Shown: positions 1 to 64,000 of the stretch, piece by piece
Layout of the letters: the number at the start of each line of letters is the position of its first letter
How positions within the stretch are numbered: the stretch's first letter is position 1
Assembly: GCA_963281255.1 (NCBI GenBank)
Contig: OY725488.1
Span: 806,001 to 870,000 of the forward strand
DNA: 64,000 nt
Direction of reading: 5' to 3'
DNA from: Aphrocallistes beatrix
Lineage: Eukaryota; Porifera; Hexactinellida; Sceptrulophora; Aphrocallistidae
The notes under the pieces: model-generated
Told to the model about the DNA's origin: nothing
The model's input: the letters and a program-made list of their open reading frames with translations, nothing else
Database searches by the model: none
Made by a program: the position numbers and the translations under genes

Positions 1-3000
1 CGTGAGTATACTACTATGTTGCTAACCTTTTTTCATAAAATATCGAAATATTAATTGACTTCCACCAACAGCGACTCCAGGAGCTTTGATGATTGAGAGG
101 ATAGAAGCAGTAAACGCCAGCGCAGTGGACTTGAGTTGGAGCAGATTGAACATAACGGTATCAAGATATGAAGTTTGTGTGAGGGAATCGGAGACTGGGA
201 ATTGTGTATTTTCCATTTCCATTAACGACGAGACACAGGTGTCTACAGTAGTAATGAATCTTAAAGCTTTTACACTGTACTACATTGTTGTGACTGCAGT
301 CACTCAAAGCGGATACTTAGTTATAACTCCTGTGAGAAGTGTGAGAACCCTAGAACTATGTAAGTAACCATTTATCAAAATAGAACATGCGTCGTATATT
401 GCATAACATATCTGTGATGAATGTTAAATTATAAATCCCATCTTTAGCTCCCACTCTCCCTCCTACGCCAGTAAGCTTGGTTTCTAAGGATGATGTTTCA
501 ATAATAATCGAATGGGGAGAGGTCCCTCTGGGTGGCAGAAATGGCATCATTATCACTTATGAAGTCTGCCTTCAACTGGTTGCAAATGGTTCCTGTACTT
601 TCATGACCAACGTCTCTGCACCCAGCAGACGAGTTGCTATTAACGGACTGACTAACAGCACGCAATACATCATAATTGTCCGCGCATACACTATAATCGG
701 AGGAGGTCCTTACAGCCCTGGACTATTTGTAATGACTACAGAACGTAGGTTTTAGACTCGATGATAACTTTATCTACGCTATATATATACGTATTTCAAT
801 CTAATATTAATTCTCTAGCTAAGCCCGAAGAACCTGTAGTAGAGGTCACGAGTCAGAGCAATACCTCCATTTCTATAATCGCCATGACACCACAAACCGG
901 GGCACCCATTACGGAATACAGGATCTGTGTCACTCTCCCTTCACAGTCGGAATGTGTCGCCAACAAGACAATCTTGACCAGCGCGAACCTCATCAACGTT
1001 AACATTTACAATCTTTCAGCTTACACTCAGTACAGTGTGGTAGTGACTGTGATTGGACCTGGTGGATCCTCAAGTGGAGCAGACACTATCACTACGCTAC
1101 CTGGATGTGAGTGAAATTAAAGTACTATAGTGTTCATACAAATACATAGTATTAGGGAGGTTTAATGGTTCTATGAACCATAAATATACGTATAAGTATA
1201 TATAATACACTAGTAAGGATAGTAATGTATGACACTTACGTGTTTTAGTGCCTGATGCTCCTGTATCCGGAATCCAAATAAACTCTCCCTCTTCAACAAG
1301 TTTGGAAGTGAACTGGGGAGCTCTTATGCAGATAAACTGGAATGACGCATCAATTGGATACTTCGTCCAAATAGAGTTTGGAGGAGTTGTGTTAGAAACT
1401 AAGAATACTAATGGCTTATCCTCCACATTCACTGGACTTATCTCCAACAGAAAGTATATAATCATAGTAACGCCATTCAATTCAGTGGGAACTGGACCAA
1501 CTAACTCAAATTATGGATTTACCCAGCAAGGTAACGTTTCTAGAATTCATACCGTATACGGTAACTTGTAGTAACAAGTTAATTATATTGTTAATGTCTC
1601 TGTAGTACAACCGGTAGCTCCTCAAGTTGATGTCATCTCGGAGAATACAATCAAAGTAACCATCAATGTAGACGCGACTGGTAGCTCTGGTACGTCTACA
1701 AAGCATCGCGAAATATGTTTGAAATTGAGTGGGAGCGATGTCTGCAATCGCACAATCATATTACCTGAAGGTGATACTAGCGTCAACATCACAGACCTAA
1801 CGCCTAACACGGAGTACATTGTTACTATCACTGTGATCAATACCAATAATGATGCAAGCCCTTCATCTCCTCCTGTTCCTGTAATCACCCATCCATTAGG
1901 TATGAAATTTAAAAATATTTATTTAGTTCTCATTGATAAACTGACATAATCTCTGATTTTCTTATAGTACCGATCCACTCTGTGTTGAACTTACGAGGTG
2001 AAATTACAGAATTGTTTGAAATCGAACTGAATTGGGACTTCACATTAACACATCAAGTAAATACTCCAAGCCACTTCATTGTGTGTCTGGCTGAAGTGGT
2101 GAATACAACGTGCGAGATTATACGAAATGTAACTTCAGACATTCGAAGCGTAATCATCTCGGAGTTTAAGGAAGAGACTAAATACTATATTAGTGTAACA
2201 ACATGGAACTTTGGAGGGTTCGGTCCAGTTTCAGCCATCGAACTTACCACACCATCAATACGTAAGTATATAATTAGCTATGATACGTTGTAGAGTATTA
2301 TACAAATATGATGGAAATATTATCCAACTTTAGCACCTGTTGACGTAACCTTACAAGCAACTGCTGTGTCTCCTTTCGAAATATATGTGGAATGGGAAAC
2401 TCAAAATTTAAATAGAAATGTCATCTACTTCACCATTCACATTATGGACAACGCTGGAAACAAGCAAAGCAGATATAATGTTTCCGTCGTTTCTGGAGAT
2501 CTAGTTTTTTCAAGCCTCACACCAGCTACCAGCTACACCATCAACATAGAAGAACTTTCTCAGATATCTGAAGCAACAGTTGTTGCTGTAACACACGATG
2601 AAGGTTATTACACTGACAATTATATTTAGTGTATAATAGTAGCAGGAGTCGCGTTATAAGCATTTCCTCATTTTTTATAGGAACTCCAAATTCTCCGACT
2701 AGAGTACAAGTAATAACAATCTCATCCCAAATTCTCCGTGTTACATGGAATTCCTTCGGTGACAATCAGACTGGAATACAGCAATGGAAAGTGTGCTACG
2801 AAGCGGAAACCTTCACTCAATCGAGTGGATGTGACACGAATCCTGGCAGCGAGAATTATAAAACAATACTTGGCCTGGAAGAGTTCGAATCTTACACAAT
2901 TACTGTGAGAGCTGTCTACAGCAGTGGAAATATGTCCGATTCCTCTGTTCCAGTAATGGGAAGAACGGAACAAGCTGGTAAGGCTTAAATTAAATGTTTA

Positions 3001-4102
3001 CTACTAACGGGTAGTAATTTTATTTTATTTCCAATTTGTTTAATGTTTAATTATTGTCTTTAGTTCCAAGCAGAGCAGTTTCTGACCTGAAATATGTGAT
3101 AGACATGGGTGAAAATAAGTTCACCTGGTTGTCCCCTCCTCTCATTCACCACAATGGAATCATTATATACTATTTAGTCGAGTTTGAATATGAACTAAAT
3201 GGAGAAGTGGAAACGATTGAGTATATCGTCTTACCAATGAATCCAAAAGTAACCATTCCATATATGGTAACGCTTCCTTACAACGTCACAGTGGTACCTT
3301 ACACCATTGGAGCAGGATTGTCAGCAAAAATAGTTAATACGGATGCGCAACCTAATACTGGTAAGTTCCTATATTCTACAAGTACAACGAAGTTATTCAA
3401 TCGACTAGACAATAAAATTCGAATATTTGTTGTAAATGCTGGTGGCCACTAGAGAGTAATATACAAGGGCAGCGCCGGGATTCGGCGAACGGAGGGGGTG
3501 GGCCTGGTGAGACCCTTTTATGGGTGCCAAGAGCTGCTCGCCGTATCAATTAACTCATAATTAAACACAATTCTCTGTACAACTGCCAGAAAAAATTACA
3601 GAATAAGTGAAGTTGTATATCCTCTGGAGTGTTGAAAAATATCACAAACTTTTCTGAATGTTTTACTGGGATCAACAACAATCAAATTTATGCAGGGATC
3701 ATAACAGTGAAAATAAATTACTCTAAACATTTCTCACGAACAACTTTATATTCATCACACATGGTCCACAGACATAACACTCGCTCCGTCGTAACAATGA
3801 TCATTTTAAGATATTCGGGTCATGAATAAAAACATTAATAGCTCATTTTAAATACTTAATTAAAATGAGTTAAAACCATTATTTAAAATTGCTAGACGCT
3901 TATTTGGCTGTGCCAGGTACGATCACACATGTTTATCTCCTCTTTTGATTTAGCTCCTGCTTCAGACTGCTTGGACTATAGGGTCCCGATCACAATTCTA
4001 AGCATCATACTCGCCATCTTGATTGTGCTCGCCATCGTACTATGCTGCATCCTGTGCATTGTTCTGTTCAAGAAGAAAGAAACTAGTTACGCACCAGTTT
4101 GA
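1..4102 (+). CDS. FN3-repeat type I membrane protein, 3' part (5' end off window)
   Basis: Multi-exon gene entering from the left: base 1 is the last base of an exon, with donor GTGAGT at 2-7. The remaining exons, read from splice sites, are 72-359, 448-744, 819-1106, 1249-1530, 1606-1899, 1968-2261, 2334-2603, 2681-2977, 3064-3360 and 3954-4102 (stop TGA). The first nine each encode one fibronectin type III domain (early Trp, late Tyr-x-Val pattern, Pro-rich start) and all begin and end in phase 1. The last exon encodes a short Cys-containing stem, a transmembrane helix (ITILSIILAILIVLAIVLCC) and a tail of about a dozen residues ending SYAPV. AATAAA lies at 4235-4240. Introns are about 75-140 bp except 3361-3953 (593 bp). 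Role inferred: cell-surface adhesion or recognition protein; no ligand can be named. It resembles the VWA-FN3 gene at 29159-33991 in its FN3 and TM plan. Confidence 0.85.
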
Positions 4103-4234
4103 AGCACCACAGTATAGGTTGCTTAGGTTGTACCTGTATGCTTGTATACCCATTTTCTTTCTATTTTTATCACTGTTTTATCATTTACTCACAGTGCATT
4201 TTGTTTATTCTTGTGTTATTTAAGTATTAATTAA

Positions 4235-4240
4235 AATAAA
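4235..4240 (+). terminator. Polyadenylation signal of the FN3 gene
   Basis: AATAAA 133 bases after the stop codon, in an A/T-rich tract with further overlapping AATAAA-like sequence. This fits a short 3' UTR. Confidence 0.6.
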
Positions 4241-4421
4241 TAAACAAACTAAAAAAATTGACTTAATCGTCCAGACATAGACTACCGACAATAAAGTAGA
4301 GCATATGTACGTACTTAGATAACAAGAAATTATTGCAGGTCGATTCATTAATTATTTATGAATCTACAAACCGATTGCATTGCAGTTATAATATTACCAA
4401 TCTGGGAATATCTCCATATGG

Positions 4422-4844
4422 CAGGGTTGGGTTCAAGTACAATTGTACTTAAGTACATTTTTTTGAGTACTTGTACTTGTACTAAAGTACTAGTACTTTC
4501 ATCATTTTTCTGAAGTACTGTACTTGTATTTGTACTTAAGTACTTGCTTGTTAACCTTCACTTCTATTAACATCAATGTTCTTCAAATCCCATCTCAAAT
4601 ACTATAGTAGTGATGCTTAATACATTAGGATTTTCTGTTAGTGTCTCGTACTACTTTCAATTAAATAGTAAACGTGTGTGATCCTATGCTATGTAACCTA
4701 TTTTGCACCCTTAATACGAGAAATTTATAATAAGGCTTGGAAACTACTTGTACTTGTACTTGAAAATCTAACTTTAATCATTTTTCTGAAGTACATACTT
4801 GTATTATACTTAGGTACTTTCAAATGTACTTGAACTCAACCCTG
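4422..4844. mobile_element. hAT-type non-autonomous element (MITE), 423 bp
   Basis: Ends are CAGGGTTGGGTTCAAGTAC and its near-perfect inverse GTACTTGAACTCAACCCTG. It is flanked on both sides by the 8-bp sequence CCATATGG (4414-4421 and 4845-4852), the target-duplication size of the hAT superfamily. The target is itself palindromic, so the duplication is slightly weaker evidence here. The interior is rich in GTACTT units in both orientations and has no open reading frame. Confidence 0.85.
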
Positions 4845-5235
4845 CCATATGGAAATACGCACAAGCTTGAAAAATATAAATTATGGAATTAGAGACTAAA
4901 AATTCATAACAAGTGGATGCGACCTGTTAATCTAAACCAGGGCTTTCCAAATGGCGCGCGGGACCTTACAATATGGCGCGAAAAAATAAATTTAGACCCA
5001 TAAAATCCTCGACAGTTGCAACTTTCAAGTAAAATTCCTGAGGGTTATAAGTCTTCCAAAATGAAATACAACTGATGAACAACATATCATTACATTTATA
5101 AGAAACTTGGATTGTTCTTAATTTAATAGTGCCAGGTAGTAGTCACCAGGAGGTCGCTACGGGGAGGGCAAAGTGGCCAATTCGCTCTCTAGGAACTTTT
5201 CCTGCCCCATGGCCCAGGGCAATGCCCTCTGGAAA

Positions 5236-5725
5236 AATAATAATTTACAAGCGCGCTTCGCTCAGAGTTGCACGCGGGCCGAAATTTGTAACCGCGGCCC
5301 GCAATTTTAAGTTAACCCGGCCCGCAGCTAAATTTTCGGCCCGCAAGAAGCCCGCGACTAAATTATTCGGCCCGCAAGAAGCCCGCATAAATATTTTTGG
5401 CCCACTTTGTAAGTTACTAACTATAGAGAGATACCTAGGGAATCCTTTTATGGGAGTGAGTTTTTGCAAACACAAATAAGTGGAAATTAAAAAGTTCCAT
5501 TTACTTAAGTATTCCTTAATTGGTACCTCGTGACAGTTAAAAACATCGTCTCGGTTGTCATCGCGGGGAGCCCTGCCAAGATTTCCGGCCCGCGGAGCCC
5601 GCAAACTATTATATTCGGCCCGCGGGCCGATAAGAAAAGTCGGCCCCCAGCCCGCGTGCAACTCTGGCTTCGCTTGTTTTGCCGCGGCTTACGGACACTG
5701 CGTATCCGCAGAGTTGTCCATTGGG
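5236..5725 (-). mobile_element. Retroelement 3'-tail copy, split by a hAT element
   Basis: The sequence AATAATAATTTACAAGCGCG followed by CTTCGCT, and, after the 5263-5666 insertion, GCTTCGCTTG then a GC-rich stretch with CGGACAC...GTATCCG, matches the reverse complement of the element tail at 39130-39217. The hAT MITE therefore landed inside an older copy of this tail. GC-rich sequence at 5129-5235 may belong to the same or another dead element, which I could not identify. Confidence 0.55.
5263..5666. mobile_element. hAT-type MITE, 404 bp, GC-rich
   Basis: Terminal inverted repeat CAGAGTTGCACGCGGG at the left and CCCGCGTGCAACTCTG at the right, perfectly complementary. It is flanked by the perfect 8-bp target duplication GCTTCGCT (5255-5262 and 5667-5674). 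The interior consists of repeated GGCCCGC-type units. Apparent reading frames here are by-products of the repeat and are not genes. Confidence 0.9.
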
Positions 5726-5839
5726 CGCTTGGGGATATTAGAGAAACAATACGTCGCTTTCTTGTTCTCTACTAAGTATGCTGAATCACCATTTGTTTGC
5801 AGTAACATTAATGAAATCAGAACTGTAGCAGAAATTTAG

Positions 5840-6812
5840 GTTCGTGATAAATAGAATTTACTTCGTATTAAGTAAACTAAAAAATAAGAATGTAAGGTCA
5901 ATTTGAATCCACAAAGTTCACATTACTAAAGATTATTATACGTGATTAATCAACCAATTTCAGTCCATGTCATTATAACAACAATTAAAGTGTATTATAT
6001 GCTATGATCAATCAATTCGATCATAAAATAACTTTTAACAATCAAATTATAGACTCAAAATAACTGTATTCGATCATTTATATGATTTAGAACCGTGTAA
6101 TCGCATTATAAGAGTCTGATAATTGATTGGTTCTCACATGAACCACCAATTAATTTCAATCACAAATGGTCCTTTTGATTGTATTACCAAGGCTATGGTC
6201 CTACCAACCCTACCGGGGCCTACGCCTATGCTATGAGTTGTGTCCACACTCCACCATTGCCAGCGTACAATGAATACTTTATACTTTAACTATGTCAGAT
6301 CTCCTCTCTCAAACCAAGGATCAAGGGTCAAAATTTAGTCTAATACTCGATAATATCTCTTCTCTGATTGCAGTATACCTAGACTCTAATAGTTATACAA
6401 TTAGTCTTGGATTCATTTATGATCAATTCAATATTAAGAAATGTCATACAAAGTGATAATAATAATGCATTATACACAGTACATTCAATTTACCTTTGAT
6501 TGAACAAAAAAAACCAACTTGTCTGCAAATTTTTCAGAAGTTCTCCTGAACGTATCAGATATCTACGACAGAACATGTGAGTGTATCCAATAAAATTATG
6601 CGACCCCCTTAAGAAAATAATATTTCTGTATTTCCTACAGCAAAAAATATACATATTATTAGGAAGGTTTTCTACACAAATTCTAATGATGAAATTAATC
6701 ATAAATACGGTCATTATAATAAGTAGTGTAGTATGTATATAATATTGTGTATCTGATTATTTTAAACATATTATCGGAATAAATAACTATTCCAAGGAAA
6801 TACAAACTAAAT
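5840..6812. other. AT-rich non-coding stretch
   Basis: No credible exon, RNA gene or element end was seen. The sequence is A/T-rich with stops in all frames. The 3' border is where homology to the second actin unit begins (about 6813). Confidence 0.5.
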
Positions 6813-7219
6813 TAAAATGAACCAGGCTAATTATAGACATAGCATTTTGTTGAAATGGATATTTTGTAAAGTTTGTTTAAAATTTATTGATTTTCTTTAC
6901 ATGTAAAAATCTGTACAAAGTTGTGTTAATGCTAACTTAATTCTGAATATAGTGCACTAGATTTTCAAAAAATCGAGGTTATTTTGTAAGTAAATTAAGG
7001 TGTTACGTTTTGCTACACAGTTTAAAATGGAAAAATTTCTAGACTTTTTTTTTATGACATTATCTAAAATAAACTAATTTAGTGGCCGAACTGATTCAAA
7101 TCTCACTTAGTGTTAGATTTTTTCGCGTTTTTTGTACAAATTATCTCCATCACGATTTTAGTATTATGAAATTCAATGGTGACAATGAATTGTTCCCCCA
7201 CAGTATGATGTTAAACTGA

Positions 7220-7225
7220 TTTATT
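7220..7225 (-). terminator. Polyadenylation signal, actin copy 1
   Basis: TTTATT on the plus strand (AATAAA on the coding strand), 95 bases past the actin stop codon. The same signal stands at 11385-11390 for copy 2. Confidence 0.6.
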
Positions 7226-7319
7226 GGAAGGTTTAATTATATTAAAAACTACAGTCTTACAATAGTCTTAACACGCAATAGAATAACTAGTCAACAAAGC
7301 ACACAAACTAGCAGGGAAA

Positions 7320-8456
<1,137 letters not shown>

Positions 8457-8585
8457 TTAGTGAAGGAATGAAGGTTTAGGAATAGAAAAAGTGGTTAGGA
8501 TGGTCAGTGTAGCGAGTAGAATAAATTTAAGAATTTAGGCTTCCATTTATATTAGAATTGAGCAGCAAAGAGCACGTTATATTGC

Positions 8586-8595
8586 CCATATAAGG
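8586..8595 (-). promoter_or_regulatory. CArG box (SRF site), actin copy 1, proximal
   Basis: CCATATAAGG is a perfect CC(A/T)6GG serum response factor site, 136 bases upstream of the actin ATG. It is preserved exactly in copy 2 at 12751-12760. CArG boxes are a known feature of animal actin promoters. SRF binding here is inferred. Confidence 0.65.
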
Positions 8596-8631
8596 TAAAA
8601 ATTGAGCTAATTCGAACTGGAATTATTTCTT

Positions 8632-8641
8632 CCATATTAGG
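8632..8641 (-). promoter_or_regulatory. CArG box, actin copy 1, distal
   Basis: CCATATTAGG is a second perfect CC(A/T)6GG match, 46 bp from the first, giving the paired arrangement seen in many SRF targets. In copy 2 the equivalent at 12797-12806 reads CCATATTAGT, so the consensus is broken there. Confidence 0.6.
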
Positions 8642-8740
8642 ACAAAATCTGAACTAAATCGATCTAAGATTAGTGAAATTTGAATCGTTAGCAATTTCCA
8701 ATGCAAATGCAAAGTAATACAGATTCACCTGCATTGACAT

Positions 8741-9255
8741 TAACACGGAGTACATTGTTACTATCACTGTGATCAATACCAATAATGATGCAAGTCCTTC
8801 ATCTCCTCCTGTTCCTGTAATCACTCATCCATTAGGTATGAAATTTAAAAATATTTATTTAGTTCTCATTGATAAACTGACATAATATCTGATTTTCTTA
8901 TAGTACCGATCCACTCTGTATTGAACTTACGAGGTGAATTACAGAATAGTTTGAAATCGAACTGAATTGGGTCTTCACATAACACATCAAGTAAATACTC
9001 CTTTCTGAATGCTTTACAGAGATCAACAACAATCAAATGTATGCAGTGATCGTAACAGTGAAAATAAATTGCTCTTAAACATTTCTCACGAACAACTTTC
9101 TATTCACCACACATGATCCAGACTTATAATTGACTTAAATAATTGACTTAATCGTCTAGACAGACTACCCGACAATAGAGTAGAGCATATGTACGTACTA
9201 TTACGATTATCGTAGATAACAAGAAACCATTGCAGGTCGATTCATTAATTAATTA
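8741..9255 (+). pseudogene. Shrunken relic of the FN3 gene tail
   Basis: Three collinear pieces match the FN3 gene at 1-4350. 8741-8998 matches about 1805-2065 (end of one FN3 exon, its whole intron, start of the next). 8999-9120 matches about 3647-3768 (inside the long intron). About 9127-9255 matches about 4255-4355 (3' flank). The material between was deleted, and small indels break the FN3 frame. The retained intron shows a DNA-level duplication and not a retrocopy. The piece starts exactly where the actin copy 1 homology ends, marking the junction of a tandem duplication. Confidence 0.85.
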
Positions 9256-9266
9256 ATTAATAGTTG

Positions 9267-9290
9267 GCGACTATACTATTGTATAGTCGC
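9267..9290. repeat. Perfect 10-bp hairpin
   Basis: GCGACTATAC, a TATT loop and GTATAGTCGC. It sits at the border between the FN3 relic and the transposon-rich island and is probably an element end. Confidence 0.5.
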
Positions 9291-9359
9291 AAACAAACGA
9301 TTCGAAAACTTCTTTACAATTAAAAGCCTCGTTTTGGGCAAGGAACTTAAACCTTTCTA

Positions 9360-9780
9360 TTCTCAACCTGAAAAACTCAAACCCCCAAAGGCCCCAGAGG
9401 GGGATTTTGGGGTGTCAAAATAGTCACATGGACAACAACTTGCAAAGGGGTCTTTTTGCAAAATTTCCAACCCCCAATCCTTTGTGGCAGCATAACTCAT
9501 CGAGTTCTTGCTATCTTGATGCTCTTGGTGGGAATCGATGCCGAATAGTCTCAGCTTTTACCTCAGCTGTTCAGAATCGAGATAGGAGGTTTTTGCGAGT
9601 TATGGTGTTTTGAAGTTCAAACACCACGGAAAATTGGGGAGACTTTAACTTTAAACCACTATAACTCGCAAAAAAACGACCTCCTATCTCGATTCAGCAC
9701 ATGGGCACAGAATAGGTGGGGGGCACCATCCTTCCATGCCTCGGCAATGGGGGGGGGGCAATGTGCTATAAAGTTCTCAC
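9360..9780. repeat. Dispersed AT/GC fold-back repeat, copy A
   Basis: Contains AAACCCCCAAAGGCCCC...GATTTTGGGG, then TTTTTGCAAAATTTCCAACC...ATAACTCATCGAGTT, then an internal inverted repeat (CGAGATAGGAGG...GCGAGTTAT against ATAACTCGC...CCTCCTATCTCG). The same modules in the opposite order occur at 29515-29910, and part of them at 10385-10475. No coding capacity was seen. Confidence 0.6.
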
Positions 9781-9989
9781 TGCCCCAGCATGAAAATTAA
9801 TCGACAATGCCATATACGCCACTTTTACAGTTACTTACTATATATCCTTAAAAAATTACGAGTTGTGATACTACCTACTCAAAGTAGATTTTAGAACAGC
9901 TTTCAGACAAAAAATAATACAATTGTATAAGATAGCTGTATTATCTAAATCTCAACAAATCATGTCTTTGCTGAAGGCAAACGCATTTT

Positions 9990-10198
9990 TCCTGATCTGA
10001 TTTTGCGATACAAATTCATCCAACAACTCAGCCCTGTCCTGTATCCGTCTCCTGCTTGTGGATACTGATGCCCGCGACATGATTGAGCCTATGCTGCGTC
10101 TTGAATTGGCGCAGACAACTGAACGACCGCTCCGCCGTGCACGAAGTGCATGGAAGAGATATTATGTACAGCTGCAACAATTTGAACAAGTCGGGCAT
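9990..10198 (-). pseudogene. hAT transposase C-terminal (dimerisation) relic
   Basis: The minus strand from the ATG at 10196-10198 encodes a fragment containing PDLFKLLQLYIISLP, then TSCTAERSFSCLRQFKT and a stretch like RLNHVAGISIHK. This is the hallmark of the hAT C-terminal dimerisation region (hydrophobic helix, Pro, Ala-Glu-Arg-Ser-Phe-Ser, then Lys-Thr). In-frame stops follow after about 52 residues and nothing upstream restores a full transposase, so it is dead. It lies in the island between the two actins. Confidence 0.7.
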
Positions 10199-10384
10199 TA
10201 ATAAAATCCTAGAGAACGAGCAAACATGGAAGATTTTGGTCCAGTTATAATCAAACTGCCTTCAGCTTCCAGGGGCAGAGGCCCTGGACCAATTAGGAGA
10301 ACTCAGTCACAGCACCCCCAGCCCCTCAGCTGGGTTTTATGCCCCCTCATGAGTTGTTCATCGATCTGCGCCACTGATTCAGTA

Positions 10385-10475
10385 TCAAGATAGCATGTAA
10401 ACTCGCTGAGTTATGCTTCCACAAAGGATTGGGGTTGGAAATTTTGCAAAAAAAACTTTGCAAGTTGTTGCTTCA
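10385..10475. repeat. Dispersed fold-back repeat, fragment
   Basis: AACTCGCTGAGTTATGCTTC followed by CACAAAGGATTGGGGTTGG and AAATTTTGCAAAAA is the inverted equivalent of 9451-9505, so this is a partial copy of the same family. Confidence 0.5.
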
Positions 10476-10904
10476 TGTTTTATGACTTCACTCAAATGTT
10501 TGTTGGATGTTCCTAAATCACTGGATTGATCTCTAAATCGCTTGCGATTTAAGGATAGAAGGGTTCCTATAACGTTAGCGTTTTAGGGCTGGGGGGCCGC
10601 AGACTCGCTTACACCGGTTTTATAGCAAGAACTAAAATGTATTTATTGGTGGAGGAATTAATTATAACCCTTTAGCATCATTAAATTACACATATTAAAA
10701 TAACATCTTCAATCCTTCCAACATTTCAGGCACAGTTCTTGGGAATTTTCTTTCTAATTTTAATTTGAAGAGATGAAGTCAGTAGTGTATCCGAGTTTGC
10801 AAACATATCAAGGAAATTATTTTTTGAATCAATTGTGACAACAATCGCGATTGGAATCAATTTGGTAAAAACCGGACTGTTAGATTTCGCAGTAGCGCGA
10901 GTAC

Positions 10905-10972
10905 GGACATACATACGGACGGACGAGATACTCCGTCCATGCCATAAGGGCATCTCCCTATAGGAGCTGCAC
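10905..10972. repeat. Short dispersed repeat (GGACGGA / AAGGGCATCTCC)
   Basis: TACGGACATACATACGGACG then TCCGTCCATGCCATAAGGGC and ATCTCCCTATA. A related copy sits at 62100-62155 (GGTCCATGCAATAAGGGCAT then CTCCTTATA). It has internal dyad symmetry. A SINE-like or small DNA element is possible. Confidence 0.45.
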
Positions 10973-11384
10973 TAAAATGAACCAGGCTAATTATAGACAT
11001 AACATTTTGTTGAAATGTATATTTTGTTTGTTTAAAATGTATTGGTTTTCTTTACATGTAAAAAATCTGTACAAAATTGTCTGTTAATAATGCTAACTTA
11101 ATTCTGAATATAGTTCACTAGATTTTTCGAAGTTATTTGAAAAATCGAGGTTATTTTGTAAGGAAAATTAAGGTGTTGCGTTTTGCTACAGTATCAAAAA
11201 AATTCTCGACTTTTTTTAATGACATTATTTAAAATAAACTAATTTAGTGGCCTAACTGATTCAAATCTCACTTAGTGTTAGATTTTTTCGCGTTTTTTGT
11301 ACAAATTATCTCCATCACGATTTTAGTATTATGAAATTCAATGGTGACAATGAATTGTTCCCCCACAATATGATGTTAAACTGA

Positions 11385-11390
11385 TTTATT
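11385..11390 (-). terminator. Polyadenylation signal, actin copy 2
   Basis: TTTATT on the plus strand (AATAAA on the coding strand), 95 bases past the stop codon, conserved with copy 1. Confidence 0.6.
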
Positions 11391-11484
11391 GGAAGGTTTA
11401 ATTATATTAAAAACTACAGTCTTACAATAGTCTTAACACGCAATAGAATAACTAGTCAACAAAGCACACAAACTAGCAGGGAAA

Positions 11485-12621
<1,137 letters not shown>

Positions 12622-12750
12622 TTAGTGAAGGAATGAAGGTTTAGGAATAGAAAAAGTGGTTAGGATGGTCAGTGTAGCGAGTAGAATAAATTTAAGAATT
12701 TAGGCTTCCATTTATATTAGAATTGAGCAGCAAAGAGCACGTTATATTGC

Positions 12751-12760
12751 CCATATAAGG
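12751..12760 (-). promoter_or_regulatory. CArG box, actin copy 2, proximal
   Basis: CCATATAAGG, 136 bases upstream of the ATG, identical in sequence and spacing to copy 1. Confidence 0.65.
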
Positions 12761-12902
12761 TAAAAATTGAGTTAATTCGAACTGGAATTATTTCTTCCAT
12801 ATTAGTACAAAGTCTGAACTAAATTGATTAGTGAAATTTGAATCGTGAGGAATCTCCAATGCAAATGAATTGGTAGTAATACAGATTCACCTGCATTGAC
12901 AT

Positions 12903-15047
12903 GAACCAAATTCGGAGTTCAGATGGTAATTGGGGAGAGCATTAGGTTTCGCTAAAAATGATACAGTTGAATTGGGAATAAACTCGATCATGATCAAGTT
13001 GGCGATTATATATTAAACACACTTTCATGCAAGAGGACTAGACCTGAAATCTCTCCCTTCCTCCGAGAATTCTAGAGAAATCGTGAAGTGTCAGTTTTAC
13101 ATAAATCATTTCACATACATCCCTTTGTAGCAAACAATCTTACAGGAAACCCTGTAATGAATGTAATGTGCATTTGTTAAATCTAGTCGATGTTATCTAT
13201 GAGAAATGAGAGAATCCGAATAATGGATTTAGTTAAATTGATGAAATATATCAACTAATAATTAGAAATAATCTGAATAGATTTCCAAAAGGAATGGACT
13301 TTTAAGAATAAATGTCTCAATATCAGTTGTTGTAATTTTCTTTCATTAAACGTAATTAAGTACAACGCTAACTAGACCTGATTTTGCCTTGACAGACTGG
13401 AAAATTTTACCCTCGGGAAATTTATCTTGATCATTAATTTTATAGACAAACTTATAAATTCAATTTACGTTTTTTCACATCTCAAATTCGCAAACAAATT
13501 TGTTGAGGGAATCAAGTTTATACTTTGTAGATGGAAAATGCAGGCAGACATGGGTTTGTGTAGTTGACTGGTTCTTGGAATTATAATCTAATTAGAAGAG
13601 ATGACCTTTTTAAACAAAAAATATAATTTTGTATTTTTAGTGAATTTTTAAAATGATTTCATAAGTCAACGACAGGACTGTTTTTAAGTGGCTGTTATGA
13701 ACAGGTGACTGCTGTATAGAGTTCCCGTTACAGTAAGTTCCACTCTACAACGATCTTATTCTATTATGTCGTATTTCATGTTCCCGTATCTACAGATCTT
13801 CGGTTTAGGCACAATGCTAACAAATTATCTGATTATAATAATCAGTTTGTCCATTTTTTGAGAAATAAAGCAATAAAAGTCAATTAATTTATCTAGACAG
13901 AAGTATTGATGGAAATGTAGATTCCCTACAATATCATTACTGGCAATGACCAAATCACAACTTTTGAGCTTCCAATTTTATAAGTATTATCGTGCTTCTT
14001 AACTGAACTATGAAGCCGATGAAGGCTGAGTGGATTACAACACTCAAAATATTGGTCCGTAACAACTCAATCAAAACGTTCAGATGAGTGAAATATTCTC
14101 TGGATTATTGAAAGAAACTTGTGTAGATAAAGTAGGTTAGGGACTTAGGAGAGGCAAATGAACAGTGTAGCAGATGCTGCCTTGTATCAGCAACTATCTC
14201 AGAGAGATTTGTTTGGGAAAACAGTTATTAATTCAAATATCGAACAAAAAAAACTATTCGGAAAAGTTGAAATCGAATTTTAGACTGAAGAATCATAATA
14301 TTAACTAATAATATGTTTTCTTAAACCTTTAAGAAAAAGATTGTCTAAATATTTTAATTCGGACGTAATATTTTAGCCATTGTAAAAAATAAATGCAATC
14401 AGTTCTAAAGGAATGCTTACTCCACAAATAGCTATGCTGCTCACATATATTTCTTTACAATGTACAAGTTAAATGTTACGATAGCTAATAATAAAATAGG
14501 TTTCATTGGTAGAGGTAAGTATTGAATTGGTACTACGCAATGTATAGAAAACTGATATATGTGTACATATATGGAAGAAATAGAAATGGAATGAATGATT
14601 CTTTCATAAATTAGTCTTCGCGCTTAGATGGCTTTTGAATAGATCTAATTGTCAAGTACAATTAAGTCATTGGAGATAACATAGTTATTCATGTTAATAT
14701 GACCTAACATTCAACAAGGACGGTAATAAACTCAAGATTCGACTGCTCTAAATAATTCCATATATGGTAAAAATTTAACAGTGAAAATCTACCGCCCACA
14801 AGCAAGACATAATTAAATGATCAGATTTCAGAATAATAAGATTTTAATGAGTTTTGCATTTAAATAATGCTCACTAGCTTGACGGATTACACAATTAGGA
14901 GAATTCTGCGTAGAAAGATGAGCCAATTAAATCTCAATTAGTGCAAGGATTAAGTGCTAGTTGTGGGGGTGACAAGCAGTGGAGCATTTAGGAAGGTGCA
15001 TATTAAAAAATGCAAAAAATAATGAAAGGTTTTGGGTTGATATCAAA
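12903..15047. other. AT-rich intergenic stretch
   Basis: No convincing exon, RNA gene or terminal inverted repeat was recognised. Long open frames are absent. Confidence 0.45.
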
Positions 15048-15490
15048 GCAAATTCACAAAGTTGTCTATAATTATCTCACAAATAGGATTTGTCTCAAAA
15101 TTGACTCAAATTTGTTAAACGTTATCTCAAAAATAGGATTTGTACCAAAGTTGATCTAATATAAGATTCGTCTCAAAGAATGGATTGCCCCAAAGTCGTC
15201 TCAAAGTTGTCTCAAAAATAATATTTGTCCCAAAGTTGAAGTTGTCTCAAATATGTATATAATTCGTCTTAAAGTTTTCTCAAAAATTCTAAAATATAGC
15301 ATTTGTCTCAAAGTTGTCTTAATGTTATCTCACATATAGGATTTGATTCAAAATTGACTCAAAGTTGTTCAATATTATCTTAATAATAGGATTTGTCCCA
15401 AAGCTGTCTATAATACAGGATTTATATCTGCTGAATTGTCTCGAAAATAAGATTTGTTCAAAAGTTGTCTCAAGTCGTCTCAAATACAGT
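15048..15490. repeat. Degenerate minisatellite (AGTTGTCTCAAAAATAGGAT type)
   Basis: About 440 bp of imperfect head-to-tail copies of a unit near AAAGTTGTCTCAAAAATAGG followed by ATTTGTCTC. Spacing is variable, roughly 30-55 bp, and some units are truncated. It ends just before CAGTGGAACGTCAGTTATCC, which resembles a pogo/Tigger element end, but no partner end was found. Confidence 0.75.
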
Positions 15491-17081
15491 GGAACGTCAG
15501 TTATCCGAAAAAGTAAGTTATCAAGTGTAAAAATCTAAAAAATAATTTGGGGAACCCAGGCTCCCTGGAACGAGTATTTTATAAGACTTCAATAGTATTA
15601 TAATTCCAAGGAAACTAGTACATGATTTTGCATTTGTACTTCTATGAAAACAATAGACTATTCTTTTCAACTGTTAATTGGAATAAGTGTTCACGAGTTC
15701 GTCATCCCTCTTCACGTAATTCTCTCAATACCTCCATTTGCTAATTAGAACCGATTGAGTACCGAATATTATAAATCGTATAATTATTCTGGATTGTAAG
15801 CCCTACCCTCGGTTAACCAAACTATTACGTACGTGTATTTAAAATTTGGAAATGATCCAATTGGACCAAGAGAATTGAAAGCATCAAAAACCCAAATCTC
15901 TTCTCGTCAGTGTTATTGTAAACCTTAGTGACTAGACTCTAGACTAGAGCATAGACCCAATTAAACTGCCAACGAATCCCCAGGTAATGCGGGATTGAGA
16001 AGGTTCAGAAACTGGTTTGGGTTGTGATTATAAAACAAAACCAAAAGTATCAAGAGAAATACAGCATCTTGGTGATTCTGGAATCATAATGCATAGGCCT
16101 GGATGTTTTCGAGCTGTCTACTTGACAGCTTATAACTGAAGTGGCCAATAAATCTCCTGTTCAACGGTCGCATGGAGAAAAATATTTTCTTCAAGCATTA
16201 CCCAAACAGGATATATGATAATACTAGTAGGATGTTTGTAGACTTGTATTCCATATACCAGTATGAGACAATATAGCATAGGAATTGAGTGTTAAATGCA
16301 TTGTAATGGAAAAGAGAATGAGTATATAATTTGTTAAACTTTTAGAGAAGTCCTTAGTCAAAATCAAAAGTACTACTGTAATCCTTTGTTGAAACAAATA
16401 ATCAATTATATAACAATAAAACATCAATAATCCCAAATAAATATTCCCTCTCGTCCATTGTTCATTGCTGGTATGGATTTAAGTTAAACAAGGCAAATAT
16501 ATTTGAAGTTTTCAAATAGTTTAATAATTACTTTGGACAAAAAGATTTTCAACAAATATTACAATTTCGACGAATCAATAAAAATTCAAAGAATTTCCTT
16601 CCAATGAATTTGCTGTGAAATTCTGTCTACTCCAACAATGTAATAATCAATCTTAATTGTATTTACAAATGTTATTCGCACGCTCATCACCTGATTCGTA
16701 ACCAAATATTCCTGCTTGAATCAGTGAAATTGAATTGCGAAATCGTAACTTTCACCATTCCGTATTTTAAGAAACTCCGTAGACTCTCATACTGAAAATG
16801 GACAATTTTACCAATATTCATTACATCTGTGTAGTACATTAACAGTGTTAAATCAATTGTAATAAACACTTATGAAAACTGATGCATGAATTGAGCATAA
16901 GAAGTTTTCAAGATCACGATACATTTATCGTTATTTAATTGAAATGGTGCCGAGAACACATTTCTGGGAACTAATAAATTAATTGGAGTCTTTCTGATAA
17001 TATACCGCACTGACATGGTACTGTAGAGATCACACAATAATATCCCAAAAAATATGGCGGTATCACAATATTAAACTATTA
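15491..17081. other. AT-rich stretch before SPOP
   Basis: No supported gene. A short open frame at 16224-16436 (minus) has low-complexity AT-driven composition and is not called. Confidence 0.4.
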
Positions 17082-17293
17082 TTTATTTAACTCCGACTCA
17101 GATTATCAGTTAAATCACAGAAAAACATCCACAAAATAATAGAAAGGAACTATGGCAATGTGTCATGAATAGTTGAAGAAGTTCAAAATCAATCATTGAG
17201 TATAATTGGTATGTAAGGAGGCTACGCAGTCAGATAATTACAAGGCACAACTGCCAGTGTGCGGATTAACAGGAATAATACGGAAATGGAGAG

Positions 17294-18403
17294 TCAGTTT
17301 ATAGCATTGGTTTTGTGTTTCTTCTTCGGAGGTCCGACAACGGGTGTGTGGGAAGTAGCTAGCGCTCGAAACACCTCACTGATGAGGTTGGGATGTGAAG
17401 ATATGAGAATCGACCAGTTGGGGCAGTCCATTACTTCAGCTGCGTGTCCATTAATAAATTCGATCGCTTTCGACTTGAGTTGGTCCGCACTGTGCAGGTC
17501 TGCAAGAATCAGAATATCAGCTGCGTTATCGCAAGTGAGATTCATGCACAACGACTCTTCGCACATAACTTTCAGCCTCTCTAGTGCGTACTTGTCAGCG
17601 GCAGCTAGCAGACGGTCTGCCATTTTGTCCAAGCAAGAGGAATTTCCTGTGTATACGAATTGCAGTAACTCTGTAAGAACCTCTGCGTCTACGTCATCAA
17701 TGCTGACACACCCAGTCTCACTCTCCTCCATCTTGTGCTCGAACATCGCTTTAAAGACAGGAGATCTGGAAGCTAGGATTGCCTTGTGCGCGCGGAATTT
17801 CTGGCCATTCGCTTCGAGATAAACATCGTGAAAGATCGGATCATCAATTAGTGTGCCGAAATCTTGTGTGATAGTGCAGGGAGGAATGACGAGCTTAGCC
17901 ATTGAGTTCTGACTGCAGGTTGTCACCGCATCTGAGACAACGTTCACTTCACAGTATATGGTCAGTTTGTCTATCGGCAGTAGTCCATTCGCCTCGTCCA
18001 TGAGAAAATCTCTTCTGATGAATTTCTTAAAACCCCAGTCCTTCCCTTGCACGAATCTGTAAGCTCTCTGGCTCTCCATTGCTTTCCTCTCTTCTCGCTT
18101 GTGGTTCAAAATAGAAAACTTAAATTTCGCTCGGACTTCTCCTTTGTTTCCTGATAACAAGAGAAGGTAGACTGAGAGGTAGTCTTTGCTATCTTCATCT
18201 AATCCTTTGGGGTTTACTCTCAGACACCATTTCAAGGGATCGTCTTGAGAAGAAGAAAAAGTAGAACTCTTCAGAGACTCACCCATGTCCTCCCGGCAAT
18301 AACTGAAATTTTCGATCGTCCAAATGTACGAAAATTTGTTCACTCTAACCTGTGTCAGACACCAATTGTCTACAACGCTCTTAGACCCCATTATAGGCAG
18401 CAT
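17294..18403 (-). CDS. SPOP: SPOP, MATH-BTB adaptor of CUL3 ubiquitin ligase
   Basis: The 369-residue protein follows human SPOP (374) end to end. The N-terminal MATH domain (about 20-155) contains [38 protein letters not shown] and [20 protein letters not shown], including the aromatic groove that holds Ser-rich degrons. A BTB domain follows (about 185-290: [35 protein letters not shown]), then the 3-box/BACK helices ([14 protein letters not shown]) and a basic nuclear signal PPKKKHK near the C-terminus. It recruits substrates to cullin-3 for ubiquitination in nuclear bodies. It is one coding exon. The first ATG in frame is at 18401-18403; a second ATG is at 18389-18391. A TTTACAG acceptor-like site just upstream allows a 5' UTR exon. 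A polyadenylation signal lies at 17082-17087. Confidence 0.95.
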
Positions 18404-18429
18404 AAGCAGTGATGAGGAATATTCCAACG

Positions 18430-19055
18430 AACAATCTGTAAACCTAATTATCCAGAAGAAAATAAATATTAATACAGATAGATAGATTTAGGCTGTTACT
18501 CAGACTTTGTCCAGTATCAAGTGGCAAAACAAATGTTCGAATTTAGATACCTAAATTTAAGGGACATTAATCTAAAATAGGTTACGTATTTCGGCAATGG
18601 AGATTGGTTTAAAATCGAATCGAAAGAGCCACACAAATAAATGAAAGTGGTTGGAGAAGGGTTTTCTAGAAATGTTGGCCTAATAATATTAATAGAACTT
18701 AATTGTGGCTGTGCACGTATATTCCTGGTTAATCAACGTGCAAATCTTTCCAGGTAAATCCATTCAGTTAGCAAAAGTATAGAGCTTGTGAAAAAAAGTA
18801 AATTTGAAAACCAATTTATTACAAATTAAAGTTAGATTTTTTCAAGAAGTCATTTTTAAGTGAAATACACTAGTTTAGCTATCGAGATCTCATTTCTACC
18901 CTTACGTAAACCCAATTTGATAGTAAAAGGTGTTGAAATATATATATATATATACTATATATACTACGTAAATTAAATATCTACTTGCAAGTCAAAAGAA
19001 AATTAATGACATGACAAATTTCCATATTGATGACAGCCAGACATTCCCTAAAATC
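18430..19055. other. SPOP-ABHD3 intergenic region
   Basis: AT-rich, with a (TA)n run near 18940-18965. A TTTATT at 18815-18820 (AATAAA on minus) can serve the upstream-lying hydrolase gene. No gene was seen. Confidence 0.4.
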
Positions 19056-20174
19056 TTAAGATTCGCTGTACATAATGAGAGCATGCAATAGTTCTTTAAG
19101 CAGCCGATTCAAATAGTAAGATTTTGAAGGAATAGTCCCCTCTTGGAACCCCACATGTCCACCTGCTTCAGTAACGATTAGGAGTGAGTTTGAGGAGAAG
19201 AATTCTCCAACTGGTACGCTAGTCCATGGTACAAAAGGGTCATCTCTGGTGTTCAGACAAATGAATGGAATCTTGATATTCTTCAACCTCCCAATCGGGC
19301 TTGCTTCGTTATAATAATCTTCAATACTTGAGTATCCGTACATTGGCACAATTACGCTAGAATCAAAATCAGATATTACTTTCAAGCCCTCAAGCTCCAA
19401 CTTGGTCACACCTGTGACTCGATTTATGAGCTCATAGTTTATGCATGCGAATTTCATCAAATTGCCAGTTATTTTCCTGTTGTAGAAAACCCTAGACAGG
19501 AAACTTTTTTCGAGAGCATTTTGTGTCTGAAAACAATCCCAAGGCATACAAATCGACATCGCACATAAAACCTTACTCTCATTCCCAACATCAGAAAGAT
19601 ACTTTGTAAGGATCATCCCGCCAAGCGACACCCCGAGGGCGATTATTTTGCTGTGGGGATGTCTGTTTGTGATACAGTCAAGCAGAGTTGATAGAGGATT
19701 TGTTTCCACAGCACTATAAATTTTATCGCCTATGATTTTCTCTCCTCTCGACCCGCGGTGGTTACAAACAACCACTTGAAAACCTTGTTGAATCGCACAG
19801 GAGCAAATCTCTTCTACATAAGGACTTCGTGAATTGGCGGTAATACCGGGGATCAGGACCAACACGGCATTGTTCCCAACTTGAGGTTGTGGGAACCAGT
19901 CTACTATGAAGTTCCCACCATCAGTAGTGTACAGCTCCTCTTGCTTCGAAGCTAGATTCAGTCTCTTCTGTATGAAGTGTCTCAGAATCGTAGTGGCATG
20001 TCCAGTAGGCGCCCACCATGTCGGAAAGTAGTAGGAATTCAGGATCGGACAAGTTGAAAGGATAAATCTTTCGAAGCTAGAATTTTCTTTCGAGAAAACC
20101 TTCGGCTTAGCAGCTTTTGTTTTGTAGTAGAAGATAAAAATGCCAATTGAAATTATACCAAGGACAGTCAACAT
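19056..20174 (-). CDS. ABHD1/ABHD3-type membrane alpha/beta hydrolase
   Basis: A 372-residue protein with an N-terminal hydrophobic anchor (LGIISIGIFIFYY, residues about 4-17) and then an alpha/beta-hydrolase fold. The landmarks are PTWWAPTGHATT (family signature), VLVLIPGITANSRSPYV (oxyanion strand-loop), VCNHRGSRG, nucleophile elbow GVSLGG, acid NTRDDPFVP and catalytic His in EAGGHVGF. This matches the ABHD1/2/3/15 group (yeast YMR210w/EHT1-like), best the ABHD1/3 branch. ABHD3 in mammals removes medium-chain and oxidised acyl groups from phosphatidylcholine; the same role here is inferred. Single coding exon, ATG at 20172-20174. The catalytic triad is complete. Confidence 0.88.
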   Translation of the reverse strand: MLTVLGIISIGIFIFYYKTKAAKPKVFSKENSSFERFILSTCPILNSYYFPTWWAPTGHATTILRHFIQKRLNLASKQEELYTTDGGNFIVDWFPQPQVGNNAVLVLIPGITANSRSPYVEEICSCAIQQGFQVVVCNHRGSRGEKIIGDKIYSAVETNPLSTLLDCITNRHPHSKIIALGVSLGGMILTKYLSDVGNESKVLCAMSICMPWDCFQTQNALEKSFLSRVFYNRKITGNLMKFACINYELINRVTGVTKLELEGLKVISDFDSSVIVPMYGYSSIEDYYNEASPIGRLKNIKIPFICLNTRDDPFVPWTSVPVGEFFSSNSLLIVTEAGGHVGFQEGTIPSKSYYLNRLLKELLHALIMYSES

Positions 20175-20239
20175 CGCTAAATTCTAATTTTAAAAAAGTA
20201 ATTTATTAAAAATAAGAATATTTATCTGAGAGTATTAAG

Positions 20240-20360
20240 CAAGGTTGCAACCGAATAGTTCAATACTCAGTTAGACCAAATATTATTTGGCGAATAGTTG
20301 ATATTCGGTTAGGGAACTATTCATGAATACTGATATTAGGTAAAATCGGTTTCAACCTTG
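20240..20360. mobile_element. hAT-type MITE, 121 bp
   Basis: Left end CAAGGTTGCAACCGA and right end TCGGTTTCAACCTTG form an imperfect terminal inverted repeat. The perfect 8-bp target duplication GTATTAAG flanks it (20232-20239 and 20361-20368). It lies in the 256-bp gap between the hydrolase and LYRM7 genes. Confidence 0.85.
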
Positions 20361-20430
20361 GTATTAAGTAATTTATAATAGAATTGTTTTGATGAATTGC
20401 TGCTAAGTAAATGCAGTAAACGTAATGGAA

Positions 20431-20772
20431 TTATTTAAACGGTTTATTACACTCTCCAGGTGCTAAGACTGGCATCTCCATACTCGATCTCACATGTTCA
20501 TCTCGAACCTTCACAATACATCTCCCATCGTCTTTAACTTCAGCCTGGATCACAGATTCTCTCAGATACTGCTCTGCATCACGCCCGGTGCGTAAATGTT
20601 CTTGAATAGAAATGGGATCTAAATCTGCTTTGTTTTTCTTAAATTCATTTCTGATCTTATCATGAGCGAAATCAATAGCTCTCTCGTCTCCTTCAAAAGT
20701 TATCTCTGCAGTTCTAAATAACTGTCTAAACAGACTTAGAACTAACGTCTTGTTGCTAGCACTTTTAAACAT
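20431..20772 (-). CDS. LYRM7: LYRM7/MZM1-like complex III assembly factor
   Basis: A 113-residue LYR-family protein. The N-terminal LYR-type motif reads LSLFRQLFRTAEITF. It is followed by a family-typical stretch RAIDFAHDKIRNEFKKNK, a conserved Phe and Arg, then GRDAEQYLRESVIQAEVKD. Human LYRM7 has the same order (KINEEFKNNK, then LLRTSVIQG) and similar length. LYRM7/MZM1 is a mitochondrial matrix chaperone that stabilises the Rieske Fe-S protein before insertion into complex III; LYR proteins also contact the Fe-S transfer machinery. Single coding exon, ATG at 20770-20772. The alternative, another LYRM paralogue, is less likely given the C-terminal match. Confidence 0.85.
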   Translation of the reverse strand: MFKSASNKTLVLSLFRQLFRTAEITFEGDERAIDFAHDKIRNEFKKNKADLDPISIQEHLRTGRDAEQYLRESVIQAEVKDDGRCIVKVRDEHVRSSMEMPVLAPGECNKPFK

Positions 20773-21810
20773 ACGTATATCTTAAATTAGAAATGAACCA
20801 TAAATAAAAATCCAAGATTAATTAAGGGAGGTATTTAATCGAATCTCTTGGGTGAACAGATATTATGCCACTTGAAGTAGATTTTATATTTTCACCATTT
20901 AAAAGGTGGTACACGTAGTTAATTACAAAAATATCTTAATAGATTAGACAGTCAGATTGCCTTAACATGGACAAATATTCCGGACGACGGAACGAATGCA
21001 GCTCCAGACGAAGACGACAGTTAACCAATGTGATAAAACTAAAAAACACATATCATATGCTATTACAGCATGAAATATTAATGTTGGAGTTTACAAATGC
21101 GAAAATTTTGCGTAACGCTACTACGTATATTTATGCGATAGCAATATTAGTGAGTTGAAGAGTCAGTTTTCATCTTCAGATGTCATACAACGCAGCTATT
21201 TGTGGATGAGTAGGTATTTTCTATAAATCAATCGTATAATATAATCCAGTTTTGATTTGTCAACAACAATTATAGTAAAGATGATCTAGCTCAATGCCAC
21301 CTTCGTGCAAGTATAATGTGGATATAAGCTAGATTCAAGTATTTTGTGGATCCTAAGCTAGACTCAAGTATTTTGTGGATATAAGCTAGACGCATTACTG
21401 ATCAAGTAATCATGTCCAGTGGCAAAATAGATCTGAACAGGTTTAAAATATTTTGCGAAAGCAAGTCGTAACCATCACATCTACACACGAATAACGATAC
21501 ATAATGTTTCGGAATGTGTGTTAATTAATTCTTGCAATAGATCAGGAATTTGACTACATCTCATTGGGTACGTGTGCGTTTGAGTCACATAATCATAAAT
21601 GTTCGTGCATAAATGTTGTGCAAAATCCCTAAAAGAGTATATGTATGCTTTATTAAGGGTGTGACCGATTCACAATCATGTTTTGTCACAAACTGAGGTC
21701 ACTGCACATTTTAAAGAATATTAATGAAATACTTTGAAGTTTAGAATTTGAATTAACAGAATATTCATTTTGTGTGAATTTATTTCGTGTCTAATTGTTA
21801 CGATTCTATA
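20773..21810. other. AT-rich stretch without a supported gene
   Basis: It contains a 63-codon open frame at 20967-21158 (plus) starting MDKYSGRRNECSSRRRRQ. It lacks recognisable homology and is not called. Near 21310-21390 a short direct repeat (AAGCTAGACTCAAGTATTTT then GTGGAT) occurs about three times. Confidence 0.4.
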
Positions 21811-21891
21811 CAGGGTGTCTCAAAAGGTCTTTCCGGTTGTACAATTAATAATTAATAATAAAACCGGAAACAACTTTTGAGACACCTGCAG
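21811..21891. mobile_element. Small Tc1/mariner-like MITE, 81 bp
   Basis: CAGGGTGTCTCAAAAG and CTTTTGAGACACCTGCAG form terminal inverted repeats. A further complementary inner part (CCGGTTG / CAACC-like) makes the whole unit a hairpin. TA dinucleotides flank both ends, as expected for Tc1/mariner target duplications. Confidence 0.6.
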
Positions 21892-22179
21892 TATGCCTGT
21901 TTAAATGCATACGATACGTTTGCATATACTAGATGAGAAAATCGCTAAAATTTCTAAAATTAACATTTGGCACCTCTGATACAAGATGATTATCAACTAT
22001 GCTAATTAGGTTAATTATAAGCAACACCAATTTAAATGGCTGCTGATATCATATAACCATCTGGTACAAGTCAGGATTTTAAATTTAGGTTGCAGTTTAG
22101 CTTGCACTTTAAGTATGATTAATATGTAAATATCATTTAGCATGAAGATTAATAAACTTTGTCCAGACGAATAAGCAGG

Positions 22180-22380
22180 TAGTTAGCAGTGCTCGACAAA
22201 TCTGGTGGTTGATGGCGATAGCGACCAAAATGTAACGATAAGCCACCAAATTCCTGAGCGTGGTGGCTAACGATACCACCAAAAGTACTGGTCTATCTAT
22301 GTAGCGTATTTAGAATTTGGTGGCTATTAGCCACCAGAAAAAGTAAAATGGTGGTTTAGATAGCCACCACAAAATTATAT
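22180..22380. repeat. GGTGGCTA/TAGCCACC-rich repeat
   Basis: Several alternating copies of GGTGGCTAN and TAGCCACC over 200 bp, starting at CAGTGCTCGACAAATC, which looks like a hAT-type left end. No matching right end or target duplication was found, so this may be a truncated element. Confidence 0.4.
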
Positions 22381-22591
22381 ATATGACAGAGCAAAATAAT
22401 TTAAAAACAGACATATAATATATACTGATACATTCATGCCAGAATTATGTACATGTCCAATATTAGCTAATATTAGCTAAATAAACAGTTAGGAAGAGGG
22501 GTTCAAACAAAGAGTAATAAAAATAGATGCAAAATACTCTAGCAGAGGGAAACAAATACTTAATCAGTCAAGAGTAAAATAAAACAGTAAA

Positions 22592-25500
22592 TTAGGAATC
22601 CGGACTAACTTTGGTAACTTCAAAACTTGCATTAACATAGGTCCCCTCCTCGTGATTACTCTCTACTTTAATTTCATCTTCAACTTTCCTTGAAATTGGA
22701 TAAATGCGTAAAATAAAGAGAAGCACGATAGTGGCAATTACAGCCAATAACACGAGTAGCACAACTCCGCCTACTACTCCACCAACAATACTGCTCGTCT
22801 CCTGCTGTGTTCCTTTGACAGCTAGTTGTGAAAAATCGAACGTCTCGCATCGTACCCCAATGTAAGCAGGAGGACAGCTGCAAGTGGGTCCAAGAGAAAT
22901 ACTCGTCATACAGGTACCGCCATTCAGACAGAAACCTGTTTCGCAGGGTACTGCAGTTGCTAAGGAGATAATATGTATCGTTAATCAACATGAAGTTAAA
23001 GTATTAGCGATGGGGAAGTCCTGTTTCCAGTGCTCCATTACAAAGTTAGGAAATCTACTCAAGTTTATTTGAGCCCTAATATTTTTTAAAATGTTGTGTC
23101 AACATCCCTACAGTGCATCATAATGAGCTACTAGACCGAGAGTTCTTGTATACTTGCCTGCATTGATGATTATTAGCTAAACATAATTGACTATCTACTC
23201 GGTCTGGCTTCATAAGAACTTTTTGATTGCGGAATCATATAATAATTAAAATATTTGTCTTATCTAAATACTATATTACTGATTCATAATCTGATGGATC
23301 ACGCTGTTACAAATTCAGACATACGATAAAGAGAAGAAAGAAAGAGCGGAGTGAGACACTTGTGTACAAGATTTGTGAGACAGTTGTGTACAGAGACAGT
23401 TGTGTACAAGCATTAGAGAGACAGTTGTGTACAAGAATTAGAAAGCTACGTAGTTGTAGACAGCCCTAATAATATCAGTGGTTCTCTAACTAGGGTACTA
23501 GAGGTACGCCAGTGTAACGTAGGGTATTTGGGTACAGAATTAACCGCTACCTGTGAATATGAGTTTAAAAAATATTCCTACCTTTTTTTTTGTTTTTAAA
23601 CAACACAGATTTTTATGTGTTCAGAAACCAAAGAAGTAGATAAATACAGTTCACGATTCAACTCATATTCACAGGTAGCGGTTAATTATGTACCCAAATA
23701 CCCTACGTTACACTGGCGTACCTCTAGTACCCTAGTTAAAGAACCACTGATATTATTAGGGCTGTCTACAACTACGTATCTTTCTAATGCTTGTACACAA
23801 CTGTCTCTGTACACAAGTGTCATACTCCCGTATGTATTTGCATGTTCTGTCTGTAGATATTTTATATGGCATATCCTATGCTGCACAAAATGCAAAATAA
23901 AATTGACAAAGTATTGTGATGCAGCTGATAATTAAAAAAGGAATATCACAAATATTTATTCAGTATTACGTGTTCAAAGTCTGCTTCTGGGCTTATCAAC
24001 TTGATGTTGGGTCTAACAGCGTTTTAAATAATAAAACCAGACCACGATACAAGATTGTGAAATAAGTGTTTTGATTGCCAATAAAGATGGACAATATTAC
24101 TACTAGTTTGGAGGTGGCAGTTATGCAACATTTAGTGGATTATGAGGCACTATGAAATAAGAGCTTTGTATCCATAAGTTAAAACTACTGGTAATCGTTT
24201 AGGTTGGTTGCTTGAATTCGTACATAGAGTGTGATAATAGGTCAGACTAACCTGTTATAGTTGTGGGTGGTATTGTTTGAGGTGGAATGAATTCACACGT
24301 CACATTATCTCTGAGCATATATCCATTAGCACAGCCACAGCTGAAACTGTCCCCATTGGAAGATGGAATACAAAAATGTGAGCACCCACCGTTATTCCTC
24401 AAGCAGCTTAAATATCCCAAACCTAAAATAATAATGATAATTTAAGATTTCAGACTGTATCAATAAATATTATGTGAGTTTTGAAGGCATCTTATGCCAG
24501 GATTAACTTGCAGTACTTAAAGTGTTCGTAGATACGAAACTAGTTGCAAAGCTATTTGCACAATAATTTTAGAAAAACATTGTACCATTCACAATGTAAT
24601 TCACTCACCTGATTGATAGAAAGATACACGGAGATCCAACGCATCTACGCTAACAATGTTTGTATTAAGGCCAGCTGTTATAGTAAACGGAATAACATCA
24701 CCTCCTGTTTGTTTGTTCATTTGCAAAATGGATTTCGAATTCACTGGCAACCACACTATCCGGCTACCGATTATATGGATAAAGAAAGTGAAATTGTTAT
24801 TGCTATTAGCGTCCGGGAGGACTGGGTATGATACAAAGAAACAGTCGGTGATGTTATAGATGGAACAAGATTGGAAGAATCCCTGTCGCCTTCCTCCCCA
24901 ATAGACGCGATCTTCTTGCAGATCCACAGCTAGTGAAAATATTGGGTATCCAACAGAAAGACTGAAGAGTTGTGTTCTTGAGGAGTTTACCTATGAGAAA
25001 ATACAATTAGTAGAATAGGGAGCAATACATTAGGTCAAATTTCATATTGTGGATAAATCGAATTTTGTACATCAACATTTGGCAATGGATCATGGGGACA
25101 AGTTCGATCTATAGACAATATCCAGAACAGCTGTTCGATTGACCAATAATGACGCAACATGTTCCTGTGGCAACGAAGGGTTTTAATTAACTTAATAATT
25201 ATTAAGATAAATTTTGGTGATATTCTGACCTGTTTTAAGCACATTTTAAAGCCTTATTAATTAATGTATGATTTTCAGAGAAAATCAAGGTGGGGACGTC
25301 TACCTCGAAAACCGTTATGTTTAAGCATTCAAATGTATTTGATAGGTAATAGCATGCAACTTTCTATTAATACATTTCAAAGAAGGTTTTCAATATATGG
25401 TGCAATTTATCAGATATGATTCATAAAATTATTGCACCATATCTCGAAAACCTTAGGGTCTGATGTTACAAAATGTATTCGGAGATAATAGAAAGGAGCA

Positions 25501-27554
25501 TGATATTACCTATCAAATACATAAATTTGACTGTTTAACCATAACGGTTTTCAAGATAGACGTCTCCACCTTGATTTACTCTGAAAAATCACATTAATAA
25601 AGTTTTAAAATGTTATTAAAAGGTCAAAATATCGCCAAAATTTATCTTAAATCTGTAAAAAACAGGTGTAAAATCACATAACTCACATTCCACACATAGT
25701 TGAGGTAAGGCAACATGACTAATGGACTCCAAAAATACGACTTCCTATTTAACAATAATACATTCCCATGCCTAACTTGGGCAGATTACGAGTAGCAATA
25801 ATTACACAATACACCCAAGTTCCAGGACCCGAGATTGAACGCCTACAGTCCTTACTTAAAGGAGTCTATGCCTAAATCAGATAATTGACGGAAGAATAGT
25901 TAATTGTATAAACAATGCAACTTACACAAATGATGTCAGCTGATGTTGCAAATGTCAAGGAGTAACAGATGAGTTGTTCAAGTGGGTGCAAGGCAAGAGC
26001 AATTATATTATTTTGCGTGAGAAATGTTTCAACATTCGAATCACTCGGTCGCATTCTAAGAATTGAACTACCAGTTGTCCAGTAAAGATAATTACTGACC
26101 CAATCATACCGTAGAGTGCCAATTGGCATAGAACCCAAATTCATTATTGTCTGCTTATCAGAGGAATCACTGAGAGATATTCGAGAGAGAAACTTAGAAG
26201 TTTGATCTATCTCTTCTAAGATGTACAGCTCGTTATTATTGATGGAAATAGCCAATTGTTCAATTTTCCCAGTTTGTTGCCCCATGTATTGGGCGTTGAC
26301 AAGAGAAACTTCGGAGGATTCTCCATCAAGATTTCTACTACGGACTACGCCAAGTTCAATATTGATATCCAATTTCTCAAAGTACGAGAATACTAATCTG
26401 ACAGTACTAGAAGATAAAGCGCATCCAGTGAAAGAGGTTGGACTGGATCCAGGACGACAAGTACAATAATATGAGTCAAGCGAAAACTGCACACAAACTT
26501 GGGAACAACCCCCGTTATTCGTACAGCAAGGTTCACTTCCACAGGGTAACGTGAATACTCCAGGCTGCAAAAGTGGTTGGACAAGCGCGAACGAGTTCAA
26601 AACGAAGCTGATCGGATAGTTTACGATGTCGTTACTATTGCGGATACTATGCAGGATAAAAGTAAATTCATTTGAAAACATTAAAAAAGAGAGGCGATTA
26701 TCGAAAACACTGAAGCAACGTGCATTATTTGGAAACTGAATTAACTGGGGTTCATCTTCAACTAAAGTATCGATTTCGTTCGGTGTACGAACCGGGATCG
26801 CCGTATAATCATACTGCCTAATGGAACGTCCAGAAAGATAAACAGAGAGTATTTTGGATGAACTATCACAGAACAAATCCAAGATATTTCCAAACTGTGA
26901 AGCATCGATCTCCTCAAATATTTCAAAGTTACCAATTTCTGGAGAACCAAAGTGTATGGTATTTCCTTCATTCCAGAACAACAAACTATCATTAGCCGCT
27001 GTACATAGCCTAGAAGAAGTAGAGGGATTCGAAAAAGATGAGAGAATAGTTGTAAGCCCGGAACTGATATCGTAGGAATAAATTCCTTGGGCTCCATTAT
27101 CAAGACCAATAAAATAGATCCTATCCCTAACCCAGTCGAAAGTTAGCGGCCCAACAGCATCAAGTTGCCCCGGGTTTATTATCAATAAGCTAGAGGAAGT
27201 TTGTTCAGGTTCATGCAGTGAGGCTACTCCGATCCGTGTGCCAAGAGAGAAGTATAAACTACTCCTAGCCAGACTAAAGTCGATAGATAGGAGCTGAGGA
27301 GAAGGAGGAGGTGGTACGTTGATCGTTTGTTCTCTCACGAGGTAAAACCCGGTACCGTCTAGGTTGTAACGCAAAATAGTAGTAACATTATCCTGGAAGG
27401 CGTAAAAAAGAAAGTAAGAAGGAAGTGGTGTGATCTGTCTACGAGTTCTCACATACTCTCGGGTTGATGCATCATCTAGATTGCTGGCATAAACGCAGAT
27501 TGCGCATAAAACTAATAAAATAAATACTGCAAATCTAATTTTTGCCGTTTGCAT
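22592..27554 (-). CDS. LRP-like receptor: two YWTD propellers, EGF modules, TM
   Basis: Four exons read from splice sites: 27554-25926 (donor GTAAGT), 24990-24609 (donor GTGAGT), 24422-24252 (donor GTTAGT) and 22959-22592. The protein is about 850 residues. It has a signal peptide (IRFAVFILLVLCAICVYA); a first six-bladed YWTD-like propeller (about 45-335); an EGF module (TNNGGCSQVCVQF, YYCTC); a second propeller that crosses the first intron (SNYLYWTT, EDRVYWGG); an LDLR-type EGF (RNNGGCSHFC); a canonical EGF (CLNGGTC, CSCPPAYIGVRCE); a Gly/Val-rich TM helix (about 22 residues); and a 40-residue acidic tail with GTYVNASFEV. Propeller-EGF pairs are the building block of LDLR, LRP and nidogen. 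No LDLR-A repeats are present. Role inferred: endocytic or signalling receptor. The ligand is unknown. Confidence 0.8.
23345..23830. repeat. Large inverted repeat (fold-back) in an intron
   Basis: The left arm (about 23375-23572) and right arm (about 23650-23830) are inverted copies with few mismatches. They include CAGTGGTTCTCTAACTAGGG and its inverse, with an 80-bp spacer. The left arm also carries three or four direct copies of GAGACAGTTGTGTACAAG. It lies in the third intron of the receptor gene. Reading frames inside it are coincidental. Confidence 0.75.
25195..25660. repeat. Large near-palindrome in an intron
   Basis: Arms of about 220 bp meet near 25420 (GGTGCAATTTATCAG... / ...ATAAAATTATTGCACC). 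Outer landmarks are CTCGAAAACCGTTATG against CATAACGGTTTTCAAG and AATCAAGGTGG against CCACCTTGATT. No coding content. It lies in the first intron of the YWTD/EGF receptor gene. Probably a fold-back element. Confidence 0.75.
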
Positions 27555-29158
27555 AACTGTTCTATTACTCTTTCAGAAATGAAATATCAAAGGTATACAC
27601 ATTTTTGAATAATGGTAAGAGCATACAAATTGACGATATAATAAAGAAGGTATCATTTTTCAGAGATAAAGTAGAATTTGCTAAGGTCATTACATTTAGT
27701 GGAACTCAGATAAATACTGAACTAACAAAAATGCATTACGTATTGGGTATAAGTGCCGCAACTATCTGGATAAAAGGACCGAAAAATATGGGAATATTCA
27801 GATTTAAATAAGCAGACACTATAATAACATTGTTCGCTTGATTTCGCATACAATTTAGTGCAGAATATGGCAGGTAATATTCTGCTGGACTAAGACTTAA
27901 TAACTTCGTAACAAGAGCGTTTAAGATATTTAGTTAAGATCATGTACAGAGAGTGATTGTGTTGAAAAGATGAAAATCGAGCTATTATGCTTAGGGAAGT
28001 ACGGGTAATGTATGTGGAACAGTATATTATTGGAATCTGAATTATACTCTAAACTAAACATTATCATGAGGAGGATTATCATACATGTTTATGCTCGTGA
28101 TACTCTTATGCTAAAATTATTTGAAATAAAATGGAAGCTCCAATAGTGACTCCAAAAATTGGAATATGTATTTTCAAGTAAACGAATAATTCAATTTTAG
28201 AGTCGAAATAAAGATTTCTTAAACATTGTCTACGAATTATAAAGTGATACTATAAATTAATTAAACGGAATTATACGCATCTTTTCGGGTGCGTGCACCG
28301 TGCAGGTAGAATTAATTACAGCTACAACTAATGATACACATTTTTACATAAAATAATAAATTAACGAAAGTCGTCGATTGTGTGGTAAAAAAAGAAAAAT
28401 GACACCTCAATTATTTGTAAATAACATCGCAGAATCTGAGTGCGGATTAAAAAAATTACCAACTGACCTATAATTTAAAAAGAAAATCTGTTATCATCAT
28501 TCGAAACAATTTAACGAACTATACAATCACATTATTAACAATTTAGAGTTGTGATGTCGTGATCTTTTCCACAACAACCTTCAACAAATAGAGTTACAAG
28601 AAAAAAGTCTTTGATGTCACGTGATTGCTAGGAGCTCAGATGATCGTGGGTAATTAATTGCAATTTGGTTGAAATTGATTGTCAGATAAGGAAGCATCTA
28701 TAAAGTTACTTTCGGCAAAAATTTGAAAAATTATGCCATACACTTAGCCAATCAATACTACAAATCAAATTAGTGATTCTTGAGCAGTCGTAGGTGATTG
28801 CGAAAGAATATTTTTGCGGTAAGCAGTTTATCCAAAATGTTGAATAAAATGTGTCCACTTTGCAATGAAAGTAAAAGTATATATAGCATAAAATCAGCAA
28901 AATGTCTATATCATTAAAACTACAACTGTCACAGTACTTAGTGATTTGGATTCTGAAAGTAAAGGTATTTCTGGAACAAATTAATTACTTACAAGTCGTA
29001 TGTTTTTCAAAATATAATAATAACTGTACAAACTTTAATATTATATCTATAAGGGAGGGGATTTGAAATGTTGTTCGATAAGTTACCAAAAAAACTCGAG
29101 TGATCAATTGGGATAAACCTTGTGTACTATGTAGTGTTTCATCTTTACTTTTTTTAGG
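27555..29158. other. Shared upstream region of two divergent receptor genes
   Basis: 1.6 kb between the start codons of the YWTD/EGF receptor (minus) and the VWA-FN3 gene (plus). It is AT-rich with no supported exon. CTTTACTTTTTTTAG ends at 29157, two bases before the VWA-gene ATG. This is a good 3' splice site, so a non-coding 5' exon (or a trans-splice acceptor) probably lies upstream. Confidence 0.5.
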
Positions 29159-32100
29159 ATGAGAGTATTACTCTTCGCATCACTCGTGCTCCAAATACTG
29201 CTGCTTGGACAAGGACAAGAAGTCTTGTGAGTATTCTAACCTAATTAAGTGTCTGTAAAGTAGTGCGTTTAAATCCCAGATTTATTGTAATGTATCTTGA
29301 TAGCTAAAATTATTTTAAACCCAATTTATCGCGGTTTATTAATGTGAGTTCTTCTACCTTTCGCACTCAAATAAAATGCAATCTTGCAGGTTTTACAGAT
29401 TGATTTTGCCATCTCTATTCATACGTATCGTCTGCACTTTCAAGATCCTGATGATATAGCATTTATTGATTGCACATCAGTGTAGTACATTAGGGGTTTC
29501 ATTTTTGGAAAATTCACAATTTTCTCATTTTTCTGGCGCCAATCGACATAGAATTGCCTCATCTCTTAATGACTGGTTCAGAATTGCGTAAAAATAGTTG
29601 CTGTTTTTAGTTATGATGTTGAAACTAGCTAGAATTTTAACTTTTGACTTTGAAACACCATAACTCGCCAAAAACCGATACGCAATTCTGAACCTCACTT
29701 GAAAGAAACAATTTTAGGTAATTGTGATAACTCGCTGAGTTATGATGGTTAAAATGATTTGGAATTTTGCAAAAATCCACTTCCAGTTATTGAAGTGGGC
29801 ATTTTGGTCAAATAAAACCCCAAAGGGTGCTTTGGGGTTTTGGTAGAGAACTACAAAATTTAAAATCCGTTTTTGTCCAAAATGAACTTTTTGCAATTTT
29901 CAAATTCGGTGCTCCTTGGCAAATTTAACCTTAACAGCCAAAGCTAGTCTAGATTTCCATTTCATATTCTTGAACATACAGTTTATAGGAAAATATTTCA
30001 TTGAAGGAAAATCGTAAATGTAGCATTGAAAACTATAAATAAGATTGAAGGGAGGTACCCTAGCTGTTAACCCAGCATTTCTACCACTCCCGAATGGTAA
30101 ATTGAAGATATAATCGCTACATTGCTATTTACATCTTAACTTGAAAATAGTGCGATAATGTGTTTATAAATTCAAATATTTTTAGGCAATGTCCATTACT
30201 AAGAGTCTTCTTCGAGATAGATGCCTCCTTATCTATACAACAGTCAGATTTCAACAATGAAGTTGCAGTGGTTGGGAGCCTAATAAACAGTATTCGACAC
30301 AGCGTTAGTAGCCAAGCTGGTTACATCCCGTTCGATGTAGACGTATCACTCGCCAGTTTGAGACCTCTCTCAACTGATCTTGAAGCCCAAATATCGCGAC
30401 TAAGTACGCTAGGTTTAGGATCTTCTGGAACGACTAGTTTTACCAATGCACTCAGGTATGCGAATGAAACTGTCTTTCCGACAGCCTTTCTTCTCGAGCG
30501 AAATGTTCTGGTTTTCATAACAGACGGGATTGACACTAATGCTGTTAATTCGGAATTGATAGCTCTCTCAAATGCTTTAAGAAACGAAAAGGCAACGACA
30601 ATAGTAGTTATAGGGTTTGGAATCATACCAAATTCCGCTCAATTAGTAACTATAGCCAATTCCACTACAAATACATTATTGTTTCCAAACTCACAAGCTA
30701 TGGCAGATAACTTTCAACGAATCTTTGCAGATACAAATATTTGCACTACAGGTTAGTCCTAAAATACAAGTAACAAGTTAGAAACTATGAATTAATAATC
30801 ATTACATCTATACCAATAGTCCAACTTGTGCCACCTATTGGATTATCTGCTACAGACATCGAGTCTACAAGAATGACTATTCGTTGGACTCTATCTACAT
30901 CACCTGTTACTGCGTATCGTGTTTGCTATTCGACAAGTACAGACAGCAATAACATATGTGATAACATGGTGACTGCACAGCTAACAGCGAGTTCTCAAAT
31001 CATAAGCGGCTTATCCCCATTTACACAGTATCGATATGCCGTCTTTTCAATTAACAACAACGCATTACAAAGGAGCAGCATTGAATCACAAACAACAGCT
31101 CAAGAAGGTAATGCAGATAAATAATATATATAAATACCTATTAAATAAAGCTATGTGTCGAGGATAGTTGTATCAATTATGTTATGTTTTAGCATCAAGT
31201 GTCCCAGTGCAAAGTCTCGACTCACAAGTTATCAATTTCAATACGGTCACAATCACTTGGCTAGCTCCTCCTCAGCAAGGAAGAAATGGAATAATTACAC
31301 AGTATGAAATATGCTACCTACCTCTGCCATTGGAAGATTGCCAACCATTAGCACTAGTGGATGCACAAACGTTCACTCATACCGCAACAGTTATGCCGAA
31401 TACTCAATACAGAGTTCGAGTTAGTCCGATTAGTTCAGGTGTCTCAACAAATCAAAGGGGAATGTCAGCTTCGGACACCTTCGCCACATGTAAGATTTTC
31501 TCATTGAAAAGTTTTGTCATTGATAATGTAGATTGGTATTGATGGTTTTTCCTCCTAATAGCTCAATTCCCAGCTATAGACATATTCAGAGCTAGAGCTT
31601 TATCTGCGACGGAAATTTTAGTCGAGTGGCTAAGTCCCAGTTTTACAGTAAACAGCTATATATTGACCGCTTCAGATGGAAACAATCCCCCTATCACAGT
31701 AAATCCTGCTGGAACAGCTACTTCTTTTGTAATTAGCGGCGCAATTCCTTTCACAAATTACCAGGTTACGCTACAAGCCGTGACTAACAATGGACTCAAT
31801 TTGCCTAGTAGTAGTGTGCCAGTAATGACTCTTCAAGCACGTAAGTAAATCCTATTTAATAATACTAACAATAATATTCTAAAATTGATTTATCATGCAT
31901 CAATTAGCTCCATCTGCCCCGGTTGTAAACCTCGTAGCTGAAGGATTCACGCCCATATCCATCCGTATTAATTTCACACAACCGCCTATGAACACCTGGA
32001 ATGGCATCTTAACCTCTTACCTCATCTGCGTCAGAGACACTCCTCAGTCCATGTGCGAAAGAAGTGTCCGAGTTGACTACGCAGTTACCATATCACACAT

Positions 32101-33991
32101 TTTCGAAGGACTGAGGGCTGACACTCCGTACAATGTTAGTGTGTCACCGGTTAACATTGCTGGACAAGGGCCGGAGAACATAGTTGCAGTGAGGACAGCA
32201 GCAGGTTAGTCGACTAAATCAGGGAACAAGGTACTGGGGATAAAGTAATTGTATTGAATCGACCGCTAAATGGACTCGAATAATTTAGCTCTATTCATGT
32301 GGAAGTAATTTCGACGTGTGTGATTTAATTTATCAAATATAGCCGACATTCCACCTGTATTGGATCTGAGAGGAGAGCAAATTGGCGCGCGCCAAATCAG
32401 CGTCAACTGGAGGAACCCCCCAGAGGCCTCGGACACCAGTATTGTCGGGGGCATCCGAGTCTGCTACGGGGAAGCAAGTATTGACTGTCAGTTCTCAGTG
32501 GACCTCCCTCAGACAGCGGAGAGTGTACTCCTAAATATTACTGAGCCGATCAACCCCTACTACATCAGTGTGTCCCTCACAACCCCTTCAGGAAGTAGGG
32601 GGCGACCGAACTCTATCTTTGTCAACTTATGTAAGTTTTATAAATTCTAAAATTTCGAGCGAAGTAACAAATGAATTTTATAATCAATCTAAACTTCTTA
32701 GTTATCGTGGAAGTTGGAAATTTAATTTCAGATGCTGTGTCCGCGAATGAAATTCCTGTTAGCTGGACAGCTCCGACAGTGCCCATACGATTCACCTTGC
32801 AGGCTTATTCAGTTTGTGTGAGACGAGCGAGTGAGACTGCTTGCTTTCGGAATTTCACTGTTTTACCAAACACATTGGTTATTGTCTTGCAAGGGCTGAA
32901 TCCGAACACATTACATTCTACTTCAGTGTCCCCAGTCATTCTAGAAGATTTCTTCATTCGAGTTCAAACAACTGCAGCAACAACATTCCCTGCCTGTAAG
33001 TTTCTGTGTAGATAGGATACTAACATTTAGAAACAAAAATTATGCTTAATCTTTTTAGCACCTCCTGATGCGCCAGCATTGGTGTCAGTTGATTTCGCAC
33101 TCAGAAGGGCCTTGCGTATTTCGTGGACACTACCGACCAGCCAAACTGCAACGATCATAACATACGAGGTAGTATATCAGGGCACAGTAGTGGACACGAT
33201 TGGGGTGAGAAGTGTCAATGCAACCATGGGCTTGATGTACCGAACGATATTCAACCTAGAAGAGGCCGAGACTTACATGATTCAAGTGAGAGCGAGGTAT
33301 ACAACCGGGCCTGGGTCTCTGACTGTCCCAGTTCTAGGAACCACATTGGAAGATGGTAAGAATTTTTATCTGAAATATGATAATTAGGTCGTAAACCGAG
33401 TTATTAATCAGTTTATATTGTATAGCTCCAAGCAGTCCGGTCACGGATTTAGCAGCGAGGCAAGACGGAGACGGCATACTGGTTACATATTTCCCTCCAA
33501 TCCTCATTAATATGAATGGGAGAATTACTCGCTATGACGTCATCTGCAACTACGAGAGCAATGGGATGTCCAACTCAGTCGTGAATAGAGTTGATGGAGA
33601 GACTCATGGCGTCACGATATTCAACTTCCCACCCCAGACTACCTGCAACATAACTGTCATTCCCTTTACTGCTATAGGGCCTGGGCCTGAGAGTGCAGTT
33701 CTAGCAGCAGCGACACAGGATCAAGTCGATTTTGGTAAGAAATAAATCTTTCACTAACAGTTCGACTGTAATTCTTTAATGAACTTCTAAATTTACATGA
33801 CATTTTTTGTAGCTCGGTTCTGCGATGATTTCAGGATTGGGGTCTCCTTGATAACCATTCTCTCAGCTCTACTGATTGTAGCCATCATTGCACTAATAGC
33901 TTTCGTAGCGATACATTTTTGGAGCAACCACAGAATGCCAAAAAAAGAAGATGTTGTAATTTATGCTTCACCTCAAGCAAAGACTGTGTAA
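29159..33991 (+). CDS. VWA domain plus eight FN3 repeats, type I membrane protein
   Basis: Eleven coding exons: 29159-29226, 30186-30751, 30820-31107, 31193-31489, 31562-31840, 31908-32204, 32343-32630, 32702-32995, 33059-33355, 33426-33734 and 33813-33991. Exon 1 gives a signal peptide (MRVLLFASLVLQILLLGQGQ). Exon 2 is one von Willebrand factor A domain with a complete metal-ion adhesion site: DASLS, the Thr of GTTSFTNAL, and the Asp of FITDGID. Exons 3-10 are one FN3 domain each, all bounded by phase-1 introns. Exon 11 holds a TM helix (LITILSALLIVAIIALIAFV) and a 27-residue basic tail. A polyadenylation signal is at 34113-34118. A matrix or cell adhesion receptor is inferred from this architecture, with metal-dependent ligand binding. 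The long first intron (959 bp) contains a dispersed repeat. Confidence 0.88.
29515..29910. repeat. Dispersed fold-back repeat, copy B
   Basis: Carries ATAACTCGCTGAGTTATGAT, GGAATTTTGCAAAAATCCAC and ACCCCAAAGGGTGCTTTGGG, plus an inner inverted pair (CAGAATTGCG...CATAACTCGCCAAAAACCG then CGCAATTCTG). These modules match 9360-9780 in opposite orientation. It sits in intron 1 of the VWA-FN3 gene. Confidence 0.6.
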
Positions 33992-34112
33992 AAGTACATT
34001 TCATATTGTAATTGTCCCCTATTATCCAACTAAGTCTGTTTTGAACTGTTTGATACAACTTTGTATTGTTTTTAGTTTACCATTAACCAGTCTGTAGCAT
34101 TAGAGATTTACT

Positions 34113-34118
34113 AATAAA
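34113..34118 (+). terminator. Polyadenylation signal, VWA-FN3 gene
   Basis: AATAAA, 122 bases after the stop codon. Confidence 0.6.
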
Positions 34119-34927
34119 CTTGTAAACTGACCACTAAATTTAATAATTCCCTTCGATGTTCCATATTTAACGTATCTGGAACAGATGACGTCATTATCTG
34201 CAGTAGGCCATGACGACCGCAATTGCCAGAAGAAAAGCTTGTGCAAATTAATCCTAGTTGAAATGTATTAGTACAAAATTCTTACGTACAAGGAACTGAA
34301 GTTAGTTTCAATACAGTTTTGGTGTTCTTATAAGATCATAATTTATCACAAAAGGAGTGGGGCTAATGGTATTTTATTGTCTTAAAAGTTCCTTCAATTC
34401 CATGGGATTCAGTTTTAAATCAGAATTCTGATAACTATATTTCAACATGGATAAAACAACTTAAAATATAACATCAAAATGTTAAATTGAAACTATATAT
34501 TAATATTCGAGATTAAAACATAAAATTGAATCGATAGTCTATTAATAAATACTAATTAATGAAATTAAAATTAAGCAAAACATCATCACATACATAATTC
34601 ATTATTAAACTTTTTGTTTCCATCAAAAATTCTTATAATTAATAACGTACTCTCAATCCAAGTTATTAAATTATTTCATTAAGCAAATACATATTAGATT
34701 ATAATGTCAAAACTTAAGCAACTACCGCCCATAACGTGTTGCCACTTTATATTTGTTGCATTAGTATTGGGTGTTCTATACTTGATTTACACATTCGCTA
34801 GTCACACTGATGAATATTTTGGGCTAAAAATGCGTAATTTAACTCAAAATATTTTTTAAAGGACCTGAATTTTAAATCAATCTATCGAATCGAGATAAAA
34901 CAGATAACTTTCCTAGTTCGAATTCTA
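34119..34927. other. Convergent intergenic region
   Basis: Between the 3' ends of the VWA-FN3 gene and the prolyl-tRNA synthetase gene. Very AT-rich, no gene seen. Confidence 0.4.
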
Positions 34928-36247
34928 TCATTTACCAAATCGATTTATCAAGTGATTAACTAAATCTATGCAAGTGTCAAAATGGTCGTAGATTTCATCT
35001 CCTCCAAAGTCCCTCGTGATGAGCTCAGCTCCGTCTCCCTGCTTATCACTCAAAACGATCGAATAAGGAAACCCGAAGAGACTGTTGTCTTTGAGTTTGT
35101 ATGAGTGCATGAGGTGCATCCGGTTATCTAACACGATTTCGCCTCTCAATGCATGATCTAATGAATGATAAATTTCGTGCGCCCTTTCCAAGTGTCTCGA
35201 ATGATTAGGCTCCTTGGAAGAAAGAGGAATTACTGAAACTTGAAAAGGAGCTAACTTACCCGGCCAACAAATTCTATTAGGAGTGCGTTTGCTCGTGTGT
35301 TCACAAAGAGCGCCTAATATCCGTGTAACACCTATGCCATAACATCCCATCTCAACTGGTACTTTCTGGCCCGACTGATCAAAATGTTTTAGACCAAATT
35401 TTTCTGACGTTTCAGTACCGAGATAAAAACAGTGAGCAAGTTCAATTGCCTTCTCTTCTTTCCTTTCACAGCAATTAGGGGAGGTACATGTGGTAGGCAC
35501 TTGATTAGTATCAAATGAGAGAATTTCTTCGTTGGCCTGTATTTTACATCGAGCGCAATTGATTAACACATTTTCTCCCAGAGTGCAAGGTAGCTGAAAC
35601 TCATGAGAAAAATGGCCTCCCATACCCCCGACATCCGCTTCAGTCTTCAAAACAGGGAGACTGATATCGGTGAATATTTTTTCATACGCGCTACAAACTT
35701 TGGAATAACTTTCTAAAGCTTTCTCTGAATTAGTGTCGAATGAATACATATCTTTCATAAGAAACTCCCGACAACGTAGGAGGCCGTATCTGGGTCTCAT
35801 CTCATCTCTGTACTTGGTCGTAATCTGGTACAGTCTGAGGGGCATGTGTTTGTATGAGCTGGCCAAAGCGTTGGATGCGACAAGACTCGTTATACTTTCC
35901 TCGTGAGTGGGAGACAAGCAATATTTCCGGTGTGCACTATCCTTGAGTTGAAAGAGTTCGTGGCCAATAGTCTCTACTCTCCCGCTACTCTCCCAGAGAC
36001 TGAGTGGGGCTAAGCTGGACAGATGCACCCTGGTGCCCCCAATTTCATGCATGCGTACATCAATAGCGCCTTCTAGCTTCTGTATAAAACGCAGGGCTGG
36101 ATTCATCAGATGGAATATTCCAGAACAAACAGGTGAGATAATGCCAGCAGCGAGTAGCAGCCTCAGTCCTCTGCTTAACCCGTCGCGTTCCAAATCTTTC
36201 AAAATGGTCACAGATGTTTTGAGAGCAAGAGAATAAAATGTTTGCAT
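34928..36247 (-). CDS. PARS2: Mitochondrial prolyl-tRNA synthetase
   Basis: A 439-residue class II aminoacyl-tRNA synthetase of the short bacterial/mitochondrial ProRS type (human PARS2 has 475). Landmarks: an N-terminal presequence-like segment; GLRLLLAAGIISPVCSGIFHLMNP (motif 1 region); SPTHEESITSLVA; motif 2 TKYRDEMRPRYGLLRCREFLMKDMYSF, read in two parts; a Cys-rich short insertion (CARCK, CTSPNCC) in place of the full bacterial editing domain; motif 3 GCYGIGVTRILGALCE; and a C-terminal anticodon-binding domain (APFQVSVIPLSS onward). It charges mitochondrial tRNA-Pro. Single coding exon, ATG at 36245-36247. The CxxC-like pairs may bind zinc. Confidence 0.93.
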   Translation of the reverse strand: MQTFYSLALKTSVTILKDLERDGLSRGLRLLLAAGIISPVCSGIFHLMNPALRFIQKLEGAIDVRMHEIGGTRVHLSSLAPLSLWESSGRVETIGHELFQLKDSAHRKYCLSPTHEESITSLVASNALASSYKHMPLRLYQITTKYRDEMRPRYGLLRCREFLMKDMYSFDTNSEKALESYSKVCSAYEKIFTDISLPVLKTEADVGGMGGHFSHEFQLPCTLGENVLINCARCKIQANEEILSFDTNQVPTTCTSPNCCERKEEKAIELAHCFYLGTETSEKFGLKHFDQSGQKVPVEMGCYGIGVTRILGALCEHTSKRTPNRICWPGKLAPFQVSVIPLSSKEPNHSRHLERAHEIYHSLDHALRGEIVLDNRMHLMHSYKLKDNSLFGFPYSIVLSDKQGDGAELITRDFGGDEIYDHFDTCIDLVNHLINRFGK

Positions 36248-38038
36248 TTTGAATTTCTAAGAAGTATGAGTAAATTAGTGAACATGCAGAATTCTATTTC
36301 CGATATAGAATATATAAATGTTATTTCAACCTTTACTTCCTGAAGTGTAAATAAATATCAAGACATATATGATGCAAGTGAAAGGAATAATTTGAATAAA
36401 AAGACTGATTGCGAAATCAAAATTTTGCAAATCGTCGAAATCAACGGAAATCGAATTTAAACATTACAATAGAAGCAATCAACATTATTCATCAAATTAC
36501 AGGCTCAGCGCAAATATATAGAATGATGTAACATTCAGATGTTATGTACAGCACTTTTACAAGAAAAAAAGTAGGAACGTATGTAAGTATGATTACATCA
36601 TACTATTTCTAACTGCTGCCAAGAATTTTACATTCTAAACAATTCGGTTAGCGTTGGCACAATAATTTTTGCTAAATTTAATATCAGAATAAATTTCTAA
36701 TATAATACAACATTCATGTGGTTCATCCATGCGATAACTATTAAATGAGTAAGGTGCATTCATAATTAAACCTAGGTGAATTAATTTCAGAGCAAGAGTA
36801 CAATTTCTGCTTGCGTAACTAAATCTCATTCGTATAATTGAGGTTACACATACTTCAATAAACGTATGAACTGTTCATAATACGTGAGATCCTCGGACAT
36901 GTCATTGAACTTTCAGATCTCGAATTTCACAAAATTCTGGATAATAGCTCAAGATGATAAACAAATATTGAAAACTTCAAAATAAAATTAGTAATTCAGG
37001 TTAATTTGAAGCGAAAGGCATTCACCACTTCTTTCAATTAGAGATAATGCACAATACATCTACAGGTGTGCAATATATTCTCGTCAGCACATGGATAAAA
37101 CCTAACTCCGGACAAGAAGTACATATTCAAACAGTCCCTTAGTGTAGGATGTACTAACGAAATCTGACTCTAAATATTAAAGATCTTGTCTGTAGAAAAG
37201 ACATTTAAAAAATTCTTCTCAACTCACTAGTATTATTTGGCATGACAAGTTCTAAATCGATAGAGTAGGAAGAGATATAATATAACAGTTTTTGAATGAA
37301 CTTGTCTAGGATAACGTGCAAACTACGGACTATGATGAGATGAGTTCTTACAAAAGTCTAATCAAATAAACAAGAGTTTAGTGCATATCCAACCAACGTA
37401 GTATCTACTCAACTAGTAACTACGTTGTCCTCATGATACCTGCAATACACCCGCAAATACCAACCTTGAGAATCGCACACGGCAATTCTACGGCCAATAT
37501 ATAAATTCAAAATAGGCAATGTGACAATCCAACCATAAATAGAGTGCCGTATTAAGATAAATGAGAATACATTGGATCCCATATAAAGAGCTCGGTTGGA
37601 GATAGCTGATGGAACGAATGAAATAAAGATACAATTTAATGACAGATACAGGTAACTCTCAAATCAGAACCACTGACATCGGTACCTTAGGTAAACCACG
37701 TAATAAATTCATTATACTGGTGTTATGAAATACCGCTCCGAAATGTTGAGATCAAATTTATACTCTCTGACGCTATGTGTATGTGCAATTAAATTTATAA
37801 TAAAAATATTTATTTTCAGAAATATTTAATACGATTGATTCTAACATTTGAATCGCTTATCATGGCATATAATAGAGAAAACTTCTGACAATGTGCCACA
37901 AGAGGTATCTTGTGTTTTAATTTGTTAAATTATATAATTTAATAAAATATCCTCGCATGCAAATCTCAACATGAGTAAGGCTGAGGCAATTTAGCAGCTG
38001 TTTTAAGGCTTATTTTAACAATTATCAATATAATAAAA
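36248..38038. other. AT-rich stretch without a supported gene
   Basis: No exon-like segment with both splice sites and coding composition was seen. TTTATT at 37809-37814 could be a polyadenylation signal for the Maf-like gene at 38039-38458. Confidence 0.4.
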
Positions 38039-38458
38039 TCAAGAGAAGTAATTTAGAACTTCTTGTACATTAGCACTGTCTATTTCTGCGCCCCCATCCC
38101 AATTGTAGGAATAGGTCGAGTTGTCAGAAGCTAGAAAACATTTTATCTTTAGTTTCTCAATCTCTTCTTCCAGTTGCAGCTTTTCTTCTTTTAATGAATA
38201 ATATTGTTCTTTCAAATTCTCAATATTTCCACCCAGCTCCTCACATTCTCTCACATGCAACCATTTTTCACGCCCTCGTTTCCGAATCTTCCTCAGCGTT
38301 TTTTCGTCTTCAAGAGACATGGTTACTTTTTTCAACTCCTTTTTCAATTGCGTACAAGACAAAAATACTACACCCTCTAAAGTGAGGTTCTTCTCACTTA
38401 GAAATTGCGATTGAAATGTACTTAAATCTGAATCTGTCTTTGAGTTCTTTGAAGACAT
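38039..38458 (-). CDS. Small Maf/CNC-like coiled-coil protein A
   Basis: A 139-residue protein, ATG at 38456-38458 (a longer frame begins only with GTG). Residues about 25-60 (LTLEGVVFLSCTQLKKELKK) resemble the extended homology region in front of the basic region of Maf proteins. TLRKIRKRGREKWLHVRE aligns with the CNC/Maf basic region (CNC consensus RDIRRRGKNKVAAQNCR). The Arg-x-x-Arg-Gly core remains, but the AAxxCR residues that touch DNA are replaced. A heptad Leu/Ile zipper follows (LKEEKLQLEEEIEKLKIKC). The tail is acidic. It is a paralogue of 39766-40131 in head-to-head orientation, with a TATA-like TATAAATA at 38533-38540. Function inferred: zipper partner, possibly inhibitory, of bZIP factors. 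Expression unproven. Confidence 0.65.
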   Translation of the reverse strand: MSSKNSKTDSDLSTFQSQFLSEKNLTLEGVVFLSCTQLKKELKKVTMSLEDEKTLRKIRKRGREKWLHVRECEELGGNIENLKEQYYSLKEEKLQLEEEIEKLKIKCFLASDNSTYSYNWDGGAEIDSANVQEVLNYFS

Positions 38459-39129
38459 GATTAACACTCTTCTTGTTATTATTATTATTGTTTATTGAAT
38501 ATTATTGTTATTTACTTGAAATTTCTGAACTATATTTATATGATTTGTTCACTTTGAGTGAAATGATGAAAGTGAAATATCATTTCCAAAAATTTGTTTA
38601 CTAAATGATAATTATGGTAAATAGAAACTAAGAATTGCGATCTCAAATTAAACTCAGTTCGTCAACAATATTCTGGCATTTTATTGAATTGTGACTCATT
38701 CTAACTCAGCGATCTACTTCGATATGATTAAAGTATATTTTTTAAACGTGTATATAAAATTAAAGATGAAGAAAATCCAGGAAATTCAAATCATTTCCTA
38801 GTTCTGCAATTTATTCTAGGAATTGCAGTTGTTATTAAATCATAAATTTAATTAAATTAATCACTCAAATACAGTTTTACGTCTTATCCGGAATTCGTAT
38901 TAATCGGTTTATACGAGTTCTGGATACAGAGGATTTGAAAAGTGTACTCCTCATCCGGAATTACATATTGTCCGTTTTCTTACTGAAGAGAGCTATTGCA
39001 TGTATTTTATATTTGATAGAAATAGGTTTTCATTGTGTAGTGTTACAAAAAGGTTATGCGGTTTCGAGTGATATCGATTTTAACACTAAGATAGACATAT
39101 TTAGAGATGCTATCTCCCTTATAATTAAC

Positions 39130-39216
39130 CAATGTGACCCCAGGCGACCGAAGGGAGCCCCCGGCGGACACAAAGTGTCCGCCAGCCGCGCAGCGCAAGC
39201 AAGCGAAGCGCGCTTG
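39130..39216 (+). mobile_element. Retroelement 3' tail with terminal hairpin
   Basis: A GC-rich tail with a perfect 9-bp hairpin GGCGGACAC-AAA-GTGTCCGCC (39163-39183), then CAAGCGAAGCGCGCTTG running directly into (TAA)n. A second copy in inverse orientation lies at 5236-5725. A 3' hairpin followed by a simple TAA tail is typical of LINEs, and of SINEs moved by them. Confidence 0.6.
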
Positions 39217-39434
<218 letters not shown>

Positions 39435-39765
39435 AAAAAGTTAAAATGAAAGTACAGCAAAACAAAAACAAAAACTTATATGATACGCCCACAAATAAAC
39501 TGAACTTAGTCTCATAGCTAATCCAACCAATCAGAATACACTTTCCAAGCCAACAAACCAATAAAATACTTCAGTAAATACCTAAAGTGCATATGCGATT
39601 ATATTTCAACTCAGAATTAGTACACGTTAGCAGGCGAAGAGACAAAGGACATATTATACGTGGAATTAATATTAAATATATAAGCTAGAAAAGTATTGTT
39701 ATTACTATTATTATTATTACTAATTAATTATAATATATTAACAAAACGGCGAAACAAAAGTTAGT

Positions 39766-40131
39766 ATGTCTAAAGAAGTATTGAAAAGAAGCGAGCTAGA
39801 ATTGAGCTCACTTCACATCAAGTTCTTCAAAAATAAAAAGGTGACATTAGAAGAAGTGGTATTCCTATCAACCAAGCAGTTGAAGCAAGAATTAAAGAAA
39901 ACTACCTTTTCATTCGAAGAAAACAAAATGCTGAGGAAGATAAGGAAGCGAGGACGTGAGAAATGGTTACATGGGAGGGAGTGCGATGAATTGGGTGCAG
40001 ATATCGAGAGGCTAGGAACAGAAGTAACAATGTTACGGAGAGAAAAACTGCAACTGGAAGAAGAAATTGAGAAACTGAAAATAAAATGCTTCTTAGCATC
40101 TGATGACTCCACATCTAACAGTTATATGTAA
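39766..40131 (+). CDS. Small Maf/CNC-like coiled-coil protein B
   Basis: A 121-residue paralogue of 38039-38458. VTLEEVVFLSTKQLKQELKK matches the Maf extended homology region. MLRKIRKRGREKWLHGRE stands where the basic region should be. REKLQLEEEIEKLKIKC is the zipper and is nearly identical to the paralogue. Aligned with Maf (LKNRGYAQSCRYKR), the key Asn is Lys and the key Arg of the CR pair is His, so normal DNA contact is doubtful. Single exon, ATG at 39766, TATA-like TATATAAG at 39677-39684. The two genes diverge from a 1.3-kb region carrying the retroelement tail. An inhibitory or regulatory zipper is inferred. Confidence 0.65.
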   Translation: MSKEVLKRSELELSSLHIKFFKNKKVTLEEVVFLSTKQLKQELKKTTFSFEENKMLRKIRKRGREKWLHGRECDELGADIERLGTEVTMLRREKLQLEEEIEKLKIKCFLASDDSTSNSYM

Positions 40132-42826
40132 AAATGCTGCTAACTACCAGACCTGTGTGAACCAGAAATTTGCATGTATTTCGTAGTCACACATGACTGG
40201 CAAAAGTAAAAGTTAAGATCTGTTTATTAATGCGTCTATCGAAAGCATTGCACTCTCGGATATTTTTTTAATTACCCCTTTTAAATAGTATATTACTGCC
40301 TCTTTACAATTAAAATCATTAGGATGATAACATTTATTCAATAATCTATGTAAAATAACAAATTTAACAGGATGATTGTTCCCTAGTCAATGAATCATAA
40401 AGCTCCATGCTAGTGTAAGATCTCAGTTATATGTGTGTATGCTGAAATACTTCCACTTAAAACGCAAAAAAATGAATAAGTTCTTTCTAATTGCTCATGT
40501 TCTGTAATAGTTCATATTGATCCCTCAATTCATGTGGAAAATTAGGGATAAAATTGCATAAACAAGCCGATCTAGTTGTCCAACGTTCTCTAATAGTCCA
40601 ACTGGGGTCAGTTCCCCATTTGTGGACAATTGGAAAGAAGACCTTGCATCTAGTACTTTATAAAAACATATTCTACAACAAATGTTAATAATTGATAGAT
40701 TCCATAGAATTTGGACACGAACAATGTCCATACAACTAAGCATCTCCTTATATGTGCTGGCAAAAGCGAACATAAAGTCATTAGTTATTGATTAGGTCAT
40801 ACAATAAACACAACCGAGAACAGACATCAATGAGTTATTCTCTCTGGTATAAAATAGCAAGTCTAAGCAAAAGTTAGAGGTCATCGATTCACAGCAAAAA
40901 TACTTTCATTTTGTGTTAAATTTCCCCGGAAATCGCAAGTATTGTTAATATGCACCTCAAACATCAGACAGTTATCAAATAATGGGCTAGATCAATAATA
41001 ATAATTAAATTATGTAATCTGAAAAATTGAAATAAATTAATGAAGTGTAGTAACATTAATATTTACATATAGAAATACGAGATTACTAAGTTGCAGAGGC
41101 ATAATGGATTTTACCATCAGCAAATCTTTATTTTAAAAAGAAAATCTGTTTACAAGTGATAGCTATATATTATTCTTGGAATTATCAGATTTTTGGCCAT
41201 AAATTAAAAAAATTGTCTACGTTCCTAATTATTCTTTCTTAATCGAGTCAATGGGATTTGTTGCTCTATATCGAACCGAAAACGAAAACAAAAGTTGGTA
41301 AATGCATAGAGAAACAGTGTAATGCTATAACAGATCTAGATAAATGGATAAGTAAGAAATAAGTAGCATACGTATCATAAACCATCAACAGAATCTTGCA
41401 TGCACACATCAACATTGTCGTTGGAATGGAAATCAGTATAAGAAGGGACAACTTTAGCCGTTGAATTGATATCTTACACAAACGAACACACGACTTGTGC
41501 AATATAACAGTCGATCTGATTATTTGAACACTTTTTCATCTGAAAAGTATTTTAAAAAATTTTAATTGGGACAAGTCACCATAGAAATTAAAATTAATAA
41601 TTCCATAATCGGGATAAAGGAATGTTTATTTGAGAAACTCGTCAAAAATTCGTTTCAATTCACTACGTACTTTGTTTCGTCATTAATATTACTCACTACA
41701 TACTGTGTATAAGACATACGTAGAAGAGTATCTTAGTGAAATTTGAAACTGTTATCTGAATCAAAAGACTCGATTAGGCGGAGTCAATTGTATTTCATCA
41801 TTGTACGTACTTTATGTTATATTTCATAAGTTTACATGGGATCGAGAAAGTCATCTCGCAATTCAGTTAATTCATGGTTTCAATTTAAATTTGCAAATGC
41901 AAATGATGCAGTGAAGTGTGGTTAAACAGTGGTCCATAACTTAGGAATATTAAGAGCTTGAGCCCACTCATTATACAAATTAAAATCTCTCAAGTATTAA
42001 GGGTTTCGTTCATTTTTTAGAGAAAATAAATTTTATACTATAAATGGGACTACAATATCAAATATATAGGAGTGAGCTGTCAGATTTCGCATTGTGGCGC
42101 GGGGAAACAGGTGGAGACACCATCGATATCAAAAACATGTCCATAGGTTTGTCCATACACCTATCGGTTGCTGAAATTTTGTGACTGTTTTACGTGTAGT
42201 TAAATATCGTAAATTGTGAGGCTACTCCAAAGTATTGATGAAAACTTGAATATCATCGAGCCAGTAAACTGAGTACTTTACTCAGGTTTATTCACTTGCT
42301 CATTACTCTTCGAAAGAGAACTGTTGATTGCGTTATCATAAAATCACGTTGAATTTGCTGATGGTAAAATGGAAGGAAGAAGTACCCTATAATTCAGATC
42401 ACACTGCTGTGTTTGAAAAATTGCTTTGAGTTAAGCAGAGACATATTCTCAAGCCAATCCAGGAATCCAAGGGCATTCCAGACACAATACATGCAATAAC
42501 AAACATCAAATGAAATTGCTTGGTTGTTCCATAATAACATTTTATTTTAAGTATACCAAGCGTTTTTGTACTATAACCATCCGGATTAAGATGAAAGTAG
42601 TAAAATGGAAAAATGGATAGTTTTATTTTCAAAATATTTAACAAGGTTAAATAAAATTCATTAAAACAAACTACCTAAATAAAGTATCTAATCAAATGTA
42701 CTAAATCATTTTCCATTTCAATCGAAGCTTCAATTAAGAACTTTAATAAATAAGGCATTTCTATAAATGAAACTAAAGCACATAACATGACATAGTCAAT
42801 CGGATTCGGGCACATCCAGTTTTGAC
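40132..42826. other. AT-rich stretch without a supported gene
   Basis: 2.7 kb with only AT-driven short frames (for example 40525-40773, 41266-41502 and 42399-42644 on minus). None has domain-like features. No element ends were recognised. Confidence 0.4.
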
Positions 42827-42832
42827 TTTATT
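42827..42832 (-). terminator. Polyadenylation signal, squalene epoxidase
   Basis: TTTATT (AATAAA on the coding strand), 38 bases past the stop, implying a very short 3' UTR. Confidence 0.5.
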
Positions 42833-42869
42833 ATACCGAAACGCCAAATATGGACAAACCTAAATTAGT

Positions 42870-44228
42870 TCACTTGATAGGTTTGGCTGTTTCACTCCAT
42901 ATCAGAGGGAAAATTAGCTTACTAGCCGTAAAGATCACCATGCAGGAACGATAAATGCCAACAGGAAACATCAGAACACCATGAGCCACCAAAGCATTAT
43001 ACATTGCATATAAGGCAACAGCGAAGAAATGCGTGATGAGTTTAGAAGGTTTGGGTGTGAGGATGGAGAGAAGGGAGACTGGCCCCTGGGTACACTCTCC
43101 GCCCAGTTGGAAGTATTTGAAGCAGGACTGTTGTATGAATTTCATATTTACGTCCGTGGCTGAGAAGACAGAGTAGAGAGCTTGAGCTAGTATGTTTATC
43201 ACGAAGGAATGGTTTGATTTACGATCCCAATGGAACTTTTCGAGAGCGGAGATGACTAACGCATGATCTGAGAGGTCAACTCCTTGTAACAGATCTCTCC
43301 AGAGTAAGATGTCGTTCAGGGCAGTGCTCATGCCTGCACCAGTGAGTGGGTGTCTCATGTTCGACGCGTCTCCTAGCATAATGACTCCGGGAATGCATTT
43401 AGGCCCTGACGCTAAGAAGGAATTCGGCATGAAACGGATACGGCCAGACTCCACTGCCTTGTTGAAGGGAGAGCTCATGTGAGGAGGCATATAGGGTGCA
43501 ATGTGTTGTAGGATGTGAGAGCGCAAATTTGTCGGCATAGGTCCTTTTATGTCAATAAGTGCTCGGGTAGAATGTTCAGATATTTTGTAAATGAGAACTA
43601 CCCCTCCTTGTGAGAGGACAACTTCTGCAAAGTTCGTTTTGAACTGTGGACAGTCTTCCATTATGATACCAACAAAGTGTGACCATACCTCCTTCTTGCT
43701 ACCTGATAACTCGTCACGGAATTTAGAAAAACAACCATCTGCTACAATGGTTAGTTTCGCCCTTACAATAAGATCATTTTCATCTTTAGTTTTCACTACA
43801 ACTCCTGCAACAACTCCCTTTTCGTAGATCAGTTCAGTAGCAGACCCCTCGACTTTCGTCACCCTCTCACTCTTCAAGGCGGCCTCACGAAGTTTCATCA
43901 CAAATCTTCCGTGGTGGAATGCTCTTCCAGTGATGATAGCATTACAGCTCTCCTCTCTGGGATAAGCCAGAGGCACGTTCTCTCCGCTCATCGTGTTGTG
44001 TACAATGTAGCCATGGACAATGGCTGCGTCTATGCCCTCCACACAACCTCCTAGGCCCAGATTCCTCAAGGCACCCACGCCCCCCGGTTGTAGCAGCTCG
44101 CCCACTATCCGGTCTGGTTCTGAGAACTGCCGCTCGATTAGTACGACATCTCGCTTTTGAAGGCTCAGCATGTGTGCCGCTGCGCTCCCAGCGATTCCAC
44201 TGCCAATAATCGCAACTTCAGTCTCCAT
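42870..44228 (-). CDS. SQLE: Squalene epoxidase (squalene monooxygenase)
   Basis: A 452-residue FAD monooxygenase that oxidises squalene to 2,3-oxidosqualene, the first oxygen-requiring step of sterol synthesis, on the ER membrane. Visible: the Rossmann dinucleotide motif IIGSGIAGSAAAHML; the family sequence GELLQPGGVGALRNLGL; the DG region VADGCFSKFRDEL; the GD motif GVIMLGDASNMRHPLTGAGM with STALNDILLWRDLL; and C-terminal hydrophobic helices (FFAVALYAMYNALV). It begins directly at the FAD domain, so the N-terminal 100-residue regulatory domain of vertebrate SQLE, which controls cholesterol-driven degradation, is absent, as in fungi. Single coding exon, ATG at 44226-44228. An SRE-like site lies 132 bp upstream. 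Confidence 0.95.
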   Translation of the reverse strand: METEVAIIGSGIAGSAAAHMLSLQKRDVVLIERQFSEPDRIVGELLQPGGVGALRNLGLGGCVEGIDAAIVHGYIVHNTMSGENVPLAYPREESCNAIITGRAFHHGRFVMKLREAALKSERVTKVEGSATELIYEKGVVAGVVVKTKDENDLIVRAKLTIVADGCFSKFRDELSGSKKEVWSHFVGIIMEDCPQFKTNFAEVVLSQGGVVLIYKISEHSTRALIDIKGPMPTNLRSHILQHIAPYMPPHMSSPFNKAVESGRIRFMPNSFLASGPKCIPGVIMLGDASNMRHPLTGAGMSTALNDILLWRDLLQGVDLSDHALVISALEKFHWDRKSNHSFVINILAQALYSVFSATDVNMKFIQQSCFKYFQLGGECTQGPVSLLSILTPKPSKLITHFFAVALYAMYNALVAHGVLMFPVGIYRSCMVIFTASKLIFPLIWSETAKPIK

Positions 44229-44359
44229 CAGAGCAGCTATGCATACAAGAGAAACTTCAACAGGAACTAGAGACTAACAAGATTTCACACTATTTCATTA
44301 AAAGAGTACTTGACAAGAGTGCGGGATAATTGATCGACTGACTGGATGAGAATCACAAC

Positions 44360-44369
44360 ATGGGGTGAT
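44360..44369 (-). promoter_or_regulatory. Candidate sterol regulatory element upstream of SQLE
   Basis: On the coding strand the sequence is ATCACCCCAT, matching 9 of 10 bases of the classical SRE-1 (ATCACCCCAC), 132 bases before the ATG. A CCAAT box (possible NF-Y site) lies at 44472-44476 on the plus strand. SREBP control is inferred. A 9/10 match is expected a few times by chance in the whole window. Confidence 0.35.
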
Positions 44370-44485
44370 GTGTAAGAGAGCATTTCGACAATTTCTAATA
44401 CTGAAGTATTATAATACCACGGATCAACATGAAAAGCATGCAATCTCGTAATGACTCTGACAATTGACCAGCCAATAAAAATCAT

Positions 44486-45202
44486 ACGAGCTTTTGAATA
44501 ATTGAAAAAACGACTGCTGGATAATCAGTACTAAGATGCAAGTTGAAATTTAAAATTAGAATACTTGAAACAACACAGTCGCAACTGCTGGTTCTAATAT
44601 CGGCTATCACAAACCTCATGAACGAAAAACTCAGATTTTCACCGATCCTTTAAGATTCAAATTTAAAAGTAAGTCTGAACTTTATCCAAATACAATTCGA
44701 CACCAAAAGCAGAACACCAAGCCTTTACCCCTTCATTCTCATTTAAAGTATCAGATTCAGACAGCAGTGCATATTCTAGTGTAGAGTAATTTTACCGAAG
44801 GTTCTGACAATTTTATGGCGAATATTTGAAATCTGAGCAAATATTTTCTACGAATATCGATGTGATTTAGACTGGAAGAGGACCTAGTGATTTGTTATGA
44901 TAGCAACACTTCTGTTAAAACTTATTCGGAAGAATCATATGTATAAAGCGACTAAAAATAAGTCTCAGTGACAGCACTCTTCCTAATAAGTGAGTGATAC
45001 AGCATAAATCGAGGTGGATATACGTATTTGCAAAAAATGGCAATTGTGTTGGCTCTGATAAACTTAGAAGTCTAATATAAAATACAGCGACAAAATATAC
45101 ACACATCAGATATACAAGTTATTAAATAAATAAGAATACAGCTACTGTAGATACAAATGTACCTCTGAGGAGTATTAATGAAGGATGAAAGGAAAATGAT
45201 TG
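44486..45202. other. Stretch without a supported gene
   Basis: AT-rich. It borders the last exon of the FUT10/11-like pseudogene (minus strand, stop at 45203). Confidence 0.4.
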
Positions 45203-45576
45203 TCAAGCTTTTACAAAAAGTTCATGATACTTTTCAACACCTGACTGTGATATATTCATCTGTATGATAGAAGTTAGATTCAATGAAGGATTGGCAATAG
45301 TAACTGAACCAATAAAATTCTCCATCAGGTCTAAAGTATCATCTTGCATTTCTAATTGGAAATCTAAGTAAGGAGTGGGACAAAAGAAGTGAGAAGGATT
45401 TGCAAACGTTGTTGAGACAGGTTCCCCTCCTCTGTTAATTTCCTGCTCATAAACGGAGTCACATGATTGACACTGGAATACAGGGATAAGTTAGGCTGGA
45501 TTCCTGATTCAGATCTTCAAACTTGGAACCATACTCTAGGAAAATAAATTTATTCAGTCCAGATAGCCATTTCGGA

Positions 45577-45607
45577 GCTGTCAAACCTCCGAAATGGAAC
45601 TATGGTA
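45577..45607. repeat. Perfect 11-bp hairpin
   Basis: CCATTTCGGAG, 9-base loop, CTCCGAAATGG. It lies in the last intron of the FUT-like pseudogene, downstream of DTD1. Origin unknown. Confidence 0.5.
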
Positions 45608-45954
45608 GCATCTCATCTCATCCTACTGATTGACTGTGAACCTCAAACACGTTGGCACCTAATTAAACTGCTGGATTTCAGAGGTTGATTTAATTTTGTA
45701 TACAAATATGTCAAAATTTTATAAACACGTTCCTGATGGCGAAAACGAATCCATCGTTCCTCTTAAACATGGAATATATAATCCATACTTATTCCTCGAG
45801 TAAATTCATTGACTGAGATATGTATTCGCAGAAGCTATGAATACTGCTACTTACAACCTTTACTGAGCGCATAATTATAAATTAATGGATTGCCAGAACT
45901 AATTATCGAAAATACAACAGACAACTATAAATCCAATCTAAATTCAATGAAATC

Positions 45955-46599
45955 CTACTTGTCAGATGCTGGATTGTCATCAGTTGGCTCACTATTAAGA
46001 TTTGTCTCAAGATTGGAGTCTTTTATTGTTTCCTGACTTTCACTCGGAGTCACACTATCAGGAGACATTGTGTCGACATGTAGTTGAGTTGAAGATACCT
46101 TTATCTTCTGTTTCGAGCTACCAGGAGCTTTCCTCTCTTTGGGTGGGGGCTGGATAGGAGATTCCAGATCAATGGTGACAGGACCATCATTCTCAATCAG
46201 GATATTCGAGTAAGCGCCAAACACACCAGATTTCACAGCTTCTTGCGTGTACTGCTGCCTAAACATCGCAACACAATCTTCAAACATTGTTCTAGAGTTT
46301 TCTCCAGGCATTGCTTGATGGAAATCTGGCTTGTTTCCCTTCAGGACGCAACAAAGTGTGAACTGACTCAGACAGAGTACCTCGAGCCCAGCATCCCTCA
46401 CACTCACGTCCCACTTCTTCCCAGTTGCATCCTCAAATAGGCGGAGGTTAAGCACTTTGTTGACGATGTACTCGATTTCTTGGTGTGTGTCGTTCTTATT
46501 TATGCCCAATAGCAGACACAATCCCTTTCCTATCGAACTAACCACTTTCCCGTCCACGGAGGCGCTAGCTCGGAGCACTCTCTGAATTATAACTTTCAT
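45955..46599 (-). CDS. DTD1: D-aminoacyl-tRNA deacylase
   Basis: A 214-residue DTD1 orthologue (human 209). It starts MKVIIQRVLRASASVDGKVV. Signature elements are LSQFTLCCVLKGNKPDFHQAM and the Gly-cisPro-type loop GPVTIDLESP, which form the active site that removes D-amino acids from mis-charged tRNA and rejects L-aminoacyl-tRNA. A Ser/Pro/Lys-rich C-terminal extension of about 60 residues follows, as in animal DTD1, where it is linked to nuclear DNA-unwinding-element binding. Single coding exon, ATG at 46597-46599. It lies inside what was the last intron of the FUT10/11-like pseudogene, on the same strand. Confidence 0.95.
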   Translation of the reverse strand: MKVIIQRVLRASASVDGKVVSSIGKGLCLLLGINKNDTHQEIEYIVNKVLNLRLFEDATGKKWDVSVRDAGLEVLCLSQFTLCCVLKGNKPDFHQAMPGENSRTMFEDCVAMFRQQYTQEAVKSGVFGAYSNILIENDGPVTIDLESPIQPPPKERKAPGSSKQKIKVSSTQLHVDTMSPDSVTPSESQETIKDSNLETNLNSEPTDDNPASDK

Positions 46600-47796
46600 T
46601 CTGAAAACACCTTTTCAATTTCTCTTATCCACAGTGTGCTAATTGTGTGTACAATGCTTATAATAGTCGGGTGAACATCAACTTCTTAACCAAGGAAACA
46701 ATGGACTTGTACGGATATTGCTTGGAACTACATTTCTAATGCATTCATACATGTATGCATTTATGTACAGGTAGGTTATTTAAATAAATAATTATCTCAC
46801 CATGGTAGAACATGTTGGTGAAGGTCTGTTGTTCCAGTTTGTGCACAGCAGTTGATTAAGACCCCTCCGGGATGTTTAAAGCGAAAATACTCGTCAGAAG
46901 CCGCATCATAGGAGTTCAGCTTGTATAGATACTCAGTCAATTGTTTCATCATTCCGAAGTTTCTCTAACCTCGATAACAGAATGGAGAACTGGGATCCAT
47001 TCAGAGACACACACACAGTACCTGATCCTCTCGCTATATTCTCGCTAATGTAGTCGTAGCCCATAGCGTTTTCAAAGGTTAGGATAAACTTGTAGGTGGA
47101 GAGGATCTTGTAGAATTCTGAGGAGAACGTTTAATTCAGGAAGTGTGAGGTGTGGGAGGATGGGAGGGAGGTATTTGTTGTGTAGGGATTGACCGCATGT
47201 ATCTACTTGGATGCCTCATCAGCTCGGTCACCAACCTGTTTATATATTGTCGCTAGGATTGTACGTAGTTGTAGATAGATTGAGTGTGTAGAATCAAATT
47301 ATAATTTATTAAACAACCACTTTCTACCTGCCTGTCTCTGTATGGAGGCACATAGCAGTGAGATTGTACTAGACAACAGCAGCCAGCCTGTCCATTCTCT
47401 TGCTGCTGCAGGTTCTCTGACTGGTCTTCTTAGGCGAGGAGGGGAGTATGAAAGTTAGAGATGTGGGAGATGAAGTTAAATAGTTCGTTTACTTCCGGGC
47501 TACAAAGGTTTTAAGAGTTGAAGGTGGCTCTCCTCGTGGAATACACCCAAATCTAGTGGATGATAAAACGGAATTAAAACGAATTCTGAGTGAATAGTAA
47601 GGCCACTTCATACAAATATTTGTTTCACATCACATGCCTAACTTGCTTCTGAATGTGTCCTTACTTTACGCCATTATTTATCTCCTCCAAAAGGTAGGAG
47701 ATGAGAAAAAATATTTTTTGGAGTGCCTGTCTTAAATGAAGATCTAATTCTATTCTTGTATATGTATTTTCATGTATCTAGCACATAGAGTGATCT

Positions 47797-48228
47797 ATGG
47801 AGGTTCTTAATGATAACGCTGGGCATCTGAGCAATTACGAGGTGTTAGTCGTGATGAAAGAGGTCAACAAGGAACTTGCTACTATCAAGAACAAATTCTC
47901 AGATTCACAAAAGGTAAACGTGTTCAGGAATGGCGAAATAGTAGAAGAACATCTGAGTAACAGCCCCTGTGCTCAACAGAGTACAGAAAAGATAAAATTA
48001 TTCCTCCAAGCTCTGAGTCAGTTCAAACTGAAACAGACGGAGAAACTGCAAATATTGAACTCTTGTCCTGCGAAGCCAGTGGACCTACACATCCTTGTGG
48101 AGGAGTGCGACTCTCGCTTCTCCGATGAAGAGGTGGATTCTATTCTGACACTGGTACAGACGCACCTGTGTCAGGACGTGGAGATGTCAGAGGGAGGCGA
48201 GGAGAGGGAAACACAGGATGCGGACTAA
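47797..48228 (+). CDS. CRCP: RNA polymerase III subunit RPC9 (CRCP)
   Basis: A 143-residue protein (human CRCP 148). Its start MEVLNDNAGHLSNYEVLVVM matches human MEVKDANSALLSNYEV. The middle has QQSTEKIKLFLQALSQFKL and KLQILNSCPAKPVDLHILVEE, the HRDC-like helical fold of the Rpb4/RPC9 family. The acidic C-terminus ends EETQDAD. RPC9 pairs with RPC8 (POLR3H) in the Pol III stalk that recruits initiation factors. Animals also call it CGRP-receptor component protein. Single coding exon, AATAAA at 48449-48454. It lies in an intron of the FUT10/11-like pseudogene, on the opposite strand. Confidence 0.93.
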   Translation: MEVLNDNAGHLSNYEVLVVMKEVNKELATIKNKFSDSQKVNVFRNGEIVEEHLSNSPCAQQSTEKIKLFLQALSQFKLKQTEKLQILNSCPAKPVDLHILVEECDSRFSDEEVDSILTLVQTHLCQDVEMSEGGEERETQDAD

Positions 48229-49082
48229 GACACGACCTTCAAGTCTGGGAATCTGATATTACTGATTCATGAATTTTAGGAATTTTGTATGAATTTGGAT
48301 TTAACAAAACTTACAAAATTTCGGTCATTAAAAAAGTAATTATCTAACTAATATGAGAGACCTAGAGTTTCAAATCAATTTAAGGGCGTAGAAGAAGCGA
48401 TCGGAATGCGGATTAACCAACACGAAGTATTAGCGAGCAAAATACTCCAATAAAAGTGCTAGTATCTAATCAGTAAAACTTGGCGATCATCCAAGTGGGC
48501 ACGCATTTCCCTGTGCCTCCCCAGATTCGCTATACCATTAGCAGTTAGGGATAATCCATTCTAAGCCCTAACCTGAGGGAATTGGTTCGATGGTTGATTC
48601 TAAATATTCATTTGATCTAAAACAATTATCGGAGGAACTTACTAAATCTGGATTTCTAGGCAGAGGCAGATCTTTGGATTGAATTCTGTTCCATAGAACA
48701 TGAAGACTCCGCTTCTCTATACCTTCCCACCACTGCAATACATCCCGTCCATTATGAGGTGTGAATGTCTGTCCGCCAGACCAGCTTAGGGAATCGCCGG
48801 GCACAGAAGGGGTCAGGAAGGGGAGTGGGTATTCCCTCCTCTCATTCTGAATTGGGAATTCCAAAAACTCGTCTGTAGCTCTAGGTGCGTAGTACTTAGT
48901 CCTGATAATGGAGAATCAGCTTATGATGAGATGGAGAATCATAACACAAGAGAAAGCAACGCATTTAGCCATCCCCATAGCTCTAATAGAAAACAACTAT
49001 GAGCAACATGACCATAAGCAAACTCTATAAAATCAGATAATATATTTACAAATGCAATGCTCTCGATTAAAAGGATATTGAA

Positions 49083-51521
49083 TCACAATTTGTCCGCACA
49101 GGTGTCACACGCCCTAACCGGATACTCCCACCCGCGGTTGGGTACCGACTTTCGCTGAGAGGAGCACTTTTCGCAGAATCCCTGCCCGCACGCCCTGCAA
49201 TGGTGCTTGGAGCGATCAGAGGGGAACGGATCTCTGCACTGGTAGCACTCGTGGACGTCCGCGTCAGGGACCCAGTAGGAGGGCCGGGCCATGTCTGTGA
49301 GGTAGGACTTCGGGACTCCGGCGGCAGAAGAGACGAATCCGAACACGGACTGTAGCCCCTCTCCCACCTTCCTGGCTGTGAGGGTGCCGGGCCTCTCAGG
49401 GGAGATGGCAGCGTTCGGTATTGAGACAGGGGGTATCTCCAGGAACGCGAAGTCGTCCTCTGGGTCGCTGAGGGAAGGGGAAGGGTCAGGGTCAGCTGTC
49501 TCCAGAGCGGTCTGTCTCAGCTGGAAGCATTTCTTGCACACCCTCACCGGCTCCACCCCCCAGCCCTGCTCCGGCACGGGCATGGCGTGTCCGCAGCAGT
49601 CGGCACAGAACACGTTCCCGCAGGAACGACAGTGGTGCTTCGTGTCCGCTGGACCGAAGTGTGAGTGGCACTCGTGGCAATCTTCCACCGCTATGTTAGG
49701 CACCCAGTAAGGTGGCGCCACCTGGTCTGCTAGCCACGAGGTCATGCTGGTAGTGGAGGAGGAGTGTGACACCTGTTGTGAGATGGTGTTCACGCCGTCC
49801 AGCAATCTCCGCGCTATGTTATGCGAGGTGTTACCGCCGATACCGATGTCCCCCTCCCACACATGGCGGATCTCGGTGCGCGCGGCTCGTTCCGTGGGCT
49901 CCTTGTTCCCGTACCAGTACCGGCGGCTCTTGTAGATGACTCCGCACTTGGGACACTCCAACACGTAGCCGGACCACACGTAGTGAGCCAGGCCCGACCA
50001 GGAGGAGGAGGAGGAGGCTGCGGTCTTAGGAGTGACGATGCTCTCGTTCCCGTTCTCGAAGCAGATCATGCAGGTGAAGACTTTGTTGTCGAACTGGTGC
50101 GTGAACTTACACCGCTGTCTGGTGAGGTGAGGGATCCTCTCCAAGTGGTGGTTCGTTCCCTTCTCGCAGCGGGCGCCGCACGCGAGACAGCGGGTGTTGC
50201 AGGTGAAGTATTGGTCAGGGAAGGAGGAGGGGAGGGAAGGGTCGATGTCCCCTGAGAACTTCCGGTTTAGCACGGAGAGGGCTTGTAGGAACACATCCGG
50301 AGATCTTGAAGCTCTGACCGTGTTGTTGGAGAGGATGTCTTTAACTTTACACACGAAAGGTGTGAAGTTGGTGGGCGGGGTGCTGGTGCGTATCCCCACG
50401 TAGTTGGTGGAGCTGAAAGCGGTGGGGGAGTGCTTCATGGAGTGGAACTTCCGGCGGATGTACTCCTCGGGACTGATGTTGGCTAGAGCTCTCTCCCCTC
50501 TTTCTCTCTCGGACGGAGTCCCGCTGGTCTCCTCTGGGGGAGGGGGCGAGCTGGGGAGGAGAGGGGCGGAGCCTAAGGGGTCTGTGTGCTGTGTCTCGTG
50601 GAAGATTAGGAGGGCTGGTCCCAAGTTTGAGAGCGGAATGTTGAGGTTGCATCTCTCTGCGGCTTTTGACAGCTCTTGAGTGAAGTAGTCCGTGTAAGCT
50701 TTAGACGCGTCTCCGAGGAAGTGGAACATGTCTGTGTGCAGCCGCTCTGCTCGAGAGCGGTAGACGACGATGTCAGAAACCGCGAGGATCTTCAGCAGCA
50801 GTCGAGTTCTCCTGTTCGCATTATCTGACTCTCCGAGCAGGCCCTCTGTGTCGATGAAGAGGGCGTTGAATTTCGGATGGAACTTAGCCCAGACGCCAAT
50901 CGTACAAGACTGCTGCTTAGCGGACACATTGAATATCTCCTGGCCCTCGAAGAATGCGTGGTTGAAGCTGTGAGATTTTCCATCTCCAGTGTTCCCGAAT
51001 ATCGAGACGACTTTTAGAGTTGTGTATTCAGTCACGTCTGTTCCCAGTCTCAGCCTGAACTCCTCGCTAGAGGATACAGTCACTGTCTCATTCTGGTCCA
51101 TTAGGAGGAATGCAGCCGTCTTGTCCTTGACACCTACATCTGACTCCTGGAGAGGGCGTCTAGTGTGTCCTTGTCTGTTGGTCTGAGGGTTCGTGTGCAG
51201 TCGGGTGTCGCAGGAGGTACACGCGCGGAGTCGGCACTCCTCGCACCAGACCTCGGCCCGGTTCTTTCCGGAGCACCACAGCTCACAGCCGAGCGCGTCT
51301 CCATCCTGCTGGAGCGGGTCCATGACGTCACCAGACCTCACCTCCGTGAAGTTGTGCCCCTTCAGCTTGGTGTGTACCTCTCTGCTGCATTCCTGGCACT
51401 GATGAGTGCCACAGTCTTCGCAGTAGTAGAGGTGTGAAGTGGGAGTTCCTTGTTTACAGCTCAGCTGTTCTTCACAGTGGAGGAGTTGGTCTCGCTTCTC
51501 GAGTTCGTCAAGAGAAGCCAT
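49083..51521 (-). CDS. ZFYVE1: ZFYVE1/DFCP1-like tandem FYVE protein
   Basis: An 812-residue protein (human ZFYVE1 777). Cys/His-rich zinc modules lie at about 16-56 and 79-120 (YYCEDCGTHQCQECSREVH, CEECRLRACTSC). A GTPase/ATPase-like domain carries the P-loop GNTGDGKS at 176-183 and a Walker-B-like FIDTEG. A Cys-rich middle follows (TCNTRCLACGARCEKGTNHH), then two C-terminal FYVE domains at about 605-670 (KHHCRSCGNVFCADCC) and 749-812 (KHHCRACGQGFCEKC). DFCP1 binds PI3P through the FYVE pair, marks omegasomes in autophagosome formation and also associates with ER and lipid droplets. One uninterrupted coding exon, ATG at 51519-51521. It is markedly GC-rich compared with its surroundings. The animal orthologue has many exons in vertebrates. 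Confidence 0.93.
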   Translation of the reverse strand: MASLDELEKRDQLLHCEEQLSCKQGTPTSHLYYCEDCGTHQCQECSREVHTKLKGHNFTEVRSGDVMDPLQQDGDALGCELWCSGKNRAEVWCEECRLRACTSCDTRLHTNPQTNRQGHTRRPLQESDVGVKDKTAAFLLMDQNETVTVSSSEEFRLRLGTDVTEYTTLKVVSIFGNTGDGKSHSFNHAFFEGQEIFNVSAKQQSCTIGVWAKFHPKFNALFIDTEGLLGESDNANRRTRLLLKILAVSDIVVYRSRAERLHTDMFHFLGDASKAYTDYFTQELSKAAERCNLNIPLSNLGPALLIFHETQHTDPLGSAPLLPSSPPPPEETSGTPSERERGERALANISPEEYIRRKFHSMKHSPTAFSSTNYVGIRTSTPPTNFTPFVCKVKDILSNNTVRASRSPDVFLQALSVLNRKFSGDIDPSLPSSFPDQYFTCNTRCLACGARCEKGTNHHLERIPHLTRQRCKFTHQFDNKVFTCMICFENGNESIVTPKTAASSSSSWSGLAHYVWSGYVLECPKCGVIYKSRRYWYGNKEPTERAARTEIRHVWEGDIGIGGNTSHNIARRLLDGVNTISQQVSHSSSTTSMTSWLADQVAPPYWVPNIAVEDCHECHSHFGPADTKHHCRSCGNVFCADCCGHAMPVPEQGWGVEPVRVCKKCFQLRQTALETADPDPSPSLSDPEDDFAFLEIPPVSIPNAAISPERPGTLTARKVGEGLQSVFGFVSSAAGVPKSYLTDMARPSYWVPDADVHECYQCRDPFPSDRSKHHCRACGQGFCEKCSSQRKSVPNRGWEYPVRACDTCADKL

Positions 51522-52068
51522 CTAAATAATTTATATATCGCAAAACGTGGTAAATAATGAGAATAATAATAATAATAATAATAATAACCTCCACAAGTTT
51601 TGTATCTTATTTGCTCTTCATGAAATCTAGAGTAAATCTTAAATATTATTAAATTTGAAAATAAGGAGCCGAGTTAAAAAAACTGATGGACTGTAACACC
51701 ATCCATTTATAACTTTGTGAATTCTTTTTTTGCTGGTATCATAAATGCGATCCATGATAAAGGTGATACTTGTTTGTGTGGGGTAGTATCGGAAGTTTTT
51801 GCCATGTTTGGCAGACAGGATACTTGGGATATGAAGATTAAAACGTACGAAACAGCTCCAATTAATACCGTTTATCATCAGATGAGGGATTTGGGGATCT
51901 AACATAATTTAGAACCAAATGGGTCGTCTACTTATCTTATTTTAGAAATTCCAAGGGGTCTGTTCCTCAGGAAACAAAGTCCACCAAAAATAAGCCACCA
52001 AGTTTTTACTTTATGTAGGCACATAATTAACCCCATAAATTAGATAAATAAATAAATGTGAATAACTG
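51522..52068. other. ZFYVE1-ERK intergenic region
   Basis: Contains a short (TAA)n tract (51560-51590). An open frame at 51717-51902 (plus) ends QMRDLGI and has fairly coding-like composition but no ATG start or recognised homology. It could be an orphan exon. Not called as a gene. Confidence 0.35.
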
Positions 52069-52074
52069 TTTATT
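52069..52074 (-). terminator. Candidate polyadenylation signal, ERK gene
   Basis: TTTATT (AATAAA on the coding strand), about 410 bases past the ERK stop codon. Confidence 0.35.
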
Positions 52075-52480
52075 AATATGATATCTCTCATTAACTCATA
52101 TATTTCGACCAAAGTAAAGATATAATAATGTACCAAATCTATTTAATGTTATTAAGAATCGTTAATTGCATAGTAAACACAGTATGAGTACGTATCTTGA
52201 ACATCAGAATATAGTAAGTAACATAAAAACGTAAAGCAATCTGAGTACGTACGTTCATTAGTAGGAATAACAATAATGTTATGGATAGCTAGTGCATAGC
52301 TCTAACAATATATTCACCTACGAACACACCACACACGCACACAACTGGGACATGACTGGACTGGACATAACATAGAGGTATGTAGGGACATTATCGAAAT
52401 ATACAAAAGTGTTGGATTTAGTAATTAAAGAAGCTACGACAGGCGAGGATGCGGGGCAGGGCAGAATGAATCAATGACGC

Positions 52481-53587
52481 CTAGACGACCATCTTCTCGG
52501 CAGTGGCCATCCCCATGGCTAGTCCGATTTTATTGGGCAGTTTGGCGGGGGGGAACTGCATCACTTCATCGTAGATCATCTGTTTCAGCGTCTCTTTCGG
52601 GAGATCGTCTAGCTCCACCTCGAAGGTGAAGGGGTGCTCGACGATGGGCTCGTCGGCCGGATCGTAGAACTGGCCGAGGTAGGGGTGCTTCAGGGAGTCC
52701 TCTACGGAGACGCGCTTGTAGGGGTTGAAGGTGAGCAACTTGTCGAGGAGGTCCAGAGCGAGAGGCTGGGCTTTGGGGTAGAGGCGAGCCCAGGGGACTC
52801 TCGGCCTGTGAGGCAAACTCTGGAGGTAGGTCCTGGCTTTCTCGTTGAGGATGCTGTTGAGATCGTCCTGAGACGGAGACCCTACCACTCCTAGGATTAG
52901 GTTGAGTTGGTCGAGGTAGTGCTTTCCAGGGAAGAGGGGGCGATTGGACACCATCTCCCCTAGAATACAGCCCACGGACCACATGTCGATGCTGGTGTTG
53001 TAGGCCTTGGGGCTGAGCATTATCTCGGGGGCGCGGTACCATCGGGTGGCCACGTACTCGGTGAGAATGCCGTTGTGGTGGTGCCCCGGGTCCATCACTC
53101 GTGCCAGGCCGAAGTCGCATATCTTGAGGTCGCAGGTGGAGTTGAGGAGAAGGTTGCTCGGTTTCAGGTCTCTGTGTATCACGTTGGAGGAATGGATGTA
53201 CTTGAGGCCTCTCAGGATCTGGTACAGGAAGTAGCAGATGTGCTCGTTGGTGAGGGTCTGGTTCTTCAGGAGCTTGTACATGTCAGTCTCCATCAGAGTC
53301 TGCACGATGTACACGTCTTGAAACAGATCTAAGTTCTTCGGTTTTATGATGTCCTGAATACTGATGATATTTTCGTGATTGAAACGGGTAAGAATTTTTA
53401 TTTCACGCAGTGTGCGCTGGCAATAGGTCTGATGCTCGAAAGGGGTGATCTTCTTGATGGCACTCTTGTGCCCTGTTCTTGTGTCCACAGCAGACACAAC
53501 CATCCCGTAGGCGCCCTCCCCGATGAATTGCAAATTACAATACCTTGGGCCTACTTCAAAAAGGATTCCACGGACAATATTCGCCAT
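52481..53587 (-). CDS. ERK1/2-type MAP kinase
   Basis: A 368-residue kinase starting [20 protein letters not shown] (ATG at 53585-53587). A longer frame upstream begins only with TTG and encodes a hydrophobic, non-family leader. Visible: Gly-loop IGEGAYGMV, catalytic Lys in [38 protein letters not shown], the activation-loop TEY in [18 protein letters not shown], the MAPK insert, and the docking (CD) region [17 protein letters not shown] identifies the ERK1/2 class. It is phosphorylated by MEK on Thr and Tyr of TEY and phosphorylates Ser/Thr-Pro sites in nucleus and cytosol. Single coding exon and GC-rich, whereas vertebrate ERK genes have about eight. Confidence 0.96.
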
Positions 53588-54608
53588 TCGCTTCGCCAAA
53601 TTTAGAAAAATAAAAACTAGAAATAAAATAAAGTTAAAGAGTATTAATATGTGAAAGGCTTCAGGCAGTGAAGACAAAAAGGAATCAAGTACTAAGTCAA
53701 TTGTTTGACGTCAGTACCAGTGCATAATTGTGATATTTCCAGTTGTCGACAAAGTACATTCAACATATCAAGAATATCAAGTGGATAATAAGATCACTGC
53801 CGGAGTTAATTCACGAGCGTTATTTATTCAACTATTGTTGTCACAAGCACTATTATCATGCAGTGGAGTCATAAGGCTTACATCACAACTATTGTTACGC
53901 CAACAAGTTTCTACGACTAAAGTAAACCAGACTTAAACGACGGACAATTAATCTAGCATAATAGCTGTATTTCATCCTGATCAATCAGAAACCATCGTGA
54001 ATGGGAATCGTTAGAACGTCGATCTTATAGTTTCAGGAATAAGGAAGTTGGTAAATACCTTTCTTCTCCCTATATTACTAATGTAGTATTGAGAATATAA
54101 TGAACTGTTGTGTAATCTGGCATACAGTACAATTGCAGAAAATCACTTGTACTAATGGAATGCTTTTTGTATCTCGAACAGGTATTAAATACAAAACAAA
54201 TGCAATATCAGCTAATCCTATTGCTCCTTATTATTGGAATTCTACACATGGAGGATGTCGCAATAAGATGCAATAGAAGGTTCAAAAGAGTCACAACGGA
54301 ATGAATATTCCACCAACTCATCACTCTCAGACAGTGTAAAGTCCTTCAAAGTTAATTAATCTCTATATCTGACTATAGCACTAGATCATCTGAGAGAGCA
54401 GAGAATATGGAAAGGTATGCACTGATTGCTACAGCTAAGTCTAAGTCGAGTAATCCAATTTATTGGAATTAAACTTAATCGCACGTTGTATCGGTCGTAG
54501 AAACAGGTGCAGCATACTGACTTCAATTTTCGTAGTAGTGTTCCAATTAAACACAACAGCTGTGAACGAAGAACTGATGGGTAGCTAAGTTCAGACAAAG
54601 GATTTTAC
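53588..54608. other. Upstream of ERK, no supported gene
   Basis: AT-rich and presumably contains the ERK promoter. No specific site is claimed. Confidence 0.4.
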
Positions 54609-54658
54609 CTGAATACTATCTTTTAATGGATACACATCCATTAAAAGATAGTATTCAG
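54609..54658. repeat. Perfect 23-bp hairpin with 4-base loop
   Basis: The left arm starts CTGAATACTATCTTTTAATG and the right arm ends with its exact complement. The loop is ACAC. All 23 base pairs match. The loop is too small for a normal miRNA precursor. It is probably a tiny palindromic element or a replication-slippage palindrome. Confidence 0.8.
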
Positions 54659-56028
54659 CGTTCATTTGTAAGTACATGTACAGATTTTAATGATTATTCA
54701 ACGAGAAAAATAATTATATACATATGCCTCCTGGAATGTAAAATGTTGGTGAATAAAGGTTTTGATAAATACAATACGTATTCAACGTAATAGTCAGCCA
54801 CTAATACAACTCTCACTTAATAAATTCATAGTATCATACAAAACGCTTTGGCTGACAAATTAATAATTACTTGGTAGGATTATCCTACATTTGAATATAG
54901 TAACTGAGAGCTGCAAATCAAATTATAACTACCCTTGTATCATTTGACATGGTGTTCGTGCCTAGTCCATGCTTAAGTGCGTATTACCTAATATCTATGT
55001 AATAACACACAATCATCATTCTCAGACCATTTGCTCATAATTATCCTGTAGCAGAGATGAACCAATACTATGACACCACCACGTTACTTAGAACGTGTCT
55101 CGGAATAGAATAAAGTAGTCAAAGTCAGCACAGATTTAAGTAGATGTTATCGTGCTCGTCGTTCCGATGTAATTAAGTTTTAAAATGCACCAACCTAAAC
55201 ATATTAACCACTTAAAATCTTAATACGCTGTTTATTTATCAGGATTGCAACCGTATTTGTGATAATTGTGTATAATATATACGTACGTATGTAAATAGTA
55301 ATATATTCTCTAAATTTCTTCGCATTCGTTTAATGATTTAAAGTTATTTTCCTATTTTTTATTCAATTGACGATCACTCATAAGTTTAATAAAATAAAAA
55401 ATTTGTTTAAAATCGTTAATAAGGTAATGACGTTGGCATTCGGTAGCAATTCTTCCACTTGTAAATTATAGAAAATATTCGAGTGGGAGAATGAAGAGCA
55501 GACGATAAATTATCACAATTATCACAATCCTTATCACAATCCCAATCAGAACTAATTTATATAAATGGAAAAATTAGTCTACGAACTTTCGGCACAACGT
55601 TGTAATAAAATAACTTCCTACATAATTACGTCAATACTTCACGATAGGGCGATAGTGGATATTGAGGGGATGATTCGAATCGTGTGATGTAAAGATAATT
55701 ATAAAATACTAATGATATCATTGAGTCATTACTGAATTGCAGTTTGTGAGTTAGAAATACAGAAATATCATAAAGCAGTTTACAATAAATAGTATATTCT
55801 TTACAAGAATGGAACAAGACAGATTAGACTCTATGACTCGATCCCGTCCACCAGTCCAATTATTTAAATTAGCTTCGTGAAAAGAATTGTTCAAAGACGC
55901 TGTTCAGATAACAAACTCTGCACTAATATTAAAGACGTTTAAATTCTATTTTTAGTCTATGCAGAGCAGAAAATATCGGTCGACAGACCAATAATGAGCC
56001 CCAGAATAGAGTTATGGTCTATAGTATA
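54659..56028. other. AT-rich stretch without a supported gene
   Basis: No exon or element ends were recognised. A short repeated TATCACAAT motif occurs near 55510-55545. Confidence 0.4.
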
Positions 56029-56249
56029 CTACGCATATAGGGAAATACATATATCAACATAAAGTTCTTTCATTAACATCGAAAGAGACCGTCTAGCGTG
56101 AGCAAGCTGGGATATCAAGTCAGAGATTTTGTCCCATCTCAGAGACTCATCGTGAGGGTACCGACCTTCGACTGGTAAGTAGTACGTATATTGCATGCCG
56201 CTTAGGTAGCCAAATCGCATATTCAATTTGTAAGAATTTACGGTTGCTG
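56029..56249 (-). other. Unassigned exon-like open frame
   Basis: The minus-strand frame follows an acceptor-like ATTACCAG and runs about 73 codons to a TAG. It contains MRFGYLSGMQYTYYLPVEGR and RWDKISDLISQLAHARRSLS. The composition is less AT-driven than other frames nearby and has no low-complexity run. It could be the last exon of an unseen gene or a gene remnant. No family was recognised and no upstream exon was found. Confidence 0.3.
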
Positions 56250-58314
56250 GTAATTAGTCATTATTAGATAAATATGTGCGAACTAGCAATACTTTTCAAT
56301 TTAATTAATTATCCATGATCATGTATAGTGAATGGCGCGCCTGGCGCATTTGCGCTATCATGTTTACAGGATTTAAGTAAGCAACCGAGTCTGGCTATGC
56401 CACTGCTTAGGCGCATTGTCGAGTCAAGAACGTAAGTGATACCAATAATTCGTGAAGCAACAACCATCTAAATACCGCTGTCTGTTTAAATAAACATTCA
56501 ATCACATTTCAAAAATATCGGAATGAAAGACATCCGTTCTATCTTTGCAATGGTAGACTGAAATTAATTTAATAATAGTCAAAAGGGCTGACTAAAAAAA
56601 CTTGTGGTGAAGATCATTCCTTCTTGACTGGCAAAATCATTGTGTGAAAGTGATAGGACAGTCAATGTCAGTCATCCTAACGTATAACATTTCTATTTTG
56701 ACTTAATATAGAATAATATTCATTCTTGCAGTACAACAAAATTCACAACACGTGCTAACAACAGCTTTAGACCACACCTCTATGGCGATACGCTAAAGAC
56801 TGGATAGAATAGTTTAGAAGATGACCTCTCGAACTCGAAGAATTTGTATTCAAATTAAACCCGTAGAATTATTTAATTAATTATGCGAAGATAAGTTCAC
56901 GCGTAGATCAGGATTTTGAAACAAAGCTATGGATGATGTTAAAATCACACATAGAGTTGATTGAATATTAAGTTTGGACTCTTGTAGGAATCAAATGACG
57001 TCTGGAGAGAAGGCATTCTCAAAGACGCTAATTCATAATACGAAGGTCCCAGAGTAAATATTAATCTAAATAAATTGACTGCAAAAGCAGTAAAAACATC
57101 GTCAAATCAAAACATGGGCTATTGAACAATTCATCAATTTTGAAATAAGGTTTTCCTCAGGAAGATCCAGGAAGAGCTATAATCATTTCTCCTCTCCCTT
57201 TCTCCTTAAATATCTTAACTATATTCATGACCAATTTCGTAAAATTTATTTCAAAAATAGTTTTGAGCTTTTTAATAATTAATTTTTCCTCTGGGGAGCC
57301 CCTTATCCAGCATCTACTGCTAAACTTTATTGTTTCTAACTTAGCGTGAGATGTCAGTTTTTTATATCATTAATTCAATGCTAACGGATAAGAACATTTT
57401 TCCTCTTCGGGAAGTAGGTGTTGATCCGACCTTTCAAGGCACTAATAATAATGTGGATACTCTGTCTACAATTAAACTTCTTCATTAATAAGTATAATTA
57501 ACTCAGCATCAGGGAATTGATATTATAGTGTGGGTACAAAGCTTAGAACTGAATAAAGAGGTTCGAAGATAAAAGTAATTGGGAGTTCTGAAAAACAAAA
57601 TTTGATAGTATACGCATCTAGATCTAATTCTAGTACATACATGTCTTGTATGTAATATACCAGTCATATTTATCAGTTTATATTTCAGATTAATCCAGTT
57701 AGCAGACCAAATCAGAGTGCAAAGATAGTGTGGTAAATTAGCAATAATTGGATGGAACGCATTAAGTAGGCTACGGCATACGGTAATATGGAATTTATTG
57801 AATAATTCAGTGGAATAATTGTGTATCATATTTTTAAGACAACACGGGGTTCAATAATAGTTTAATTAGAGAAGTCATCTAGCATTTAATCGCTGTGCGT
57901 GAGTTTAATAAAAAGTTAGCACTAAAAGTAGTACGAATACGTAGTTCTAAAAATTTTAATCAAATAAACAAAATATAATAATAGTTCTTCAGGGACAGTA
58001 CAGGTACAATTAACAATTAACACCTTAATTAAGTGACTAGACACAATCTATCACACGTGTGGGTGGGTACAGTATCAGCTATACTTGTATTTGTATTCTC
58101 CAACAGTTCATTTATCAATAATCAATGTCAGTATTGAGTGGTCATTAAAAATCAAAATGCGAATATAGGTTATAAATTAAAATACGTCAATACAATATGT
58201 AATATGATGATAATAATAATACTAGGTCGGTTAAGGAAATCTGAACAAGACAGTTGGGCAAGAGTATACGTGGCATATGTAGGTATGATAAGCTTATTCA
58301 GTGCACTGGGATAG
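56250..58314. other. AT-rich stretch without a supported gene
   Basis: Nothing recognisable apart from AT-driven short frames (for example 57509-57829 minus). Confidence 0.4.
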
Positions 58315-58322
58315 TATAAATA
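58315..58322 (+). promoter_or_regulatory. TATA box of CARD gene 1
   Basis: TATAAATA inside GATAGTATAAATA, preceded by GTGCACTG. The same block stands in front of CARD gene 2 (63114-63121). Distance to ATG is 62 bases here and 61 bases there. Conservation between paralogues supports a real core promoter. Confidence 0.6.
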
Positions 58323-58383
58323 AAATATAAGAGGGTATAGAGTCAATACATAATTACTGGACACAATTATCAAGAAAGAAACA

Positions 58384-59067
58384 ATGAGTGAAAGTATGCC
58401 ATCATACATGCATTATTATACATATGAATACTTAATTGTTTCAAAATTAAATTTCTCCAGAATAAGCAAGAAGCTTTTAGAAGCAAAATTGATCCAAGAG
58501 GATGAACTGTGTTCGATTTCCAATGCAATGTACTCTAAGAGTAGACAAAACACTCGTTTGTTGAGAATTTTGTTTGATGAAAGAAGAGAATTTTATCCTT
58601 TCTTGGAAATACTCAAAGGAGATAGAGATTATGCTGCACATGCAGATTTGACAAGGAACATCCTAGCAAGGCATATCAGTAAAGCGGATGATCAGCCAGC
58701 AAATGAAACATTCGATCGGAAGCATAGCACTTCTTACTACGGAGAATGGGCACACCCTAAGTGCTGCGAATATCGGAGCGGCTCTGATTCTTCTATTTTT
58801 ACATATGATACGCAGGATTCCATTGACTCGAATACTGGATCCGAAGAAGAGAGGAAAGGAGAACGCGAAATAGTAGAATTGACAAATGAGGAACACCCCC
58901 AGAGAGAATTGCCAGTTAAAGGATTTCAGAATAGTGTTTACAATCGAGAAATCCAAAAGAAAAGTGGCATCATTCCCATGTTTGTCTTCGTTCTGTTCAT
59001 TGTCTTAGCGATTATGATGATGCCACTCAAGATTTGTAAATTTGCCAAATTTATACCAGTGAAATGA
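58384..59067 (+). CDS. CARD protein with C-terminal tail anchor, gene 1
   Basis: A 227-residue single-exon protein. Residues about 14-97 fit a six-helix death-fold domain of CARD type: TYEYLIVSKLNFSRISKKLL (H1-H2), LIQEDELCSI (H3 start, as in BCL10 ILSREDTEEI), RQNTRLLRIL (H4), FYPFLEILKG (H5) and ADLTRNILA (H6). A Ser/Glu-rich linker of about 80 residues follows, then a conserved stretch (IVELTNEEH, VYNREIQKK), one hydrophobic helix (MFVFVLFIVLAIMMM) and a short basic end KICKFAKFIPVK. This is a tail-anchor layout; basic residues after the helix favour the mitochondrial outer membrane. CARD plus linker plus tail anchor is the layout of MAVS. A signalling adaptor is inferred; orthology to MAVS is not claimed. 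A polyadenylation signal is at 59174-59179. Two relatives lie within 5 kb. Confidence 0.72.
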   Translation: MSESMPSYMHYYTYEYLIVSKLNFSRISKKLLEAKLIQEDELCSISNAMYSKSRQNTRLLRILFDERREFYPFLEILKGDRDYAAHADLTRNILARHISKADDQPANETFDRKHSTSYYGEWAHPKCCEYRSGSDSSIFTYDTQDSIDSNTGSEEERKGEREIVELTNEEHPQRELPVKGFQNSVYNREIQKKSGIIPMFVFVLFIVLAIMMMPLKICKFAKFIPVK

Positions 59068-59173
59068 CATTAATTAAATCAAAATGTGAGAACATGGCGA
59101 GAATCTGTAATAATAGTACTTGTATGTATGAAGGTGTGTGTGTTTTTGTACTATGTAGACCAATAACAAATGA

Positions 59174-59179
59174 AATAAA
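59174..59179 (+). terminator. Polyadenylation signal, CARD gene 1
   Basis: AATAAA, 107 bases past the stop codon. Confidence 0.5.
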
Positions 59180-59229
59180 TATATATATGAAATATTCTAT
59201 AAAATGAGTATGGCGCAGCCAAAAAGTTA

Positions 59230-59265
59230 CCGAACTTAGTTAGTTTTACAACTGACTAAGTTCGG
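59230..59265. repeat. 14-bp stem hairpin downstream of CARD gene 1
   Basis: CCGAACTTAGTTAG and CTGACTAAGTTCGG are inverted with one mismatch and an 8-base loop. It is just past the polyadenylation signal. Origin unknown. Confidence 0.45.
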
Positions 59266-60542
59266 CAATTGATTGTAGCTACAATAACAAATCGGTTAGT
59301 AAATACTTTCTGACAAACTAGTGTTAATTAAATACTACAAATAATTATATTGTAAAAAATATATTATGAAAGTGGTGTGAGGCTTCAGTGTGGGTGCAAT
59401 TATTGAAAGTCGGTTGAGCAGCAGAGTACAGGGTCCGAGTTCACAACGATGCTGTCAAACTTACACCGTGTTTGCAAACTGTATACAATAGGACAGATAT
59501 TCGTATTATTTACAATTTGAAATATAGTTTACTATTAGACACAACCTTTGCTACTTTAATTTTCAAAAATTTGAAGAGTAACCTTGCGGGCGAAGGTACC
59601 TCAAGTAAAATATAATTATAGGTAAAGTGAGATAATGAACCATGACTGTTCTTCCTCATAGACGGGGTGCGAATGCGTTCCACATTCCTGGATCAGGCAC
59701 ATTGTGAAATATTGAGCCGTTATCCAAAGAATGTAGAGCACACTCATTTCATTTGTAGTGAGGGGTTTCTTTCGTCCTGAACTTCCCGTTTTTCCCCGTT
59801 TTAAAACACGTAATTCAGTCAGATACCAACTGTTCTCCATTTCATAATAACTTTTTGTTATAGTCAAAAATTAAGAACAGCAAGATACACAAAAACGAGA
59901 GCAATATACATAAAATTATTTATTAAATATTATTTATAACAAAAAGCTTGACATGAGATATATAATCTAAAGTAAATTGCTCTGAGCCACTCTTCAAGAA
60001 ATATTTCTGTACCCAACATTGCACTTATCCAAGGCTGTAACCATGAGTTAGAACTATAGATAACAACTGACACTATACATACAAGTACAACGAAATAAGC
60101 GAGAGAGATATTATAACAATAGTCATTCACAACTTACTAATACAGTACTTACAATGGTATATTATTCGTGAAACCTTTTCTGATATCAAATCCATAGTCT
60201 AAACTTTCAAATTTATAAACGTTTTGCATAATTATCTTCCAAATGTTAATTATCATCAACCTGCACAACTTGCGCCACTTCATGTATAAGTAGTGAATAG
60301 TGACAAGTATATACCACTTCAAGGACTAAGAAGATTTATAACAAATAGCATTGGTAACCCAGTTAAAACACTAAGAGTATAATTCAAATGTGTAGAATAT
60401 GGAAACTCGGATTTGATGTCAGAAATGCAGTATCTGTTATTGTTCGAATGAACGCCACCACGAATAGTTCTATTAGAAAATTCGTAATGAAATATTGTGG
60501 CATTTAAAAAGATGTCCAGGTAATATAGAATTGCAAATGACA
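59266..60542. other. Stretch without a supported gene
   Basis: AT-rich. Open frames at 59616-59867 and 60319-60543 (minus) have no recognised homology and are not called. Confidence 0.4.
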
Positions 60543-60550
60543 TCCTAGCT

Positions 60551-61053
60551 CAGTGTTTTTCAACCAGTGGGCCACGGACTTCTTTTCAGTGGGCCACGGC
60601 CTGGTGATCTAATAATACAGTATAATCTCCAAAAGTGAACACCTCTAAAAGATGAACAACTCCAAAACATGAACACTTTTTCTCGGGCCCAAATTTTTCC
60701 ATTCTGTTACATATTATTTAACCTCCAACTTGTGAACACCTCTGAAAAGTGAAACGTGAACACCTAATCTTGTCCCAAATGTCCAAATTACAGTGGACAT
60801 GGCCTCTTAAAAGTGAACATAGCATGTGGCTTCATTAGATAATAGGCTAGAGTTGTAGAATTTGGATACGAATTCATCATAAATTGGAAGACCCTCTCTC
60901 TGTTTAGGATATTATTATCCTCACCCATTCTTAATGATTGCTGGTAAAAAAGTATTAATAGTAAAATAGAAATGTCACAGTAATGTAGTGGGCCACGGTT
61001 TTTTCTGTAGTACGCTAGGTGGGCCACAGCAGTAAAAAGGTTGAAAACCCCTG
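60551..61053. mobile_element. hAT-type MITE, 503 bp, with a nested repeat
   Basis: Ends CAGTGTTTTTCAACC and GGTTGAAAACCCCTG are inverted repeats. The perfect 8-bp target duplication TCCTAGCT flanks it (60543-60550 and 61054-61061). Subterminal GTGGGCCACGG repeats occur near both ends. The middle contains a second, tandemly repeated unit (CAGTATAATCTCC...AAGTGAAC and CAGTGGACATGG...AAGTGAAC), suggesting another element nested inside. No transposase frame. Confidence 0.88.
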
Positions 61054-61102
61054 TCCTAGCTAGACAGAATATTACAAAAGAATATCAACCATTTACCGTG
61101 TA

Positions 61103-61310
61103 TATGAATATTTAATTGTTTCAAAATTGAACGTTTCCAAAATAAATAGAAAGCTTTTAGAAACATTCTTGATCCAAGAGGATGAATTGTGTCGCTTTCT
61201 GCGATGTTTGAATTGAACAAAACGTAGGACTTCTGTTGAGAATATTGTCCAGTAAGAAGATCGCATTTCACGTCTCCTTGCAAGTATTGAAAATGACTAT
61301 GGATTTTGCT
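61103..61310 (+). pseudogene. Broken copy of a CARD tail-anchor gene
   Basis: The plus strand encodes YEYLIVSKLNVSKINRKLLE then FLIQEDELC, a frame change, then LLRILSSKKIAFHVSLQVLK in another frame. LLRILSSKK and FHVxLQVL match CARD gene 2 (62385-63053). Stops and at least one indel break it, and the linker and anchor are gone. It starts 50 bp to the right of the hAT element at 60551-61053. Confidence 0.8.
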
Positions 61311-62384
61311 AAATCGTTTCCGGTTAAGTCATTTTGGGTGGTGAAACCTTAGAAGTGTGGGGTCTTTGCTATACGTAAATAGAAATGACCCCAGGTAACT
61401 AATTAAAGGAGGATCGAAGCTGAGGTAAAAGTATTACATGTAAACATTGTCATAACATCATTACCTTTAAGCAATCACACTTAATAACATCCGGTAAAAC
61501 GGATCGATTTTGAAAATTTCAAAATGTACCCATTTACTGAATGTTAACCTTCTTGAACACTAACTTAGTAGCTTTGACAAAAAAGATTGATTGGACACTA
61601 CTTTTGTCTAAATTGATGAACTCTATCCTTCATTGCTTTAAAGATGTGTATACAATAAACTCACTTGAAGTTGAAAACCGCTCCTACATTGTTTACCTTC
61701 AGGGTTACAAACTTATAGCCATTTGAAATTAATTATAGTTTATGTTAAGCTAATTAGTTCTGTTGGATTTATTTGGCATTGTGTAGTATTTGTGGTATAT
61801 CTGTTTATCCAAAAAATGAGAAAATTTGTCTTGGTGAATCAAAATAAAGTCAATTCCAATTACAGACGGTTTACAAGCTACATATGTAAACGCTGGTCAT
61901 ATATATATAGTAGTACTATTCTGGTTAAATTTAATTGTTAGCACTTTTCTATTGTAATTGACAAACATATCGGTCGATAGACCAATACGAGTAGTGCAGT
62001 TCCAAACGGAAACTTAAAAAATTATCAGGACGCTATAAAGGAATCATACATACCTAATTTGAACTCATTTCGCAGAATCAGGCCTACGGGCGTAGTGCAC
62101 CGTGAGTCCGTGGGACCGTGTCGGTCCATGCAATAAGGGCATCTCCTTATATGGTATGCTATACTTAAAATAGAAGTATCATACCAACAAATTTTGGAGC
62201 CCAAACCATCTCCTTACATTCGTTCAACACACACCACACCGTATATCCAATATAACCTTTGAACAAGACATAGTTGTGTACTTATAGTTTAACATTCAAA
62301 ATCACTGCACATTGTCAAATATAATCTACAAAAACATAACATAACAATTGGACATATTATACCATATAATGTTACTAGTCATTG
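61311..62384. other. Stretch without a supported gene
   Basis: AT-rich. 62100-62155 holds a relative of the short dispersed repeat at 10905-10972. Confidence 0.4.
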
Positions 62385-63053
62385 TCACTTCATTAGCATA
62401 AATTTGATGCACTTAGAAATCAGTTGGAGTGGTGTTACTAAAATCGCAAGTACGAAGAACAGAAGAGAGAAGAAGGATATAATAATACTTTTCTTTTGAA
62501 TTTCTAGATTGTGAACATTCTTACGAAAAACATGTATGGGAAATTCTTCCTTGATGTCTTCTTTTCTTGTCAGTTCAATTATTCGGCTTTCCTTCACACA
62601 CAACTCTTCAGAGCTGTGAAAAGAATCCGAATCAGGAGAAACTCGTGTCTCATTTGCGAAGACGGAAGAATCAGAATCGCTCCAATCTTCAGGAGAGTAA
62701 TCAGGACATGTGCCATCATTTGTGCGGTGAATTTCTTCTTTCAGCTGATCTTCTGGTGTAATGCTCTCTCTAGCTAAGATGCCCTTTGCTAATTCTGTAT
62801 GTTCACTGTAGCTTCTATCTTCGTTTAGTACTTGTAAGAAGACGTGAAATGCGACTTTCTTACTGGATAATATCCTCAACAGACGTGCGTTTTGTTTAAT
62901 CCTATCAAATATTGCAGAAAGCGAACACAATTCATCCTCTTGGATCAAATTTGTTTCTAAAAGCTTTCCACTTATTTTGGAGATATTCAAATTTGAAACA
63001 ATTAAATATTCATATGTACGATAAAAATTGATTGATTGTACTTTTGCACTCAT
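62385..63053 (-). CDS. CARD protein with C-terminal tail anchor, gene 2
   Basis: A 222-residue paralogue of 58384-59067, read from the ATG at 63051-63053 (MSAKVQSINFYRTYEYLIVS). A more upstream in-frame ATG at 63102-63104 is rejected, because the TATA box conserved with gene 1 would then be only about 10 bases away. The CARD-like region is TYEYLIVSNLNISKISGKLL, LIQEDELCSLSAIF, RLLRILSSKK, FHVFLQVLNE and AKGILA. It is followed by an acidic Ser-rich linker, the conserved IIELTRKED and VHNLEIQKKS, a TM helix (FFSLLFFVLAILVTPL) and a basic end ISKCIKFMLMK. CARD, motifs and anchor are the most conserved parts, while the linker has diverged. It faces gene 1 tail-to-tail. Same inferred role as gene 1. 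Confidence 0.72.
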   Translation of the reverse strand: MSAKVQSINFYRTYEYLIVSNLNISKISGKLLETNLIQEDELCSLSAIFDRIKQNARLLRILSSKKVAFHVFLQVLNEDRSYSEHTELAKGILARESITPEDQLKEEIHRTNDGTCPDYSPEDWSDSDSSVFANETRVSPDSDSFHSSEELCVKESRIIELTRKEDIKEEFPIHVFRKNVHNLEIQKKSIIISFFSLLFFVLAILVTPLQLISKCIKFMLMK

Positions 63054-63113
63054 TGTATTTCTCTTGATAACTGTGTTAAATAAAAAAGCGTTGAAAGAAT
63101 TCATTTGATTTCA

Positions 63114-63121
63114 TATTTATA
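63114..63121 (-). promoter_or_regulatory. TATA box of CARD gene 2
   Basis: TATAAATA on the minus strand within GATAGTATAAATA, preceded by GTGCACTAG. It matches the block in front of CARD gene 1 and lies 61 bases before the chosen ATG. Confidence 0.6.
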
Positions 63122-63587
63122 CTATCAACTAGTGCACTGGTTACCACGCGTCTATAAAAAACATTACTGCGACTGCCATATTTGATACAACACATTTACC
63201 AAATTGCATTTTCTTAAAATGTGTCATGATAACTTTGTTTTGTTAGTAAATCTGTAGAGTTCATCTTGATAAACTTCCATTTCAGATATACGAATATGTG
63301 CAAGTCTCTTCAAGTTATTAGATTTGGAGTATCAAAGTGTCTATAATAAATATTGAGTACAAGTATATTTCGATATTTAGCTTGTTTTTCCAGAAATCTC
63401 TACAATATTGGTCTGACCAACGAGATTCAACTTTGACATAAGTATACTTGTACGTTAGGGTGATATAATCAATTAAGAAAGAAATTCCCATTTAATAGAA
63501 GGAATGCTCATATGTACTACCACACCTACATACTAATAGCTCAGCATGCCACACATAACAACTTTAAATTATTTTAATCACTATGAC

Positions 63588-63732
63588 CATAGGCGCCGAA
63601 CCCGGGGGGGCTGGGGGGGCTCAAGCCCCCCCTGGATTTGAAGATGGCCCATAGACGCAATACAAATTTTAGTGCTGAGCCCCCCTAGAACTCCAAAATT
63701 TTCCATATATTTTGAAAAGTTCGGCGCCCCTG
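63588..63732. mobile_element. hAT-type MITE, 145 bp
   Basis: Left end CATAGGCGCCGAAC and right end GTTCGGCGCCCCTG share the inverted core GGCGCCGAAC. The perfect 8-bp target duplication ACTATGAC flanks it (63580-63587 and 63733-63740). The interior has runs of G and C. Confidence 0.8.
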
Positions 63733-63740
63733 ACTATGAC

Positions 63741-64000
63741 TTGAGTTAATATTGAGATAGATAGTTAGTTCATACTTTGTGATTACTGCATACCAATTTG
63801 TGGACAGGGCTTGGAAAAAAGGCTGAATCCAACTCAATAAATGGCACGTAGTGGCTAACAAACTCATTCCTGGAATTTATACACACTTATCGTCGGAAAA
63901 AGTTTTGGAAAATAAATACAACATGGGGGGCCAAAACCCCAGACATTTTTCTGAATTTAGTGAAACAGGTGGATCTAAATTTGAGAATCATAAAGAACGT
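63741..64000. other. Right edge of the window
   Basis: No feature was recognised. GGGGGGCCAAAACCCCAGAC near 63926 may be part of another repeat. Confidence 0.3.

Follow-up and report, generated by a model that had tools for sequence, protein, structure and literature searches.

The analyzed window, a stretch of 64,000 nucleotides from Aphrocallistes beatrix (contig OY725488.1, positions 806,001 to 870,000), raised the question of whether two related genes near its end encode membrane-anchored CARD adaptors and, if so, in which kind of signaling such proteins would act. The initial annotation had described two intact single-exon genes and a broken copy, all with a MAVS-like layout. Inspection of the reading frames confirmed that both genes are intact single ORFs, encoding proteins of 227 aa (P0001, gene 1) and 222 aa (P0002, gene 2) that share 49% identity. 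An AATAAA is located at 59174, beyond gene 1. Gene 2 contains a further in-frame ATG 17 codons upstream, and its start at 63053 is the one that aligns with gene 1. Searching the whole genome revealed a third intact paralogue (P0004), about 0.63 Mb distant from the window pair, so that the family comprises three intact members, with protein lengths of 222 to 274 aa, besides a single broken CARD fragment. On C1, the three genes occupy positions 864384-865067, 868385-869053, and 1498433-1499257. The window's two intact genes are real; they belong to a small family whose single-exon members each encode a CARD joined to a membrane tail, and the local expansion claimed earlier is supported as a small one. 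The features of the locus are listed in the table.

Features of the CARD gene locus, with positions in the window
Feature	Position	Strand	Evidence
Gene 1 (P0001; predicted CARD, acidic linker and tail anchor)	58384..59067	+	Intact single ORF
Gene 1, predicted CARD core (residues 19-78)	58438..58617	+	Pfam CARD, E 0.041, 14.3 bits
Gene 1, conserved acidic-serine block in the linker (residues 132-151), SGSDSSIFTYDTQDSIDSNT	58777..58836	+	Three-way block score
Gene 1, predicted tail anchor (uncharged run of residues 194-215)	58963..59028	+	Hydrophobicity
Element of 503 bp, hAT-like at its ends, with a perfect target duplication of 8 bp (neighbor, outside the CARD family)	60551..61053	+	
Broken fragment limited to the CARD, similar to gene 2	61075..61286	+	DNA match, 82.8% over 221 bp
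Gene 2 (P0002)	62385..63053	-	Intact single ORF
Gene 2, predicted tail anchor (uncharged run of residues 189-213)	62415..62489	-	Hydrophobicity
Gene 2, conserved block in the linker (residues 125-144), SDSDSSVFANETRVSPDSDS	62622..62681	-	Three-way block score
Gene 2, predicted CARD (residues 16-83)	62805..63008	-	Pfam CARD, 24.5 bits, E 2.8e-5

The broken copy proved to be only a CARD fragment, in which an in-frame TGA occurs and the reading frame shifts; its similarity to gene 2 at the protein level runs to about 61313. The linker and anchor of such a copy were not recovered, as a tblastn search between genes 1 and 2 revealed nothing convincing. The hAT-like element ends 21 bp ahead of this fragment. 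No Rfam match at gathering thresholds and no tRNA (ARAGORN) were found in the window.

Comparison of the N-terminal domains with the Pfam CARD family (PF00619; cut-off, 23.9 bits) gave a divided outcome, with the cut-off reached by one of the three members. P0002 scored 24.5 bits as residues 1-95 and 24.0 bits as a frame in the genome-wide search, while the whole protein, at 21.8 bits, stayed under the cut-off; P0001 was also below it, and P0004 gave no Pfam match. None of the 10 control sequences (nine shuffles and one reversal) matched the Pfam CARD. Alignment of the family CARD profile with the nine other CARDs of the genome (hhalign) yielded an E value of 8.7e-6 and a probability of 83. 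On a model built from these nine CARDs, the score of the real protein was reached by 0/2000 shuffles for P0001, 1/2000 for P0002, and 1/2000 for P0004, in a test that set shuffled residues 1-100 against real proteins at full length; one P0004 shuffle beat every real sequence. In the PDB, the family CARD profile found no CARD chain at E values up to 10 and six non-CARD chains (best E, 0.36), whereas a CARD chain was matched by the control profile built from the other nine CARDs; searches of PDB chains with P0002 and with the whole-family profile returned none. NCBIfam gave one match, at chance level. Pattern searches of prokaryote genome contigs (82 matches) and viral contigs (97 matches) confirmed no relative.

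Analysis of the C termini revealed one strong hydrophobic segment per protein. The uncharged runs comprise 22, 25, and 29 residues in P0001, P0002, and P0004, respectively, and are followed by 12, 9, and 10 residues with tail charges of +4, +3, and +2. The best 19-residue hydrophobicity means are 2.84, 2.71, and 1.95 in the same order, compared with at most 0.32, 1.21, and 0.78 outside the anchor. The anchor proposed in the initial annotation is thus supported as a single strong hydrophobic stretch near the C terminus with a basic end. Both the CARD reading, which lies beyond chance, and the tail-anchor reading hold at the sequence level, and taken as anatomy alone it is highly probable that these are tail-anchored CARD proteins.

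The acidic character of the linkers was likewise borne out: net charges are -6 in P0001, -11 in P0002, and -7 in P0004, and the linkers are rich in serine. A 20-residue acidic-serine block is kept in all three paralogues, with a three-way score of 131; shuffles gave a mean of 51 and a maximum of 108, and 0/1000 reached 131. The 15-residue pre-anchor motif, considered strongly conserved in the initial annotation, is common to the two close copies only and is 7% and 13% identical between these and P0004; the tail sequences of the window copies are 6 to 12% identical to that of P0004. The proposal of variable linkers between a constant CARD and a constant anchor is turned around, because the third paralogue keeps the CARD and the linker block but not the pre-anchor and anchor sequence (6 to 13%).

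Fast divergence of the linker was seen between genes 1 and 2 as more substitutions of both kinds together with indels, but not as an unusual pN/pS, whose value is close to 0.55 for each of the three parts, CARD, linker, and tail (bootstrap bounds across the three, 0.37 to 0.90). Positive selection on the linker is unsupported, and the two genes show purifying selection. A beta-TrCP-type degron in the linker block fits P0004 only (ESGIFS) and is therefore no family feature. A TRP-channel match of P0001 (residues 132-213; E 6.5e-4; 19.1 bits with a cut-off of 28.5) was rejected because it spans linker and anchor, lies under the cut-off, and is absent in P0002 and P0004.

The PF00619 search of the genome revealed 11 places, 10 of them over the cut-off, including P0002. 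Among the nine others over the cut-off, five lie in genes that combine Roc, CARD, and caspase domains; four of these genes are each contained in a single open frame, and the fifth is divided between two overlapping frames. Two more places lie in CARD-PDZ frames, and the last two are small, nearly identical CARDs on C8. In a tree of 12 CARDs, the family was placed beside the caspase CARDs at a fork with modest support (84/92), below the tool's mark for firm support and with P0004 on a long branch. The family scored 11.3, 10.2, and 8.9 bits (the last for P0002) on a caspase-CARD model of five rows and 3.9, -0.2, and -0.7 bits on a CARD-PDZ model of only two rows; for P0002, the small C8 CARDs gave a slightly better score (9.5 bits) than the caspase CARDs did. 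N termini of NACHT proteins were unsupported as CARD partners at the four loci inspected: the two scanned by Pfam are DED-like, both below the DED cut-off. One NACHT frame (C18) carries a CARD.

The best explanation of these data, with a probability of about 0.4 for the mechanism as a whole, is that the proteins are membrane-anchored CARD adaptors that assemble CARD-caspases. The C-terminal segment would hold the protein in a membrane facing the cytosol, presumably the mitochondrial outer membrane or the ER, and leave the CARD on the cytosolic side. Upon a trigger, the CARDs would assemble and recruit other CARD proteins; for death-fold adaptors of sponges, self-assembly has been assayed by DAmFRET (PMC13012725). 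Caspase activation at the membrane surface would be the likeliest output, because Roc-CARD-caspase proteins are the most numerous partner candidates found in the genome. The acidic-serine block would probably regulate this activation, as a site of docking or phosphorylation. Cell-death caspases would be the more probable partners.

A MAVS-type antiviral adaptor, in which an RNA sensor would engage the CARD and a membrane-bound polymer would activate NF-kB or IRF factors, was judged unlikely. The family shares the layout described for vertebrate MAVS and oyster CgMAVS, with an N-terminal CARD, a long linker, and a single C-terminal TM (PMC5557890); CgMAVS, however, has a death domain, and none was found in the family proteins. 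This layout is not unique to MAVS, because CARD19 and MAVS are the two CARD proteins that one account calls integral mitochondrial membrane proteins (PMC8997538). RLRs of Amphimedon are described with a death domain in place of a CARD (PMC8998645), and one survey reported that every cnidarian it covered lacks MAVS and called the RLR signal route there unclear (PMC8260672). The A. beatrix genome contains two IRF places; each exceeds the cut-off, and one has an internal stop. Neither of two RIG-I-specific models, the RIG-I C-terminal domain (PF11648) and RIG-I_C (PF18119), found a match in it, a negative that is weak for diverged or multi-exon genes; a Dicer_dimer control in the same genome gave five matches, of which three lie in open frames longer than 1500 aa. 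The family CARDs match PF00619 and not CARD_2 (PF16739), the family of the MAVS and RLR CARDs; CARD_2 gave no match to the family proteins at E values up to 10 and one place in the genome, under the cut-off and inside a caspase gene. MAVS features include a proline-rich region and TRAF-binding motifs. The family proteins are short (222 to 274 aa), and their acidic, serine-rich linkers contain few prolines (4/98, 5/93, and 4/140 residues in P0001, P0002, and P0004, respectively). Neither a TRAF6-type PxExx[FYWDE] nor a pLxIS-like match was present, and the loose pattern [PSAT]x[QE]E occurred 2, 1, and 0 times. The layout (CARD, acidic serine-rich linker, and basic-ended anchor) is supported and a link to MAVS itself is not; the proteins may work in a MAVS-like way.

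The proteins might instead be inhibitory decoys, acting as a membrane-held brake on CARD-caspases. CARD-only inhibitors are not known to contain an enzymatic or sensor family apart from the CARD, and, with the weak P0001 match to TRP channels discounted, none was accepted in Pfam for the family proteins. A brake would have no obvious need for a conserved linker block or an anchor, and this role was judged quite improbable. A BCL10-like membrane partner of the two CARD-PDZ proteins, which are CARMA-like in domain order, was considered very unlikely. BCL10 is a CARD adaptor with a serine-rich C-terminal part, a likeness to the family, and the genome has the two CARD-PDZ open frames, of which one passed and one missed the PDZ cut-off; BCL10 is not known to have a membrane anchor, however, the family CARDs are distant from the CARD-PDZ CARDs in the tree and score low on their two-row model, and no MALT1 Ig-like domain was found in the genome (a weak negative). 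Equally doubtful is a CARD19-like mitochondrial protein whose membrane tail serves organelle structure with a minor role for the CARD: CARD19 (BinCARD) is described as a small mitochondrial protein (183 aa, comparable in size to the family proteins) with a CARD and a single TM that localizes without need of its CARD (PMC8997538), but its TM is more central and followed by a longer C-terminal part (aa 147-183) required for targeting, compared with the 9 to 12 residues of the family, and the family CARD is kept better than the tail, the reverse of what tail contacts as in CARD19 would predict.

The caspase-assembling adaptor reading can be phrased more narrowly, in a form that we hold to be improbable: a membrane platform of MAVS layout would load Roc-CARD-caspases directly, would be gated by a phosphorylatable acidic-serine block, and would have evolved apart from RNA sensing, with DED-like rather than CARD N termini on the NACHT receptors examined and no RLR found. 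A membrane-anchored CARD adaptor of no demonstrated MAVS kinship, in a genome where CARD-caspases but no RLR were detected, would suggest that the attachment of a CARD to a membrane tail emerges or is retained independently of RNA sensing. The family would then offer a compact case for testing how membrane platforms of death-fold proteins originated.

The window spans C1:806001-870000 of a genome whose gene content (actin, IRF, and caspases) is that of an animal. The whole genome (100.5 Mb, 28 contigs) was searched with P0001 and P0002, the products of gene 1 (227 aa) and gene 2 (222 aa). These proteins are 49% identical, and the DNA similarity of their genes (58299-59069 against 63139-62383, 65.9%) spans from about 85 bp 5' of the start codon, whose context ACAATGAGT is common to both, to the stop. 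Protein searches with P0002 (E ≤0.001) and P0001 (E ≤10) revealed the identical four places. Besides genes 1 and 2, these comprise a broken fragment and another intact gene, which encodes P0004. P0004 as the query matched itself, gene 1, gene 2, and a weak place on contig C14; the broken fragment was absent from this list, and the C14 place (E 0.005, four stops) was set aside. The gene family proposed in the initial annotation is real, with a third intact paralogue on contig C1 besides the two window genes. Its genome-wide count is at least three intact genes and one broken fragment, a lower bound because only the best candidates are scored.

The intron-less state of the family genes is not special because the window is rich in long single open frames (MAPK-, SPOP-, and squalene-epoxidase-like; names assigned by eye). 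The window also contains a near-identical pair of actin genes, each a single frame, that share one orientation (7320-8456 and 11485-12621), an intact RNA polymerase Rpb4-type protein (47797-48228; PF03874, E 9e-21), and two similar small proteins, basic and leucine-zipper-like by eye, in diverging orientation (38039-38491, minus strand; 39742-40131, plus strand).

Features of the CARD family and of other CARD genes in the genome (plain coordinates are window positions)
Feature	Position	Strand	Remarks
Gene 1 (P0001), intact open frame	58384-59067	+	ORF reading
503-bp element, hAT-like ends	60551-61053		perfect 8-bp target duplication TCCTAGCT
Broken CARD fragment	61075-61286 (DNA match)		82.8% identity with gene 2 across 221 bp; at the protein level the match extends to about 61313
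Gene 2 (P0002), intact open frame	62385-63053	-	ORF reading
Third intact gene (P0004, 274 aa)	C1:1498436-1499257, stop excluded		genome protein search
Roc-CARD-caspase gene cluster (L024-L027)	C17:416000-455900
NACHT-Roc-CARD-caspase gene (L023)	C18
CARD-PDZ long open frames	L021 1855-5451; L022 1831-5619		CARD near N terminus, partial PDZ match

The supposed broken copy is indeed related to gene 2 and interrupted, but it is a CARD fragment rather than a copy of the whole gene. It carries an in-frame TGA, its two matching pieces lie in different frames, and tblastn revealed no convincing linker or anchor trace between gene 1 and gene 2. The hAT-like-ended element stops 21 bp before this fragment. 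Upstream of gene 2 lies a short GC-rich element (63592-63728) with inverted ends GGCGCCGAAC and GTTCGGCGCC (ends by eye).

Pfam analysis of the family proteins revealed CARD (PF00619, cut-off 23.9 bits) as the sole death-fold family at E ≤10, in agreement with the proposed domain. Residues 1-95 of P0002 (24.5 bits, E 2.8e-5) and its genome frame (24.0 bits) scored above the cut-off and whole P0002 below it (21.8 bits, E 1.9e-4); P0001 reached 14.3 bits (E 0.041), and P0004 gave no match. None of 10 control sequences (nine shuffles and one reversal) matched CARD. A profile of the three proteins matched the nine other CARDs of the genome over 67 columns (probability 83, E 8.7e-6, 7% identity). 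With an HMM of these nine CARDs, the real score was reached by 0/2000 own shuffles for P0001 and by 1/2000 each for P0002 and P0004, where shuffles comprised residues 1-100 and real proteins were full length; one P0004 shuffle outscored every real sequence. The PDB search counts against the CARD reading: the family CARD profile matched no CARD chain, whereas the control profile of the nine other CARDs did.

Each protein possesses a single strongly hydrophobic segment, located close to its C-terminal end. The uncharged runs (P0001, 194-215; P0002, 189-213; P0004, 236-264) have best 19-residue hydrophobicity means of 2.84, 2.71, and 1.95, respectively, compared to maxima of 0.32, 1.21, and 0.78 outside the anchor. 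A basic tail after the anchor is generally consistent with the mitochondrial outer membrane. The C-terminal tails (+4, +3, and +2, respectively) are compatible with this location; the endoplasmic reticulum is also possible.

The initial annotation held that linkers diverge fast while CARD, anchor, and a pre-anchor motif are conserved. Bootstrap medians of pN/pS between gene 1 and gene 2 were 0.56 (0.38-0.85) for the CARD, 0.55 (0.38-0.82) for the linker, and 0.55 (0.37-0.90) for the tail. All three are under purifying selection, and the linker, despite its larger number of both kinds of change, is not special in this respect. Identities of P0002 and P0001 to P0004 were 28% and 42% in the CARD, which is kept, but 12% and 6% in the anchor plus tail and 7% and 13% in the pre-anchor region, so the motif does not hold across the family. 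A linker block (SDSDSSVFANETRVSPDSDS, SGSDSSIFTYDTQDSIDSNT, EDNESGIFSDDSEFSPDSES) reached 40% and 35%, compared to 21% and 14% N-terminal and 22% and 16% C-terminal to it. The best 20-residue block across the three linkers scored 131 (1000 shuffles: mean 51, maximum 108), the length having been chosen after the block was spotted by eye. These identities and the shuffle test indicate that the kept sequences are the CARD and the linker block, with the anchor kept as a property rather than as a sequence.

The CARD/linker/anchor layout described as MAVS-like is thus right at the sequence level, but MAVS is one possible analogue among several. Genome searches with RIG-I C-terminal domain (PF11648), RIG-I_C (PF18119), and MALT1 Ig models, none of which matches in the control genomes, gave no match. 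Because the RIG-I models matched nothing in those genomes, Dicer_dimer was taken as an internal control and gave five matches, three in frames of >1500 aa. The IRF model matched two places, both above the cut-off, one with an internal stop; CARD_2 matched one place below the cut-off, within a caspase gene. An absence of RIG-I-like receptors (RLRs) from this genome is suggested.

Excerpts of published work describe oyster MAVS with CARD, death domain, and TM (PMC5557890), RLRs in sponges, with death domains as the Amphimedon RLR N termini (PMC8998645; sponge RLRs also used in PMC8476169), MAVS missing from all cnidarians of one survey (PMC8260672), supersaturable sponge death-fold adaptors (PMC13012725), and 39 CARD genes in Dysidea avara, with CARD in 20 NACHT-LRR genes (PMC12909245); see also PMC6723221 and PMC11251625. 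Among the matches listed, titles and abstract openings, with most subscription papers outside the scope, mentioned no comparable tail-anchored CARD family in non-bilaterians.

Candidate partners are encoded in the same genome. The CARD model matched 11 places: 10 above the cut-off, including P0002, and one below it, inside a Roc-caspase frame on contig C13 (L030). Among 14 control genomes it matched in 2 and exceeded the cut-off in none. Five of the nine other above-cut-off CARDs sit in Roc-CARD-caspase genes, in a single open frame on C18 (NACHT also present) and in three of four on C17; the fourth (L027) is spread over two overlapping frames, its caspase part broken. Two lie in CARD-PDZ frames (C11 and C10) with a CARMA-like domain order, of which L022 alone has a PDZ match above the cut-off. 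The remaining two are small CARDs on C8, nearly identical to each other. The NACHT model matched at least 94 places (94 scored of 176 candidates, all matching) on many contigs (e.g., C13, C1, and C15), many of them single frames of ~1100 aa; it matched in 14/14 control prokaryotes, above the cut-off in 3/14. Four NACHT loci were inspected, and the N termini of two Pfam-scanned proteins were DED-like (35.5 and 24.7 bits; cut-off 35.9); genome-wide, the DED model matched 41 places, none above the cut-off.

In a 12-row CARD tree, the family adjoins the caspase CARDs with support of 84/92, below the mark for firm support, and the P0004 branch is long. P0004, P0001, and P0002 scored 11.3, 10.2, and 8.9 bits with a caspase-CARD model (five rows), 3.9, -0.2, and -0.7 bits with a CARD-PDZ model (two rows), and -0.1, 3.8, and 9.5 bits with a small-CARD model (two rows). 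P0002 does not discriminate between caspase and small CARDs because its scores are 8.9 versus 9.5 bits. The evidence favors, though not strongly, P0001, P0002, and P0004 as a membrane platform for CARD-caspases.
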